Of a stretch of 47,279 bases of DNA, positions 1-47,279 are shown piece by piece. Location of the stretch: contig CAIFEQ010000013.1 of assembly GCA_903789495.1 (NCBI GenBank), forward strand, positions 1 through 47,279, given 5' to 3'. The notes beneath the pieces are model-generated. The model was not told where the DNA came from. It saw only the letters and a list, made by a program, of their open reading frames with translations, and did not search any database. Made by a program: the position numbers and the translations under genes. The stretch's first letter is position 1. Each line of letters opens with the position of its first letter. This stretch comes from an uncultured Erysipelotrichaceae bacterium (GTDB lineage Bacteria; Bacillota_I; Bacilli_A; Erysipelotrichales; Erysipelotrichaceae).

Positions 1-70
1 CCTGATCTGCCTATGCCCTTCTTCTTAGACAGTTAACATTTCAGGAAGTTAACAAATATCTTTTTGGGAA

Positions 71-99
71 TTGACAGTATGGGCCGGAGATGCTAAAAA
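71..99 (+). promoter_or_regulatory. Promoter of the transporter-peptidase pair
   Basis: A consensus -35 box TTGACA (71-76) is followed after 17 bases by TAAAAA (94-99), which is preceded by TGC and so resembles an extended -10 element. It lies 58 bases before the first start codon and just upstream of the palindrome at 109-124. Seen directly in sequence; activity is inferred. Confidence 0.6.
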
Positions 100-108
100 G
101 AATTTAAA

Positions 109-124
109 CTAGAATGCATTCTAG
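109..124. promoter_or_regulatory. 16-bp perfect palindrome, candidate operator
   Basis: CTAGAATGCATTCTAG is a perfect 16-bp inverted repeat placed about 10-25 bases downstream of the -10 box, so a protein bound there would cover the transcription start. The length and symmetry suit a TetR-type dimer. The nearest candidate regulator is the TetR gene at 2839, three genes downstream. The pairing is inferred. Confidence 0.5.
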
Positions 125-156
125 AATCTAATTCGAAAGGGGAAGTTCATTTCATT

Positions 157-1347
157 ATGGCATCTCTCTGGGGCACCACGGAATTCTGCATCTTCGTTGC
201 CTGTCTGGCTTTCTGGATCGGCGACATCCTGGATTTCCACACTCATGGACTGCTTGCCACCATGGTCGTCGGCGGCATCATCTTCATCATCGGCTATGTT
301 ACAGGTTTCTTCCCGCGGGACTTTCCATCCAATCTCGGTATCGGCAAGACAGTCGCCGGCGGACTGACTTTCTGCCTGCTGGCCAACATGGGCTCGACGA
401 TGGATATCAACAAATTCATTGAACAGTGGAAAGTCGTTGTCAGCGCTCTGTTTTCCATTCTGGTTCTGTGCCTGGTGATCATCCCGCTCGGCACGGCACT
501 CTTCAGCCGCGAAATGGCCTGGGCTTCGGCCGCGCCGATTTCCGGCGGTGCGGTGGCGGCAATGCTGACGGAGGAGGTCACAGAAGCAGCCGGCCGCTCT
601 GATCTGACAGCGTTTGTTGCACTGATCTGCATCATTCAGGTCATGTTCGGCATGCCGGTCAGCGGCTTCTTCCTGCGGAAATACTGCCGGAAGGTAATCG
701 CTGACAAGAGTTATCTGACCTATGAAGCACCCAAATACGTGCAGAGAAGCTTCCGGATCTTCAAGCCGGTGCGCAAGGAATATGACACGAAGTTCCTCGC
801 CATGTGGAAATACGGTCTGGTCGGTCTGCTTGCCAAGCTGATTGCCAATGCGATCGGCTGGTCTTCCGGAACCTCGATCTTCGTCCTGCTGCTCGGCACG
901 CTCTTTACCGAGCTCGGCTTCCTCGAAAAGAATGCCTTCTCGAAGCAGGGGCTGATGAACTTCTTCACGATCTGCTTCTACATCAATCTGGTCGATGGCT
1001 TTCATTCCCTGACGGGAGAAATGCTGCTGAGTCAGATTGTCCCGCTGATCGTTCTGCTGGGCGCGGGCATTGCTGCTGCCGTTGTCGGCTTCATCCTGAT
1101 CGGCAAGTTTGCCTTCAAGATGGACTGGCGGCTGTGCGCGGCACTGGCACCGGCCTGCACCTTCGGCTTCCCGTTCTCGCAGTTCCTGTCGGAAGACATT
1201 GTCAGCCGCATGGATCTGCCGAAGGAAGATGAGGAAAAGCTGCTCAGCATGGTCGAACCGGCCATGGTCATCTCCGGATTCACAACAGTTACCGTCGCGT
1301 CCGTCGCACTGGCCAGCATTCTCGGCCCGATGATCTTTGCTGCCTGA
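157..1347 (+). CDS. Multi-pass membrane transporter (GltS-like fold suspected)
   Basis: A 396-residue, very hydrophobic protein with about ten predicted membrane spans and a short charged cytoplasmic loop around residues 185-225. Glycine-rich stretches such as SGGAVAAML near residue 130 recall reentrant substrate-binding loops of sodium-coupled carboxylate or glutamate symporters. I do not recognise the family with certainty. A purine-rich ribosome-binding site (AAAGGGG, 136-142) lies rather far (14 bases) from the ATG. Only 25 bases separate it from a metallopeptidase of the dipeptidase type, which suggests the pair takes up and processes a peptide or N-acyl amino acid. Expression is probably controlled through the palindrome upstream. 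Confidence 0.6.
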   Translation: MASLWGTTEFCIFVACLAFWIGDILDFHTHGLLATMVVGGIIFIIGYVTGFFPRDFPSNLGIGKTVAGGLTFCLLANMGSTMDINKFIEQWKVVVSALFSILVLCLVIIPLGTALFSREMAWASAAPISGGAVAAMLTEEVTEAAGRSDLTAFVALICIIQVMFGMPVSGFFLRKYCRKVIADKSYLTYEAPKYVQRSFRIFKPVRKEYDTKFLAMWKYGLVGLLAKLIANAIGWSSGTSIFVLLLGTLFTELGFLEKNAFSKQGLMNFFTICFYINLVDGFHSLTGEMLLSQIVPLIVLLGAGIAAAVVGFILIGKFAFKMDWRLCAALAPACTFGFPFSQFLSEDIVSRMDLPKEDEEKLLSMVEPAMVISGFTTVTVASVALASILGPMIFAA

Positions 1348-1372
1348 GAAGAATTTTTAGGAGGATAAGCTG

Positions 1373-2740
1373 ATGAGCAACGCTGTCTACGAATATGTTG
1401 AAAAGAACTGGCCGCAGTATCAGGAAGACCTGTTCCGCATCGTTTCCTATCCCAGCATCAGTCCGATACCCGGCTATGAACAGCAGATTCATGACTGTGC
1501 CGAAGCTGTTGCGGACCTGATGCGGAAGTACGGGCTGAAGGCCGAACTTTACGGTCCCTGGGGCAAGGGCAGCCCGGTTGTCTATGGGGAAACGCCGAAG
1601 ATTCCCGGCGCACCGACCATCTTTGTCTACGGGCATTATGATGTTCAGCCGCCCGGAGATCTGTCCGGCTGGAACAGTGATCCTTTCCAGCCTGTCATCC
1701 GCGACGGTCGGGTCTATGCCCGCGGCATCGGGGACAACAAGTGCCAGGTGCTGTCTTATCTGTTTGGCTATGATGCCTGCTGCAAGACCATCGGTCAGCC
1801 GAAAGTCAACATCTGCTTCGCCGTTGAAGGCGAGGAGGAATCCGGCAGTGTTCAGGTCGCGGAATTCATCCGCCGCTATAAGGATACCCTGCTCAAGGAC
1901 TGCGAAATTACGCTCTGGTCTGATTCCAGTCAGCATCCGTCCGGTCAGCCGATTCTCTATCTCTGCTGCAAAGGCGTCGTCTCCATTCATATGACCGCGC
2001 ATGGTCCGGCCCAGGATGTTCATTCCATGTGGGGTTCGGTCATGCCCAGTCCGGTCTGGAAACTGGTGCGGATTCTGGATGCCCTGGTTGATGAGAATGG
2101 CCGGGCAAAGATTCCCGGTTTCTATGACGACTATGTCGGTCCGGATGAGGAGGAAAAAGCCGCTATCCGGAAAATTCCCGGTGATCTTGCCGCCTATGCC
2201 AGGATGTGGCAGAGTCCGGATTTTGACGCCAGCATGGATCCGGAAGAATTCTATCTGCATTACATGTATGACACGGTCATGAACATCGGCTGCATACATG
2301 CCGGCAGCGTGGAGGGCGCCAAGAACATTGTGCCCAGCAAGGCCGAAGTCTGGATTGACCTGCGCCTGGGCAAGAATGCCGATTATGAAACCAAGAAAAA
2401 GCAGTTTGCTGACTATGTCAGTTCACTGGGCTATCCCGGCATTGAGCTAGAAATGCACGGCATTCCTTCCGCCTATACTTCGATTCACAACCCCTATGTC
2501 GCCCTGGTCAGGCAGGCGGCGGAAGAGGTCTGGCAGAAGGAACCCCTGATCTATCCCGGTCAGGGCGGCAGCGGCCCCTTCTATCTGTTCAACGACATTC
2601 TGAATGCGCCCTGCATCCTGACGCCGATTGCCGATGCCAGCCAGCATGACCACGGCCTGAATGAAAGCGTTCCGGTGGACAGCATTCAGAAGGGCATCAA
2701 GATGACCGCCCGCATCTATGAGATGATCAGCAGTCGCTGA
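1373..2740 (+). CDS. M20 family metallopeptidase (dipeptidase)
   Basis: A cytoplasmic zinc-dependent peptidase of 455 residues, close to the usual M20 dipeptidase length. The metal site is visible: GHYDVQPP gives His88 and Asp90, RGIGDNKCQ gives the bridging Asp121, EGEEESGS gives the catalytic and metal-binding glutamates near 153-155, WSDSS gives Asp184, and SQHDHGLNES gives the C-terminal histidine near 427. The lid domain lies between about residues 200 and 320. The family hydrolyses dipeptides, short peptides or N-acyl amino acids; the exact substrate cannot be read. A strong AGGAGG precedes the ATG. It follows the transporter closely and ends in its own terminator. Confidence 0.88.
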   Translation: MSNAVYEYVEKNWPQYQEDLFRIVSYPSISPIPGYEQQIHDCAEAVADLMRKYGLKAELYGPWGKGSPVVYGETPKIPGAPTIFVYGHYDVQPPGDLSGWNSDPFQPVIRDGRVYARGIGDNKCQVLSYLFGYDACCKTIGQPKVNICFAVEGEEESGSVQVAEFIRRYKDTLLKDCEITLWSDSSQHPSGQPILYLCCKGVVSIHMTAHGPAQDVHSMWGSVMPSPVWKLVRILDALVDENGRAKIPGFYDDYVGPDEEEKAAIRKIPGDLAAYARMWQSPDFDASMDPEEFYLHYMYDTVMNIGCIHAGSVEGAKNIVPSKAEVWIDLRLGKNADYETKKKQFADYVSSLGYPGIELEMHGIPSAYTSIHNPYVALVRQAAEEVWQKEPLIYPGQGGSGPFYLFNDILNAPCILTPIADASQHDHGLNESVPVDSIQKGIKMTARIYEMISSR

Positions 2741-2747
2741 TCCGATT

Positions 2748-2795
2748 CAGACGGCAGAAACAGCCCTCCCCCTGCTGCTGCCGTCTGCTTTTATT
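2748..2795 (+). terminator. Intrinsic terminator after the M20 peptidase
   Basis: A perfect 10-bp stem CAGACGGCAG / CTGCCGTCTG encloses a 20-base loop and is followed by CTTTTATTTT. It separates the peptidase from the TetR gene. Confidence 0.75.
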
Positions 2796-2838
2796 TTCTG
2801 ACCGGACAGCATAAAATAGTTCCGAAACCGGAGGCACC

Positions 2839-3480
2839 ATGGAAGTCAAACAGACCAAGCGGTCCATCAGATCGGCCGAAACAAAGAAAAGAATAGAAAC
2901 AGAAGGATTGAAGCTGATCCGCCGGTATGGCTATTCCGGCACATCCATTCAGGATATCTGCAAGGCAGCCGGTGTTTCGATCGGGACCTTTTATCATTTC
3001 TTTTCTTCCAAGAGCGAACTGGTCAGCTATATCTATCGGCCGTTTGAAAATTCCTTCGGACGGAATGCGAAGACCTATGATTATGAAAAAGATGATGCAA
3101 GGCAGCTGCTGACAGATTACATTGATCTGTTCCTGAAGTACATGGATGAAGAAACCATTGACTTTTATTATGAGGTTGCCTTTTCCCCGGAAGGGGGCAA
3201 TAAGACTTTCTTTGACATCAATCGGCCAAATGTGAAATTCTTCGTGGAGAACTGTCAGGGATTCCAGCAAACCGGCAAGATTTCCAGTGAAACAAGTGCG
3301 GAAGAAATCTTCCGGGAACTGGTCTGCTGCGAAGTCGGTGTTCTATATACCTGTGTCACGCTGGAAATCAAGGATCAGTATGAAGGAATGCTGCGGAAAC
3401 TGCTGACCCGGCAGTTTGAAACATACCTGACGAAGGCACCGAAAAAGAACCGCCGCAGTTCGTCACGGGTCAGAAAATAA
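2839..3480 (+). CDS. TetR/AcrR family transcriptional regulator
   Basis: A 213-residue regulator. Residues 14-60 form the TetR DNA-binding domain: a first helix (KKRIETEGLKLIRRYG), then the helix-turn-helix with TSIQDICKAAGVSIGTFYHFF and the following SKSELV helix. The remaining ~150 residues are the variable ligand-binding and dimerisation domain. GGAGG precedes the ATG by 6 bases. It follows the peptidase terminator on the same strand, and TAAAAT at 2813-2818 may be its own -10 box. It probably controls the neighbouring transporter-peptidase pair through the palindrome at 109-124; this is inferred from position only. Its C-terminus is strongly basic (KKNRRSSSRVRK). Confidence 0.88.
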   Translation: MEVKQTKRSIRSAETKKRIETEGLKLIRRYGYSGTSIQDICKAAGVSIGTFYHFFSSKSELVSYIYRPFENSFGRNAKTYDYEKDDARQLLTDYIDLFLKYMDEETIDFYYEVAFSPEGGNKTFFDINRPNVKFFVENCQGFQQTGKISSETSAEEIFRELVCCEVGVLYTCVTLEIKDQYEGMLRKLLTRQFETYLTKAPKKNRRSSSRVRK

Positions 3481-3646
3481 GAAGTTCAGGAAAACTGCTG
3501 CCTCAGTAATTGCGGGATGTTCAGCTTCTGAAAAAGGCTGCCGAACATCAGTTCCTGAAAAAAAGCGCAGGATCAGATAGAGCAAATCCGCAGTTGTTTA
3601 CTGGTGCACGCTTTTTTTCTGACCGTCCAGAAGCAGGCGAAGGCCA

Positions 3647-3655
3647 TGCTATAAT
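3647..3655 (+). promoter_or_regulatory. Extended -10 promoter of hprK (leaderless start)
   Basis: TGCTATAAT is a perfect extended -10 element. The ATG of hprK begins only 8 bases after it, at the expected transcription start, and there is no room for a ribosome-binding site. An in-frame TGA at 3655-3657 rules out an upstream start. Confidence 0.65.
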
Positions 3656-3663
3656 GACTCTGT

Positions 3664-4638
3664 ATGTCAGAACAGCAGCTGGGCCGCAAGACCGTAACCC
3701 TGCGCGAAATGGCGGAAACCTTCCACCTGGAGCGCCTGACCGGGGATGAATCCACCCTGGATCGGGTCATCACCGAACCGGATGTCAACCGGCCGGGTTT
3801 TGAGCTGTGCGGCTATGTGCGGGATACCGACCCGCAGCGGATCATCATCATCGGCAACAAGGAAACGGAATACATCGGGCATATGTCCGAACACCTGCAG
3901 TATGAACGTTTCCCGAACCTGATGGAGAACCGCAGTCCCTGCATCATCGTCACCCGGAACAATCCGGTCGCTCAGATCATGCTGGACATTGCCCGGCAGA
4001 AGAACTTCCCGATCTTCCGCAGCACGGAAGATACCGGCCGTCTGTCCGTCGACCTGACGACCTTCCTGGATGAGAAGCTGGCCATCGAAGAAACGATCTA
4101 CGGTGTCCTGGTGGTCGTGTATGGCAAGGGTGTCCTGCTGACCGGCGAGAGCGGCATCGGCAAATCCGAAACGGCTCTGGAACTGATCCGGGACGGCCAG
4201 ACCCTGGTCGCGGATGACCGTGTGGACATCCTGCGTGTCCACAGCAAGCTGATAGGCACCGCCCCCAAGCTGCTGGAACGGATGCTGGAGCTGCGCGGCA
4301 TCGGGGTTATCGATGTCGAGCGCATGTATGGGGCAACCTCGTATGTCAGCCGGCACCAGATCGACATGGTCATTCATCTGACCCACATGGACAACAGTCC
4401 CGAATATGACCGCCTCGGCGACCATATCCGGGAGACCAGCACGATCCTGGATGTCGAAGTGCCGACCATCGCTCTGCCGGTCTCGCCCGGCCGTTCGACC
4501 TCGGTGCTGGTGGAGTCGGCCGTGGTCAACTTCACCCTCCAGGAAGAGGGCTATAACAGCTCCCAGATCTTCCAGGAACAGCAGCGCAGCTACCTGCGCA
4601 GCCAGAATGAACTGCGGAAAGGACAGGGGAAGCGATGA
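3664..4638 (+). CDS. hprK: HPr kinase/phosphorylase
   Basis: Bifunctional enzyme that phosphorylates and dephosphorylates Ser46 of HPr, the signal read by CcpA for carbon catabolite control. It has 324 residues, slightly over the usual ~310. The N-terminal domain spans about residues 1-130. The kinase domain carries the Walker A motif GESGIGKSE (161-169) and LVADDRVD with the catalytic aspartate at 185. At the position of the family's active-site histidine, 21 residues before the Walker A lysine, this protein reads TIYGVLV, so Tyr146 replaces His. The ATG lies 8 bases after a perfect TATAAT, so the mRNA is probably leaderless. Its last codon overlaps the HAD phosphatase gene (ATGA), an arrangement like the hprK/ppaX clusters of other Firmicutes. 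Confidence 0.93.
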   Translation: MSEQQLGRKTVTLREMAETFHLERLTGDESTLDRVITEPDVNRPGFELCGYVRDTDPQRIIIIGNKETEYIGHMSEHLQYERFPNLMENRSPCIIVTRNNPVAQIMLDIARQKNFPIFRSTEDTGRLSVDLTTFLDEKLAIEETIYGVLVVVYGKGVLLTGESGIGKSETALELIRDGQTLVADDRVDILRVHSKLIGTAPKLLERMLELRGIGVIDVERMYGATSYVSRHQIDMVIHLTHMDNSPEYDRLGDHIRETSTILDVEVPTIALPVSPGRSTSVLVESAVVNFTLQEEGYNSSQIFQEQQRSYLRSQNELRKGQGKR

Positions 4639-5288
4639 TCTCTGCTGCCCTGTTTGACTATGACGGGACCCTGATGGATACCGCCCCGATCATTCTGGAA
4701 AGCTACCGCTACCTCTTCCGGAAATACCGGAACGAGGAGGAATTCACCCCGGACCGCCAGCTGGCCGTCCAGGGACCGCCGCTGCGTGACATGATGGTGC
4801 AGTTCTTTCCCGAGCAGGATCCGGACCGGCTGGTGCAGGAATACCGCACCTACCAGCAGGAGAATCTCTATGGCTGGGTGAAGCCTTTTCCGGGAGCGTC
4901 TTCGGTCCTGGACTGGCTGAAAGATCGTAAAATACCGGTTGGGATCATCTCGACCCGCTATACGAAGTCGATGCGGGATCAGCTGGAACTGCTGCAGATG
5001 ACGCAGCGTTTCGATGTGCTGATCGGCCACGAGGATGTCACGCATCCCAAACCGGATCCGGAGGGCATCAACAAGGCCTGTGAACGGCTGGGACTGGATC
5101 CCCGGGAGCGCGCGATCATCTATGTCGGCGACAGCGTCACGGATATCCAGGCCGGGCAGAAGGCCGGGGCCTATACGGTGGCCATGGTCTCCGAGCCCCG
5201 CCGGGAAAAGGACCTGCAGGCGGTCCGCCCGGATGCGGTGGTTCATGATCTGCGCGATCTGATCCCGATTTTCAGCGCTCAACTTTGA
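4635..5288 (+). CDS. HAD family hydrolase, PpaX-like phosphatase
   Basis: A 217-residue haloacid-dehalogenase phosphatase. Motif I is FDYDGTLMD (Asp8 nucleophile, Asp10 acid/base), motif II is the serine/threonine of IISTR, motif III the lysine in THPKPDPEG, and motif IV VGDSVTDIQAG. The helical cap between motifs I and II makes it a subclass I enzyme. It is translationally coupled to hprK by a 4-base overlap. In Bacillus the phosphatase in the hprK cluster is PpaX, which removes the pyrophosphate released when HprK uses PPi or dephosphorylates HPr; the same role is likely here, though phosphoglycolate phosphatases look very similar. Confidence 0.85.
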   Translation: MISAALFDYDGTLMDTAPIILESYRYLFRKYRNEEEFTPDRQLAVQGPPLRDMMVQFFPEQDPDRLVQEYRTYQQENLYGWVKPFPGASSVLDWLKDRKIPVGIISTRYTKSMRDQLELLQMTQRFDVLIGHEDVTHPKPDPEGINKACERLGLDPRERAIIYVGDSVTDIQAGQKAGAYTVAMVSEPRREKDLQAVRPDAVVHDLRDLIPIFSAQL

Positions 5289-5312
5289 GTGAATTAAAGG
5301 AGGAATAACTTT

Positions 5313-5699
5313 ATGGCAGAATTAAAGGCAGTACTCAACTTCCATGATGGCTTCAACGGCACCTATGAAGTCGGCGGCCAGACCATCAACGTTTCGCGCG
5401 ACGGCGTGCATCCCTATGACATGACCTTCGGGGCCGTGGCTTCCTGCATGTATGCCACCTTCCTGGACTGGTGCCGGGAGAAGAACGTCACCGTCGGGGA
5501 TGTGCAGGTCGTCGTCACCGGTGAGAAGCGGGCGGAGATTCCGCAGTTCCTGACCTGGGTGAACATTGACATGACCGCCGAGAGCCCGGATGGCTACGAT
5601 GCCGTCAAGGAATGCATGGACGGCGCCATTCATGACTGCTCCATGGTCCAGACCGTTGCCAAGGTCGCCAAGATCACCTACAGCCTGACCCTGAAGTAA
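5313..5699 (+). CDS. OsmC family protein
   Basis: A 128-residue protein with the OsmC/Ohr fold. The two redox cysteines are present: one in AVASCMYATF (about residue 47) on the long central helix, the other in HDCSMVQTV (about residue 109). In the family these form a peroxidatic/resolving pair that reduces organic hydroperoxides. Many short OsmC-like proteins lack a proven substrate. An AAAGGAGG sequence precedes the ATG. The gene follows the HAD phosphatase by 24 bases, probably in the same transcript, and is closed by a strong terminator. Confidence 0.85.
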   Translation: MAELKAVLNFHDGFNGTYEVGGQTINVSRDGVHPYDMTFGAVASCMYATFLDWCREKNVTVGDVQVVVTGEKRAEIPQFLTWVNIDMTAESPDGYDAVKECMDGAIHDCSMVQTVAKVAKITYSLTLK

Positions 5700-5711
5700 G
5701 CACTACATCCT

Positions 5712-5733
5712 GCCCGGCCCGGCCGGGCTTTTT
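5712..5733 (+). terminator. Terminator of the hprK operon
   Basis: GCCCGGC-CCG-GCCGGGC forms a perfect 7-bp GC stem with a 3-base loop, followed by five T residues. It lies 13 bases after the OsmC stop codon. Confidence 0.85.
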
Positions 5734-5741
5734 GTTTTCTC

Positions 5742-5750
5742 TGCTATAAT
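5742..5750 (+). promoter_or_regulatory. Extended -10 promoter of the Nudix gene
   Basis: TGCTATAAT is identical to the hprK extended -10, again without a convincing -35 box. Here a leader with AAAAGGAG follows and the ATG is 24 bases downstream. Confidence 0.6.
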
Positions 5751-5773
5751 GCTGTCGGAAAAGGAGTAAGCAG

Positions 5774-6313
5774 ATGCCGGTGAAGATGCTGTACTGCATG
5801 GAGTGCGGAACCCGCCTCCAGGAGAAATATCTGGCCTCGGAGGGGCGGGACATTCCCTGGTGCCCCAGATGCCAGGCCTACCGCTTTCCGGTCTTCAGCA
5901 CCGCCGTTTCGGTGCTGCTGTTAAGCCCGGATGAACAGAAACTCCTGCTGATCAGACAGTATGACGGAAAGGAATATATCCTGCCGGCCGGGTATGTGAA
6001 CAAGGGCGAGGATGCCGAGCATGCCGTGGCCCGGGAGGTGCGGGAGGAGCTGAGCCTGACGGTAAAGGACATCCGCTTCAACCACAGCCGCTACTTTCCG
6101 CCCAGCAACACCCTGATGCTCAACTTCCGGGCCACCGCCGAGAGCGAAGACGTGCATCTCAACGACGAGGTGCAGGCGTATGCCTGGTTTGACTTTGCGC
6201 AGGCCGAGCGGCAGATCCGGCAGAACTCCCTGGCCCAGGCCTTCCTGAAAGGCTGGCTGCACGGGACCTTTGACTTTCCGGAACAGCCCGCCCCGCCCTA
6301 TCATCTGGACTAA
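5774..6313 (+). CDS. Nudix hydrolase with N-terminal zinc ribbon
   Basis: A 179-residue protein. The first 40 residues hold two cysteine pairs, CMECG and CPRCQ, which form a zinc ribbon. The Nudix domain follows, with the full signature GX5EX7REUXEE read as GYVNKGE...REVREELSL near residues 77-99. The combination resembles NADH pyrophosphatase (NudC) and related nucleotide-sugar or dinucleotide hydrolases, but the C-terminal NudC SQPWPFPxS motif is not seen, so the substrate is unknown. It has its own promoter and a good AAGGAG ribosome-binding site. It converges on the ABC exporter genes. Confidence 0.85.
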   Translation: MPVKMLYCMECGTRLQEKYLASEGRDIPWCPRCQAYRFPVFSTAVSVLLLSPDEQKLLLIRQYDGKEYILPAGYVNKGEDAEHAVAREVREELSLTVKDIRFNHSRYFPPSNTLMLNFRATAESEDVHLNDEVQAYAWFDFAQAERQIRQNSLAQAFLKGWLHGTFDFPEQPAPPYHLD

Positions 6314-6348
6314 AAAATAAACGCGCTTGGAGAAGTGCTTCAGGCGCG
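6312..6348 (-). terminator. Terminator of the ABC exporter operon
   Basis: Read on the minus strand, CGCGC and GCGCG arms enclose a GAAG...CTTC inner stem and are followed by TTTATTTTTT. The stem begins in the last codons of the ABC gene and lies in the 26-base gap between the convergent genes. Confidence 0.55.
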
Positions 6349-8157
6349 GATCTGATCAATCAGCAGATCCCCGTACTGCTGGGTATACAGGCGGTAGTAA
6401 TAGCCGCCTTTTTGCATGAGCTGGGCATGTCTTCCCCGTTCGACGATCTTCCCGTCCCGGACGACCAGGATCTCATCCGCATCGACGATGGTCGACAGCC
6501 GGTGGGCGATGACGAAGGAGGTGCGGCCTCTGATGACGGTCGCAATGGCATCCTGGATGGCCTTCTCGGTCATCGTGTCGATCGAAGCCGTCGCCTCATC
6601 GAGGATCAGGATGCTCGGATCGGCCAGGATGGCGCGGGCAAAGCAGAGCAGCTGCTTCTCGCCGGTCGACAGCAGATCGCCGCCTTCGCCGACTTCGCTG
6701 TCCAGGCCCTTGTCCATCTTCTCCAGGACAAAGTCCGCATGGACCAGCTTCAGGGCCTGCAGGATCTCCTCATCCGTGGCTTCGGGACGGCCATAGCGCA
6801 GATTCTGGCGCACCGTACCGGAGAAGAGATGCGGACTCTGCAGGACATAGCCGATGTGGGAGTGCAGCCAGAGCTGGGAGCGCTGGCGGGCATCCACGCC
6901 GTCAATCAGGATCCGGCCCGAGGTCGGTTCATAGAAGCGGCAGACCAGGTTCACCAGGGTGCTCTTGCCTGCCCCGGTCTCGCCGACGATGGCGATGTTG
7001 GTGCCCTGCGGAACATGCAGGCTGAAGTGCTCCAGGACCATCTCTTCGCCATCCGGGTAGTGGAAGCTGACGTCCTCGAAGTCAATCGTGCCGTACAGGG
7101 GTTCCCAGTTCTCCTTCTTCGGATGGAAGGTGTCGCCATAGCGGGCCACGACTTCCGGACTGTCCGCCACATCGGACCTGGTGTCCATGAGCCGGCAGAA
7201 GCGTTCGATGTTCACCTGGATGGCAATCAGCTGGGCAATGGTGGCGACGATCCGCTGCAGGGGATCGATCATCTGCAGGGCATAGGTCATGAAGATGGAC
7301 AGAGTGCCGAAGTTCATGAGTCCCTGCTGGGTGAGGAGACCGCCCCGCCAGAGCACCAGCGCCAGGACGGTGCTGGACAGCAGGGAGTACAGAGAATGGA
7401 AAGCCCCGGAACAGCGGCCGGCCTTGAGGGAAGTGTCATACATCAGCCCGGTATCCCTGCGGAAGTCCTTGTTCATGCCGGGTTCGATGACCAGGGTCTT
7501 GATGGAACGGATGCCGGTAATGCCCTCGTTGAAGTCCGAGGTGATGCGGGAGTTGGCTTCCCGGATATCCCGGTTGTAGCGGATCAGGCGGTTCTGGAAG
7601 AACAGCGTGATCAGGATGATGATCGGCATCAGGGCAATCACACCCAGGGACAGCCGGACGTTGGTGCGGAACATGACGATGACCATGAAGATCAGGTAGC
7701 TGATGTTCCAGACCAGGTCCATCAGACGCCAGGAGGCCATCTCGCCGATCTTGGCGGTATCGGACATGACCCGGGCATGAATATAGCCGACGTTGTTCTG
7801 ATTGAAGTAGGAGAAGGACAGGGTCTGCAGATGCCGGAAGGAGGCATTGCGCAGGTCCTGGTCGATCTTCATCTCACACAGCCCGCACCAGTACACCGAC
7901 AGGTAGTTGATCCAGACCTGGAAAGCCAGCAGGGCCAGGAACAGGATGATGAATGCGGTCATGGTGTCGGTGGTCTGCAGGGCAATGAAGTGGTTCAGGG
8001 CATAGGCGTTGAACAGGGGATAGATCGAGTCGATCAGGGAGGCGATGATGCCCAGGAAGATCATGGCGATGATCGTCTTCTGATAGGGCTTCATATACGG
8101 CAGGATCTTCGGGAAGCCGAACCAGGGCAGCCGGACATTTTTTTCTTCTGTACTCAT
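6340..8157 (-). CDS. ABC exporter subunit (heterodimer, canonical Walker B)
   Basis: A 605-residue half-transporter: six membrane spans in residues 1-310, then a nucleotide-binding domain. Walker A is GETGAGKST near residue 394. Walker B is ILILDEATASID, with the catalytic glutamate. The signature is LSTGEKQ instead of LSGGQ. The partner encoded just upstream shows the reverse pattern, so the pair makes one competent and one degenerate ATP site, as in BmrC/BmrD and TM287/288 exporters. The start overlaps the partner's stop by 4 bases. Substrates of such pumps are usually lipids, peptides or drugs; none can be assigned. Confidence 0.9.
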   Translation of the reverse strand: MSTEEKNVRLPWFGFPKILPYMKPYQKTIIAMIFLGIIASLIDSIYPLFNAYALNHFIALQTTDTMTAFIILFLALLAFQVWINYLSVYWCGLCEMKIDQDLRNASFRHLQTLSFSYFNQNNVGYIHARVMSDTAKIGEMASWRLMDLVWNISYLIFMVIVMFRTNVRLSLGVIALMPIIILITLFFQNRLIRYNRDIREANSRITSDFNEGITGIRSIKTLVIEPGMNKDFRRDTGLMYDTSLKAGRCSGAFHSLYSLLSSTVLALVLWRGGLLTQQGLMNFGTLSIFMTYALQMIDPLQRIVATIAQLIAIQVNIERFCRLMDTRSDVADSPEVVARYGDTFHPKKENWEPLYGTIDFEDVSFHYPDGEEMVLEHFSLHVPQGTNIAIVGETGAGKSTLVNLVCRFYEPTSGRILIDGVDARQRSQLWLHSHIGYVLQSPHLFSGTVRQNLRYGRPEATDEEILQALKLVHADFVLEKMDKGLDSEVGEGGDLLSTGEKQLLCFARAILADPSILILDEATASIDTMTEKAIQDAIATVIRGRTSFVIAHRLSTIVDADEILVVRDGKIVERGRHAQLMQKGGYYYRLYTQQYGDLLIDQIRA

Positions 8158-10004
8158 GCCTGGCTCACCTCCCCTTCCAGTTCGGACTGCTGAATCTGCA
8201 GTTCATAGCAGGTGCGGTAGATGCCCGGCTGGCGGATCAGCTGAGCATGGGTGCCCTGCTGGACGAGCCGGCCGTTCTGCAGCACGAGAATCTGATCGGC
8301 ATTCATCAGGGTGGAGATGCGGTGGCTGATCAGGATCACCGTATGTCCCTGCATGTGGCGGGAGAGGGAGGCGCGGATCTTCGCGTCGGTCTCGGCATCC
8401 ACGGCAGACAGGGAATCATCAAAAATCATGACCGCCGGTTCCCGGATCAGCATCTGGGCAATGGCGGTACGCTGTTTCTGACCGCCGGACAGGGTGACGC
8501 CCCGTTCGCCGACGTAGGTGTCGTAGCCTTTCTGGAAGTGTTCGACCGTCTCCTCCAGCTGGGCGGCCCGGGCGGCGGTGCGGATCTGGCCGAGCCCGGC
8601 GTCCGGCCGGGCAATGCGGATGTTCTCCGCCAGGGTGCGGGAGAAGAGATAGGGTTCCTGCAGGACCATGCCGATGTTCTGCCGCACCCAGGTGCGCTCG
8701 ATCTGCTGCAGATCCGTATCCCCGATCCAGATATGCCCGTTCTCCGGCGGCAGGTCGTAGAGGCGGTCCAGCAGGGACATCAGGGTACTCTTGCCGGAAC
8801 CGGTGCCGCCCAGGATGCCCACGGTGGAACCGGCCGGGATCGTGAAGGAGACATCCTTCAGGATCTCCGAGGCCCCGTTGTCATAGGTGAAATGAACATG
8901 GTCAAAGCGGATGTCCTGATGGAAGTCGGGCCGCACGGCATTCTCTGCGTCCGCTTCCGGCTGGGCATTCATGATGTAGCGCAGACGGTCCAGGGAGATG
9001 CCGGCCTTGGAGAGGTTGGCAATGACCCGGCCCAGCATGCGCACCGGCCAGGTGAGCATGGCATTGTACTGCACGAAGGCCACATAGTCGCCCACACTCA
9101 TCGTGCCGGCAATGGTATAGCGCACCCCGAACACGCAGACCGTCAGGATCTGGGCATAGGACAGGAAATCGCCGCTGCTCCAGAAGGCGGACAGCAGCTT
9201 CATGAGCCGTACCCAGAGACTGGTATAGTATTCGTTTTGCCTGGCAAAACGCTCACATTCATAGCTTTCCCGGCCGAAGGCACGGACGATGCGCACCCCG
9301 GTCAGGTTTTCCTGGGCGATGGAGGACAGTTTCCCTTCTTCCGTATCGGCCTTGAGGAACTGTTCTCCGATGCGGTGATGGAAGAAGAAGGAATACAGGA
9401 TGATGATCGGCAGGAAGGCGGCCGACACCAGCATGAGCCGGACGTTGATCCGGTACATGAAGACCTGGGTGAAGATGATCAGGATGACTACCCGGACCAG
9501 GGAGGTGAGCTGTTCGGAGACGAACATCTTGATCTGCTCGACATCGCTGGTGCAGCGCTGAATGATATCGCCGGTCTGGTTCTCGTTATGCCAGGCATAG
9601 GGCAGGTGCAGGATGTGGTCATACAGGGTATCCCGCATGCGTTTGACCAGGGTTTCCGCACCCCGGGTGTTGCACACCTGGAAGCCATAGCGGCATAAGG
9701 AAGCCAGCAGGGCGACCGCAATGATCAGGCCGGCCATGATTTCCAGATGCTCCTGCAGATACGCCGTGCCGCCCAGCCGGGTCATGAAGCGCTCGCCGAA
9801 GGCCGACAGGGAACTGCTGCCCTGGCCCAGCAGGGCATCCACACAGTAGCGGATGATGCGGGGATTGATCAGCTGCAGCAGAGACATGAGCAGGGAAAAG
9901 ACCACGGCCAGGGCAAACCAGCGTTTGGCTCCCTGCAGGAAAAAAAGGACCAGACTGCGGTTATCCGGAAAGCGTTCGGTTTTATGAGATTCCGCTTCTG
10001 TCAT
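8154..10004 (-). CDS. ABC exporter subunit (heterodimer, degenerate Walker B)
   Basis: A 616-residue half-transporter with six membrane spans and a C-terminal ATPase domain. Walker A is GGTGSGKST near residue 400, the signature is canonical LSGGQKQR, and Walker B reads VMIFDDSLSAVD, in which aspartate replaces the catalytic glutamate. This marks the degenerate-site subunit of a heterodimeric exporter; its intact signature completes the competent site of the partner at 6340-8157. It is the first gene of the operon. The ATG lies 7 bases after a TACAAT -10 box and has no credible ribosome-binding site, so this mRNA too may be leaderless. The next methionine is too far inside to be the start. Confidence 0.9.
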   Translation of the reverse strand: MTEAESHKTERFPDNRSLVLFFLQGAKRWFALAVVFSLLMSLLQLINPRIIRYCVDALLGQGSSSLSAFGERFMTRLGGTAYLQEHLEIMAGLIIAVALLASLCRYGFQVCNTRGAETLVKRMRDTLYDHILHLPYAWHNENQTGDIIQRCTSDVEQIKMFVSEQLTSLVRVVILIIFTQVFMYRINVRLMLVSAAFLPIIILYSFFFHHRIGEQFLKADTEEGKLSSIAQENLTGVRIVRAFGRESYECERFARQNEYYTSLWVRLMKLLSAFWSSGDFLSYAQILTVCVFGVRYTIAGTMSVGDYVAFVQYNAMLTWPVRMLGRVIANLSKAGISLDRLRYIMNAQPEADAENAVRPDFHQDIRFDHVHFTYDNGASEILKDVSFTIPAGSTVGILGGTGSGKSTLMSLLDRLYDLPPENGHIWIGDTDLQQIERTWVRQNIGMVLQEPYLFSRTLAENIRIARPDAGLGQIRTAARAAQLEETVEHFQKGYDTYVGERGVTLSGGQKQRTAIAQMLIREPAVMIFDDSLSAVDAETDAKIRASLSRHMQGHTVILISHRISTLMNADQILVLQNGRLVQQGTHAQLIRQPGIYRTCYELQIQQSELEGEVSQA

Positions 10005-10011
10005 TACCTAC

Positions 10012-10017
10012 ATTGTA
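10012..10017 (-). promoter_or_regulatory. -10 box of the ABC exporter operon
   Basis: TACAAT on the minus strand ends 7 bases before the ATG of the first ABC gene. No clear -35 box is present at 16-18 bases. The spacing predicts initiation at or next to the start codon. Confidence 0.45.
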
Positions 10018-10124
10018 CATGAAACGCGCCCGGAAGCCCGTCAGACACTTTCCCGGCGGGGCAGAAAGATTTCCCGGGAAAGCCTTTTCCGGACCGCCGG
10101 AAGCACTTGCCGGCAGATTCCTTA

Positions 10125-10133
10125 TGCTAGAAT
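10125..10133 (+). promoter_or_regulatory. Extended -10 promoter of the rapZ operon
   Basis: TGCTAGAAT is an extended -10 element, 23 bases before the rapZ ATG. TTGCCG (10107-10112) could serve as a -35 at a short 15-base spacing. A GAAGAAGGG ribosome-binding site follows. Confidence 0.55.
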
Positions 10134-10156
10134 AGAGACACGGAAGAAGGGATACG

Positions 10157-11026
10157 ATGGAGAGCAAGCGGGTGGTCCTGATCAGCGGCATGTCGGGCGC
10201 GGGCAAGAGCAGTGCCATGCGGATCCTGGAGGATCTGGGCTATTACTGCATCGATAATTTTCCGGTCCGTCTCGTCGCCATGCTCGTGCACAACGTCGAA
10301 GTATCCACCGATCCGCGCTACCGCTATATGGCCTTAAGCACCTCGGCCCAGGACTTCCCGGAATTCCTTGCCCAGCTCAACAAGAGCAGCATCAATCCGG
10401 AAGTGCTGTTCCTGGATGCCTCCGATGCGGTGCTGCTGCACCGGTACAAGAGCACCCGGCGGACCCATCCGCTGCTGGTGTCGAATCTGTGCAGTACGCT
10501 GGAAGAGGCCATTGCCGTCGAGCGGCAGATGTTCCAGCATCAGAATATGGAACGCTTCACGATCATCGATACGACCTTCATCAGTGCCACTGAACTCAAG
10601 CAGCGTCTGGAGACCTGGTATTCTCCCAACCGGGAACCGGGCTTCTCGATCTCCTTTGAATCCTTCGGCTACAAGAACGGGGTACCCATGGACGCGGATC
10701 TGATGATCGATGTGCGGTTCCTTCCCAATCCCTACTGGGTGCCGGAGCTGCGGGCCCTGACCGGGCTGGATGAGCCGGTGATCCGCTGGGTGATGGAGAA
10801 AGAAGAGACGAAGACCTTCCTGCAGAAGCTGCAGGATTTTACCGACTATGCCTTTGAACAGTACGTGGCCGAAGGGAAGAACCATCTGACCGTGGCCATC
10901 GGCTGCACGGGCGGGCAGCACCGCTCGGTCGTGATCACCGACTGGATGTATGAGCATTACCGGCCGATGTACCGGTGCTATCTGTCGCACCGGGATGTGC
11001 CGGGGAAAGAGAACCGGCATGAGTAA
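10157..11026 (+). CDS. rapZ: RNase adapter / nucleotide-binding protein RapZ (YvcJ)
   Basis: A 289-residue P-loop protein. The Walker A motif GMSGAGKSS (residues 11-19) is followed by the family hallmark LEDLGYYCIDNFP, and the C-terminal domain has IGCTGGQHRSV, the conserved segment that binds metabolite or RNA in RapZ. In enterobacteria RapZ guides RNase E to GlmZ small RNA. In Firmicutes the protein (YvcJ) hydrolyses GTP and affects competence and cell-wall precursor supply. It heads the classic rapZ-yvcK-whiA cluster. The last 8 bases overlap the start of yvcK. Confidence 0.95.
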   Translation: MESKRVVLISGMSGAGKSSAMRILEDLGYYCIDNFPVRLVAMLVHNVEVSTDPRYRYMALSTSAQDFPEFLAQLNKSSINPEVLFLDASDAVLLHRYKSTRRTHPLLVSNLCSTLEEAIAVERQMFQHQNMERFTIIDTTFISATELKQRLETWYSPNREPGFSISFESFGYKNGVPMDADLMIDVRFLPNPYWVPELRALTGLDEPVIRWVMEKEETKTFLQKLQDFTDYAFEQYVAEGKNHLTVAIGCTGGQHRSVVITDWMYEHYRPMYRCYLSHRDVPGKENRHE

Positions 11027-11969
11027 GAATGTTGTGGTCATCGGCGGCGGGCATGGCCAGTCGGCTATCTGCCGGGGCATCAAGCAGATTCCGGATCTGG
11101 AGATTTCCGCCATCGTGACCGTCGCGGATGACGGGGGCAGCACCGGCCGCCTGCGCCGGCAGTTTCATATCCCCGCCATGGGCGATATCCGGGAAGTCAT
11201 GATCGCCCTGGCCAAGAGTGAGACCCTGATGACGACCCTGATGAACTACCGCTTTGAGGAACCCTCCGGCCAGGAGGTGGACATCCAGGGCCATAACCTG
11301 GGCAATCTGATCCTGACGGCGCTGACCCAGCAGACGGGCAGCTTCATGGAGGCGGTGCAGGAAGTCAGTCAGGTCCTCAATGTCAGGGGAACCATCATTC
11401 CCGCCACCACCCAGGTCATTTCGCTGTATGCCCTGATGGAAGACGGGACGGTGGTGAAGGGCGAGGCCAACATCCCCAGCCGCAATCACCATATCCTGAA
11501 GGTCTTCTATGAAGAAGATGTCCATGCCACGATCACCGCGGTCAAGGCTATCCAGGATGCCGACCTGATCATCTACGGGGTCGGTTCGCTGTATACCTCG
11601 ATCCTGCCCAACATCATCATTCCGGAGATCCAGCAGGCCCTGTCGGTCTGCCGGGGCCGGCGGGTGTATTTCTGCAATGCGATGACCCAGCCCGGGGAGA
11701 CGGACGGCTACTGTCTGGAAGACCATGTCCAGGCCCTGCGCCAGCATGGCACGCCGGTGGATGCGGTGGTCTACAGCTGTGATGAGATTCCCCCGGAGAT
11801 CCTGGCCCGCTATACGGCCGAAGGATCCAGCCGGGTGCTGATCCGGGACAGCGAACATGACTATGAGATCATACAGAGAGAGATGCTGTCGTTTGAACAC
11901 CAGCTGATCCGCCATGATCCGGACCGGATCCGGGAAGCGGTGGAAGCCCTGCTGGAGGAGCCGGCATGA
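11019..11969 (+). CDS. yvcK: Gluconeogenesis factor YvcK (GlmR)
   Basis: A 316-residue CofD-like protein. The N-terminus VVVIGGGHGQSAICRG is the glycine-rich phosphate-binding loop, and VADDGGSTGRLR is the signature of the YvcK/CofD family. YvcK binds UDP-GlcNAc and directs carbon to peptidoglycan precursors by stimulating GlmS when cells grow on gluconeogenic sources. I placed the start at ATG 11019, which lies inside the end of rapZ and gives the expected N-terminus; a longer reading back to 10950 would add residues not found in the family. The stop overlaps whiA by 4 bases. Confidence 0.94.
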   Translation: MSKNVVVIGGGHGQSAICRGIKQIPDLEISAIVTVADDGGSTGRLRRQFHIPAMGDIREVMIALAKSETLMTTLMNYRFEEPSGQEVDIQGHNLGNLILTALTQQTGSFMEAVQEVSQVLNVRGTIIPATTQVISLYALMEDGTVVKGEANIPSRNHHILKVFYEEDVHATITAVKAIQDADLIIYGVGSLYTSILPNIIIPEIQQALSVCRGRRVYFCNAMTQPGETDGYCLEDHVQALRQHGTPVDAVVYSCDEIPPEILARYTAEGSSRVLIRDSEHDYEIIQREMLSFEHQLIRHDPDRIREAVEALLEEPA

Positions 11970-12898
11970 GCTTTACCGGTGAAGTCCGTCAGGAGGTCTG
12001 CCGCAATGTGCCGGAAGGGGACGAGGCGCGGGCGGAACTGTCCGCCCTGATTCAGCTGACCGCCTCGCTGTCGATCTCCGCCGGCGGGATGACGATCGTC
12101 TCCCAGACCGGCAGTGCAGCGGTGAGCCGCTGCATTTTCCGCCTGCTGAAGCAGCGCTATACGGTGCAGGTGGACATGGGGGTCAAGAAGCGCATGAACC
12201 TGCGCAAGAACCGGGTGTATCTGCTGCGCATCCATGGCGACACGGTGGGGATCCTGCAGGATCTTGGCATCTATTCCGCCCGGGGCCTGCGGCAGAAACC
12301 CCTGCAGAAGATCGTCCAGAAGGATACCTGTGCCCGGGCCTACCTGGCCGGGGCCTTCCTGGCACAGGGTTCGGTGAACTCTCCGAAGACCACGAACTAC
12401 CACCTGGAGATCCAGGCCGGTACGGCGGTGTATGCCGACTTCCTGATCGGTCTGATGGACCGCTTTGCCCTGCATGCCAGGAAGATCCAGCGCCGGGGCA
12501 GGTGGGTGGTCTACCTCAAGCAGGCCGAGAAGATCGCGGATTTCCTGCGGATCATGGAGGCGGATGAGAACCTGCTGGCCTTTGAGGACACCCGCATCTC
12601 GCGGGATCTGACCAACAGCGTGCAGCGGCTGAACAACGTGGATGTGGCCAATGAGATCAAGTCCATGAAGGCCTCCCAGGCTCAGCTGGCGGACATCCAG
12701 GTTCTGCAGGAACACGGGCTGGTACAGGATCTGGACGAGAAACTGCAGACTGTGATAGCCTTACGGCAGGAGTTCCCGGAGGCAACCCTGAACGAACTGG
12801 CGGACAAGATCTGCCAGCGTACCGGCACTCCGGTCTCCAAATCAGGTCTCAAACATCGTTTTGACAGAATTCACGCCATGGCAGAAAGGCTGCGGTGA
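11966..12898 (+). CDS. whiA: DNA-binding protein WhiA
   Basis: A 310-residue protein combining an N-terminal degenerate LAGLIDADG homing-endonuclease fold (about residues 1-200, with AYLAGAFLAQGSVNSP in the centre) and a C-terminal helix-turn-helix (about 215-305, PEATLNELADKICQ...VSKSGLKHRFDRI). WhiA controls sporulation genes in actinomycetes and influences division and chromosome segregation in Bacillus. It starts with an ATGA overlap on yvcK and its own stop overlaps the next gene. Length and both domains are complete. Confidence 0.94.
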   Translation: MSFTGEVRQEVCRNVPEGDEARAELSALIQLTASLSISAGGMTIVSQTGSAAVSRCIFRLLKQRYTVQVDMGVKKRMNLRKNRVYLLRIHGDTVGILQDLGIYSARGLRQKPLQKIVQKDTCARAYLAGAFLAQGSVNSPKTTNYHLEIQAGTAVYADFLIGLMDRFALHARKIQRRGRWVVYLKQAEKIADFLRIMEADENLLAFEDTRISRDLTNSVQRLNNVDVANEIKSMKASQAQLADIQVLQEHGLVQDLDEKLQTVIALRQEFPEATLNELADKICQRTGTPVSKSGLKHRFDRIHAMAERLR

Positions 12899-13197
12899 AA
12901 ATGGATAAGGAAAAGATAAGGATCATCGTGCGCTGGGCAATCATCGTCTTCGGAATCTGGGCTGTGTTCCGCTATCTCTGGTGGCTGGTGCTCCTGCTGG
13001 TGGTGATCTTTCTCTTCCGCAGCTGGAAGACCCGCCAGACCGTGTCCCAGACAACCAGAGATACGCTGGACTGGCTGAAGAGGCGCCGGGACGTACCGAT
13101 CGGCGAACAGGTACGCCGGAAAAAGGAAGAAGAAGCCGAAGTGATTGATGCGGACTTTAAGGTGCATCAGAACGAGGGGAAAAAACAGACGTTATGA
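12895..13197 (+). CDS. Small membrane protein of the whiA operon
   Basis: A 100-residue protein of unknown function. Two adjacent hydrophobic stretches, residues 9-22 and 26-42, form one or two membrane spans; the rest is a charged, lysine/glutamate-rich cytoplasmic tail (KRRRDVPIGEQVRRKKEEEAE). The start is taken as GTG 12895 (GTGA overlap with whiA); ATG at 12901 is an alternative two codons in. An AGAAAGG sequence fits either. It overlaps the next gene by 4 bases, so it belongs to the same operon. Confidence 0.7.
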   Translation: MKMDKEKIRIIVRWAIIVFGIWAVFRYLWWLVLLLVVIFLFRSWKTRQTVSQTTRDTLDWLKRRRDVPIGEQVRRKKEEEAEVIDADFKVHQNEGKKQTL

Positions 13198-14105
13198 CAG
13201 AACTGCCTTCACATGACTTCATGCCGGTCCGGGAAGAGGACTGGCCCCTGATCTGCAGCTATCTGCAGCGATGTAACTACGAGGAAAGCAACCATAATGT
13301 GCTCGACATGCTCATGTGGCTGGACTGGTATCCGCTGTTCTATGTCGGCACGGAAGATTACCTGCTGCTCATGGTGGTCCATGAGGGGCAGTTCTTCATG
13401 TATATGCCGCTGTGTGACGAGGCCCACTTTGCCGAGGCCATCCACCGCGGCCGCAGCATCTTCGAACACTATGGCTATCCCTTCCGCATGTGCTTCTATA
13501 CCAGGGACATTGCGGAAAAGGTCAGGAAACTGCTGCCGGAAGTGACCATGACGTCCTCCCGGGATGACCAGGACTATGTCTACGAGACGCAGAAGATGAT
13601 CACCCTGTCGGGCAAGCATCTGCAGAAGAAACGCAACCATCTCAATGCCTTCTGCCGGGAGTACGAAGGCCGCTGGAACTATGAGACCATGACGGAGGAA
13701 AATCTGCCGGAGGTCAGGGCCTATTTCCGCACCTGGGTCAAGCCGGAGAGCGAACAGGATGAGAAGCTGCGGCAGGAACGCATCGGCGTGGAGCGGGTGC
13801 TGGACATGTTCGGGCAGGTACCCTACAAGGGCGGCCTGATCCGCATCGACGGACAGGTCAAGGCCTTTGCGATCGGCACCCGGGAAAGCGACCGGATGTG
13901 CCAGGAGAACATCGAAAAGGCGGATGAGAACATCCGCGGTCTGTACCAGGTCATCATGTCGCAGTTCCTTCAGCATGAAATGAGTGAATATCAGTACGTC
14001 AACCGGGAGGATGACTTCGGCGAGGAGAATCTGCGCCATGCCAAGGAATCCCTGCACCCGGCCTTCATGATTGAGAAGTTCATGATCACAGAGGAGAAGA
14101 AATGA
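13194..14105 (+). CDS. DUF2156 (phosphatidylglycerol lysyltransferase C-terminal-like) protein
   Basis: A 303-residue soluble protein that resembles the C-terminal catalytic domain of lysyl-phosphatidylglycerol synthases, a double GNAT fold also found in stand-alone DUF2156 proteins. The segment LSGKHLQKKRNHLNAF near residue 140 is typical of the family. No membrane domain is present, so it is unlikely to be a complete MprF. Function of the stand-alone form is not established; transfer of an aminoacyl or acyl group is plausible. It overlaps its neighbours by 4 bases on each side, next to another GNAT gene. Confidence 0.75.
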   Translation: MTELPSHDFMPVREEDWPLICSYLQRCNYEESNHNVLDMLMWLDWYPLFYVGTEDYLLLMVVHEGQFFMYMPLCDEAHFAEAIHRGRSIFEHYGYPFRMCFYTRDIAEKVRKLLPEVTMTSSRDDQDYVYETQKMITLSGKHLQKKRNHLNAFCREYEGRWNYETMTEENLPEVRAYFRTWVKPESEQDEKLRQERIGVERVLDMFGQVPYKGGLIRIDGQVKAFAIGTRESDRMCQENIEKADENIRGLYQVIMSQFLQHEMSEYQYVNREDDFGEENLRHAKESLHPAFMIEKFMITEEKK

Positions 14106-15016
14106 TCGTTCATGGGGACAGTTCGCTGACCTATGGCATCCAGAACTGCTGGAACCGCTGCTTTACACAGGAAGATCCGCGCTATACGGAATTCTTTTTC
14201 CGGAATCTCTTCCAGCCGGACTGGGGCTATGCGGTGGTGGAGAATGATCAGGTCGTTTCGACCCTGTGCCGGATTCCCCATGACTTCGTCTTCAACGGCC
14301 GGATCCTGAAGACCTCGATGATCGTCGGGGTGGCGACCCTGCCGGAAGCCCGGAAACAGGGGTACATGCACCAGCTCATGAACACGGTGCTGGATGCCTG
14401 CGAGCATGCGGAACTGATCACCCTGATCCAGGCCTATGATCTGCAGCTGTACCTGCCCTTCGGCTTCCAGGTCCTGTATGAGCGTTCCTTCTACACCCTG
14501 GACCGGGATGATGTGCAGCGGACCAACAACGTCGGGTGTGTCTACGATCCGCCCGCCCTGGATCTGCTCAAGTGCTACAGTGCCTATATCTCCCGCTTCA
14601 ACGGCTTCTATGCCCGGGATCTGGACTACTTCGTGTCGTATAAGAAAGAGATCGCGGCCGAAGGGGGCAAGGTGATCGGCTACTACGGTCAGGATCATCA
14701 GATCCAGGCCTACTGCACGATGCTGCTGGACCGGCAGAAGGCGGATGTGGAAGAGATCATCTACCTGGATTCCCTGTCCCTGATCAAGATGATCAATGCG
14801 GCGCTGCAGGAGCGCAATACCATCACCATCAACGTCTCCAAGGCGGAGAACCTGTCGCTGCTGTTTCCCCGGGCCCCCCGAGAGGACAGAGGATCCACCC
14901 TGGTGCGGCTGAACAATCCGGAACTCTACAGCCGGCTGTTCAATACAAAGGTGGAAACAGTGCAGGAGGCCTTTGCCCTGAGCGAAAAACCGCTGAATCT
15001 CAGCGAACATTTCTGA
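14102..15016 (+). CDS. GNAT family N-acetyltransferase (Eis-like)
   Basis: A 304-residue protein with an N-terminal GNAT domain. The acetyl-CoA pyrophosphate-binding region reads VATLPEARKQGYMHQLM near residues 78-95, the variant of the R/QxxGxG/A loop. After YLPFGFQVLYE, the usual end of the first GNAT domain, a second, divergent domain continues to the C-terminus. This layout matches Eis-type proteins, some of which acetylate amines or aminoglycosides; the substrate cannot be told. It is the last gene of the rapZ operon and is followed by a strong terminator. Confidence 0.8.
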   Translation: MIVHGDSSLTYGIQNCWNRCFTQEDPRYTEFFFRNLFQPDWGYAVVENDQVVSTLCRIPHDFVFNGRILKTSMIVGVATLPEARKQGYMHQLMNTVLDACEHAELITLIQAYDLQLYLPFGFQVLYERSFYTLDRDDVQRTNNVGCVYDPPALDLLKCYSAYISRFNGFYARDLDYFVSYKKEIAAEGGKVIGYYGQDHQIQAYCTMLLDRQKADVEEIIYLDSLSLIKMINAALQERNTITINVSKAENLSLLFPRAPREDRGSTLVRLNNPELYSRLFNTKVETVQEAFALSEKPLNLSEHF

Positions 15017-15023
15017 ACAGCGG

Positions 15024-15057
15024 GCGGCATGTCTGATGCAGAGATGCCGCTTTTTTT
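15024..15057 (+). terminator. Terminator of the rapZ-whiA operon
   Basis: GCGGCAT and ATGCCGC arms around a 13-base loop, followed by seven T residues, 8 bases after the GNAT stop codon. Confidence 0.85.
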
Positions 15058-15146
15058 CGCTCCGGAAAACATGCACCCATGTCATGTTCAGAACAAAAAA
15101 GCAGGCTTTCCGTTCCTTCTGACCGAGCGGATCATGCTTCGTCTCT

Positions 15147-15164
15147 CTGCCGCTCAGGCGGCAG
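15147..15164. other. Hairpin between convergent genes
   Basis: A perfect 7-bp stem CTGCCGC-TCAG-GCGGCAG lies 34 bases after the lemA stop (minus strand). It has no T-tract directly after it, so I do not call it a terminator. The rest of 15058-15197 shows nothing clear. Confidence 0.4.
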
Positions 15165-15197
15165 TCTGAAACCCTGCCTGACTGCCTTTTCCGGTAC

Positions 15198-15764
15198 TTA
15201 CTTTTCGTTGATCTCGTAGTCGAAGCCGGAGATATCCTTCTTCTTTTCGAGGTTTTCTTCCTGCAGGAATTCCACTTTCTGCAGGTTTTTGGCCGATGCG
15301 ACAAGAGATGCCGGGAAGGAGACAATCATCTGGTTGAGCTGCGAGATGTTGCTGTTGACAATCCGCTTGGCTGCGGCCAGCTGGTCGTTTTCCCGGCCGA
15401 TCTGCCGCTGCAGCTCGAGGAAGTGCTGTGAGGACAGCATTTCCGGATAGGCTTCGCCGACCAGGCTGATCTCCCGCAGGGCCTGATCCTGGTTGGCAAT
15501 GACTGCATTTGCCTGCTTTGTCGTATTGCCCATGCGCACCTGGACCAGTTCGGTCATCAGGGTTGTTTCATGGCGGGCATAGGACTTGGCGGCCTTCAGC
15601 ATCTCCGAGATCGTGTCATACCGCTTGGCAAGGGCGATATCCACGTCTTTTTCTGACTCTTCAATTGAGATCCTGAAGCGGTTCATGCGGTTGCTGGTGG
15701 CAATCCACCAGCCGCCGATCACAACGATGACAATCAGAACCTCATACCTCAAACCCCAGTTCAT
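15198..15764 (-). CDS. lemA: LemA family protein
   Basis: A 188-residue protein with one N-terminal membrane span (residues 8-22, VLIVIVVIGGWWIA) and a long helical remainder starting with the LemA hallmark NRMNRFRISIEESEKDVDIALAKRYD around residues 26-51, usually exposed outside or in the periplasm-like space. The family's biochemical role is not established. It lies 18 bases downstream of a DUF3137 gene; this pair is common in Firmicutes and suggests a joint membrane-associated function. Confidence 0.88.
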   Translation of the reverse strand: MNWGLRYEVLIVIVVIGGWWIATSNRMNRFRISIEESEKDVDIALAKRYDTISEMLKAAKSYARHETTLMTELVQVRMGNTTKQANAVIANQDQALREISLVGEAYPEMLSSQHFLELQRQIGRENDQLAAAKRIVNSNISQLNQMIVSFPASLVASAKNLQKVEFLQEENLEKKKDISGFDYEINEK

Positions 15765-15782
15765 GCTTTTCCTTATCCTCCC

Positions 15783-16763
15783 TCAGTTCTTGACGATCTG
15801 CTCAGCAACGGCACTGAGGACGCACATCGGCTCCTCCAGGGTGCTGCGCAGGGTTTCATAGAAGTTTTCTTCCAGATATTCATGGCTGGATCGGATGATC
15901 CGGCCGCAGCGGACCTGAGCCTGGCTGAACAGGCTGTGCAGATCTTCTCTGAGATCAAAGGCAATCAGGATGTCATCCGCATCTGCAAGCATGTTGACGG
16001 GATGCTCATACACCCAGTTATCCAGCTGGATGATGGCGGCCGGACCCAGAACGGCCCGGGCACCTATGTTGCCGGGATTGCAGTACGCATTGTAGTTCTG
16101 GTTGAAGACAATATCTTCGGTCTCAAACTGCTGCAGGCCTTTCAGCTTCCGGCTGGCAGGGAATTCCATGCAGAGCATCTTATCGGTGCGGACTACCTGC
16201 AGAATGTCACCGCTGTCCATGCCGGTCGGGATATGCAGGTGAAGGACAAGGCCGTTGAACTTGGTCTCCCGTTTCACGTTGTTCTTGTTATCGCGGTGCT
16301 CATCATAGGCATACAGCTGATAGATATGCGTATCGAATTCATCATGCAGGGCACAGCTGTCATTGAGAGAGCGGTACTCGTTTTCCGGCAGGACCAGGTC
16401 GATCAGGTCCGTTCTGACCTCGTCGATGTCGTCATTCAGACGTGCCCCCGGAAAGACGGCATTGAGTACGTTGTTCCAGACCTCCAGGCGGCAGGTTTCC
16501 TCTTTCCTTTTCTCGTTCTCGATCTGTTTCCGGTGGGCAGGGAAACAGACCGCCAGAACCAGCAGAACCAGTACCGGGGCGAACAGAAAGAGAATGATGC
16601 CGACAACGAAAAAAATGATGCCGGAGAGGGAAAACAGGTTCGTCTTCAGGGGAACATGCCGCCCGGCCTCACCGTTTTCAATCCTGGTTCTGGCCGAGTC
16701 GTCTGTCAGTTCTTCCAATACTTTTATCATGGTTCCACTATAGGAATAGCCTGTCAGATCCAT
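15783..16763 (-). CDS. DUF3137 domain membrane protein
   Basis: A protein of up to 326 residues with two adjacent membrane spans at about residues 45-75 (IIFFVVGIILFLFAPVLVLL) and a soluble C-terminal domain of the DUF3137 type, usually found next to LemA. Function is unknown. The start is uncertain: the ATG at 16763 has no ribosome-binding site, whereas the in-frame ATG at 16730 (MIKVLEELTD) follows a TATAGT sequence and would give 315 residues. It is cotranscribed with lemA. Confidence 0.72.
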   Translation of the reverse strand: MDLTGYSYSGTMIKVLEELTDDSARTRIENGEAGRHVPLKTNLFSLSGIIFFVVGIILFLFAPVLVLLVLAVCFPAHRKQIENEKRKEETCRLEVWNNVLNAVFPGARLNDDIDEVRTDLIDLVLPENEYRSLNDSCALHDEFDTHIYQLYAYDEHRDNKNNVKRETKFNGLVLHLHIPTGMDSGDILQVVRTDKMLCMEFPASRKLKGLQQFETEDIVFNQNYNAYCNPGNIGARAVLGPAAIIQLDNWVYEHPVNMLADADDILIAFDLREDLHSLFSQAQVRCGRIIRSSHEYLEENFYETLRSTLEEPMCVLSAVAEQIVKN

Positions 16764-16825
16764 TGCAAAGTCAGATCAGATCCATGTTAAAGCGAGGCTG
16801 TACCGGCTGACTGACTGCGGATGGA

Positions 16826-16860
16826 TCAGAAAAGCGGCATCTCCGGTCCGGAAATGCCGC
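16826..16860 (-). terminator. Terminator of the nrdAB operon
   Basis: On the minus strand GCGGCAT and ATGCCGC arms, extended inside by TCC/GGA pairs, are followed by TTTTCT. It lies 28 bases after the nrdB stop codon. Confidence 0.75.
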
Positions 16861-16888
16861 ATTATGACAATCTTTGCTTTTCTGCAGT

Positions 16889-17941
16889 TCAGCCCAGGTC
16901 GTCCTCGATGGCACTGCTCTTGGCATAGGCCGTGGAGCGGGCCTCGAAGAAGTCGGTCTTGACCAGGTTGGCGTTGGCATACTGGGAGACCCAGGTCATG
17001 GTTTCGGGTTCTTCGTCATAACCCTCATAGAGTTTTCCGATGCCAAGCGAGGTGGCACGCAGATTGCCCAGATAGCGGATGTAGTCCTCGACCATCCGGC
17101 TGTTAAGACCCGGGATTTTATCGCCGATGACATACTGGCCCCAGGCGATCTCCTGCCGCACCCCTTCCCGTAACATGTCCTTAATCATTTCGATGTTCTC
17201 CGGGGTGAAGAGCTGGGGTTCTTCCTTCTGCAGTTCCAGGAGAATTTCCCGGAAAAGCCAGAGGTGGGTGTTCTCATCCCGGTTGATGTAGCGGATCTCC
17301 TGCACGGAACCCGGCATCTTGCCGTTGCGGCCGAGGTTGTAGAAGAACATGAAGCCGGAATAGAAGTAGATGCCTTCCAGGATGTAGTTGGCCACACAGA
17401 CCCGCAGGAAGGTCGTCTTGTCGGGAGAAGCGAGGAATTCATTGTAGAGGCTGCCGATGTAGGTGTTGCGCCGCAGCAGGTGCTCATCCTCTTTCCACTG
17501 GTAGAGAATCTCATCCCTTCTGGTCGGGGTGCAGATGGAGTCCAGCATGTAGCTGTAGGCCTGAGAGTGGATGCACTCCTGGAAGGTCTGAATGGCCAGG
17601 CAGAGGGAGACCTCGTTGGCCGTGACATAGGAGGACACATTGGGCAGGTTGCAGGACTGCAGGGAGTCCAGATAGACCAGGAAGCTGAGGATCTTGTCGT
17701 AGGCAGTGCGCTCCGCTTCTTCCAGATGCGGATAATCCGACTTGTCCTGGCTGAGGTTGATTTCCTCCGGCACCCAGAAGTTGTTCATGGCCTGACGGTA
17801 CCAGTCGGAGACCCAGGTGTACTTCAGGTTGTTGAAGTCATTGATGTTGGTGGTGTTGAAGTTGAGCAGACGCCGGCTGACGACATCCGTGTCGCCGTCC
17901 GGGTTGAACAGCGGCTTGCGGGTAATGGAATCCGTTGACAT
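16889..17941 (-). CDS. nrdB: Class I ribonucleotide reductase, small subunit R2
   Basis: The radical-generating subunit, 350 residues from ATG 17941, chosen because AAGGAG lies just upstream. All di-metal ligands are visible: Asp92 (YLDSLQ), Glu122 and His125 (QECIHSQ), Glu189 (ILEGIYFY), Glu223 and His226 (RDENTH). Tyr129, three helical positions after His125, is at the place of the tyrosyl radical residue, so this is a standard tyrosyl-radical R2 and not a Tyr-less type. It follows nrdA by 11 bases; the nrdA stop codon overlaps the ribosome-binding site. No nrdI gene is nearby, which favours class Ia over Ib. Confidence 0.93.
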   Translation of the reverse strand: MSTDSITRKPLFNPDGDTDVVSRRLLNFNTTNINDFNNLKYTWVSDWYRQAMNNFWVPEEINLSQDKSDYPHLEEAERTAYDKILSFLVYLDSLQSCNLPNVSSYVTANEVSLCLAIQTFQECIHSQAYSYMLDSICTPTRRDEILYQWKEDEHLLRRNTYIGSLYNEFLASPDKTTFLRVCVANYILEGIYFYSGFMFFYNLGRNGKMPGSVQEIRYINRDENTHLWLFREILLELQKEEPQLFTPENIEMIKDMLREGVRQEIAWGQYVIGDKIPGLNSRMVEDYIRYLGNLRATSLGIGKLYEGYDEEPETMTWVSQYANANLVKTDFFEARSTAYAKSSAIEDDLG

Positions 17942-17952
17942 GATTTTTCTCC

Positions 17953-20466
17953 TTATGCACTGCAGCTTTCGCACTCTTCGGGATCCAGGGCCTTGGAGCG
18001 GACATAGTAGATGGTCTTGACGCCGCTCTCGCAGGCCAGGATATAGAGGTGAAGCAGCTGGGACATCTTGTATTCGTTGGTGATCCAGAAGTTGAAGCTC
18101 TGGGCCTGATCAATATGACGCTGGCGTACCGCCGCGGCCTTTACGGACCAGGTCTGATCGATCGTATGGGCATCCTTGTAGTACCAGTAAGTGGCCGGGG
18201 AGAGTTCCGGGGCAACCCGGGGCAGGATGGCCCCTTTCTTTTCCTCCAGGTAGTAGCGGCTCATGACCGGATCCAGGCCGGCCGTGGTACCGATCAGGAT
18301 CGAAGTGGAAGAGGTCGGGGCAGAAGCCATCAGCCAGCCGTTGCGCATCCCGTACCGGGCCACGTCGGCGGCCAGTTTCTGCCAGCGCGGGCTGTCATAG
18401 TGCCGGCGCGTGAAGTAGCGGCCGGTCTGCCATTCTGAGCCTTCGAAGGCCTCATAGCTGCCCCGTTCCCGGGCCAGTTCATTGGAGGCCTTAATAGCCC
18501 CGTAGGCAATCTCCTCGAAGACCTTGTCGGCAAAGTCGAGGTGTTCCTGGGATTCCCAGGCAATATGGTGCTTTGCCAGCATGTGGTGGTAACCCGAGAC
18601 GCCCAGCCCGATGGCCCGGTAATGCCGGCTGGTCAGCTCGGCCTGGGGCACCGGGTAGAAGTTGAGGTCAATGACGTTGTCCAGAGCCCGGATGACGTCA
18701 GCGGTGATCTGCTGGATTTCAGCCGGATCATCCACGTCGATGTTGCCAAGGCAGAGGGAAGCGAGGTTGCAGACGACATAGCTGCCCGGCTTCCGGCAGG
18801 TGACGACGACCGGATCGCCTTCCTTGGTCTCAATGGTCCGGGTGACGGTCTCCGTGGCACTCATGTTCTGGGCGATCTCCGTACAGAGATTCGAACAGTA
18901 GATCATGCCCGCATGCTTGTTCGGATTGGCCTCGTTGACCGCATCGCGGAAGAAGGCAAACGGAGTGCCGGTCTCGACCGCGGACTTGAGAATCATGCGG
19001 ACAATGTCCTTCAGGGACAGCACACGCTTCGAAATCCTGGCATCATGCACGCAGTCCCAGTACTTTTCTTCCCACTCCTTCCCCCAGCTGTCTTCCAGGG
19101 CATAGCCCTTGACGGTCAGGATGTCGTGGGGATCCATGAGGTACCAGTCCTGATTCAGGTTTTCCTTCGCCAGCTTCCAGAAGAGATCCGGATAGCAGAC
19201 GGCCGGGAAGACATCATGGGCCTTCATGCGTTCATCCCCGTTGTTGGTGCGCAGCTGCAGGAATTCGGGCAGATCCTTGTGCCAGGCATCCAGGTAGACC
19301 GCCACGGCGCCCTGCCGCATGCCCAGCTGATCCACGGCCACCGCGGTGTCGTTGATGACCCGGATCCAGCGGATCACGCCGCCCGAGGCACCCTCAAAGC
19401 CGCGGATACTGCCGCCGCGGGCCCGTACCTTGCCCAGGTACATGCCCATCCCGCCGCCGTACTTGGAGACCTGGGCAAAGTCGGAGATGGAATGATAGAT
19501 GCCGTCCAGGGAATCGGGGACCGTATCCACGAAGCAGGAGGACAGCTGGTGATACGGTTTGCGGGCATTGCTCAGGGTCGGGGTGGCCATGGTGACCTTG
19601 TGCAGCGACAGCATGTCGTAGAAGCGTAAGACGACCGCCAGCCGGTTTTCCGGTTCTTTCATGCCCAGATGCATGGCGACGCCCATGTACAGTTCCTGGG
19701 GCGACTCCATGGGAATGCCCTGATGGGTATGGATCACATAGCGGGACAGCAGCAGGTCGAGACCGGCATAGGTGAAACGCTCATCCCGGCTGTCATCCAG
19801 ATGCTGTTCCAGTTCTTCGATTTCCGCCCGGCTGTAGTGCTCCAGCATATAGGAACCATAGAGGCCTTCTTCGGTCAGCCAGCGCAGCTTCTCATAGAAG
19901 CCGTGAATGCCCAGCTTCTCTTCCTGCTCTTTCAGTTTCAGGTGGCTGTGATAGCTTAACAGCCGGCCGGCAGCCTTCTCCCAGTCCGGTTCTTCCTTGG
20001 TGGTCAGCTCGGCGGCGCTGCGGGTGAGCAGGTCCAGACGCTGGTCCCGGTTTTCCGCCGGTTTTTCCATGGCCTGGTATTTGGCCAGCAGCCGGCTGAG
20101 ATCACAGGCCGGAAAATCCTGCTGGATCTTCCGCAGGACCGGCTCCAGACCTGGTTCCTGCGTATGGGTTTCAATGGCCTGGCGCTGGGAACGCTTTTCG
20201 GTGCGCTGCTGGCGGTAGAGGATGTAGTTGCGGGCAGCCTCGAAGAAGCCGTTCTTCATCAGGGTCTTTTCGACCAGATCCTGAATGGCTTCCACGCCCA
20301 GTTCATCCTGGCCGGCAAACTGCGCTTCAATCTCCTGCAGCAGGGCATCCAGCTGGGCTTCGGTGACTTCCTGCGGGACACTGGCAAAGGCCTTGGCCAT
20401 GGCCTGACGGATCTTGGTACCGTCATAGGCTTCGATGTTCCCGCTGCGTTTGCGAATCGTCTTCAT
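17953..20466 (-). CDS. nrdA: Class I ribonucleotide reductase, large subunit R1
   Basis: The catalytic subunit that reduces ribonucleoside diphosphates, 837 residues. An N-terminal ATP-cone (about 1-90, starting TIRKRSGNIEAYDGTKI) provides allosteric activity control. Active-site residues are recognisable: Cys311 (LSSCFVDT), Asn526, Cys528 and Glu530 (CSNLCTEI, the thiyl radical site), and Cys566 (YVVCNLASL). The C-terminal redox pair Cys832/Cys835 (ECESC), which passes electrons from thioredoxin, is intact. It is cotranscribed with nrdB. I looked for a NrdR-box pair upstream and did not see one. Confidence 0.94.
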   Translation of the reverse strand: MKTIRKRSGNIEAYDGTKIRQAMAKAFASVPQEVTEAQLDALLQEIEAQFAGQDELGVEAIQDLVEKTLMKNGFFEAARNYILYRQQRTEKRSQRQAIETHTQEPGLEPVLRKIQQDFPACDLSRLLAKYQAMEKPAENRDQRLDLLTRSAAELTTKEEPDWEKAAGRLLSYHSHLKLKEQEEKLGIHGFYEKLRWLTEEGLYGSYMLEHYSRAEIEELEQHLDDSRDERFTYAGLDLLLSRYVIHTHQGIPMESPQELYMGVAMHLGMKEPENRLAVVLRFYDMLSLHKVTMATPTLSNARKPYHQLSSCFVDTVPDSLDGIYHSISDFAQVSKYGGGMGMYLGKVRARGGSIRGFEGASGGVIRWIRVINDTAVAVDQLGMRQGAVAVYLDAWHKDLPEFLQLRTNNGDERMKAHDVFPAVCYPDLFWKLAKENLNQDWYLMDPHDILTVKGYALEDSWGKEWEEKYWDCVHDARISKRVLSLKDIVRMILKSAVETGTPFAFFRDAVNEANPNKHAGMIYCSNLCTEIAQNMSATETVTRTIETKEGDPVVVTCRKPGSYVVCNLASLCLGNIDVDDPAEIQQITADVIRALDNVIDLNFYPVPQAELTSRHYRAIGLGVSGYHHMLAKHHIAWESQEHLDFADKVFEEIAYGAIKASNELARERGSYEAFEGSEWQTGRYFTRRHYDSPRWQKLAADVARYGMRNGWLMASAPTSSTSILIGTTAGLDPVMSRYYLEEKKGAILPRVAPELSPATYWYYKDAHTIDQTWSVKAAAVRQRHIDQAQSFNFWITNEYKMSQLLHLYILACESGVKTIYYVRSKALDPEECESCSA

Positions 20467-20493
20467 AAAGGGTTCTCCTGTGTTGTCTTTTTC

Positions 20494-20522
20494 AGGATAA
20501 GAGAAAACAGTTGGAGACGCAA
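20494..20522 (-). promoter_or_regulatory. Promoter of nrdAB
   Basis: On the minus strand TTGCGT and TATCCT are 17 bases apart, 28 bases before the nrdA start, which has an AGGAG ribosome-binding site. The -35 overlaps a small AGTTG/CAACT inverted repeat. Confidence 0.45.
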
Positions 20523-20537
20523 CTAATTTGACTGCAA

Positions 20538-20563
20538 GAAAAAGGGAACAGCGCAGTGTTCCC
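20538..20563 (-). terminator. Terminator of the MATE gene
   Basis: GGGAACA and TGTTCCC form a perfect 7-bp stem with a 6-base loop; on the minus strand it is followed by TTTTTCTT, 22 bases past the MATE stop. Confidence 0.8.
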
Positions 20564-20585
20564 TGAAAATACAGATTATTTTCTT

Positions 20586-21998
20586 TCAGGCCGTCCGGAT
20601 CTCTCCTTGAAGAGAGAGCTCCGACCAGGTCTGCTGGATCAGCCGCAGGCAGATCAGGAAGGTCAGTCCGTCTGAGACCGGCATGGAGTACAGGATGCCA
20701 TCCAGACCGAAGAACTGCGGCAGCAGGAGGGCAAAGCCGACTCCGAAGACCACTTCCCGGATCAGCGACAGAATGTTGCTCTGACGCGCCTTGCCCATGG
20801 CCTGCAGGAAGATGAAGCAGGCCTTGTTGATGCAGGCGGGGATGATCAGGAAGAGATAGGTCCGGAAGGCATGGACGGCGAAGCTGGTGTAGTAGCTGCT
20901 TTCCTGCGCCGCGCCGAAGATGGCGATCAGCTTGTCCGGGAAGAACTCGGCCAGCACAAATCCGATGGCCCCGACCAGCGTTTCGCTGATCAGCAGGGTG
21001 CGGAAGATTTCTTTCACCCGGTCCTTGCGGCCGGCACCGATGTTATAGCCGACCAGCGGGATACAGCCGGCAGCCAGGCCGACGACAACCGAGATGATGA
21101 TCTGGAAAAACTTCATGACGATGCCGATCACGGCCATCGGGATCTGGGCATAGGCAGCCTGCGAGAAGATCGGATCCAGTGCGCCGTACTTGCGGATCAT
21201 GTTATTGACGGCAGCCATCGAGGCAACCACCGAGATCTGCGACAGGAAGCTGGTCACGCCCAGCAGGAGCATTCTTCTGTCCAGGTTCCCGTCGAGCCGG
21301 AAATCTTCCCGGGAAGACGGCTTGATGGACTTCAGACGCGGCAGTTCCCAGACCGACAGCACGGCGGTGACCACCTGGCCGATGACCGTCGCCACGGCGG
21401 CACCCATCATGCCCAGGTGCAGGCCATAGATGAAGACCGGATCCAGGATCAGGTTGAGGATGGCACCGCTCAGCGTGGCGGCCATGGCAAAGCGCGGCGA
21501 ACCGCCGGCCCGGATGACCGGGTTCATGGCCTGGCCGAAGACATAGAACGGAATGCCCAGCGTGATATAGAAGAAGTATTCCTTTGCAAACGTATAGGTC
21601 TGCTCATTCACCGTGCCGCCGAACAGCGTGATCAGCTGATCCTGCAGCAGCAGATAAAGAGCCATCAGACCAAACCCCACGCACAGACTCAGCGTGATGG
21701 CATTGCCGGTACTTTTACCGGCCTTGTCCGCCCGCTGCTGGCCCAGAGCAATACTGACATAGGCGCAGCAGCCATCCCCGATCATGACGGCCAGGGACAG
21801 GGCGACCACGGTCAGCGGGAAGACAACGGTATTGGCCGCGTTGCCATAGCTGCCCAGATACGATGCGTTGGCAATGAAGATCTGGTCTACAATGTTGTAA
21901 AGAGCGCCCACCAGCAGGGAAATGACACAGGGAATGGCATATTCCCGCATCAGAACCCCGATGGACTCTGTACTCAGACGATTTTCAGTTCTGTTCAT
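20586..21998 (-). CDS. MATE family efflux transporter
   Basis: A 470-residue protein with twelve predicted membrane spans in two homologous halves, typical of multidrug and toxic-compound extrusion transporters. The N-terminus MREYAIPCVISLLVGALYNIVDQIFI is the usual first span (IP...LLxxLYNIVDxIFIG), and IPFYVFGQAMNPVIRAGGSPRFAM is the corresponding loop in the first half. It most resembles the MepA/DinF-like branch. Export is driven by sodium or protons; the substrate is unknown. A GGAGGT ribosome-binding site precedes the ATG. The gene has a strong promoter and a structured leader with a terminator-like hairpin. Confidence 0.9.
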   Translation of the reverse strand: MNRTENRLSTESIGVLMREYAIPCVISLLVGALYNIVDQIFIANASYLGSYGNAANTVVFPLTVVALSLAVMIGDGCCAYVSIALGQQRADKAGKSTGNAITLSLCVGFGLMALYLLLQDQLITLFGGTVNEQTYTFAKEYFFYITLGIPFYVFGQAMNPVIRAGGSPRFAMAATLSGAILNLILDPVFIYGLHLGMMGAAVATVIGQVVTAVLSVWELPRLKSIKPSSREDFRLDGNLDRRMLLLGVTSFLSQISVVASMAAVNNMIRKYGALDPIFSQAAYAQIPMAVIGIVMKFFQIIISVVVGLAAGCIPLVGYNIGAGRKDRVKEIFRTLLISETLVGAIGFVLAEFFPDKLIAIFGAAQESSYYTSFAVHAFRTYLFLIIPACINKACFIFLQAMGKARQSNILSLIREVVFGVGFALLLPQFFGLDGILYSMPVSDGLTFLICLRLIQQTWSELSLQGEIRTA

Positions 21999-22010
21999 GT
22001 TTACCTCCGC

Positions 22011-22059
22011 AAAAGAAAAGCGTGCTGTCCTGCTGGATTTACGCCAAAGGGCAACACGC
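22011..22059 (-). terminator. Terminator-like hairpin in the MATE leader (candidate attenuator)
   Basis: On the minus strand GCGTGTTG pairs with CAGCACGC (one G-U pair), the stem continues with CC/GG pairs after one mismatch, and TTTTCTTTT follows directly. The ribosome-binding site begins only a few bases later. A terminator inside a leader, 12 bases before the Shine-Dalgarno, suggests conditional termination. Confidence 0.55.
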
Positions 22060-22075
22060 GGTTTACTGTCGAACC

Positions 22076-22094
22076 GATACGGCTTTTCCGTATC
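22076..22094 (-). other. Leader hairpin upstream of the MATE attenuator
   Basis: GATACGG-CTTTT-CCGTATC is a perfect 7-bp stem near the 5' end of the MATE leader. A second short stem (CGGTT/AACCG on the minus strand) lies between it and the terminator-like hairpin. Confidence 0.5.
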
Positions 22095-22102
22095 CGTGAC
22101 GT

Positions 22103-22131
22103 ATTTTAGCCAGCCCCGCGGGAAAAGTCAA
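22103..22131 (-). promoter_or_regulatory. Promoter of the MATE gene
   Basis: On the minus strand TTGACT and TAAAAT are separated by exactly 17 bases. The predicted leader is about 95 bases long. Confidence 0.7.
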
Positions 22132-22224
22132 AGCAGATTTTTTCGAAAACTGCCTGAGAAATTCTGCTGTGCCCGGACGCAGAAAACGAGATAATAAGGA
22201 TAAAGAGAGGAAGGCATTCCGGTC

Positions 22225-23037
22225 ATGAAAATCTATGCACTGTACTTCAGTCCGACCCATACGGGACAGCGGATTGTCCAGGCCGCAGCTTCGGGTCTGG
22301 CCCTGCCCCTGACGGAATACGATATTACCCTGCCGGCGGCCAGGAAGCAGTTCCTGGCGGCGGTTCCCCAGCCTGCCGCAGACGATGTGGTCCTGCTGGA
22401 AGGACCCGTCTATGGCGGCCGCCTCTGCAGCCTGGCCCTTCAGGCTTTCGGTCAGCTGAAAGGAACGGGACAGCCGGCCGTTCTCCTGGCCCTCTATGGC
22501 AACCGGAATTTCGATGAGGCCGGGCAGGAACTCTATGACCTGGCCGTCCAGACCGGCTTCCGGCCGATCGGCTTCGGTGCCTTCATCGGCGAACATTCCT
22601 TCTCCCAGACACTGGCTGCAGGCCGGCCGGATGCTTCGGATCTGGCTCTGGCGGAGCACTTCGGAAAGGCCCTGCGGGAAAAGCTGTCCGGGACAGCTGT
22701 TCCCCTGAAGCGGGAACAGATTCCCTTCTGTCCCCGCACCCCGCTGATCCGCAGTCATGGCCAGGTGCTCAAGGGTCTGCCGGGACCGGATGTGGATAAC
22801 GAGCGCTGCACGGGCTGCGGCCGCTGTGTGGCGGCCTGCCCGGTAGGCAATCTGGTACAGAACAAGGAAACGGGGAAGGCGGAAAATACCCGTACGGCCT
22901 GTCTGCACTGCCGGGCCTGTGCACGGGTCTGCCCGGTGCAGGCGGTGGACTTCCACGGCACTTCGTATGCCTGGCTGATCCAGAACTGTCAGGAGAATTT
23001 CGGCCGGGTGCGCAAGGGCAATCTGCTGGTGCTCTGA
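22225..23037 (+). CDS. Flavodoxin-ferredoxin fusion (EFR1-type), copy 1
   Basis: A 270-residue electron-transfer protein. Residues 1-160 are a flavodoxin-like domain beginning YFSPTHTGQ, the FMN phosphate-binding loop. Residues 190-245 are a bacterial 2[4Fe-4S] ferredoxin with two motifs: Cys195, 198, 201 and 205 (CTGCGRCVAACP) and Cys226, 229, 232 and 236 (CLHCRACARVCP). Such EFR1-like fusions are common in anaerobic Firmicutes and are thought to shuttle electrons between flavin and iron-sulfur partners. GAGGAAGG precedes the ATG. A paralogue follows 57 bases downstream. It diverges from the MATE gene. Confidence 0.88.
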   Translation: MKIYALYFSPTHTGQRIVQAAASGLALPLTEYDITLPAARKQFLAAVPQPAADDVVLLEGPVYGGRLCSLALQAFGQLKGTGQPAVLLALYGNRNFDEAGQELYDLAVQTGFRPIGFGAFIGEHSFSQTLAAGRPDASDLALAEHFGKALREKLSGTAVPLKREQIPFCPRTPLIRSHGQVLKGLPGPDVDNERCTGCGRCVAACPVGNLVQNKETGKAENTRTACLHCRACARVCPVQAVDFHGTSYAWLIQNCQENFGRVRKGNLLVL

Positions 23038-23094
23038 ATCCAACAGGCAGAATCAGCTGGTTCTGTTAGGATAAAACAAGGAGGATATCTGTAC

Positions 23095-23910
23095 ATGGAG
23101 ACCATTCTTTTCTACTTCAGTCCGACCCATACGGGTCAGAAAACCGCCCGGGCCATTGCCAGAGGGCTGGGTTTTGAAACCAAAGAGGTTGACGTCACCC
23201 TGCCTCAGCAGCGCAAGGCCTTTATGGCTGCGGTGCCGGCGATTCCGGAAAATGCCGTCGTTCTGCTGGAAAGCCCGGTGTATGGCGGCCATCTCAACGG
23301 TGTGGCCAGACAGATGCTGAGCCAGCTCAAGGGCAATGGACAGCCGGCCATTCTGCTGACCCTCTATGGCAACCGGCACTATGACGAAGCCAATAAGGAA
23401 CTCTATGACCTGGCCAGGACAGCCGGGTTCCGTCCGGTGGCCTGCGGTTCCTTCATCGGCGAACATTCCTTCTCCGATAAGATCGCCACCGGCCGTCCCA
23501 ACGACAAGGATCTGGCCGAGGCCGAGGCATTCGGCAAATCCATCGGTGCCAAGCTGGCCGGCAGCTGGAGTGAACTGACTGCAGAACAGATTCCGTTCAA
23601 CGCCCGCAACGACAATCCGTCCGCCAAGGCTGCGGCCCTGCCCAAGGAAGCCATCGGCCCGCATGTCGACGAGGAAAAATGCATCGGCTGCGGCAGCTGT
23701 GTGCAGGCCTGCCCGATGGGCAATCTGGTACTGAACACGGAAAAGGGCAAGGCGGAAAATACGCATACCGCCTGCCTGCGCTGCCGGGCCTGTGCCCGGG
23801 TCTGCCCGGTGCAGGGCATCGACTTTGTCGGCGAAGAGTGGCAGAAGGTCGTGCAGAGATGCTTCATGGGCTTCGGCAGCCCGGCCCGGGAGAACGTCAC
23901 CGTCCTCTGA
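23095..23910 (+). CDS. Flavodoxin-ferredoxin fusion (EFR1-type), copy 2
   Basis: A 271-residue paralogue of the preceding gene, collinear over its whole length: the same YFSPTHTGQ flavin loop, GPVYGG/SPVYGG, YGNR, FIGEHSFS and two complete ferredoxin motifs (Cys196, 199, 202, 206 and Cys227, 230, 233, 237). The pair is clearly a tandem duplication, with many conservative substitutions, so it is not recent. A very strong AAGGAGG ribosome-binding site precedes the ATG. All eight iron-sulfur cysteines are kept in both copies, so both are probably active. They may be cotranscribed. Confidence 0.88.
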   Translation: METILFYFSPTHTGQKTARAIARGLGFETKEVDVTLPQQRKAFMAAVPAIPENAVVLLESPVYGGHLNGVARQMLSQLKGNGQPAILLTLYGNRHYDEANKELYDLARTAGFRPVACGSFIGEHSFSDKIATGRPNDKDLAEAEAFGKSIGAKLAGSWSELTAEQIPFNARNDNPSAKAAALPKEAIGPHVDEEKCIGCGSCVQACPMGNLVLNTEKGKAENTHTACLRCRACARVCPVQGIDFVGEEWQKVVQRCFMGFGSPARENVTVL

Positions 23911-24020
23911 GGCAGGAAGGGGAAATACCGGACTGCACCGCCCTTTTCCTGCGTATACATGCATGAGGCAGGAACGGGGAAAAGATACGCCGGAAGCGGC
24001 AGACTGAAGGGTGCTTTACA

Positions 24021-24049
24021 TTGAATATTGAGAAGCAGATTCATATAAT
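24021..24049 (+). promoter_or_regulatory. Promoter of gap
   Basis: TTGAAT and TATAAT are separated by 17 bases; AAAAGGAGGAG follows as the ribosome-binding site. A strong promoter, as expected for a glycolytic gene. Confidence 0.7.
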
Positions 24050-24078
24050 CTAAGTTGAAGAAAAGGAGGAGCGGCTCT

Positions 24079-25095
24079 ATGGCAAATGTAAGAGTTGCGA
24101 TCAATGGTTTCGGCAGAATCGGCCGTCTGGCATTCCGGCAGATGTTCGTCACGGAAGGGTATGATGTCGTGGCGATCAATGATCTGACGGAACCGAAGAT
24201 GCTGGCCTATCTGCTGGCACACGACAGCTCCCAGAGAAAGTGGGAAGGTCACACGGTATCATTCGATGACACAAGCATTACCGTCGATGGCAAGAAGATT
24301 CCGATTTTCAAGGAGAAGGATGCGGTGAATCTGCCCTGGAAGGAATATGACGTTGACGTAGTGCTGGAGTGCACAGGCTTCTATACCAAGAAGGCCAAGG
24401 CACAGGCGCATATCGATGCCGGTGCCAAGAAGGTTGTCATCTCGGCTCCGGCCGGGGATGATCTGCCGACCATTGTCTACGGCGTCAATGAGAAGACCCT
24501 GAAGCCGGAAGACACCATCATTTCGGCGGCTTCCTGCACGACCAACTGCCTGGCCCCGATGGCCTGGGCGCTGCACAAGTATGCCCCGATTCAGTCGGGC
24601 ATCATGTGCACGGTTCACGGCTATACCGGTGACCAGATGATTCTGGACGGCCCGCAGAGAAAGGGCAATCTGCGTCGTTCCAGAGCCGCTGCCATCAACA
24701 TCGTGCCGACATCTTCCGGTGCCGCCAAGGCCATCGGGAATGTCATTCCGGAACTGAAGGGCAAGCTGATCGGTGCCGCCCAGCGTGTGCCGGTTGCGAC
24801 CGGTTCCACGACCCTGCTGTTTGCGGTGGTCAAGGGCAAGGATGTCACGGTGGAAGGCATCAATGCGGCCATGAAGGCGGATGAGTCGGAGTCCTTTGCG
24901 TACAATACCGAAGAGATCGTGTCCAGCGATGTCATCGGCGAGACGCATGGTTCCATCTTCGATGCCACGCAGACCATGGTCTGCCCGATCGGGGATGATC
25001 TGTATGAAGTGCAGGTCGTTTCCTGGTACGACAACGAGAACTCCTACACCTCTCAGATGGTGCGGACCATCAAGTATTTTGCCGAACTGAAGTAA
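24079..25095 (+). CDS. gap: Glyceraldehyde-3-phosphate dehydrogenase
   Basis: A 338-residue glycolytic enzyme that oxidises glyceraldehyde 3-phosphate to 1,3-bisphosphoglycerate. The NAD-binding loop is [13 protein letters not shown] (8-20), and Asp35 after the second strand favours NAD over NADP. The active-site segment [12 protein letters not shown] places the catalytic Cys153, and His180 sits in [10 protein letters not shown] set the start at ATG 24079 because AAGGAGG lies at the right distance and the protein then begins [12 protein letters not shown] as in the family; an upstream in-frame ATG at 24055 would precede the ribosome-binding site. It is a single-gene transcript with its own promoter and terminator. 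Confidence 0.96.
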
Positions 25096-25116
25096 GGTTC
25101 CTCACAGAAGCAACGG

Positions 25117-25142
25117 GGAGCGGCCGGTCCGCTCCTCTTTTT
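25117..25142 (+). terminator. Terminator of gap
   Basis: GGAGCGG-CCGGT-CCGCTCC forms a perfect 7-bp stem followed by TCTTTTT, 21 bases after the gap stop. Confidence 0.85.
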
Positions 25143-25159
25143 GCATGGCCGGGGCTGTG

Positions 25160-25188
25160 TTGAAAACCATGTTTTTTCCCGATAAAAT
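25160..25188 (+). promoter_or_regulatory. Promoter of the HTH-RCC1-Fn3 gene
   Basis: TTGAAA and TAAAAT are separated by exactly 17 bases, 29 bases before the ATG at 25218. Confidence 0.7.
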
Positions 25189-25217
25189 GGTGACGACAAC
25201 ATAATCGGAGAATGTGT

Positions 25218-27467
25218 ATGACGAATCTTTTACCTGAAAAGCTGACGACGCTGCGCAAGAAGTTTCAGTATGCACAGGCTGACGTGGCGAAGAAACTGAA
25301 TGTCTCCGTCAGTGAATACATGAACTGGGAGAACGGCAATACCATCTGTTCCATTGAACAGATGAAACAGCTGGCGGACCTCTATCATGTACCCATGGAA
25401 GAACTCATGGACAATACCCGGCCGGTGACTCTGCCGGACCAGGATCAGATCTTTGAGAGTGTGGAGATCCCCTTCCAGGACATCAGGAAAGCCGAGCAGG
25501 AAGCGACCCTGACGGATGAGGTGGACATCATGCCGGTGGAAGGCGTGATGCCGGATGCCAACCTGGTGGATGAAAACGGCAACTACATCGGGCCGCAGAA
25601 TCCTGCAGCGGACAGTGCCGGCAGCGACAGTGCCCAGGATACCCGGGAATTTGCCCCGACCCAGATGACGCCGGTGGAAGAAAGCACGAAACAGAAGAGC
25701 GGCGGCGCTGCGGGCGGCGATGATCCGGAGAAAAAGAAAAAGCTGATCATTCTGGGCTGCGTGATTGCCGCTGCCGTGCTGCTGGTGATCCTGCTGCTTA
25801 CGCATGGCAGCAGTTCCTCGAGTGCATCCGAGAGCACTTCGCCGAGCATCAATTCGCTGGGCACGCAGAACCGGCTGGCGCTGGGGGATGAGTTTGCCTT
25901 ATATATTGATGATTCCGGGAACCTGACCAGTACCGGTTCGGCACCGGATCTCTCCGATTTCACCGATGTCGTGCAGGTCAGTGCCGGAGCCGACTTTGCC
26001 CTCGGACTGAACAAGGACGGTACCGTCGTCTGCTCGGGCAGCACCACCGCCTGCAGCGTGGAAGACTGGACCGATGTGACCATGATCGCGGCCGGCGACA
26101 GCCACAGTGTCGGTCTGCTGAGTGACGGAACAGTCGTCTGTACCGGCAGTACCGATGGCTGTGCCGTGGAAGACTGGACCGATGTGCAGGCCGTCTATGC
26201 CGGCGAAGATCTGACCATCGGCCTGAAGGAGGACGGCACCCTGCTGATCAGCGGCACCGTCAGTTCCGAAGACTATCTGACTGCGCTGGACAGCGTCAGC
26301 GACCTGGATATCGGCAGCAATGAGATTGCCGTGGTCTTTGACGACGGCACGGTCTCCTGCTACAGCATCACATCGGGTTCCTCGACAGACGACACCACCT
26401 CCTGGACCAGCATGAAGCAGGCCGCCGTGGGCGACAGCTTCGCGGCCGGTCTGGCCAGCGGCCGGGTCACGGTCACGGATGAGGACATGGATACCACCGC
26501 TTCTTCGTGGACGAATATCAAGTACATTGCGGCCCGCGGCGATACGCTGGTGGCCGTCGGGTCTGACGGCACGATCATCGGCGCCGGGGACAACACCTAT
26601 GAAGTCTACAGCGACACATCTTCGGCCACAGCCAGTGCAACGGCAACGGCGGGCGTGCAGCTGGATTCGGTCTCCAATATTCAGGTGACCACGACGGTCA
26701 ACAACCTGAACATCACCTGGACGGCGGTTGCCAACGCGGCCAGCTATCAGGTGACCGTCAACACCAGTCCGACCACGACCCTGAACTCGGCCAAGAATTC
26801 CATCAGCATTCCGGTGAGCAAGTTCACCAACGGCTATACCTATACCGTGACGATCACTGCCAAGGCTTCGAGCAGCAGCAGTTACGAGGATTCGGAACCG
26901 CTGAGTGCGGAATTCACCTACACAGCGGTACAGCAGGAGCTGGATGCCGTCAGCAACATCTCGGCAACGTCGACAGATGACGGCTGGACCATCACCTGGA
27001 ACACTGTGAACAACGCCAGTTCCTATACGATCGAACTGACAGCGGACAATACCAAGATCCTGCGTTATACCTCGACCACCGATTCGGTTGCCGTTCCGGA
27101 AGGCGATCTGACGGACGGTGCGACCTATACGATCACGATCACCGCCAATCCTTCCGATACCGCGGCTTATACGGCCAGCACGGCGACCGCCACGAAGACC
27201 TATACCGCCAAGACCTATGAGGTAGTCTTCAATCTCTCGGATGGCACGACGATCACGGTGAACCTGGCTGCCGGTACCTATAAGTATGGCGACGTGCTGA
27301 ACAGTAAGCTGAACGGCAGGACCCTGGCCAATCCGGATGCCACCTTTGAGGTTACCGATAATACGGTCATCAACGGTGTCCAGCTGGTTACGCCGACGTC
27401 GACCCCGACAGCTACGCCAACCGCGGCAACTACCACGGCGGCAGCGGAGGATACAGAGGAGAACTGA
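25218..27467 (+). CDS. Membrane-anchored XRE-type HTH protein with external RCC1-like and Fn3 domains
   Basis: A 749-residue multidomain protein. Residues 5-64 are an XRE/Cro helix-turn-helix (LTTLRKKFQYAQADVAKKLN, then VSEYMNWENG). An acidic linker leads to one membrane span at about 175-195, preceded by KKKK, so the HTH faces the cytoplasm. Outside, residues ~215-460 contain RCC1-like repeats, two of them almost identical (DGTVVCSGS and DGTVVCTGS with VEDWTDV). Two Fn3-type modules (~485-675) and a small beta-rich module follow, then a Thr/Ala-rich tail. The layout recalls RodZ and membrane-bound one-component regulators. I chose ATG 25218 over 25212 because GGAG is then 7 bases away. The next gene is 2 bases downstream. 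Confidence 0.78.
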   Translation: MTNLLPEKLTTLRKKFQYAQADVAKKLNVSVSEYMNWENGNTICSIEQMKQLADLYHVPMEELMDNTRPVTLPDQDQIFESVEIPFQDIRKAEQEATLTDEVDIMPVEGVMPDANLVDENGNYIGPQNPAADSAGSDSAQDTREFAPTQMTPVEESTKQKSGGAAGGDDPEKKKKLIILGCVIAAAVLLVILLLTHGSSSSSASESTSPSINSLGTQNRLALGDEFALYIDDSGNLTSTGSAPDLSDFTDVVQVSAGADFALGLNKDGTVVCSGSTTACSVEDWTDVTMIAAGDSHSVGLLSDGTVVCTGSTDGCAVEDWTDVQAVYAGEDLTIGLKEDGTLLISGTVSSEDYLTALDSVSDLDIGSNEIAVVFDDGTVSCYSITSGSSTDDTTSWTSMKQAAVGDSFAAGLASGRVTVTDEDMDTTASSWTNIKYIAARGDTLVAVGSDGTIIGAGDNTYEVYSDTSSATASATATAGVQLDSVSNIQVTTTVNNLNITWTAVANAASYQVTVNTSPTTTLNSAKNSISIPVSKFTNGYTYTVTITAKASSSSSYEDSEPLSAEFTYTAVQQELDAVSNISATSTDDGWTITWNTVNNASSYTIELTADNTKILRYTSTTDSVAVPEGDLTDGATYTITITANPSDTAAYTASTATATKTYTAKTYEVVFNLSDGTTITVNLAAGTYKYGDVLNSKLNGRTLANPDATFEVTDNTVINGVQLVTPTSTPTATPTAATTTAAAEDTEEN

Positions 27468-27469
27468 TC

Positions 27470-27775
27470 ATGGCAGATAAGGTCTGGTATTACACCCTGG
27501 ACGGTTCGGAGAAGTTCGGCCCCTACACGGATGAGGATTTCATCAAGCTGATCCAGCAGGATATCGTCACTCCCGAGCATTACATCTGGATGCCCTACTT
27601 TGAGAACTGGATGAAGCTCGGAGATACGGTCTATGCCTCCTACTCGCCCAGAAAAGAGGAAGAGGCCCAGACGGAAGAAGGAACTGCGGAAGCCGGGCAG
27701 GAACCAGCTGCCCAGCCTGCCGCAGCCGCTGAACCGGAAGACTCGACCGAGGACTCGGAAGAGCAGACGGATTGA
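27470..27775 (+). CDS. Small GYF_2 (DUF4339) domain protein
   Basis: A 101-residue protein. Residues 5-50 match the GYF_2 pattern: VWYYTLDGSEKFGPYTDEDF, then a second tryptophan pair in YIWMPYFENWMKLGD. GYF-like domains bind proline-rich or membrane-protein partners. The C-terminal half is a low-complexity acidic tail rich in Glu, Ala and Pro without secondary structure. No signal peptide or membrane span is present. Its ribosome-binding site (AGAGGAG) overlaps the last codons of the HTH-RCC1-Fn3 gene, and only 2 bases separate the two, so they are cotranscribed and may interact on the cytoplasmic side. Confidence 0.7.
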   Translation: MADKVWYYTLDGSEKFGPYTDEDFIKLIQQDIVTPEHYIWMPYFENWMKLGDTVYASYSPRKEEEAQTEEGTAEAGQEPAAQPAAAAEPEDSTEDSEEQTD

Positions 27776-27799
27776 GTTTGAAGCAGAAAGAAGTATACT
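27772..27799 (+). promoter_or_regulatory. Promoter of the cysS operon
   Basis: TTGAGT and TATACT are 16 bases apart. The -35 overlaps the stop codon of the GYF gene. Transcription should start near 27806, giving a leader of about 300 bases. Confidence 0.6.
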
Positions 27800-27805
27800 G
27801 AGAGT

Positions 27806-28017
27806 TGTAAACCGCTGATCGGAAAAGAACCCGTGATACCGCAGCAGTCAGAGAGGACGGTCAGGTGCAAGCGTCCGCTGCAGGAAACGGGAGAATGCCT
27901 CCGGGAGGGTCTGGCTGAACCAACGGGTAAGCCGGAACGTCTGAACACGTTACGTTTTCAAGAAGCAAGAAAAGTGGAACCACGCTGAGAGCGTCTTTTT
28001 GAGAAAGACGCTTTTTT
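27806..28017 (+). promoter_or_regulatory. T-box leader (cysteine) upstream of cysS
   Basis: A tRNA-sensing T-box riboswitch. Stem I closes with CCCGT (27830-27834) and ACGGG (27887-27891); AGAGAG (27850-27855) and AGGTGCAA mark its upper part. The specifier loop reads AGAA-TGC, with TGC at 27896-27898, a cysteine codon. The antiterminator bulge TGGAACC lies at 27975-27981. The A after TGG would pair with U73, the discriminator of tRNA-Cys. The terminator stem GCGTCTTT/AAAGACGC (27991-28010) is followed by TTTTTT. Uncharged tRNA-Cys should stabilise the antiterminator and switch cysS on. Confidence 0.92.
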
Positions 28018-28051
28018 CAGGAAGGGGTTCCTGCTTGCCAGCCGAAAGTGG

Positions 28052-28080
28052 AGGATGTTTCTTTGGGAGACATCCTTTTT
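28052..28080 (+). terminator. Second terminator-like hairpin in the cysS leader
   Basis: AGGATGTTTC pairs with GAGACATCCT (one G-T pair) around a 5-base loop and is followed by TTTT. It lies 35 bases beyond the T-box terminator and 26 bases before the cysS ATG. It could be a back-up terminator or a separate control point. The 28018-28051 stretch holds no open frame. Confidence 0.6.
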
Positions 28081-28105
28081 CAGAAAGAGAAAGGGAGAAT
28101 CCATT

Positions 28106-29440
28106 ATGCTTAAGATCTACAATACCTACAGTCTGCAGGTCGAAGAATTCAGGTCCATCAAGCCGGGGCATGTGGACATGTATGTCTGCGGTCCGACGGT
28201 ATACAACTATGCCCATATCGGCAATGCCCGGCCGATGGTGGTCTTCGATGTGCTGAAGCGGCTGCTGGAGGCGGAAGGGTATTCGGTCTTCTATGTCTCC
28301 AACTTCACCGATGTGGATGACAAGATCATTAAAAAGGCCAAGGAGGAAAATACCACCGAAGCCGATATCACGGCCACCTATATCAAGGCCTATCAGGATC
28401 TGCGGAAGCAGCTGAATACCGAACTGCCGGATCTGACACCGCGGGTGACGGAAACCATGGACGACATCATCGAGTTCGTCCAGGAGTGCGTGGACAAGGG
28501 CCATGCCTATGTGATGGACGGGGATGTCTACTTCAGCGTGGATACGATTCCCACCTACGGCACGCTGTCCCATCAGAACATGGACAAGCTGGAAGCCGGG
28601 GCCCGGATCGAAGAGAACGACCAGAAGAAGAATCCCTATGACTTCGCCCTCTGGAAGAAGACCAGCGAAGGCATTCAGTGGGACAGTCCGTGGGGCAAGG
28701 GCCGCCCGGGCTGGCATACCGAGTGCGTGGTCATGATCAACAAGAACATGGGGCCGCTGATCGATATCCACGGCGGCGGGATGGATCTGCGTTTCCCGCA
28801 CCATGAGAATGAACGGGCGCAGTCCCTGGCAGTGCATGACAGTCCGCTGGCCAACTACTGGGTGCACAATGCGATGATCAACATCAACGGGGAGAAGATG
28901 TCCAAGTCCCTGGGCAATGTGCTGTGGGCCAAGGATGTCTGCGATAAGCTGGGGGTCAACCTGACCCGCTGGCTGATGAGTTCCGTGCATTACCGCAAGG
29001 AACTGAACTTCTCGGATGAGACCATCGAGACTGCCCGGACCGAGCTGGAGCGGGTCATGACCCCGATGCGTCAGGCTGCGGTCAAGGCCGCTCTGCTGGA
29101 TGTGCAGATGCCGGCGGAAGCGGATGAAGAGTCCTGGCGGGCCTTCCTGACCCAGATGGAAGATGACATGAATACGCCGAATGCCTACGGCGTGATCTTT
29201 GAGACAGTGCGGAAGCTCAATGCCTCGCTGCGCCGGAAGGAACCGGACTTTGCCGAAGTGGGCGGCTACTACCGGGCCGTGGAGAAAATGTTGAATCTTC
29301 TCGGTCTGACCGTGGAAAGCGTCAGCCTGAGCGAGGCTGACAAAAAGCTGTATGCCGACTGGAATGCGGCCAAGGCAGCCAAGGATTTTGCCCGGGCAGA
29401 TGCGCTGCGGGCAGAGCTGACGGAAAAGGGTCTGCTCTGA
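28106..29440 (+). CDS. cysS: Cysteinyl-tRNA synthetase
   Basis: A class I synthetase of 444 residues that charges tRNA-Cys. HIGH is read as HIGN (37-40) and KMSKS is intact at 264-268. The zinc site that discriminates cysteine is complete: Cys28 (VCGPTVYNY), Cys207 (WHTECVVM), His232 and Glu236 (PHHENE). The C-terminal anticodon-binding region ends in the usual AKAAKDFARADALRAEL helix. I used ATG 28106 because AAAGGGA precedes it and the protein starts like other CysRS (LKIYNTYS). It is controlled by the T-box leader and heads the cysS-mrnC-rlmB cluster. The upstream neighbour is not cysE as in Bacillus. Confidence 0.96.
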   Translation: MLKIYNTYSLQVEEFRSIKPGHVDMYVCGPTVYNYAHIGNARPMVVFDVLKRLLEAEGYSVFYVSNFTDVDDKIIKKAKEENTTEADITATYIKAYQDLRKQLNTELPDLTPRVTETMDDIIEFVQECVDKGHAYVMDGDVYFSVDTIPTYGTLSHQNMDKLEAGARIEENDQKKNPYDFALWKKTSEGIQWDSPWGKGRPGWHTECVVMINKNMGPLIDIHGGGMDLRFPHHENERAQSLAVHDSPLANYWVHNAMININGEKMSKSLGNVLWAKDVCDKLGVNLTRWLMSSVHYRKELNFSDETIETARTELERVMTPMRQAAVKAALLDVQMPAEADEESWRAFLTQMEDDMNTPNAYGVIFETVRKLNASLRRKEPDFAEVGGYYRAVEKMLNLLGLTVESVSLSEADKKLYADWNAAKAAKDFARADALRAELTEKGLL

Positions 29441-29829
29441 TGAATCCTGACCAGTACAGCGGCCGGACACTGGCTTTTCTGGGCGATGCGGTCTGGTCCC
29501 TGTGCGTGCGCCGGCAGCTGCTGGCGGACGGCATCCGTCAGGGCGAAGCACTGCAGCGGGAAAGCGTGAAGTATGTCTCGGCCAAAGCCCAGGCAGCCTT
29601 CTATCTGCAGCTGCATGATGAGCACTTCTTCAGTGACGAGGAAGAGGGCTGGTACCGGCGGGGCCGCAACGGCTCCACCTCGACCACAGCCCGCAATACC
29701 CCGGTGCTGGTCTACCGGCAGGCGACCGGCTTTGAGGCCATTCTGGGCGCTCTGGAATTACTGGGTGCCCAGGACAGAATTGAGACAATCTGGAAGACCG
29801 TACGGGAAAGGCAGGAGGCTGCGGCATGA
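29440..29829 (+). CDS. mrnC: Mini-ribonuclease 3
   Basis: A 129-residue RNase III catalytic domain without a double-stranded RNA-binding domain, which matures the ends of 23S rRNA precursor in Bacillus. LAFLGDAVWSLCVRRQLL carries the catalytic acidic signature, and the RGRNGSTSTTARN segment around residues 68-80 matches the substrate-binding loop of the family. Start and cysS stop overlap by one base (TGATG), and its stop overlaps rlmB by 4 bases, the conserved order in Firmicutes. Confidence 0.92.
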   Translation: MNPDQYSGRTLAFLGDAVWSLCVRRQLLADGIRQGEALQRESVKYVSAKAQAAFYLQLHDEHFFSDEEEGWYRRGRNGSTSTTARNTPVLVYRQATGFEAILGALELLGAQDRIETIWKTVRERQEAAA

Positions 29830-30539
29830 CACAATATGTGTACGGGAAGAATGTTGCCAGACAGCTGCTGAAGAATCCGGTCCGGGTCCGGATGGTCTAT
29901 CTGTCCGGAAACGATGCGCAGATTCAGGCACTCTGTCAGGAGAAGAAGATTCCGCTGCAGATCACAGACCGGTCGCGGCTGACGAAGCTGGCCGGTACCG
30001 ACAAGCACCAGGGGGTGGTGCTGGCGGTGCAGGAGTATCCGACCTATCCGCTGGAAGAGCTCACCGCAAAGCCGAAAGGACCTTATGGGTTCCTGATCAT
30101 GCTGGATCAGCTGGAGGATCCCCATAACCTCGGGGCGGTGCTGCGGACAGCCGATGCGGTCGGTGCCGACGGGGTCATCTTCCGGAAAACGCATGAAGTC
30201 GGCCTGACACCGACGGTGGCCAAGGTCTCGGCCGGGGCCATCGAGACGGTGAAGTGCTGCGCGGTCACCAACCTGACCCGTACCGCTCAGCAGCTCAAGA
30301 AACAGGGCTACTGGATCGTGGGAGCGGATATGGACGGCCAGGACTATCGGAGTCTGCAGTATGACTTTCCGCTGGTGCTGGTGATCGGCAGTGAAGGAAA
30401 GGGAATCTCCCGCCTTCTGCGGCAGGAATGCGATTACATCGTATCCCTGCCCATGGCGGGTTCGATTGAAAGTCTGAATGCCTCGGTTTCCGCCGGCATT
30501 CTGATGTATGCCGTCTATGGCAGCCGCTTCCCTCTGTAA
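29826..30539 (+). CDS. rlmB: 23S rRNA 2'-O-methyltransferase, RlmB/TrmH family
   Basis: A SpoU-class methyltransferase of 237 residues. The N-terminal ~70 residues form the RNA-binding substrate domain (YGKNVARQLLKN). The SPOUT domain has motif 1 DPHNLGAVLRTADAVGADGV, motif 2 VIGSEGKGISRLL and motif 3 LPMAGSIESLNASVSAGILMY, which build the knotted S-adenosylmethionine site. RlmB methylates a guanosine in the 23S rRNA peptidyl-transferase region. It overlaps mrnC. The yacP gene (NYN-domain nuclease) that usually follows in Bacillus is absent; sigH comes next after 16 bases. Confidence 0.92.
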   Translation: MTQYVYGKNVARQLLKNPVRVRMVYLSGNDAQIQALCQEKKIPLQITDRSRLTKLAGTDKHQGVVLAVQEYPTYPLEELTAKPKGPYGFLIMLDQLEDPHNLGAVLRTADAVGADGVIFRKTHEVGLTPTVAKVSAGAIETVKCCAVTNLTRTAQQLKKQGYWIVGADMDGQDYRSLQYDFPLVLVIGSEGKGISRLLRQECDYIVSLPMAGSIESLNASVSAGILMYAVYGSRFPL

Positions 30540-30555
30540 AACAGGAGGGGTTGTC

Positions 30556-31152
30556 ATGGAAAATGCCTACGAGTTACTCTACATGAGCCGGGCGGGGGAT
30601 GAATATGCCCTGCAGGCTCTTTTTCGTACCTATGCACCGATTCAGCGGGCAGCCGTGAATACGATGATTGCCCGCTACCGGCCGATGGAGATCTATCGGG
30701 AGGACATGATTCAGGAAGCGATGATCCTGCTGCACAAGGCCTTTGAGACCTACCGGGAGGATCAGTTCTGCTCGTTTAGGTCCTTTCTGGGCCTGATCAC
30801 GGAGCGGCGGATCTTCTCGCTGTTACGGCATTACAGTGCCGGCAGTACGGTGCAGATGCACGACATGCTGTGGCTGGAGGATTTCGCCGAAGCGGACAGC
30901 AGCATCTATGAGGCTCTGCCGGGCAAGGATGCGATGACGGATCCGGTTTACCGCTGTGCCTATGAAGAGGCCCGCCAGAAGGTCCAGTGTGCCTGGGAAC
31001 AGCTGAAGGTGGAGGAGCGCAGTGCTTTGGAGGCTTACCTCAGCGGGGCCAGCTACCAGCAGTCCTGTCAGCGGCTGCAGGTTACCTACAAGACCTACGA
31101 CGGCCGGCTGCAGCGGGCCCGGAAGAAAATCCACGCCGCCCTGCGGTCGTGA
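30556..31152 (+). CDS. sigH: Sigma-70 family RNA polymerase sigma factor (SigH position)
   Basis: A 198-residue sigma factor with region 2 (about 15-95, including REDMIQEAMILLHKAFETYR and FRSFLGLITERRIFSLLRHY) and a C-terminal region 4 helix-turn-helix (about 145-195, LEAYLSGASYQQSCQRLQVTYKTYDGRLQRARKKI). Domains 1 and 3 are absent. Its place between rlmB and rpmG-secE-nusG is that of sigH in Bacillus. The sequence is divergent from SigH, so it may serve a different stress or transition-state regulon. ATG 30556 was chosen because AGGAGGGG precedes it; upstream in-frame codons lie inside rlmB. Confidence 0.82.
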   Translation: MENAYELLYMSRAGDEYALQALFRTYAPIQRAAVNTMIARYRPMEIYREDMIQEAMILLHKAFETYREDQFCSFRSFLGLITERRIFSLLRHYSAGSTVQMHDMLWLEDFAEADSSIYEALPGKDAMTDPVYRCAYEEARQKVQCAWEQLKVEERSALEAYLSGASYQQSCQRLQVTYKTYDGRLQRARKKIHAALRS

Positions 31153-31182
31153 TTGACGGCGAAACGGCGCTTGTGCTAAGGT
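31153..31182 (+). promoter_or_regulatory. Promoter of rpmG-secE-nusG
   Basis: TTGACG and TAAGGT are separated by 18 bases, and TGC precedes the -10. It begins immediately after the sigH stop codon, 30 bases before rpmG's leader ends in GAGGAG. Confidence 0.55.
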
Positions 31183-31213
31183 AGGGTAGCATTTGCAATG
31201 AGGAGTTTTTGTC

Positions 31214-31369
31214 ATGGCCAAGGGCAGTCGCAAAGTGATTCTGGTATGTTCGGTGTGTCTTTCCCGGAACTACACCACCACCCGTTCCAATGACAGAACC
31301 ACCCGCCTGGAACTGATGAAGTACTGTCCCAGATGCGGGCGTAAAACCCTTCATAAGGAAAGCAGATAG
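31214..31369 (+). CDS. rpmG: 50S ribosomal protein L33
   Basis: A 51-residue protein of the large ribosomal subunit. It has the zinc-binding type of L33: CSVC (residues 12-15) and CPRC (38-41), with the family segments RNYTTTRSN and TLHKES. It is shorter than the usual gene-finder cut-off. AGGAG lies 9 bases before the ATG. It ends in TAG, the only gene in the window that does, and the protein length shows that this TAG is a true stop. It sits between sigH and secE as in Bacillus (rpmGB). Confidence 0.94.
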
Positions 31370-31385
31370 GAGGAGTCCCTGCTAT

Positions 31386-31571
31386 ATGGATCGTACATTC
31401 AGCTGGAGCGGCATCCGCAAGGAAGCCAGGCGTGTGCGCTGGCCCAAGCGCGGTGATGTCATGCGCAATACGGGAGAAGTCGTCCTCTTCACGGCGCTTT
31501 TTGCCCTGTTCTTCATTTTCTGCGATTTCATCGCATCGAATCTGCTGGCCCTGCTGGGCATCGGAGGGTGA
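31386..31571 (+). CDS. secE: Preprotein translocase subunit SecE
   Basis: A 61-residue single-span membrane protein of the SecYEG channel. The conserved amphipathic helix has RKEARRVRWPKRGDVM (residues 11-26), where the W-P pair is the SecE signature, and the membrane span covers about residues 31-55. AGGAGG lies 10 bases upstream of the ATG. It is followed by nusG after 4 bases, the nearly universal secE-nusG pair. Confidence 0.93.
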   Translation: MDRTFSWSGIRKEARRVRWPKRGDVMRNTGEVVLFTALFALFFIFCDFIASNLLALLGIGG

Positions 31572-31575
31572 GCCT

Positions 31576-32160
31576 ATGACGATGACAGAGGAAGAAGCCA
31601 GAAAGCTGGTCGATGACGAGAACCAGAAGCGCTGGTATGTCGTAAATACCTTTTAGGGGCATGGAAACAGCGTCAAGGATGCCCGGGAGGAACGGATTGC
31701 AACCATGGGCATTCAGGACAGCCTGTTCCGGGTGCTGGTGGCGGAAGAGCCGGAAATCGAGATCAAGAACGGCAAGAAGGTTGAGAAGATGCGCAACCTC
31801 TTCCCGGGCTATGTGTTTGTCGAGATGAAGATGACGGATGAGGCCTGGTATGTCGTCCGGAATACCCCGGGCGTGACCGGATTCATCGGTTCTTCCGGCG
31901 GCGGTGCCAAACCGTTCCCGGTTTCCCCGGATGAGATGGAATCCATCCTGCGCCGGATGGGGCAGTCGGACAAGAAGATCGTGGTCGACTTCCAGGTCGG
32001 CGATACGGTCCGCATTCTGGCTGGTCCTTTCAGCGGCATGGAAGGCAGGATTTCTTCCATGAACGATCAGACGCAGACGGCTTCTGTTCTGACGATGCTG
32101 TTCGGACGGGAAACCCCGACCGACATCAGCTATACCGATCTGCAGAAAGTCACGGAGTAA
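31576..32160 (+). CDS. nusG: Transcription elongation factor NusG, interrupted by an in-frame amber codon
   Basis: NusG binds RNA polymerase to control pausing, termination and coupling to translation. Read in one frame, codons 1-26 end in KRWYVVNTF, the first strand of the NGN domain. Codon 27 (31654-31656) is TAG, and codons 28 onward continue with GHGNSVKDAREERIATMG, the NGN helix, then NLFPGYVFVEM and a C-terminal KOW domain (GDTVRILAGPFSGMEGRI). Homologues have serine or a similar residue at the TAG; TCG to TAG is one change. The next in-frame ATG is 31705 with GGGAGG 14 bases upstream; the resulting 151-residue protein would lack the first strand and helix. This could be a sequencing error, suppression or a real mutation in an essential gene. 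Confidence 0.9.
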
Positions 32161-32165
32161 GCCAT

Positions 32166-32189
32166 AACCGCTGGCAGCAGCGGTTTTTT
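32166..32189 (+). terminator. Terminator after nusG
   Basis: AACCGCTG-GCAG-CAGCGGTT forms a perfect 8-bp stem followed by TTTT, 5 bases after the nusG stop. It separates nusG from the accessory genes and from rplK. Confidence 0.9.
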
Positions 32190-32208
32190 CGTCAGGGGAG
32201 TGGATCAC

Positions 32209-33147
32209 ATGAGCAATTTCGTCATTGCCGTCAGGGCAGTCTGGCCGTTCATTCTGTATATGATTGCCGGCTGGGGACTGAAGAAAAGCGGGAAGGCCGA
32301 TGATTCGTTCTTTGAGAAACTGAATCAGGTCGTCTTTTTCCTGCTGCTGCCGCTGATGGTCTTCCGCAGCATCTATAACATCGACGCCGAGAATGAGCTG
32401 TCTCCCCGTTATGTGCTGTATGTCTTTTTCCTGATCGTGGCGGTGATCCTGGTGTCCGCTGCCATCATTCCCCGCTTCGTGAAGGACCGGAAGAAATGCG
32501 GTGTCATGGTGCAGGGCATCTTCCGGGGCAATGTTCTGCTGTTTGCCCTGCCGCTGGCCGCTTCGGTCTATGGCGAGGAAACCGGCAACAGCGCCGGGGT
32601 GCTGATCGCCCTGATCGCGCCGCTCTTCAACGTCTGCGCCGTGCTGGTGCTGTCCGTGTTCTCGGATCAGCGGAAAGTGGACGCGAAGAGCCTGCTGCAG
32701 AAGGTCGTGACCAATCCGATCATCATCGCGGCGGTGGCAGCGTATCTGCTGCGGCTGTTCCCGCGGCTGCCGGAAGACTTCCTGACGCCCTTCTTCACCC
32801 TGGGACAGATGGCTACCCCGGCTGCCGTCATGGTGCTGGGCGGTACGCTGTCGCTGGAGGCGACCCGGGCGAACATGAAATACATCGGACCGACCCTGCT
32901 GGCCCGCTTTGTCATCGTGCCGGCTCTGTCGGTGCTGTGTGCCCTGGCCCTGGGTTTTTCGGGGTTTGAGATCTTCCTCTCGGCCATCCTGTTTGCCACT
33001 CCGGTGGCTTCGAGTTCCTTCCCCATGGCCGTCAACATGGACTCGGACGGGGAACTGGCAGGCGAAATCCTGGCCCTCAGCACCCTGTTCTGCGTACCGG
33101 CCATTGTGGGCTGGATCGTGGTTCTGGGCAGTCTGGGTCTGATGTGA
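32209..33147 (+). CDS. AEC family transporter (auxin efflux carrier-like permease)
   Basis: A 312-residue membrane protein with about ten spans arranged as two inverted halves, as in the AEC/BASS superfamily. Features seen include the N-terminal IAGWGLKKSGKADDSFFEKLNQVVFF region, in which the helix after span 1 is typical, and LFATPVASSSFPMA near the C-terminus, matching the conserved second-half crossover. Bacterial members carry dicarboxylates, malonate or other small organic acids. The start ATG 32209 follows AGGGGAG by 8 bases. It is the first of the genes inserted between nusG and rplK and shares a bidirectional terminator with the next gene. Confidence 0.85.
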   Translation: MSNFVIAVRAVWPFILYMIAGWGLKKSGKADDSFFEKLNQVVFFLLLPLMVFRSIYNIDAENELSPRYVLYVFFLIVAVILVSAAIIPRFVKDRKKCGVMVQGIFRGNVLLFALPLAASVYGEETGNSAGVLIALIAPLFNVCAVLVLSVFSDQRKVDAKSLLQKVVTNPIIIAAVAAYLLRLFPRLPEDFLTPFFTLGQMATPAAVMVLGGTLSLEATRANMKYIGPTLLARFVIVPALSVLCALALGFSGFEIFLSAILFATPVASSSFPMAVNMDSDGELAGEILALSTLFCVPAIVGWIVVLGSLGLM

Positions 33148-33148
33148 A

Positions 33149-33192
33149 GAAAAAGGAATGCCGGCAGAAAATTCCGGACATTCCTTTTTTTC
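33149..33192. terminator. Bidirectional terminator
   Basis: AGGAATG and CATTCCT form the outer stem and CCGG/CCGG the inner; A-rich on the left and seven T residues on the right allow termination on both strands. It lies between convergent genes. Confidence 0.85.
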
Positions 33193-33193
33193 G

Positions 33194-33946
33194 TCAGACG
33201 TCTGCCTGGACCAGGACCACCGAATAGCTTGGCGAGATGGTTGTGACCAGGGGCTGGAAGAGGGCCTGAACCCGCAGCAGGGCAATCTCATCGGCGGCGG
33301 TCAGGTATTCGTCAGCCGAGAGCTCTTCCTGCATGACTGCCGAGATCGCCTGTTCCAGTTCGTTCTGTTCCTCGGCGGTCAGTTTGATGTCCCCGAAGGC
33401 CAGCAGACCGTGTTCGGTATCGGAGAACTCCGTACGTTCAAGATCCGGCGTGACATAGGACAGCACGGCATGCGGGATCGTGATCGTCACCGTCTGTTCC
33501 GTATCATCGACGACGATATCATCAGCCGTAAGACCGGCCAGATCCACGGTATAGACCCCAGTGCCGTAGTAGGTGATGTCCTGGTACTTGGAGAAGATCT
33601 CCCAGTTTCCCAGGCCGGCCTTGGTCACGGTGGTTTCCACGGACAGCGGCTGTTCCATGACAATGAGTTCGGTATGCTGGCTGGCTTCTTCCAGCACGGC
33701 ATCCTGGAAATCCGCGGCGGTATGGGAGAAGGTCAGCTCTTCCAGCACCACCCCGTTTTCGTCGCTCTGCACGCTGGTCTGGTGGGTCGAGGCCTGCTCA
33801 TGGCGGTACATGCCATAAGCCCCCAGCGCCAGGCCCAGGACAAAGGCCAGCAGGACGAACTTTCCCTGTCCGCGGCTTTTCTTCACGGCCCGGGCAGCGG
33901 CGTCTTCGGCAATCTGGCGGGTTTCCTCACGGTTTTCCATCGGCAT
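33194..33946 (-). CDS. Membrane-anchored DUF4230-like protein
   Basis: A 250-residue protein from ATG 33946, chosen because GGAGG lies 7 bases before it; the frame is open further upstream but without family sequence. Residues 1-30 are cytoplasmic and charged (AARAVKKSRGQGKF), a single membrane span follows (about 30-48, LLAFVLGLALGAYGMY), and the rest is an external mixed alpha-beta domain. The block GTGVYTVDLAGLTADDIVVD followed by VTITIPHAVL resembles DUF4230. Function is unknown. It has its own promoter and diverges from DUF1653. Confidence 0.65.
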   Translation of the reverse strand: MPMENREETRQIAEDAAARAVKKSRGQGKFVLLAFVLGLALGAYGMYRHEQASTHQTSVQSDENGVVLEELTFSHTAADFQDAVLEEASQHTELIVMEQPLSVETTVTKAGLGNWEIFSKYQDITYYGTGVYTVDLAGLTADDIVVDDTEQTVTITIPHAVLSYVTPDLERTEFSDTEHGLLAFGDIKLTAEEQNELEQAISAVMQEELSADEYLTAADEIALLRVQALFQPLVTTISPSYSVVLVQADV

Positions 33947-33965
33947 TTCTCTTCCTCCGACCGAC

Positions 33966-33993
33966 ATCGTAGCAGAAATGTGACAGAGCGCAA
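33966..33993 (-). promoter_or_regulatory. Promoter of the DUF4230-like gene
   Basis: On the minus strand TTGCGC and TACGAT are separated by 16 bases and TGC precedes the -10. Confidence 0.5.
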
Positions 33994-34034
33994 AGCCGCC
34001 CGGCGCGGTAAGATAGGAGCAGAGAGGGGGAGGC

Positions 34035-34310
34035 ATGCAGGAGAATACCTTTCTGCCGGGAGATCTGGTCCGGCATTTCAAATGGGAGCTGCTCAGTGCC
34101 GAAGAACAGCAGACGGATCGGTATCTGTACCGCATCATCGGCAGAGCCCGGCATACCGAGACCGGCGAGGAGCTGATGATCTATCAGGCCCTGGCTGCGC
34201 CGCAGCAGCTCTATGCCCGTCCCCTGGCCATGTTTCTCAGTGAAGTGGATCATCAGAAGTACCCGGATGTGAAACAGAAATACCGCTTTGAAAGGATCAG
34301 CGGCCGATGA
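34035..34310 (+). CDS. DUF1653 domain protein
   Basis: A 91-residue soluble protein. FLPGDLVRHFKWE at residues 6-18, YRIIGRARHTETGEELMIYQAL at 32-53 and ARPLAMFLSEVD at 61-72 follow the DUF1653 pattern (small beta barrel with a conserved GxxxRHFK). Its function is not known. GGGGGAGG precedes the ATG. It overlaps the next gene by 4 bases, so the two are cotranscribed from a promoter in the 88-base divergent gap. Confidence 0.8.
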   Translation: MQENTFLPGDLVRHFKWELLSAEEQQTDRYLYRIIGRARHTETGEELMIYQALAAPQQLYARPLAMFLSEVDHQKYPDVKQKYRFERISGR

Positions 34311-36081
34311 AACGCTGGCTGCGATGCAATCGGGAAGCGCTGCTGGTCAGTCTGGGGCTGACCCTGGTTTTCTGTTATCCCTGGCTGTTCCGGGATGCAG
34401 TCTACGAGGCGCAGGATACGATGTTTCATCTGACCCGGCTGGGCAGTCTGAGTCAGGCGCTGCAGCAGCATGACTTCCTGCCGGCGGTCTATGGGGAGGA
34501 GAACTACGCGTTCGGCTACGGGAGTCCGCTTTTTTATAATGATCTTCTGCTGGTGCCCTTTGCGGCCCTGCATGCGGCGGGGCTGCCGCTGGTCACAGCG
34601 TTCAAGCTGTATCTCGGGGTGTGCTGCTACGTGGGCTGTTACTGGATGCACCGCTTTCTGAGCCGGCTGGTACCGGACAGCCATGGAGCTGTGCTGATCA
34701 GTCTGTGTGCGTATACCTTTGCCAATTACCGCATCACGGACTTCTATATCCGCAATGCCCTGGGCGAGGTGTCGGCCATGGCCTTTCTGCCCCTGGTCCT
34801 GCTGGGCCTGCTGGAAATTCTGAACGGGGAGACCAGGCCGGGAGAAGGACATCTCTGCGGCGGCCTCACCGGGATTCTGCTGTCGCATAATCTGAGCTTC
34901 CTGATGACGGCGGTCCTGCTGGTGCTGTTTGTCCTGGTGAGTCTGAAACGCATGCACCGGGCTCAGTGGCAGGTCCTGTGCAAAGCCGCGCTGAAGGCTT
35001 TCCTGCTGACCTGCTGGTTCACCCTGCCCATGCTGGAGCAGCTGGCTTCCCAGGACTTCTATCTGCAGCAGACTACGGGCAATGCCCTGCGCCCGCATGC
35101 CATGTACCTGATCCAGTACCTGGCCAATGTGACGAGCTTCGGGGGCAGCGGGGATGACTATGCGGCAGAAGAGCGGATGCTGGTGAATCCCGGGTACTTT
35201 GCCATGCTGGCGCCGCTGACCCTGCTGGTGAAAGGGGAGAAGAAGGAGAATACGTACTTTGCCTGGCGCTGCTTCGGACTGGGCTATGGCTGTCTGGTGA
35301 TGGCCGGAAGGATCATCCCCTGGGACAGTGCCTTGCTGAAGCCATTCAGCCTGATTCAGTTTCCCTGGCGGCTGATGACCCTGGCCCTGCCGCTGCTGAT
35401 CGCGGCGGCCTGTGCCGGGCTGAGCCGTCTGCAGATCAGCGCCCGGCGGAGTTTCTGCGTGCTGCTGTGTGTCCTGCTTTGCGGGGAGGGGTCTGGCATC
35501 TTTCACCCTGCCTGGAACGGGAGGATACCTACAGTGTCCTGCTGGACAGCTCGCTGAGCGATGAGGAAGCGCACGACAAGATCATGCGGATCCGGGAATA
35601 TGTGGAAGAGACGCTCTATGGAGAGGTGCTCATGCAGTTTGACGAAGTTCAGCTGGCCGGGGGAGAGTATCTGCCGCTGATGCATACCGATTTCCGCAGC
35701 CATTCCCGGGCCATCCAGAACGAGGATCATGAAGACCTGGCTCTGGTCTATGAGAAGTACGGCACCACCCTCAGCTTCACGATCAGTCAGGAAGGGGAAC
35801 AGACCCTGATCCTGCCGCTGATCTGGTACAAGGGCTATGTGGTGATGTGCAGCGGAAAGACCTATACGACCTGGCAGGATCCGGATACCGGTCTTGTCGT
35901 CTTTGCCTGTGACGGGCCGGGCACCTATGTCTGTCAGTACCGCAGTACACCCCTGCGCCGGGCCTGCATCGCGGTTTCCGCCCTGACCCTGCTGGTCCTG
36001 GCGGTGATGGGCCGGAAGCGGAAACGGCGGGCAGAAGCGCTCGCTGCCGCTTGCCGGCCGGGCCGAAAACCATTACTATAA
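34307..36081 (+). pseudogene. Frameshifted polytopic membrane protein (6-pyruvoyl-tetrahydropterin synthase-related family)
   Basis: One gene split across two frames. The first part (34307 to about 35490) encodes some ten membrane spans with DTMFHLTRLGSLSQALQQHD and FGYGSPLFYNDLLL, the signature of the PTPS-related membrane family, a glycosyltransferase-like fold. At the run GGGGAGGGG (35483-35491) the frame changes. The second part continues with VWHLSPCLEREDTYSVLLD and ends in a last membrane span and basic tail (GRKRKRRAE). One extra G in the second run would restore 591 codons. As written, the first frame stops at 35557. Either a sequencing error, phase variation or true decay. Confidence 0.75.
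36051..36079 (+). promoter_or_regulatory. Promoter of rplKA
   Basis: TTGCCG and TACTAT are 17 bases apart, inside the 3' end of the membrane protein gene. TATAAA, three bases further on, is an alternative -10. rplK needs its own promoter here because nusG is 4 kb away. Confidence 0.4.
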
Positions 36082-36102
36082 AAAGTCACGGCAGTTTCTG
36101 CC

Positions 36103-36149
36103 GCAGTTTAAGGATGCGTGGGAGGATATCTTCGTCCGCTGACCACTGC
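36103..36149 (+). promoter_or_regulatory. Candidate L1 autoregulatory site in the rplKA leader
   Basis: GCAGT and ACTGC form an outer stem, GGATG and CGTCC an inner stem, with an asymmetric internal loop holding GTGGGAGGAT. The GGATGCGTGGGAGGAT stretch resembles the L1-binding region of 23S rRNA. L1 represses its own operon in many bacteria by binding such a mimic. A simple CGGCAG/CTGCCG hairpin precedes it (36089-36103). The SD AAAGGAG follows. Confidence 0.4.
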
Positions 36150-36169
36150 ATGTGAAAGGAGATTCGCAC

Positions 36170-36595
36170 ATGGCTAAGAAGAAAGTCGCAAAAGTCTGCA
36201 AGCTTCAGTTCCCTGGCGGCGGTGCCAAACCGGGCCCCGCTCTGGCCTCTGCCGGTATCAACATGCCGGCGTTCTGCACCGAATTCAACGACAAGACCAA
36301 GGACCGGAAGGGTGACATCGTTCCGGTCATCATCACGGCCTATGAAGACAAGTCCTTTGACTTCGTGATTAAGACCACCCCGGCTGCCAATCTGCTGAAG
36401 AAGGCAGCGGGCATTGATAAGGCTTCGGGTTCTCCGAAGGCGGTCAAGGCCGGCAAGATCACCCAGGATCAGCTGCGTGAGATTGCGGAGTACAAGATGC
36501 CGGATCTGAATGCCGGGGATATCGATGCTGCGATGAAGATCATCGCCGGCACGGCCCGGAACATGGGCATCACCATTGAAGGCTGGGAGGACTGA
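36170..36595 (+). CDS. rplK: 50S ribosomal protein L11
   Basis: A 141-residue protein, exactly the typical L11 length, from ATG 36170 with AAAGGAG 8 bases upstream. The N-terminal domain begins with [22 protein letters not shown], the proline-rich hinge that meets elongation factors, and the C-terminal RNA-binding domain includes [23 protein letters not shown]. It forms the ribosomal GTPase-associated stalk base together with L10 and 23S rRNA. rplA follows after 2 bases. Upstream it is separated from nusG by accessory genes, unlike most genomes. Confidence 0.96.
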
Positions 36596-36597
36596 AC

Positions 36598-37275
36598 ATG
36601 GCTGGCAAGAAATACGCAGAGGCACTCAAGCAGATTGACCGCACGAAGACCTATCCCTATGCCGAAGCCGTGGCACTGGCCAAGAAGTGCAGCACCTGCA
36701 AGTTCGATGCGACCGTTGAGGTCTCCTACGACCTGAACGTCGATCCCCGTCAGGCGGATCAGAATATCCGCGGCGCCATGGTTCTGCCTAACGGCACCGG
36801 CCGGACGCAGCGGGTCCTGGTCATCACCCAGGGCGAGAAGGAAAACGAGGCCAAAGAAGCCGGCGCCGATTTCGTTGGCGGCCAGGATATGATCGACAAG
36901 ATCAGCGGCGGCTGGATGGACTTCGATGTCATCGTCGCTTCCCCGGATATGATGGGCAAGCTGGGCCGTCTGGGCAAGATTCTGGGTCCCCGCGGTCTGA
37001 TGCCGAACCCCAAGACCGGGACGGTGACCAACAACATCAAGGACGCCGTCACCGAGATCAAGAAGGGCAAGGTCACTTACCGGGTCGACAAGGATGGCAA
37101 TATGAACTGCATTCTCGGCAAGGTCAGCTTCACGGATGACCAGCTGGCCGAGAACTACAAGGCTCTCTATGACCAGATCACCCGGATCCGTCCTTCTTCC
37201 ATCAAGGGCGCCTTCATCAAGTCCATCACGGTTTCCACCACGATGGGCCCGGGCGTCAAGGTCACCATTGAGTAA
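36598..37275 (+). CDS. rplA: 50S ribosomal protein L1
   Basis: A 225-residue ribosomal protein of the L1 stalk that guides deacylated tRNA out of the E site. The signature [23 protein letters not shown] lies around residues 120-142 and the second-domain motif [10 protein letters not shown] just before it. Length and sequence are normal. A strong terminator follows, so rplJ and rplL, which usually come next, are not part of this transcript. Confidence 0.96.
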
Positions 37276-37288
37276 AGCAGCAGTTCAG

Positions 37289-37321
37289 GCAGGATTCTTC
37301 TGAAGAAGATCCTGCTTTTTT
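37289..37321 (+). terminator. Terminator of rplKA
   Basis: GCAGGAT and ATCCTGC arms, extended inside by TTCTT/AAGAA pairs, followed by six T residues, 14 bases after rplA. Confidence 0.9.
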
Positions 37322-37344
37322 CGTGACCTGGAAAAGCATGCAGG

Positions 37345-37392
37345 CAGGTAAACACAGGACATGCGTGAAAAAAATACCGTCCGGTTTACCTG
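37345..37392. repeat. Long inverted repeat upstream of the importer operon
   Basis: CAGGTAAAC (37345-37353) and GTTTACCTG (37384-37392) are perfect 9-base arms, 30 bases apart; GGAC/GTCC inside extends the pairing. It sits 140 bases before the binding-protein start and could be an operator or a leader structure. Confidence 0.45.
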
Positions 37393-37531
37393 ATCTTTTC
37401 CTGTCTGAAGGAACAGACTTTACAGAGCCTGCCGAAACCGGGGATCTAACATGCATTTCACCGGAATCTGCAGTCTTTCTTTTCCTGCCGCAGGTAATCT
37501 GAACTGGTTCACAAGAAGGAGGAAAGAAACG

Positions 37532-38818
37532 ATGCAGAAAAGATTGCTGAACCGTATGTTCCATCTGGCGCTGGCCGGTGCCATGCTGGTGACGGCCGGG
37601 TGTTCTTCATCCCAGTCGGCCGCGTCCTCGGATTCTTCCGGCAGTGCCGGCGGCACGAAAACGGAACTGGTGCTCTGGCATACCTTCACGGAACATCATG
37701 AAGCCAAGCTGCAGGAGATCATTGCGGATTTCAATGCTTCCCAGGATCAGGTGACCGTCACGGCGCTGACCCAGCCGGAGACGAACTTTGCGTCCAAGGT
37801 CTATGAAGCCGCGGCCAGCGGCACCGGACCGGATATCGTCCTGCTGGATGCCAGCAGTGCGGCCGACTATGTCGATGCCGGTCTGGCCCTGGACTTCTCG
37901 CAGTACATCGATGTCGAAAACTACAAGTCCAGAGTGAGTGACGGCATCTATACCGAAGGCACCAGCTTCTCCCAGCCTGGTCTGTATACCATCACCATTC
38001 ATTCCACCGGCCCGGTGTACTTCTACAACAAGACCCTGTTTGACAGCCTGGGCCTGCAGGCCCCGGAGACCTGGGATGATGTCATTTCCAATTCCCAGAC
38101 CATCTATGAGCAGACCGGGATCGTCGGCTTTGCGGTCGACTCCCTGACCGACTTCGGCCAGGAACAGCTGATGCAGAACGGGGTGGCGTACGTCGATACG
38201 ACGACCAATACGGTCCCCTGGGATGACCCGAGCACCACAGAATGGCTGACCTGGTTCAAGGAAGGGGTGCAGGCCGGGTATTTCCAGCTCTCCCCGACGA
38301 CCGGCGACTATAATTCCGGCGACCTGAGCGGCAAGGTGCTGGCGTCCTACATCGGTTCTTCGGCCGGCATCGACTACATCGATCTGGGCGACGATGAGCT
38401 GGCCTGCTGCCCGGTGCCGCAGACGGAAGGCGGGACGAAGTGGGCCCAGATCTGGACCCGGAACATCATCGGCTTCAGGTCAGATGATGAGGCCAAGAAC
38501 CAGGCGATTGCCGACTTTGCCATGTTCTTTACCAATACCGAGAACTCCAGTGCCTGGACGCAGGTCTTCGGCTCGATCTCGTCCTATGAGGATGTGCTGG
38601 CCCTGCCGGAATACCAGACGTATCTGCAGGACAACATTGCCCTGCAGGCCATTCAGGCCCAGGCTTCCTATGCCGGTTCCCTGCCGGTCATCCAGAACAG
38701 CAGCACGCTGTATGAAGAACTGAAGAAGATGATCACCCAGAGCGCCTCCGGCGCCACGGATATTGAAACGGCGATTCAGAATGCCGTGGCCACCTGTGAC
38801 AAGGCCCTTCAGTCCTGA
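37532..38818 (+). CDS. ABC importer substrate-binding lipoprotein (family 1, sugar/glycerol-3-phosphate type)
   Basis: A 428-residue secreted lipoprotein. A signal peptide with lipobox LVTAGC ends at Cys24, followed by a serine-rich linker. The mature part starts KTELVLWHTFTEHHEAKLQEII, the usual start of sugar- or glycerol-3-phosphate-binding proteins (MalE/UgpB class), with the hinge region DIVLLDASSAADYVDAGLALDF. ATG 37532 follows AAGGAGG by 9 bases. It heads an operon with a phosphodiesterase, an ATPase and two permeases. The presence of the phosphodiesterase points to a glycerophosphodiester or another phosphorylated substrate, but a plain sugar cannot be excluded. Confidence 0.87.
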   Translation: MQKRLLNRMFHLALAGAMLVTAGCSSSQSAASSDSSGSAGGTKTELVLWHTFTEHHEAKLQEIIADFNASQDQVTVTALTQPETNFASKVYEAAASGTGPDIVLLDASSAADYVDAGLALDFSQYIDVENYKSRVSDGIYTEGTSFSQPGLYTITIHSTGPVYFYNKTLFDSLGLQAPETWDDVISNSQTIYEQTGIVGFAVDSLTDFGQEQLMQNGVAYVDTTTNTVPWDDPSTTEWLTWFKEGVQAGYFQLSPTTGDYNSGDLSGKVLASYIGSSAGIDYIDLGDDELACCPVPQTEGGTKWAQIWTRNIIGFRSDDEAKNQAIADFAMFFTNTENSSAWTQVFGSISSYEDVLALPEYQTYLQDNIALQAIQAQASYAGSLPVIQNSSTLYEELKKMITQSASGATDIETAIQNAVATCDKALQS

Positions 38819-38829
38819 GTTTCGGCAGT

Positions 38830-40125
38830 ATGAACAAGACACTGGTGTTTCTGATCGATGCCTTATGCACCTGTGATCTGGAAGACATGCAGGCCATGCC
38901 GGTCTTTGCCCGGCTGATGAACGAGGGTTCGGTGGTCCGGCATATCGAGCCGGTCTACCCCTCGCTGACCTATCCCTGCCATGTCTCCATCCTGACCGGC
39001 TGCTATCCCCGGCGTCATCACATCATCCACAATGAAAAGGTGCAGGTGGAAAATCCCCACGCTCCCTGGTACAGCCAGTACCGGGACATTGCGGTGAAGA
39101 CGATCTTTGACTATGCCAATGTGAAAGGGCTGAGCTGTGCCTCCCTGTCCTGGCCGGTGACCGGCGGGGCGCCGATCCGCTTCAATCTGCCCATGATCGT
39201 GCCCATCGACTATGCCGGGGAGGAGCCGGAACAGTATCTGACCGGCAACGCCACGCCATACCTCATGCAGGAATACTTCTGGAAATACAGACGGTATCTC
39301 TGCGGGCCGGGCCGGAATCTGGATGCCTTTACGATGGCCATGGCGCTGGATCTTCTGGAACATGAGGAACAGCCGGATCTCTTCCTGGTCAAGATGTGCG
39401 ACCTGGATACGGCCAAACACATTCATGGTGTCCGGGATGCGGCGGTAACCGAACAGCTGCGTAAGCATGATCGGGAACTGGCAGCCCTGCTGGAAGCCCT
39501 GCGCCGGAAAGGAACGCTGGATGCCACCAACATCGTCATCCTGGGCGACCATGGGCAGGCGGATGTGAAGAAACGCATGAACCTGAATGTGCTGCTCAGA
39601 CAGAACGGCTTCCTTCAGACGGACGAGGCCGGGCAGCTGCTGGATTATGAGGCCTACTGTTTTTCGGCCTCCCTGTCGGCCTGGATCACCCTGAAACATC
39701 CGGAGGACAGGGCCATGCAGCAGAAGATGCTGGACTTCCTGCTGGACCTTAAACATGATCCGGCCATGAACATCGGCTATGTCCTGACCCGGCCGGAGTT
39801 TGAAGCCCTGGGCCTGGACGGTCCGTTCTCCTTCGTGGTGGAAGGCCGGGAGATCATGGAATTCACTGCCACGCTGCAGGGTAATGATATCTTTGCCCCG
39901 TATGTGCAGGGCGGCTTCGTCAAGGCCAGTCATGGCTATCTGCCCTTCCGGGATCAGACCACGGCCCTGATTGCCTGGGGCCCGGACTATCAGAAAGGCA
40001 GAGTGCTGGAACGGGATGTGATGGTCAATGAAGGACCGACCATCGCGGCCACCCTGGGGCTGGATATGAATGACGCGGACGGCCAGCCGATTGTGGAAAT
40101 CCTGGCCGGGGAGAAAACGGCATGA
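38830..40125 (+). CDS. Type I phosphodiesterase / nucleotide pyrophosphatase family enzyme
   Basis: A 431-residue alkaline-phosphatase-superfamily hydrolase. Asp10 in FLIDAL is the first metal ligand, Thr47 in PSLTYPCHVS is the nucleophile position, and ILGDHGQADV near residue 238 supplies metal-binding Asp and His; KMCDLDTAKHIHG adds a further Asp/His pair. There is no signal peptide, so the enzyme acts in the cytoplasm on imported substrate. Enzymes of this type cleave phosphodiesters or pyrophosphates. It lies between the binding protein and the ATPase gene and overlaps the latter by 4 bases. The start has no clear ribosome-binding site and may depend on coupling to the upstream stop, 11 bases away. 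Confidence 0.85.
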   Translation: MNKTLVFLIDALCTCDLEDMQAMPVFARLMNEGSVVRHIEPVYPSLTYPCHVSILTGCYPRRHHIIHNEKVQVENPHAPWYSQYRDIAVKTIFDYANVKGLSCASLSWPVTGGAPIRFNLPMIVPIDYAGEEPEQYLTGNATPYLMQEYFWKYRRYLCGPGRNLDAFTMAMALDLLEHEEQPDLFLVKMCDLDTAKHIHGVRDAAVTEQLRKHDRELAALLEALRRKGTLDATNIVILGDHGQADVKKRMNLNVLLRQNGFLQTDEAGQLLDYEAYCFSASLSAWITLKHPEDRAMQQKMLDFLLDLKHDPAMNIGYVLTRPEFEALGLDGPFSFVVEGREIMEFTATLQGNDIFAPYVQGGFVKASHGYLPFRDQTTALIAWGPDYQKGRVLERDVMVNEGPTIAATLGLDMNDADGQPIVEILAGEKTA

Positions 40126-41171
40126 GAATCCGTCTGGTCAATCTGGTGCGCCGCTTTGCGGATCAGACCGCGGTGGATCATCTGAATGTGGAACTGAATT
40201 CCGGCGAGCTGGTCTGCCTGCTGGGTCCGTCCGGCTGCGGCAAGAGTACGACCCTGAACATGATTGCCGGGATCCTGCCGGTCAGTGAAGGGAAGATCTA
40301 CTTCGATGACCGGGATGTGACGGATCTTTCGGCGGATCAGCGGCGGATCGGCATGGTCTTCCAGAACTATGCCCTGTATCCGCACATGACGGTGCTGGAG
40401 AACATCTGCTTCCCGCTGGAGATTCAGAAAGTACCGAAAAAAGAACGCATCCGCCAGGCGGAAGAGATCGCCCGGCTGGTGCATGTCGAGGAGTATCTGA
40501 ACCGGCGGCCGGCCCAGCTTTCCGGCGGTCAGCAGCAGCGGGTGGCAATCGCCCGGGCCCTGATCAAGAAGCCGGATGTGCTCCTGCTGGATGAACCGCT
40601 GAGCAACCTGGATGCCCGGCTGCGCATCGAGATGCGGGAAGAGATCCGCCGGATTCAGAAGGAAACCGAGGTCACGACGATCTTCGTAACGCATGATCAG
40701 GAAGAAGCCATGAGCATCTCGGATAATATCCTCATCATGAAACAGGGCTGTCTGCAGCAGAAGGGCAGACCCCAGGAACTGTATGACAATCCGGCCAACT
40801 GCTTTGTCGCCGATTTCCTGGGCACCCCGCCCATCAACAAGCTTCAGGGGGTGATCCATGACGGGGCCGTGGAACTGACAGGCGGCATTCCCACCGGCCG
40901 GCAGGTTTCCGGTCCGGAACAGGCAGAAGTCTATCTCTCCTGCCGGGCGGAAAGCATCCGGGTGGATGATCAGGGAGAAATCCCCTGCACCATCCATCAG
41001 GTCTTCCGGCTGGGCAAGGAAAAGATCCTGCTGGCCGATGTCGGCGGCCAGGCACTGCGGGCCTATGCCGCGGAAGAACAGGAGCTGCAGGCCGGTCAGC
41101 AGGCCTGCCTGCATCTGAAGAACAAGGGTGTCTTTGTCTTTGACCGGCAGAGCGGAGAGCGGCTGTCATGA
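40122..41171 (+). CDS. ABC importer ATPase (UgpC/MsmK/MalK type)
   Basis: A 349-residue ATPase of the CUT1 importer class. Walker A GPSGCGKST (35-43), Q-loop FQNYALYP, signature LSGGQQQR (133-140), Walker B VLLLDEPLSNLD (153-164) and switch His in VTHDQEEAM are all intact. The C-terminal ~110 residues form the regulatory OB-fold domain seen in MalK/UgpC. It overlaps the phosphodiesterase and the first permease by 4 bases each, so it is dedicated to this transporter and not a shared MsmX-type subunit. Confidence 0.92.
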   Translation: MRIRLVNLVRRFADQTAVDHLNVELNSGELVCLLGPSGCGKSTTLNMIAGILPVSEGKIYFDDRDVTDLSADQRRIGMVFQNYALYPHMTVLENICFPLEIQKVPKKERIRQAEEIARLVHVEEYLNRRPAQLSGGQQQRVAIARALIKKPDVLLLDEPLSNLDARLRIEMREEIRRIQKETEVTTIFVTHDQEEAMSISDNILIMKQGCLQQKGRPQELYDNPANCFVADFLGTPPINKLQGVIHDGAVELTGGIPTGRQVSGPEQAEVYLSCRAESIRVDDQGEIPCTIHQVFRLGKEKILLADVGGQALRAYAAEEQELQAGQQACLHLKNKGVFVFDRQSGERLS

Positions 41172-42061
41172 AGAAGAAACTGGAGCCGTATCTGTATCTG
41201 CTGCCGGCGATGACCGGGATTGTCATCTTCACCCTGTACCCGATCGTCAATGTCTTTATCATGTCCTTCAAGCAGGACTATAACTTCCTGACCGGGGCCT
41301 ATGACGGTCTGGGTCTGGCCAACTATCAGGAAATCGTGACGGATCCGGAATTCATTCAGGCCCTGCGCAATACCTTCGGCTATGTCCTACTGGTGGTGCC
41401 GATCTCGACGGCTCTTGCCATCGTGATTGCCAATCTGCTGAATCAGAACATCCGGCTGAAGCCGCTGTTTCAGACAGCCTACTTCCTGCCCATGGTCACC
41501 TCGGTCACGGCAGTGGGCATGGCCTGGAAACTGATGTTCAACTACAAGTCCGGGATCATCAACTATGTGCTCTCCTGGTTCGGCGTCTCGCCCATCAACT
41601 GGCTGCAGGATCCGACCATGAACTTCTGGGCCCTGGTCATCTACGGCATCTGGAACATCCTGCCGTTTTCCATCATCATTCTGCTGTCAGGACTGCAGAG
41701 CATCGATCCGCTGTACTACACGGCTGCCCGGGTGGACGGGGCCAGTTCGCTGCGGATCTTCCGGCGGATCACCGTACCGCTGCTGGGGCCGACCATCGGC
41801 CTGCTGATGATCATGAATACCATCAGTACCTTCAAGGTGTACAACGAACTCTTCCCGCTGTTCATGGGACCGGGGGTGGCCTTCAACCTGTTCACGGTGG
41901 TCTACTACATCTACTACCAGTTCAGCGTGACGACCCCGCCGAAGTACGGCCTGGCAGCGGCCGCTTCCGTGGTCATGTTCTTCATCGTGCTGGTCTTTAC
42001 CCGGATCGAACTGCATCTGCAGCGGAAAGGGAAGGTGCTGGTCCATGAAAAACAGGCATGA
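41168..42061 (+). CDS. ABC importer permease (UgpA/MalF type)
   Basis: A 297-residue permease with six predicted spans. The EAA loop that docks onto the ATPase is seen as YYTAARVDGASSLRIFRRITVPLLGPT (about 176-203), matching EAAxxDGAxxxxxFxxIxLP. It overlaps the ATPase gene by 4 bases and the second permease gene by 17 bases. Confidence 0.92.
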   Translation: MKKKLEPYLYLLPAMTGIVIFTLYPIVNVFIMSFKQDYNFLTGAYDGLGLANYQEIVTDPEFIQALRNTFGYVLLVVPISTALAIVIANLLNQNIRLKPLFQTAYFLPMVTSVTAVGMAWKLMFNYKSGIINYVLSWFGVSPINWLQDPTMNFWALVIYGIWNILPFSIIILLSGLQSIDPLYYTAARVDGASSLRIFRRITVPLLGPTIGLLMIMNTISTFKVYNELFPLFMGPGVAFNLFTVVYYIYYQFSVTTPPKYGLAAAASVVMFFIVLVFTRIELHLQRKGKVLVHEKQA

Positions 42062-42875
42062 ACGGCTGAAGAAGGTGCTGACCTATGTCTTCCTGTCGCT
42101 GGGGGCCCTGATCATGGTGTTTCCCTTCTACTGGATGTTCATCAGCTCCTTCAAGACTTCTTCGGAGATTCTCCAGTTTCCGCCCACCCTCCTGCCGGCC
42201 AGCTTCAATCTGGACAACTACCGGTTCGCCCTGGAGACGGCGCCGTTCCAGACCTACTTCCTCAACAGCTGTCTGGTGGCCGTCATCGAAGTCATCGCCT
42301 GTACCTTCACCACCATCCTGGCGGCCTTTGCCTTCTCCCGCCTGGATTTCAGGGGGAAGAAGAAGCTCTATGCCTTCCTGCTGGCCCTGATGATGGTGCC
42401 CTTTGAGATGCTCATCATCACCAACTACCGCACCATTGTCGCCTGGGGTCTGCATGATACCCTGGCGGCTCTGATCATTCCCTTTACCAGCAGCATCTTC
42501 TACATCTATCTGCTGCGAAACTTCTTCGACAGCGTTCCTGATGCCCTGTATCATGCGGCCCGGCTGGACGGCTGTTCCAACTGGACCTTCTGCTGGCGGA
42601 TCATGGTCCCGATGGCCAGACCCTATCTGGTCACCATCGTCCTGCTCGATGCGATTGCCTCCTGGAATGCCTTCCTCTGGCCGATGCTGGCGACGAACTC
42701 GCCGGAATCCCGCACCCTGCCGTTCGGCCTGTATGCCTTCATGACCGAAGGCGGAGCGAAGATGGAACGCATGATGGCAGCGGCGACCATGGTGGTCATC
42801 CCCATGGTCATCCTGTTCATCTGCACCCGGAAGTATATCGTCAACGGCGTGGCCCGCGGCGGCATCAAAGGCTGA
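42045..42875 (+). CDS. ABC importer permease (UgpE/MalG type)
   Basis: A 276-residue permease with six spans. Its EAA loop reads LYHAARLDGCSNWTFCWRIMVPMARP (about 167-192). The C-terminus ends RKYIVNGVARGGIKG, the classic VxGxxxGAVKG-like tail of MalG/UgpE permeases. It starts within the last 17 bases of the first permease gene and closes the operon before a terminator. Confidence 0.92.
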   Translation: MKNRHERLKKVLTYVFLSLGALIMVFPFYWMFISSFKTSSEILQFPPTLLPASFNLDNYRFALETAPFQTYFLNSCLVAVIEVIACTFTTILAAFAFSRLDFRGKKKLYAFLLALMMVPFEMLIITNYRTIVAWGLHDTLAALIIPFTSSIFYIYLLRNFFDSVPDALYHAARLDGCSNWTFCWRIMVPMARPYLVTIVLLDAIASWNAFLWPMLATNSPESRTLPFGLYAFMTEGGAKMERMMAAATMVVIPMVILFICTRKYIVNGVARGGIKG

Positions 42876-42897
42876 GTTTAAGCATCATCCGGAAAAA

Positions 42898-42938
42898 AGT
42901 CTGCGCATTCCTTCCGAAGAAGAAACGCAGGCTTTTTC
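42898..42938 (+). terminator. Terminator of the importer operon
   Basis: AGTCTGCG and CGCAGGCT (one G-T pair) form an 8-bp stem with a 20-base loop, followed by TTTTT. Confidence 0.8.
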
Positions 42939-42971
42939 GTTCTGCCCGTACAGGGAAATAACGTTCCGGAA

Positions 42972-42985
42972 TGAAAGCGCTTGCA
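42972..42985 (+). promoter_or_regulatory. cre site upstream of APC permease 1
   Basis: TGAAAGCGCTTGCA matches the CcpA-binding consensus TGNAANCGNWNNCA fully and is nearly palindromic. Its right half provides the TTGC of the -35 box, so CcpA bound here would block RNA polymerase. Confidence 0.85.
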
Positions 42986-43010
42986 GAAATATACCGGGGC
43001 GCGGTACGAT
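42981..43010 (+). promoter_or_regulatory. Promoter of APC permease 1
   Basis: TTGCAG (42981-42986) and TACGAT (43005-43010) are 18 bases apart. The same layout with the same spacing recurs at 44673 and 46333. The leader is about 113 bases long. Confidence 0.65.
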
Positions 43011-43075
43011 GGAGTCAGCAAGGTTATTCCTGAAAACCTGTAAGGATAATATCTGATTCTTCATCAAGGCTGTCA

Positions 43076-43091
43076 GCAGACTGCTGTCTGC
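43076..43091 (+). other. Conserved leader hairpin, permease 1
   Basis: GCAGAC-TGCT-GTCTGC, a perfect 6-bp stem, followed by GGTCATAAA and, 18 bases later, the strong ribosome-binding site GGGGAGGTG. The hairpin recurs in the other two permease leaders. Confidence 0.6.
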
Positions 43092-43129
43092 GGTCATAAA
43101 TCATCCGGAGAAGGGGAGGTGTTTATCTT

Positions 43130-44470
43130 ATGACACAGCAGGATCAGGATCATCAACTTAACCGCGTTCTTGGTTTCTGGGACCTGATGGGTTCCGCGGT
43201 CGGCCAGATCATCGGTGCCGGCATCATGTCTCTGACGGGTGCTGCCATCGCCATGACCGGCAAGTCGGTACCCATCGCCTTCATCATTTCCGCCATTCTG
43301 GTGGTCTTCAAGAGCATTCCGTACGTCTTCTTCAATTCGACCATCCGGACCAACGGCGGTCCCTACACCATCGTCCAGCTGCTGGTCAACAAGAAGCTGG
43401 GCGGATTCTACACCATTGTCTTCATCCTGAGCAGACTGTCTCTGGCCATGTATGCCTTGTCGGCAGCTGACTACCTCATGGGTCTGATCGGTTTCGGCAA
43501 TCGGATCATCATTGCCCTGATCGTACTGACACTGTTCTATGTGATCAATGCGGTCGGCATCGACATGTTTGCCAAGGTGCAGAACACCATGGTCGTCCTG
43601 CTGGTTGTTGCCCTCATCATCTTCACGGTCTTCGGACTGGGCGAAGTGGACTGGGCCGGCATGACGACAGAAGGCGAATGGATGACCGATGGAATCATGG
43701 GTCTGATGCAGGCGTCTTCGCTGCTGACCTTCGCGACGGGCGGTGCGACGGTCATCGCCTCGCTGGCCGGTGAAGCAAAGGATCCGATCCACGATATTCC
43801 GCGGGTCATCATCATTTCCACCCTGTTTGTCGCCGTTCTTTATGCAGTCATGTCCTGTGTTGCCGTCGGCGTGCTGCCGCTGGAGCAGACGGCGGGTCAG
43901 TCGCTGGTGGAAACGGCACGGACCATTCTGCCGTATCCGCTGTTTGTGTTCTTCATCCTCGGCGGTGCGGAGTGCGCGCTGGCTTCGACCCTGAACAACT
44001 CGCTGGCTTCCTCCACCAAGCCGATCATGCAGGCAACCTGGGATGGCTGGTTCCCGGCTTCCTGGGGCAGACTGAGCAAGAAGAAAGTTCCGATCATCTA
44101 TCTGACCGTTCTTTATATCATCGGTGTTCTTACCATTCTGACCGGCATGGATATCAGTGCCATCGGTTCCCTGGTTCTGCTGATCGGTGCAGTCAACGAA
44201 ATCATCATCTGCTGGGGTCTGATGAATCTGGAGAAGGTCATTCCGGAAGAATGGGCAGCTTCGAAGTTCCATGTCGGTCATGGCACTCTGGTGGTTTTCT
44301 TCATCCTGGCCGAACTGGCAAACTTCCTGAATCTGTATCTGAATGCCCGCGGCAAGAGTACGGCATTGCTGATCGGCAACGTGATCATGGCCGTTGTGGC
44401 ATTGATCTATTCTTTCAGCCGCTACAATTCCGGCAAGGTAACCGGCGAAGTCACATACGAAAAAGCCTGA
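43130..44470 (+). CDS. APC family amino-acid permease, copy 1
   Basis: A 446-residue transporter of the amino acid-polyamine-organocation superfamily with twelve predicted spans. The first span region holds GQIIGAGIMSLTGAAIAMTG, with the GxGIM unwound substrate site typical of APC proteins. Other marks are ATGGATVIASLAGEAKDP (span 6 and loop) and KPIMQATWDGWFPASWG. Substrate cannot be read; amino acids are likely. The start follows GGGGAGGTG by 9 bases. It is the first of three tandem paralogues, each with its own cre-controlled promoter and terminator. Confidence 0.87.
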   Translation: MTQQDQDHQLNRVLGFWDLMGSAVGQIIGAGIMSLTGAAIAMTGKSVPIAFIISAILVVFKSIPYVFFNSTIRTNGGPYTIVQLLVNKKLGGFYTIVFILSRLSLAMYALSAADYLMGLIGFGNRIIIALIVLTLFYVINAVGIDMFAKVQNTMVVLLVVALIIFTVFGLGEVDWAGMTTEGEWMTDGIMGLMQASSLLTFATGGATVIASLAGEAKDPIHDIPRVIIISTLFVAVLYAVMSCVAVGVLPLEQTAGQSLVETARTILPYPLFVFFILGGAECALASTLNNSLASSTKPIMQATWDGWFPASWGRLSKKKVPIIYLTVLYIIGVLTILTGMDISAIGSLVLLIGAVNEIIICWGLMNLEKVIPEEWAASKFHVGHGTLVVFFILAELANFLNLYLNARGKSTALLIGNVIMAVVALIYSFSRYNSGKVTGEVTYEKA

Positions 44471-44494
44471 ACCCGAGCCTGACAGATCAGCAGG

Positions 44495-44543
44495 GCTGCA
44501 GAACACCTGGTGCAGATGAACCAGGCTGCTCTGCAGCTTTTTT
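44495..44543 (+). terminator. Terminator of APC permease 1
   Basis: GCTGCAGA and TCTGCAGC arms, with an inner CCTGG/CCAGG stem, followed by six T residues. The 44471-44833 gap otherwise holds the next cre site, promoter and leader. Confidence 0.85.
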
Positions 44544-44663
44544 GTATCTGACACAGATGAAAAACGGTGATCAGCAGGCATGATTTTCATGAATGATCCG
44601 ATCAAACGTCCGACATTTTTCAGCAAGTAAAAATTTTTTTACGGTTATTGATCATGAATTTAA

Positions 44664-44677
44664 TGAAAACGCTTGCG
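44664..44677 (+). promoter_or_regulatory. cre site upstream of APC permease 2
   Basis: TGAAAACGCTTGCG matches the cre consensus except for the final A and overlaps the -35 box of the permease 2 promoter in the same register as at the other two permeases. Confidence 0.75.
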
Positions 44678-44702
44678 GTGAAGCACACCTGTAAGCTAGA
44701 AT
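44673..44702 (+). promoter_or_regulatory. Promoter of APC permease 2
   Basis: TTGCGG (44673-44678) and TAGAAT (44697-44702) with an 18-base spacer, as in permeases 1 and 3. The leader is about 125 bases. Confidence 0.6.
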
Positions 44703-44781
44703 ACCGGAAGAAAACCTACATATGTAATTTTTTTGCGGATTCGACAGGAGGGCGTTTCAGCCCGGTTCAGAACAGCTGTTC

Positions 44782-44797
44782 GCAGACTGCTGTCTGC
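44782..44797 (+). other. Conserved leader hairpin, permease 2
   Basis: GCAGAC-TGCT-GTCTGC, identical in stem and loop to copy 1, followed by TGTCATAAA and then AAGGGGAGGTG. Confidence 0.6.
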
Positions 44798-44833
44798 TGT
44801 CATAAACAGTCAAAAAGGGGAGGTGTTTACTTT

Positions 44834-46174
44834 ATGACACAGCAGGATCAGGATCACCAGTTAAAACGAGTACTCGGTTTCTGGGATCTGATGGGTTCCG
44901 CGGTCGGCCAGATCATCGGTGCCGGCATCATGTCACTGACGGGTGCCGCCATTGCCTTGACCGGTAAGTCCGTGCCCATCGCCTTCATCATTTCCGCCGT
45001 ATTGGTTGTTTTCCAGAGTATTCCGTTTGTTTTCTTCAACTCCACCATCCGCACCAACGGCGGCCAGTACACGATCGTGCAGCTGCTGGTGGACCGCAGA
45101 CTGGGCGGCTTCTTCACGATCATTGGCATTCTGGGCAACCTGTCCCTGGCCATGTATGCGCTGTCGGCGGCTGACTACCTGATGGGTCTGATCGGTTTCG
45201 GCAACCGGACCATCATTGCCCTGATCGTACTGACGCTGTTCTATGTGATCAACGCGGTCGGCATTGACATGTTTGCCAAGGTGCAGAATGTCATGGTCAT
45301 TCTGCTGGTCATTGCCCTGGTGATCTTCACGGTCTTCGGACTGGGTGAGGTTGACTGGGCCGGCATGACGACAGAGGGAGAATGGATGACGGACGGTGTC
45401 ATGGGTCTGATGCAGGCTTCGTCCCTGCTGACCTTTGCGACCGGCGGCGGAACCGTTGTCGTGTCACTGGCCGGCGAAGCAAAAGAACCGACCAAGGACA
45501 TTCCGCGGGTCATCATCATCTCGACTCTGTTCGTCGCCGTGCTGTATGCGGTCATGAGCTGCGTCGCTGTCGGCGTGCTGCCGCTGGAGCAGACAGCCGG
45601 TGCTTCGCTGGTGGATACCGCAAGAGCGATTCTGCCGTATCCGCTGTTCGTGTTCTTCATCATCGGCGGTGCCGAGTGCGCGCTGGCTTCGACGCTGAAC
45701 AACCAGTTCGCTTCTTCCACCAAACCGATCATGCAGGCGACCTGGGATGGCTGGTTCCCTGCTTCCTGGGGCCGTCTGAACAAGCAGAAAGTCCCGATCA
45801 TCTATCTGACTGTCCTGTATGTCATCGGTCTGCTCACGATCCTGACCGGCATGGATATCGATGCCATCGGTTCTCTGGTTCTGCTGATCAGTGCCGTGAA
45901 CTCGCTGATTGTCACCTATGGCATGATGAATCTGGAGAAGGTCATTCCGGAAGAGTGGGCGGCCTCGAAGTTCCATGTCAGCCATGGCACCCTGGTGGTC
46001 TTCTTCATCCTGGCCGAGCTGGCCAACTTCCTGAACCTCTACCTGAATGCACGCGGCAAGAGCGCAGCGCTGCTGATCGGCAATGTGATCATGGCTGTCG
46101 CCGCCCTGGCGTATTCCTTCAGCCGTTACAATTCCGGCAAGGTAACCGGCGAAGTCACGTACGAAAAAGCCTGA
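44834..46174 (+). CDS. APC family amino-acid permease, copy 2
   Basis: A 446-residue paralogue of copy 1 with the same length and near-identical sequence over most spans, differing for example in TNGGQYTIVQLLVDRRLGG and INALIVTYG-type positions late in the protein (SAVNSLIVTYGMM against GAVNEIIICWGLM in span 10-11). The same AAGGGGAGGTG ribosome-binding site sets the start at 44834; the frame is open further upstream through the leader but that part includes the cre/promoter region. The differences cluster in spans 3, 10 and loops, which may alter substrate preference. Confidence 0.87.
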   Translation: MTQQDQDHQLKRVLGFWDLMGSAVGQIIGAGIMSLTGAAIALTGKSVPIAFIISAVLVVFQSIPFVFFNSTIRTNGGQYTIVQLLVDRRLGGFFTIIGILGNLSLAMYALSAADYLMGLIGFGNRTIIALIVLTLFYVINAVGIDMFAKVQNVMVILLVIALVIFTVFGLGEVDWAGMTTEGEWMTDGVMGLMQASSLLTFATGGGTVVVSLAGEAKEPTKDIPRVIIISTLFVAVLYAVMSCVAVGVLPLEQTAGASLVDTARAILPYPLFVFFIIGGAECALASTLNNQFASSTKPIMQATWDGWFPASWGRLNKQKVPIIYLTVLYVIGLLTILTGMDIDAIGSLVLLISAVNSLIVTYGMMNLEKVIPEEWAASKFHVSHGTLVVFFILAELANFLNLYLNARGKSAALLIGNVIMAVAALAYSFSRYNSGKVTGEVTYEKA

Positions 46175-46198
46175 ACCTCGATTCACAGCGTAAACATG

Positions 46199-46252
46199 GA
46201 AGCTGCAGAAAACCAATGGCCCGGAAGCGGCCAGACTGCAGCTTCTTTTTCT
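46199..46252 (+). terminator. Terminator of APC permease 2
   Basis: GAAGCTGCAG and CTGCAGCTTC form a perfect 10-bp stem, with an inner TGGCC/GGCCA stem, followed by TTTTTCTTT. The 46175-46494 gap otherwise contains cre, promoter and leader of copy 3. Confidence 0.88.
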
Positions 46253-46323
46253 TTGCTGAAGATGACCTGTCCAGGGATTTTCTGACCGCACGGGTTTGTG
46301 AAAAAGTGCTTTATGAATTTATA

Positions 46324-46337
46324 TGAAAGCGCTTGCA
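46324..46337 (+). promoter_or_regulatory. cre site upstream of APC permease 3
   Basis: TGAAAGCGCTTGCA is identical to the cre site of permease 1 and again overlaps the -35 box. Confidence 0.85.
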
Positions 46338-46362
46338 CAAATATGCTGACATGCGATACGAT
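46333..46362 (+). promoter_or_regulatory. Promoter of APC permease 3
   Basis: TTGCAC (46333-46338) and TACGAT (46357-46362) with an 18-base spacer; the leader is about 125 bases. Confidence 0.65.
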
Positions 46363-46440
46363 TAGCTCAGCTAATCCTCATAGAAAAATCATAGATTCGA
46401 CAAAGTTCCCGCCATACAGTCCGCATCATCACGGCTGTTA

Positions 46441-46456
46441 GCAGACACAGGTCTGC
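46441..46456 (+). other. Conserved leader hairpin, permease 3
   Basis: GCAGAC-ACAG-GTCTGC keeps the 6-bp stem of copies 1 and 2 but has a different loop; TGTCATAGA and AAAGGGGAGGTG follow as in the others. Confidence 0.6.
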
Positions 46457-46494
46457 TGTCATAGACAATCCAGAAAAGGGGAGGTGTTTATCTT

Positions 46495-47279
46495 ATGACG
46501 CAGCAGGATCAGGATCACCAGTTAAAACGAGTACTCGGTTTCTGGGATCTGATGGGTTCCGCGGTCGGCCAGATCATCGGCGCCGGCATCATGTCACTGA
46601 CAGGTGCTGCCATCGCCATGACCGGTAAGTCCGTACCCATCGCCTTCATCATTTCCGCCGTACTGGTGGTCTTCCAGAGTGTTCCTTACGTATTCTTCAA
46701 CTCCACCATCCGCACCAACGGCGGTGCCTACACGATTGTGCAGCTGCTGGTGGACCGCCGGATCGGCGGCTTCTACACCATCATTTCCATTCTGGGCAAC
46801 CTGTCGCTGGCCATGTATGCCCTGTCCGCAGCCGACTACCTCATGGGTCTGATCGGCTTCGGCAACCGGACGGTCATTGCCCTGATCGTACTGACGCTGT
46901 TCTATGTGATCAACGCGGTCGGCATTGACATGTTTGCCAAGGTGCAGAATGTCATGGTCATTCTGCTGGTCATTGCCCTGGTGATCTTCACGGTCTTCGG
47001 ACTGGGTGAAGTCGACTGGGCCGGCATGACGGCGGAAGGCGAATGGATGACCGACGGTCTGATGGGCCTGATGCAGGCTTCGTCCCTGCTGACCTTTGCG
47101 ACCGGCGGCGCTACTGTCGTCGTGTCGCTGGCCGGCGAAGCGAAAGAGCCGACCAAGGATATTCCGCGGGTCATCATCATCTCGACTCTGTTCGTCGCTG
47201 TCCTGTACGCGGTCATGAGCTGCGTCGCTGTCGGCGTGCTGCCGCTGGAGCAGACGGCCGGTGCTTCGCTGGTCGATAC
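46495..47279 (+). CDS. APC family amino-acid permease, copy 3 (cut by the window edge)
   Basis: The first 261 codons of a third paralogue, beginning MTQQDQDHQLKRVLGFWDLMG, running open to the last base. It is closer to copy 2 than to copy 1 in the first quarter (QLKRV, FQSVPYVFF), but TNGGAYTIVQLLVDRRIGGFYT is its own version of the span 3 region. The AAAGGGGAGGTG ribosome-binding site and all upstream elements match the other copies. The rest lies outside the window, and the array may continue. Confidence 0.87.
   Translation, partial: MTQQDQDHQLKRVLGFWDLMGSAVGQIIGAGIMSLTGAAIAMTGKSVPIAFIISAVLVVFQSVPYVFFNSTIRTNGGAYTIVQLLVDRRIGGFYTIISILGNLSLAMYALSAADYLMGLIGFGNRTVIALIVLTLFYVINAVGIDMFAKVQNVMVILLVIALVIFTVFGLGEVDWAGMTAEGEWMTDGLMGLMQASSLLTFATGGATVVVSLAGEAKEPTKDIPRVIIISTLFVAVLYAVMSCVAVGVLPLEQTAGASLVD

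Follow-up and report, generated by a model that had tools for sequence, protein, structure and literature searches.

An in-frame TAG and a short altered stretch in nusG of an uncultured Erysipelotrichaceae bacterium: a probable local assembly error or a real disruption

The window considered here, that is, the whole stretch of 47,279 nucleotides, is contig 13 of a draft genome of an uncultured Erysipelotrichaceae bacterium (2.115 Mb in 60 contigs, 94.8% complete). It contains rpmG, secE and nusG, in this order, followed by a terminator-like hairpin. The nusG frame (31576-32160) comprises 194 codons and a stop, and is interrupted by a TAG at 31654-31656, in the place of codon 27. The locus has the following features.

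31214-31369, plus strand: rpmG, with its TAG stop at 31367-31369
31386-31571, plus strand: secE
31576-32160, plus strand: nusG reading frame, interrupted at codon 27 (from the sequence, the relatives and PF02357)
31576-31656, plus strand: first piece, a 26-codon ORF up to the TAG, strand beta-1 included
31651-31701, plus strand: altered stretch, codons 26-42, with 7 of 14 near-invariant residues changed
31654-31656, plus strand: in-frame TAG, codon 27 (Ser in 42 and Ala in 2 of 44 same-genus loci)
31685-31690, plus strand: GGGAGG, possible ribosome-binding site 14 nt 5' of ATG 31705
31705-32160, plus strand: second piece, a 151-codon ORF from ATG 31705, with the rest of the NGN domain and KOW, under normal constraint
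32166-32185, plus strand: terminator-like hairpin 3' of nusG

The original prediction placed the TAG at codon 27 of a nusG gene lying between secE and a terminator, and this is what the sequence contains; the profile of the NGN domain (PF02357) spans the codon, scoring 92.1 bits against a cut-off of 22.2 only when the frame is read across the TAG. The 151-residue ORF taken separately is under the cut-off of the NusG equivalog family TIGR00922 (127 vs 135.7 bits) and covers profile positions 26-171 of 172. By its location after secE, its NGN and KOW sequence and its identity of up to 83% to same-genus NusG, the gene resembles the housekeeping NusG (TIGR00922, PF02357; the secE-nusG locus), from which it differs in the stop at codon 27 and in a helix alpha-1 that no longer has the conserved sequence. 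The best named matches come from Solobacterium and Erysipelotrichaceae metagenome-assembled genomes, several of them from ruminant guts; since these nearest named relatives are metagenome-assembled, the assembly itself was taken as metagenomic, which it probably is. No promoter-like sites were found in the region 31100-32300.

The usual neighbours nusG and rplK are separated here by approximately 4 kb (window 32161-36151); within the genus this gap varies, measuring about 80 bp in the relative G034, 1.5 kb in another and 2.2 kb in a third. A 587-codon open frame runs antisense to nusG and its neighbours (window 31528-33291, minus strand), and is probably a by-product of the high GC content and codon bias.

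A nusG match was observed in 64 of the 70 same-genus genomes, the own genome included, and the internal stop was present in the latter only: it occurred in none of the 63 other genomes with a match, 62 of which cover codon 27. For the codon-level reading we used the best 44 of these 62 genomes, representing 39 distinct proteins. Codon 27 is TCC in 37 of the 44 loci and TCG in one. The original prediction derived the TAG from TCG by a change of one base, which fits few of the relatives, as TCC is their commonest codon. A wider set, mostly from Bacilli and other Firmicutes, retained 76 of 80 loci (four were dropped having no motif match), of which at least two seem to come from same-genus genomes that were counted before.

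In seven members of the genus nusG is absent or cut. The own secE query, which matches directly upstream of nusG in G014 and G067, gave no match in these seven either, while two control genomes were matched, with secE only 54-56% identical there, so that a divergent secE could be missed. These seven cases look like assembly gaps, and loss of nusG alone was hence not seen in the genus. Neither protein queries nor PF02357 revealed a second nusG or any other NusG-family gene in the assembled genome, itself 94.8% complete, which leaves the suggestion of a second copy elsewhere without a candidate.

The TAG is not the only change. Residues were compared over codons 20-160, taking as near-invariant the sites with 90% or more conservation among the 44 loci. 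Seven of the 14 such residues are changed in codons 26-42, compared to one of 91 elsewhere (codons 20-25 and 43-160; Fisher's test, 1.1e-6). At the 14 sites of the stretch, five of the 44 relatives have one change each and none has more, the other 39 being unchanged; at two of the changed positions all 76 loci of the wider set have an identical residue. At the base level, compared over codons 20-150 (a base counting as invariant if 43 or all 44 of the relatives share it), the numbers of changed invariant bases are 0/13 in codons 20-25, 6/27 in codons 26-42, and 0/171 in codons 43-150, or 0/184 outside the stretch combined. The left edge of the stretch falls almost exactly at the TAG, the right one is situated one codon before ATG 31705, and there are no insertions or deletions inside. 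Thus, the altered stretch has sharp edges, is absent from the examined relatives, and is flanked on both sides by sequence under full constraint. It is unlikely that the entire gene has been decaying gradually, as these flanks are untouched, the upstream one being measured on 13 bases only.

Differences from the relatives at the second codon position constitute 37% inside the stretch vs 5% downstream, and the divergence at the first and second positions (23% and 37%) is near the 44% observed at third positions downstream. All six changed invariant bases had been A or T (hypergeometric probability 0.027 compared to random placement). The NusG structure predicted for one of the relatives (15 sequences, mean pLDDT 85.5) aligns strand beta-1 with own residues 18-25 and helix alpha-1 of the NGN domain with own residues 30-44; the altered stretch thus comprises the turn that follows the strand and the larger part of the helix.

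We scanned the contig in 402 windows of 12 near-invariant sites, each site covered in at least six of ten relatives. Nine windows had four or five changes, all of them on the nusG patch, and no window outside the patch had more than three; the scan thus revealed nothing comparable on the rest of the contig. There was no other copy of the altered stretch in the own genome, nearby inverted repeats yielded, judged by eye, only short matches without the new letters, and no relatives were confirmed among viral contigs. Its codon usage is not unusual, as 21.6% of windows score as low. In low-identity window scans over the sample the stretch was not separable from ordinary protein divergence, and these scans were not used as evidence.

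In our view a single event produced the whole stretch, be it in the assembly or in the cell. The best explanation, to which we give about an even chance, is that the TAG is a symptom of a local consensus error of approximately 17 codons in a draft, probably metagenome-assembled, genome. The segment 31651-31701 would have been built from wrong or mixed reads, the cell itself would probably have an ordinary, intact nusG, and the reads would not support the altered stretch. The original prediction had listed a sequencing error of one base, TCG to TAG; an error is indeed the leading explanation, but it would extend over some 17 codons and not one base. The assembly is preferred over the cell as the place of the event, and an artefact is put ahead of a real break, on the following grounds: among 64 genomes this is the only one with an internal stop; the changes are dense inside the stretch, with nearly none outside, and their distribution over codon positions is as if codon structure were ignored; and they affect the sole copy found of a nearly universal gene, in one draft of 60 contigs. 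According to one survey, the complete genomes larger than 0.36 Mb that it covered encoded NusG (PMC7593976).

Several observations speak against an error. The rest of the contig has no comparable stretch, there is no indel, and the edges lie at the TAG and by ATG 31705. Loss of invariant bases that all were A or T is not favoured by uniform noise, and divergence near the third-position level is expected of a stretch long free of constraint. Moreover, other own genes with single in-frame stops could be real pseudogenes. Pseudogenes and consensus errors in metagenome-assembled genomes share with this case a stop in a core single-copy gene that one draft assembly alone shows, but such errors mostly involve one base or an indel, unlike the dense block without indels observed here.

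If the event occurred in the cell, a real and fairly recent multi-base change, e.g. by templated or error-prone repair, would have destroyed helix alpha-1 and added the stop, yielding a tolerated nusG null allele. Such an event is possible, since nusG is dispensable in Bacillus subtilis (PMC7819879), and a Firmicute can thus live without a working NusG; unlike the nusG-less laboratory strains described there, the loss here would be natural, with the rest of the gene kept. Such a change agrees with the bounded, indel-free set of differences and the constraint still seen everywhere outside, and the clean remainder of the contig would not be expected of an assembly of poor overall quality. However, no nearby template that would give the new letters and no other copy of the stretch were found, and the 63 other members of the genus with a match include no broken nusG, so we regard a real disruption as rather unlikely.

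The gene could also be split, with a 26-residue piece ending at the TAG, translation restarting at ATG 31705, and codons 27-43 forming a freely drifting untranslated spacer. We keep this alternative, distinctly improbable as it appears, because the TAG and ATG 31705 bound the altered stretch almost precisely, with constraint retained on both sides, albeit weakly measured on the 13 bases before the stretch. A restart at this codon had been suggested originally, and it has weak support: the possible ribosome-binding site lies upstream, and only 69 of 5080 internal in-frame ATGs in the sample are preceded by GGAGG within 19 nt. On the other hand, the 14-nt spacing was observed in only one of 84 sampled starts bearing GGAGG, and the predicted fold pairs ATG 31705 within a hairpin (z = -2.06, compared to -0.43 to 0.35 in four relatives). 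The restart product would be devoid of beta-1 and of nearly all of helix alpha-1; as the removed helix is highly conserved, the NGN fold would probably suffer. The score of the 151-residue ORF below the TIGR00922 cut-off also speaks against the split. More doubtful still is a functional natural split NusG, in which the 26-residue beta-1 peptide and the 151-residue body, encoded by one mRNA, would assemble without the helix, or the body would act alone. No amber-interrupted or split nusG was reported among the literature titles listed, and the idea that the stop is an unusual way to limit NusG finds nothing in the analysis to sustain it.

Suppression of the amber codon was considered against the use of TAG in the genome. 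Hits on antisense frames having been set aside by eye, TAG terminates 9 of 138 homologue-matched genes, one of the nine on a single 45% match; hence TAG serves this genome as a normal if infrequent stop. The original claim that TAG is a true stop only once in the window, in rpmG, holds among homologue-matched genes, with the distance to the nusG TAG being 287 bases; it does not extend to the wider sample with its nine cases. Four further window ORFs of at least 100 aa in the automatic list end in TAG, all of them minus-strand frames. No CTA-anticodon tRNA was present among 43 over-cut-off tRNA hits (ARAGORN), approximately 5% of the genome being possibly missing; no PylS exceeded the cut-off (best match 24.8 vs 178.15 bits), and RF1 is intact (prfA, 492 bits, no internal stop). 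In the own tRNA set only tRNA-Gln(TTG) was found for glutamine, though CAG constitutes 97% of Gln codons in the sample.

In-frame stops in otherwise open genes were tallied over 847 kb (40% of the genome, the window included), 180 kb of it with homologues for comparison. TAG interrupts four of the five such genes, namely those for NusG, an IS21 transposase, a group II intron reverse transcriptase and a dehydratase-activase fusion, with chance probabilities of 0.045 by gene and 0.10 by stop, in a tally that is uneven: the Pfam check was applied to TAG cases only, TAA and TGA cases were judged chiefly by how far away the next start codon lay, and only some of 24 candidates without a near start were examined further. 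The TAG excess in broken genes is weak, and a few pseudogenes or errors would suffice to produce it.

The IS21-family transposase has one in-frame TAG (L196:7181-7183, minus strand; G000:C3 ~67183), Tyr in a relative, and only one copy was matched in the assembly. The group II intron-type reverse transcriptase also has one (L265:2127-2129, minus strand; G000:C1 ~142129) and is 85% identical to that of a relative, which has Tyr at this position; a similar 67-bp fragment opens contig C1 (L260:1-67). The fusion of a double-cubane/dehydratase-like protein and an acyl-CoA dehydratase activase (TAG at L207:13348-13350, minus strand; G000:C5 ~73350) is open in two relatives, G081 and G083. The fifth gene, which we take to be mannonate-dehydratase-like by resemblance, is otherwise open and has two in-frame TAA 63 bases apart (L268:16921-16923 and 16984-16986, plus strand; G000:C2 ~36921-36986).

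Amber suppression or read-through producing full-length NusG, raised in the original prediction and favoured by the prevalence of TAG in this tally, is therefore highly improbable, given that neither a CTA anticodon nor a PylS over the cut-off was found, and given the intact RF1, the use of TAG as a stop, the fifth gene with its two TAA and the unevenness of the tally, and read-through would not yield a normal protein anyway, as the helix is altered as well, including sites fixed in all 76 loci of the wider set.

If the altered stretch is an error, a draft consensus can carry a dense, indel-free false stretch in a core gene, and a single-base error model would miss it. If it is real, a gut Firmicute would have lost nusG function or split NusG in nature, making it testable whether the conserved NGN domain is dispensable or can be reassembled outside the laboratory.
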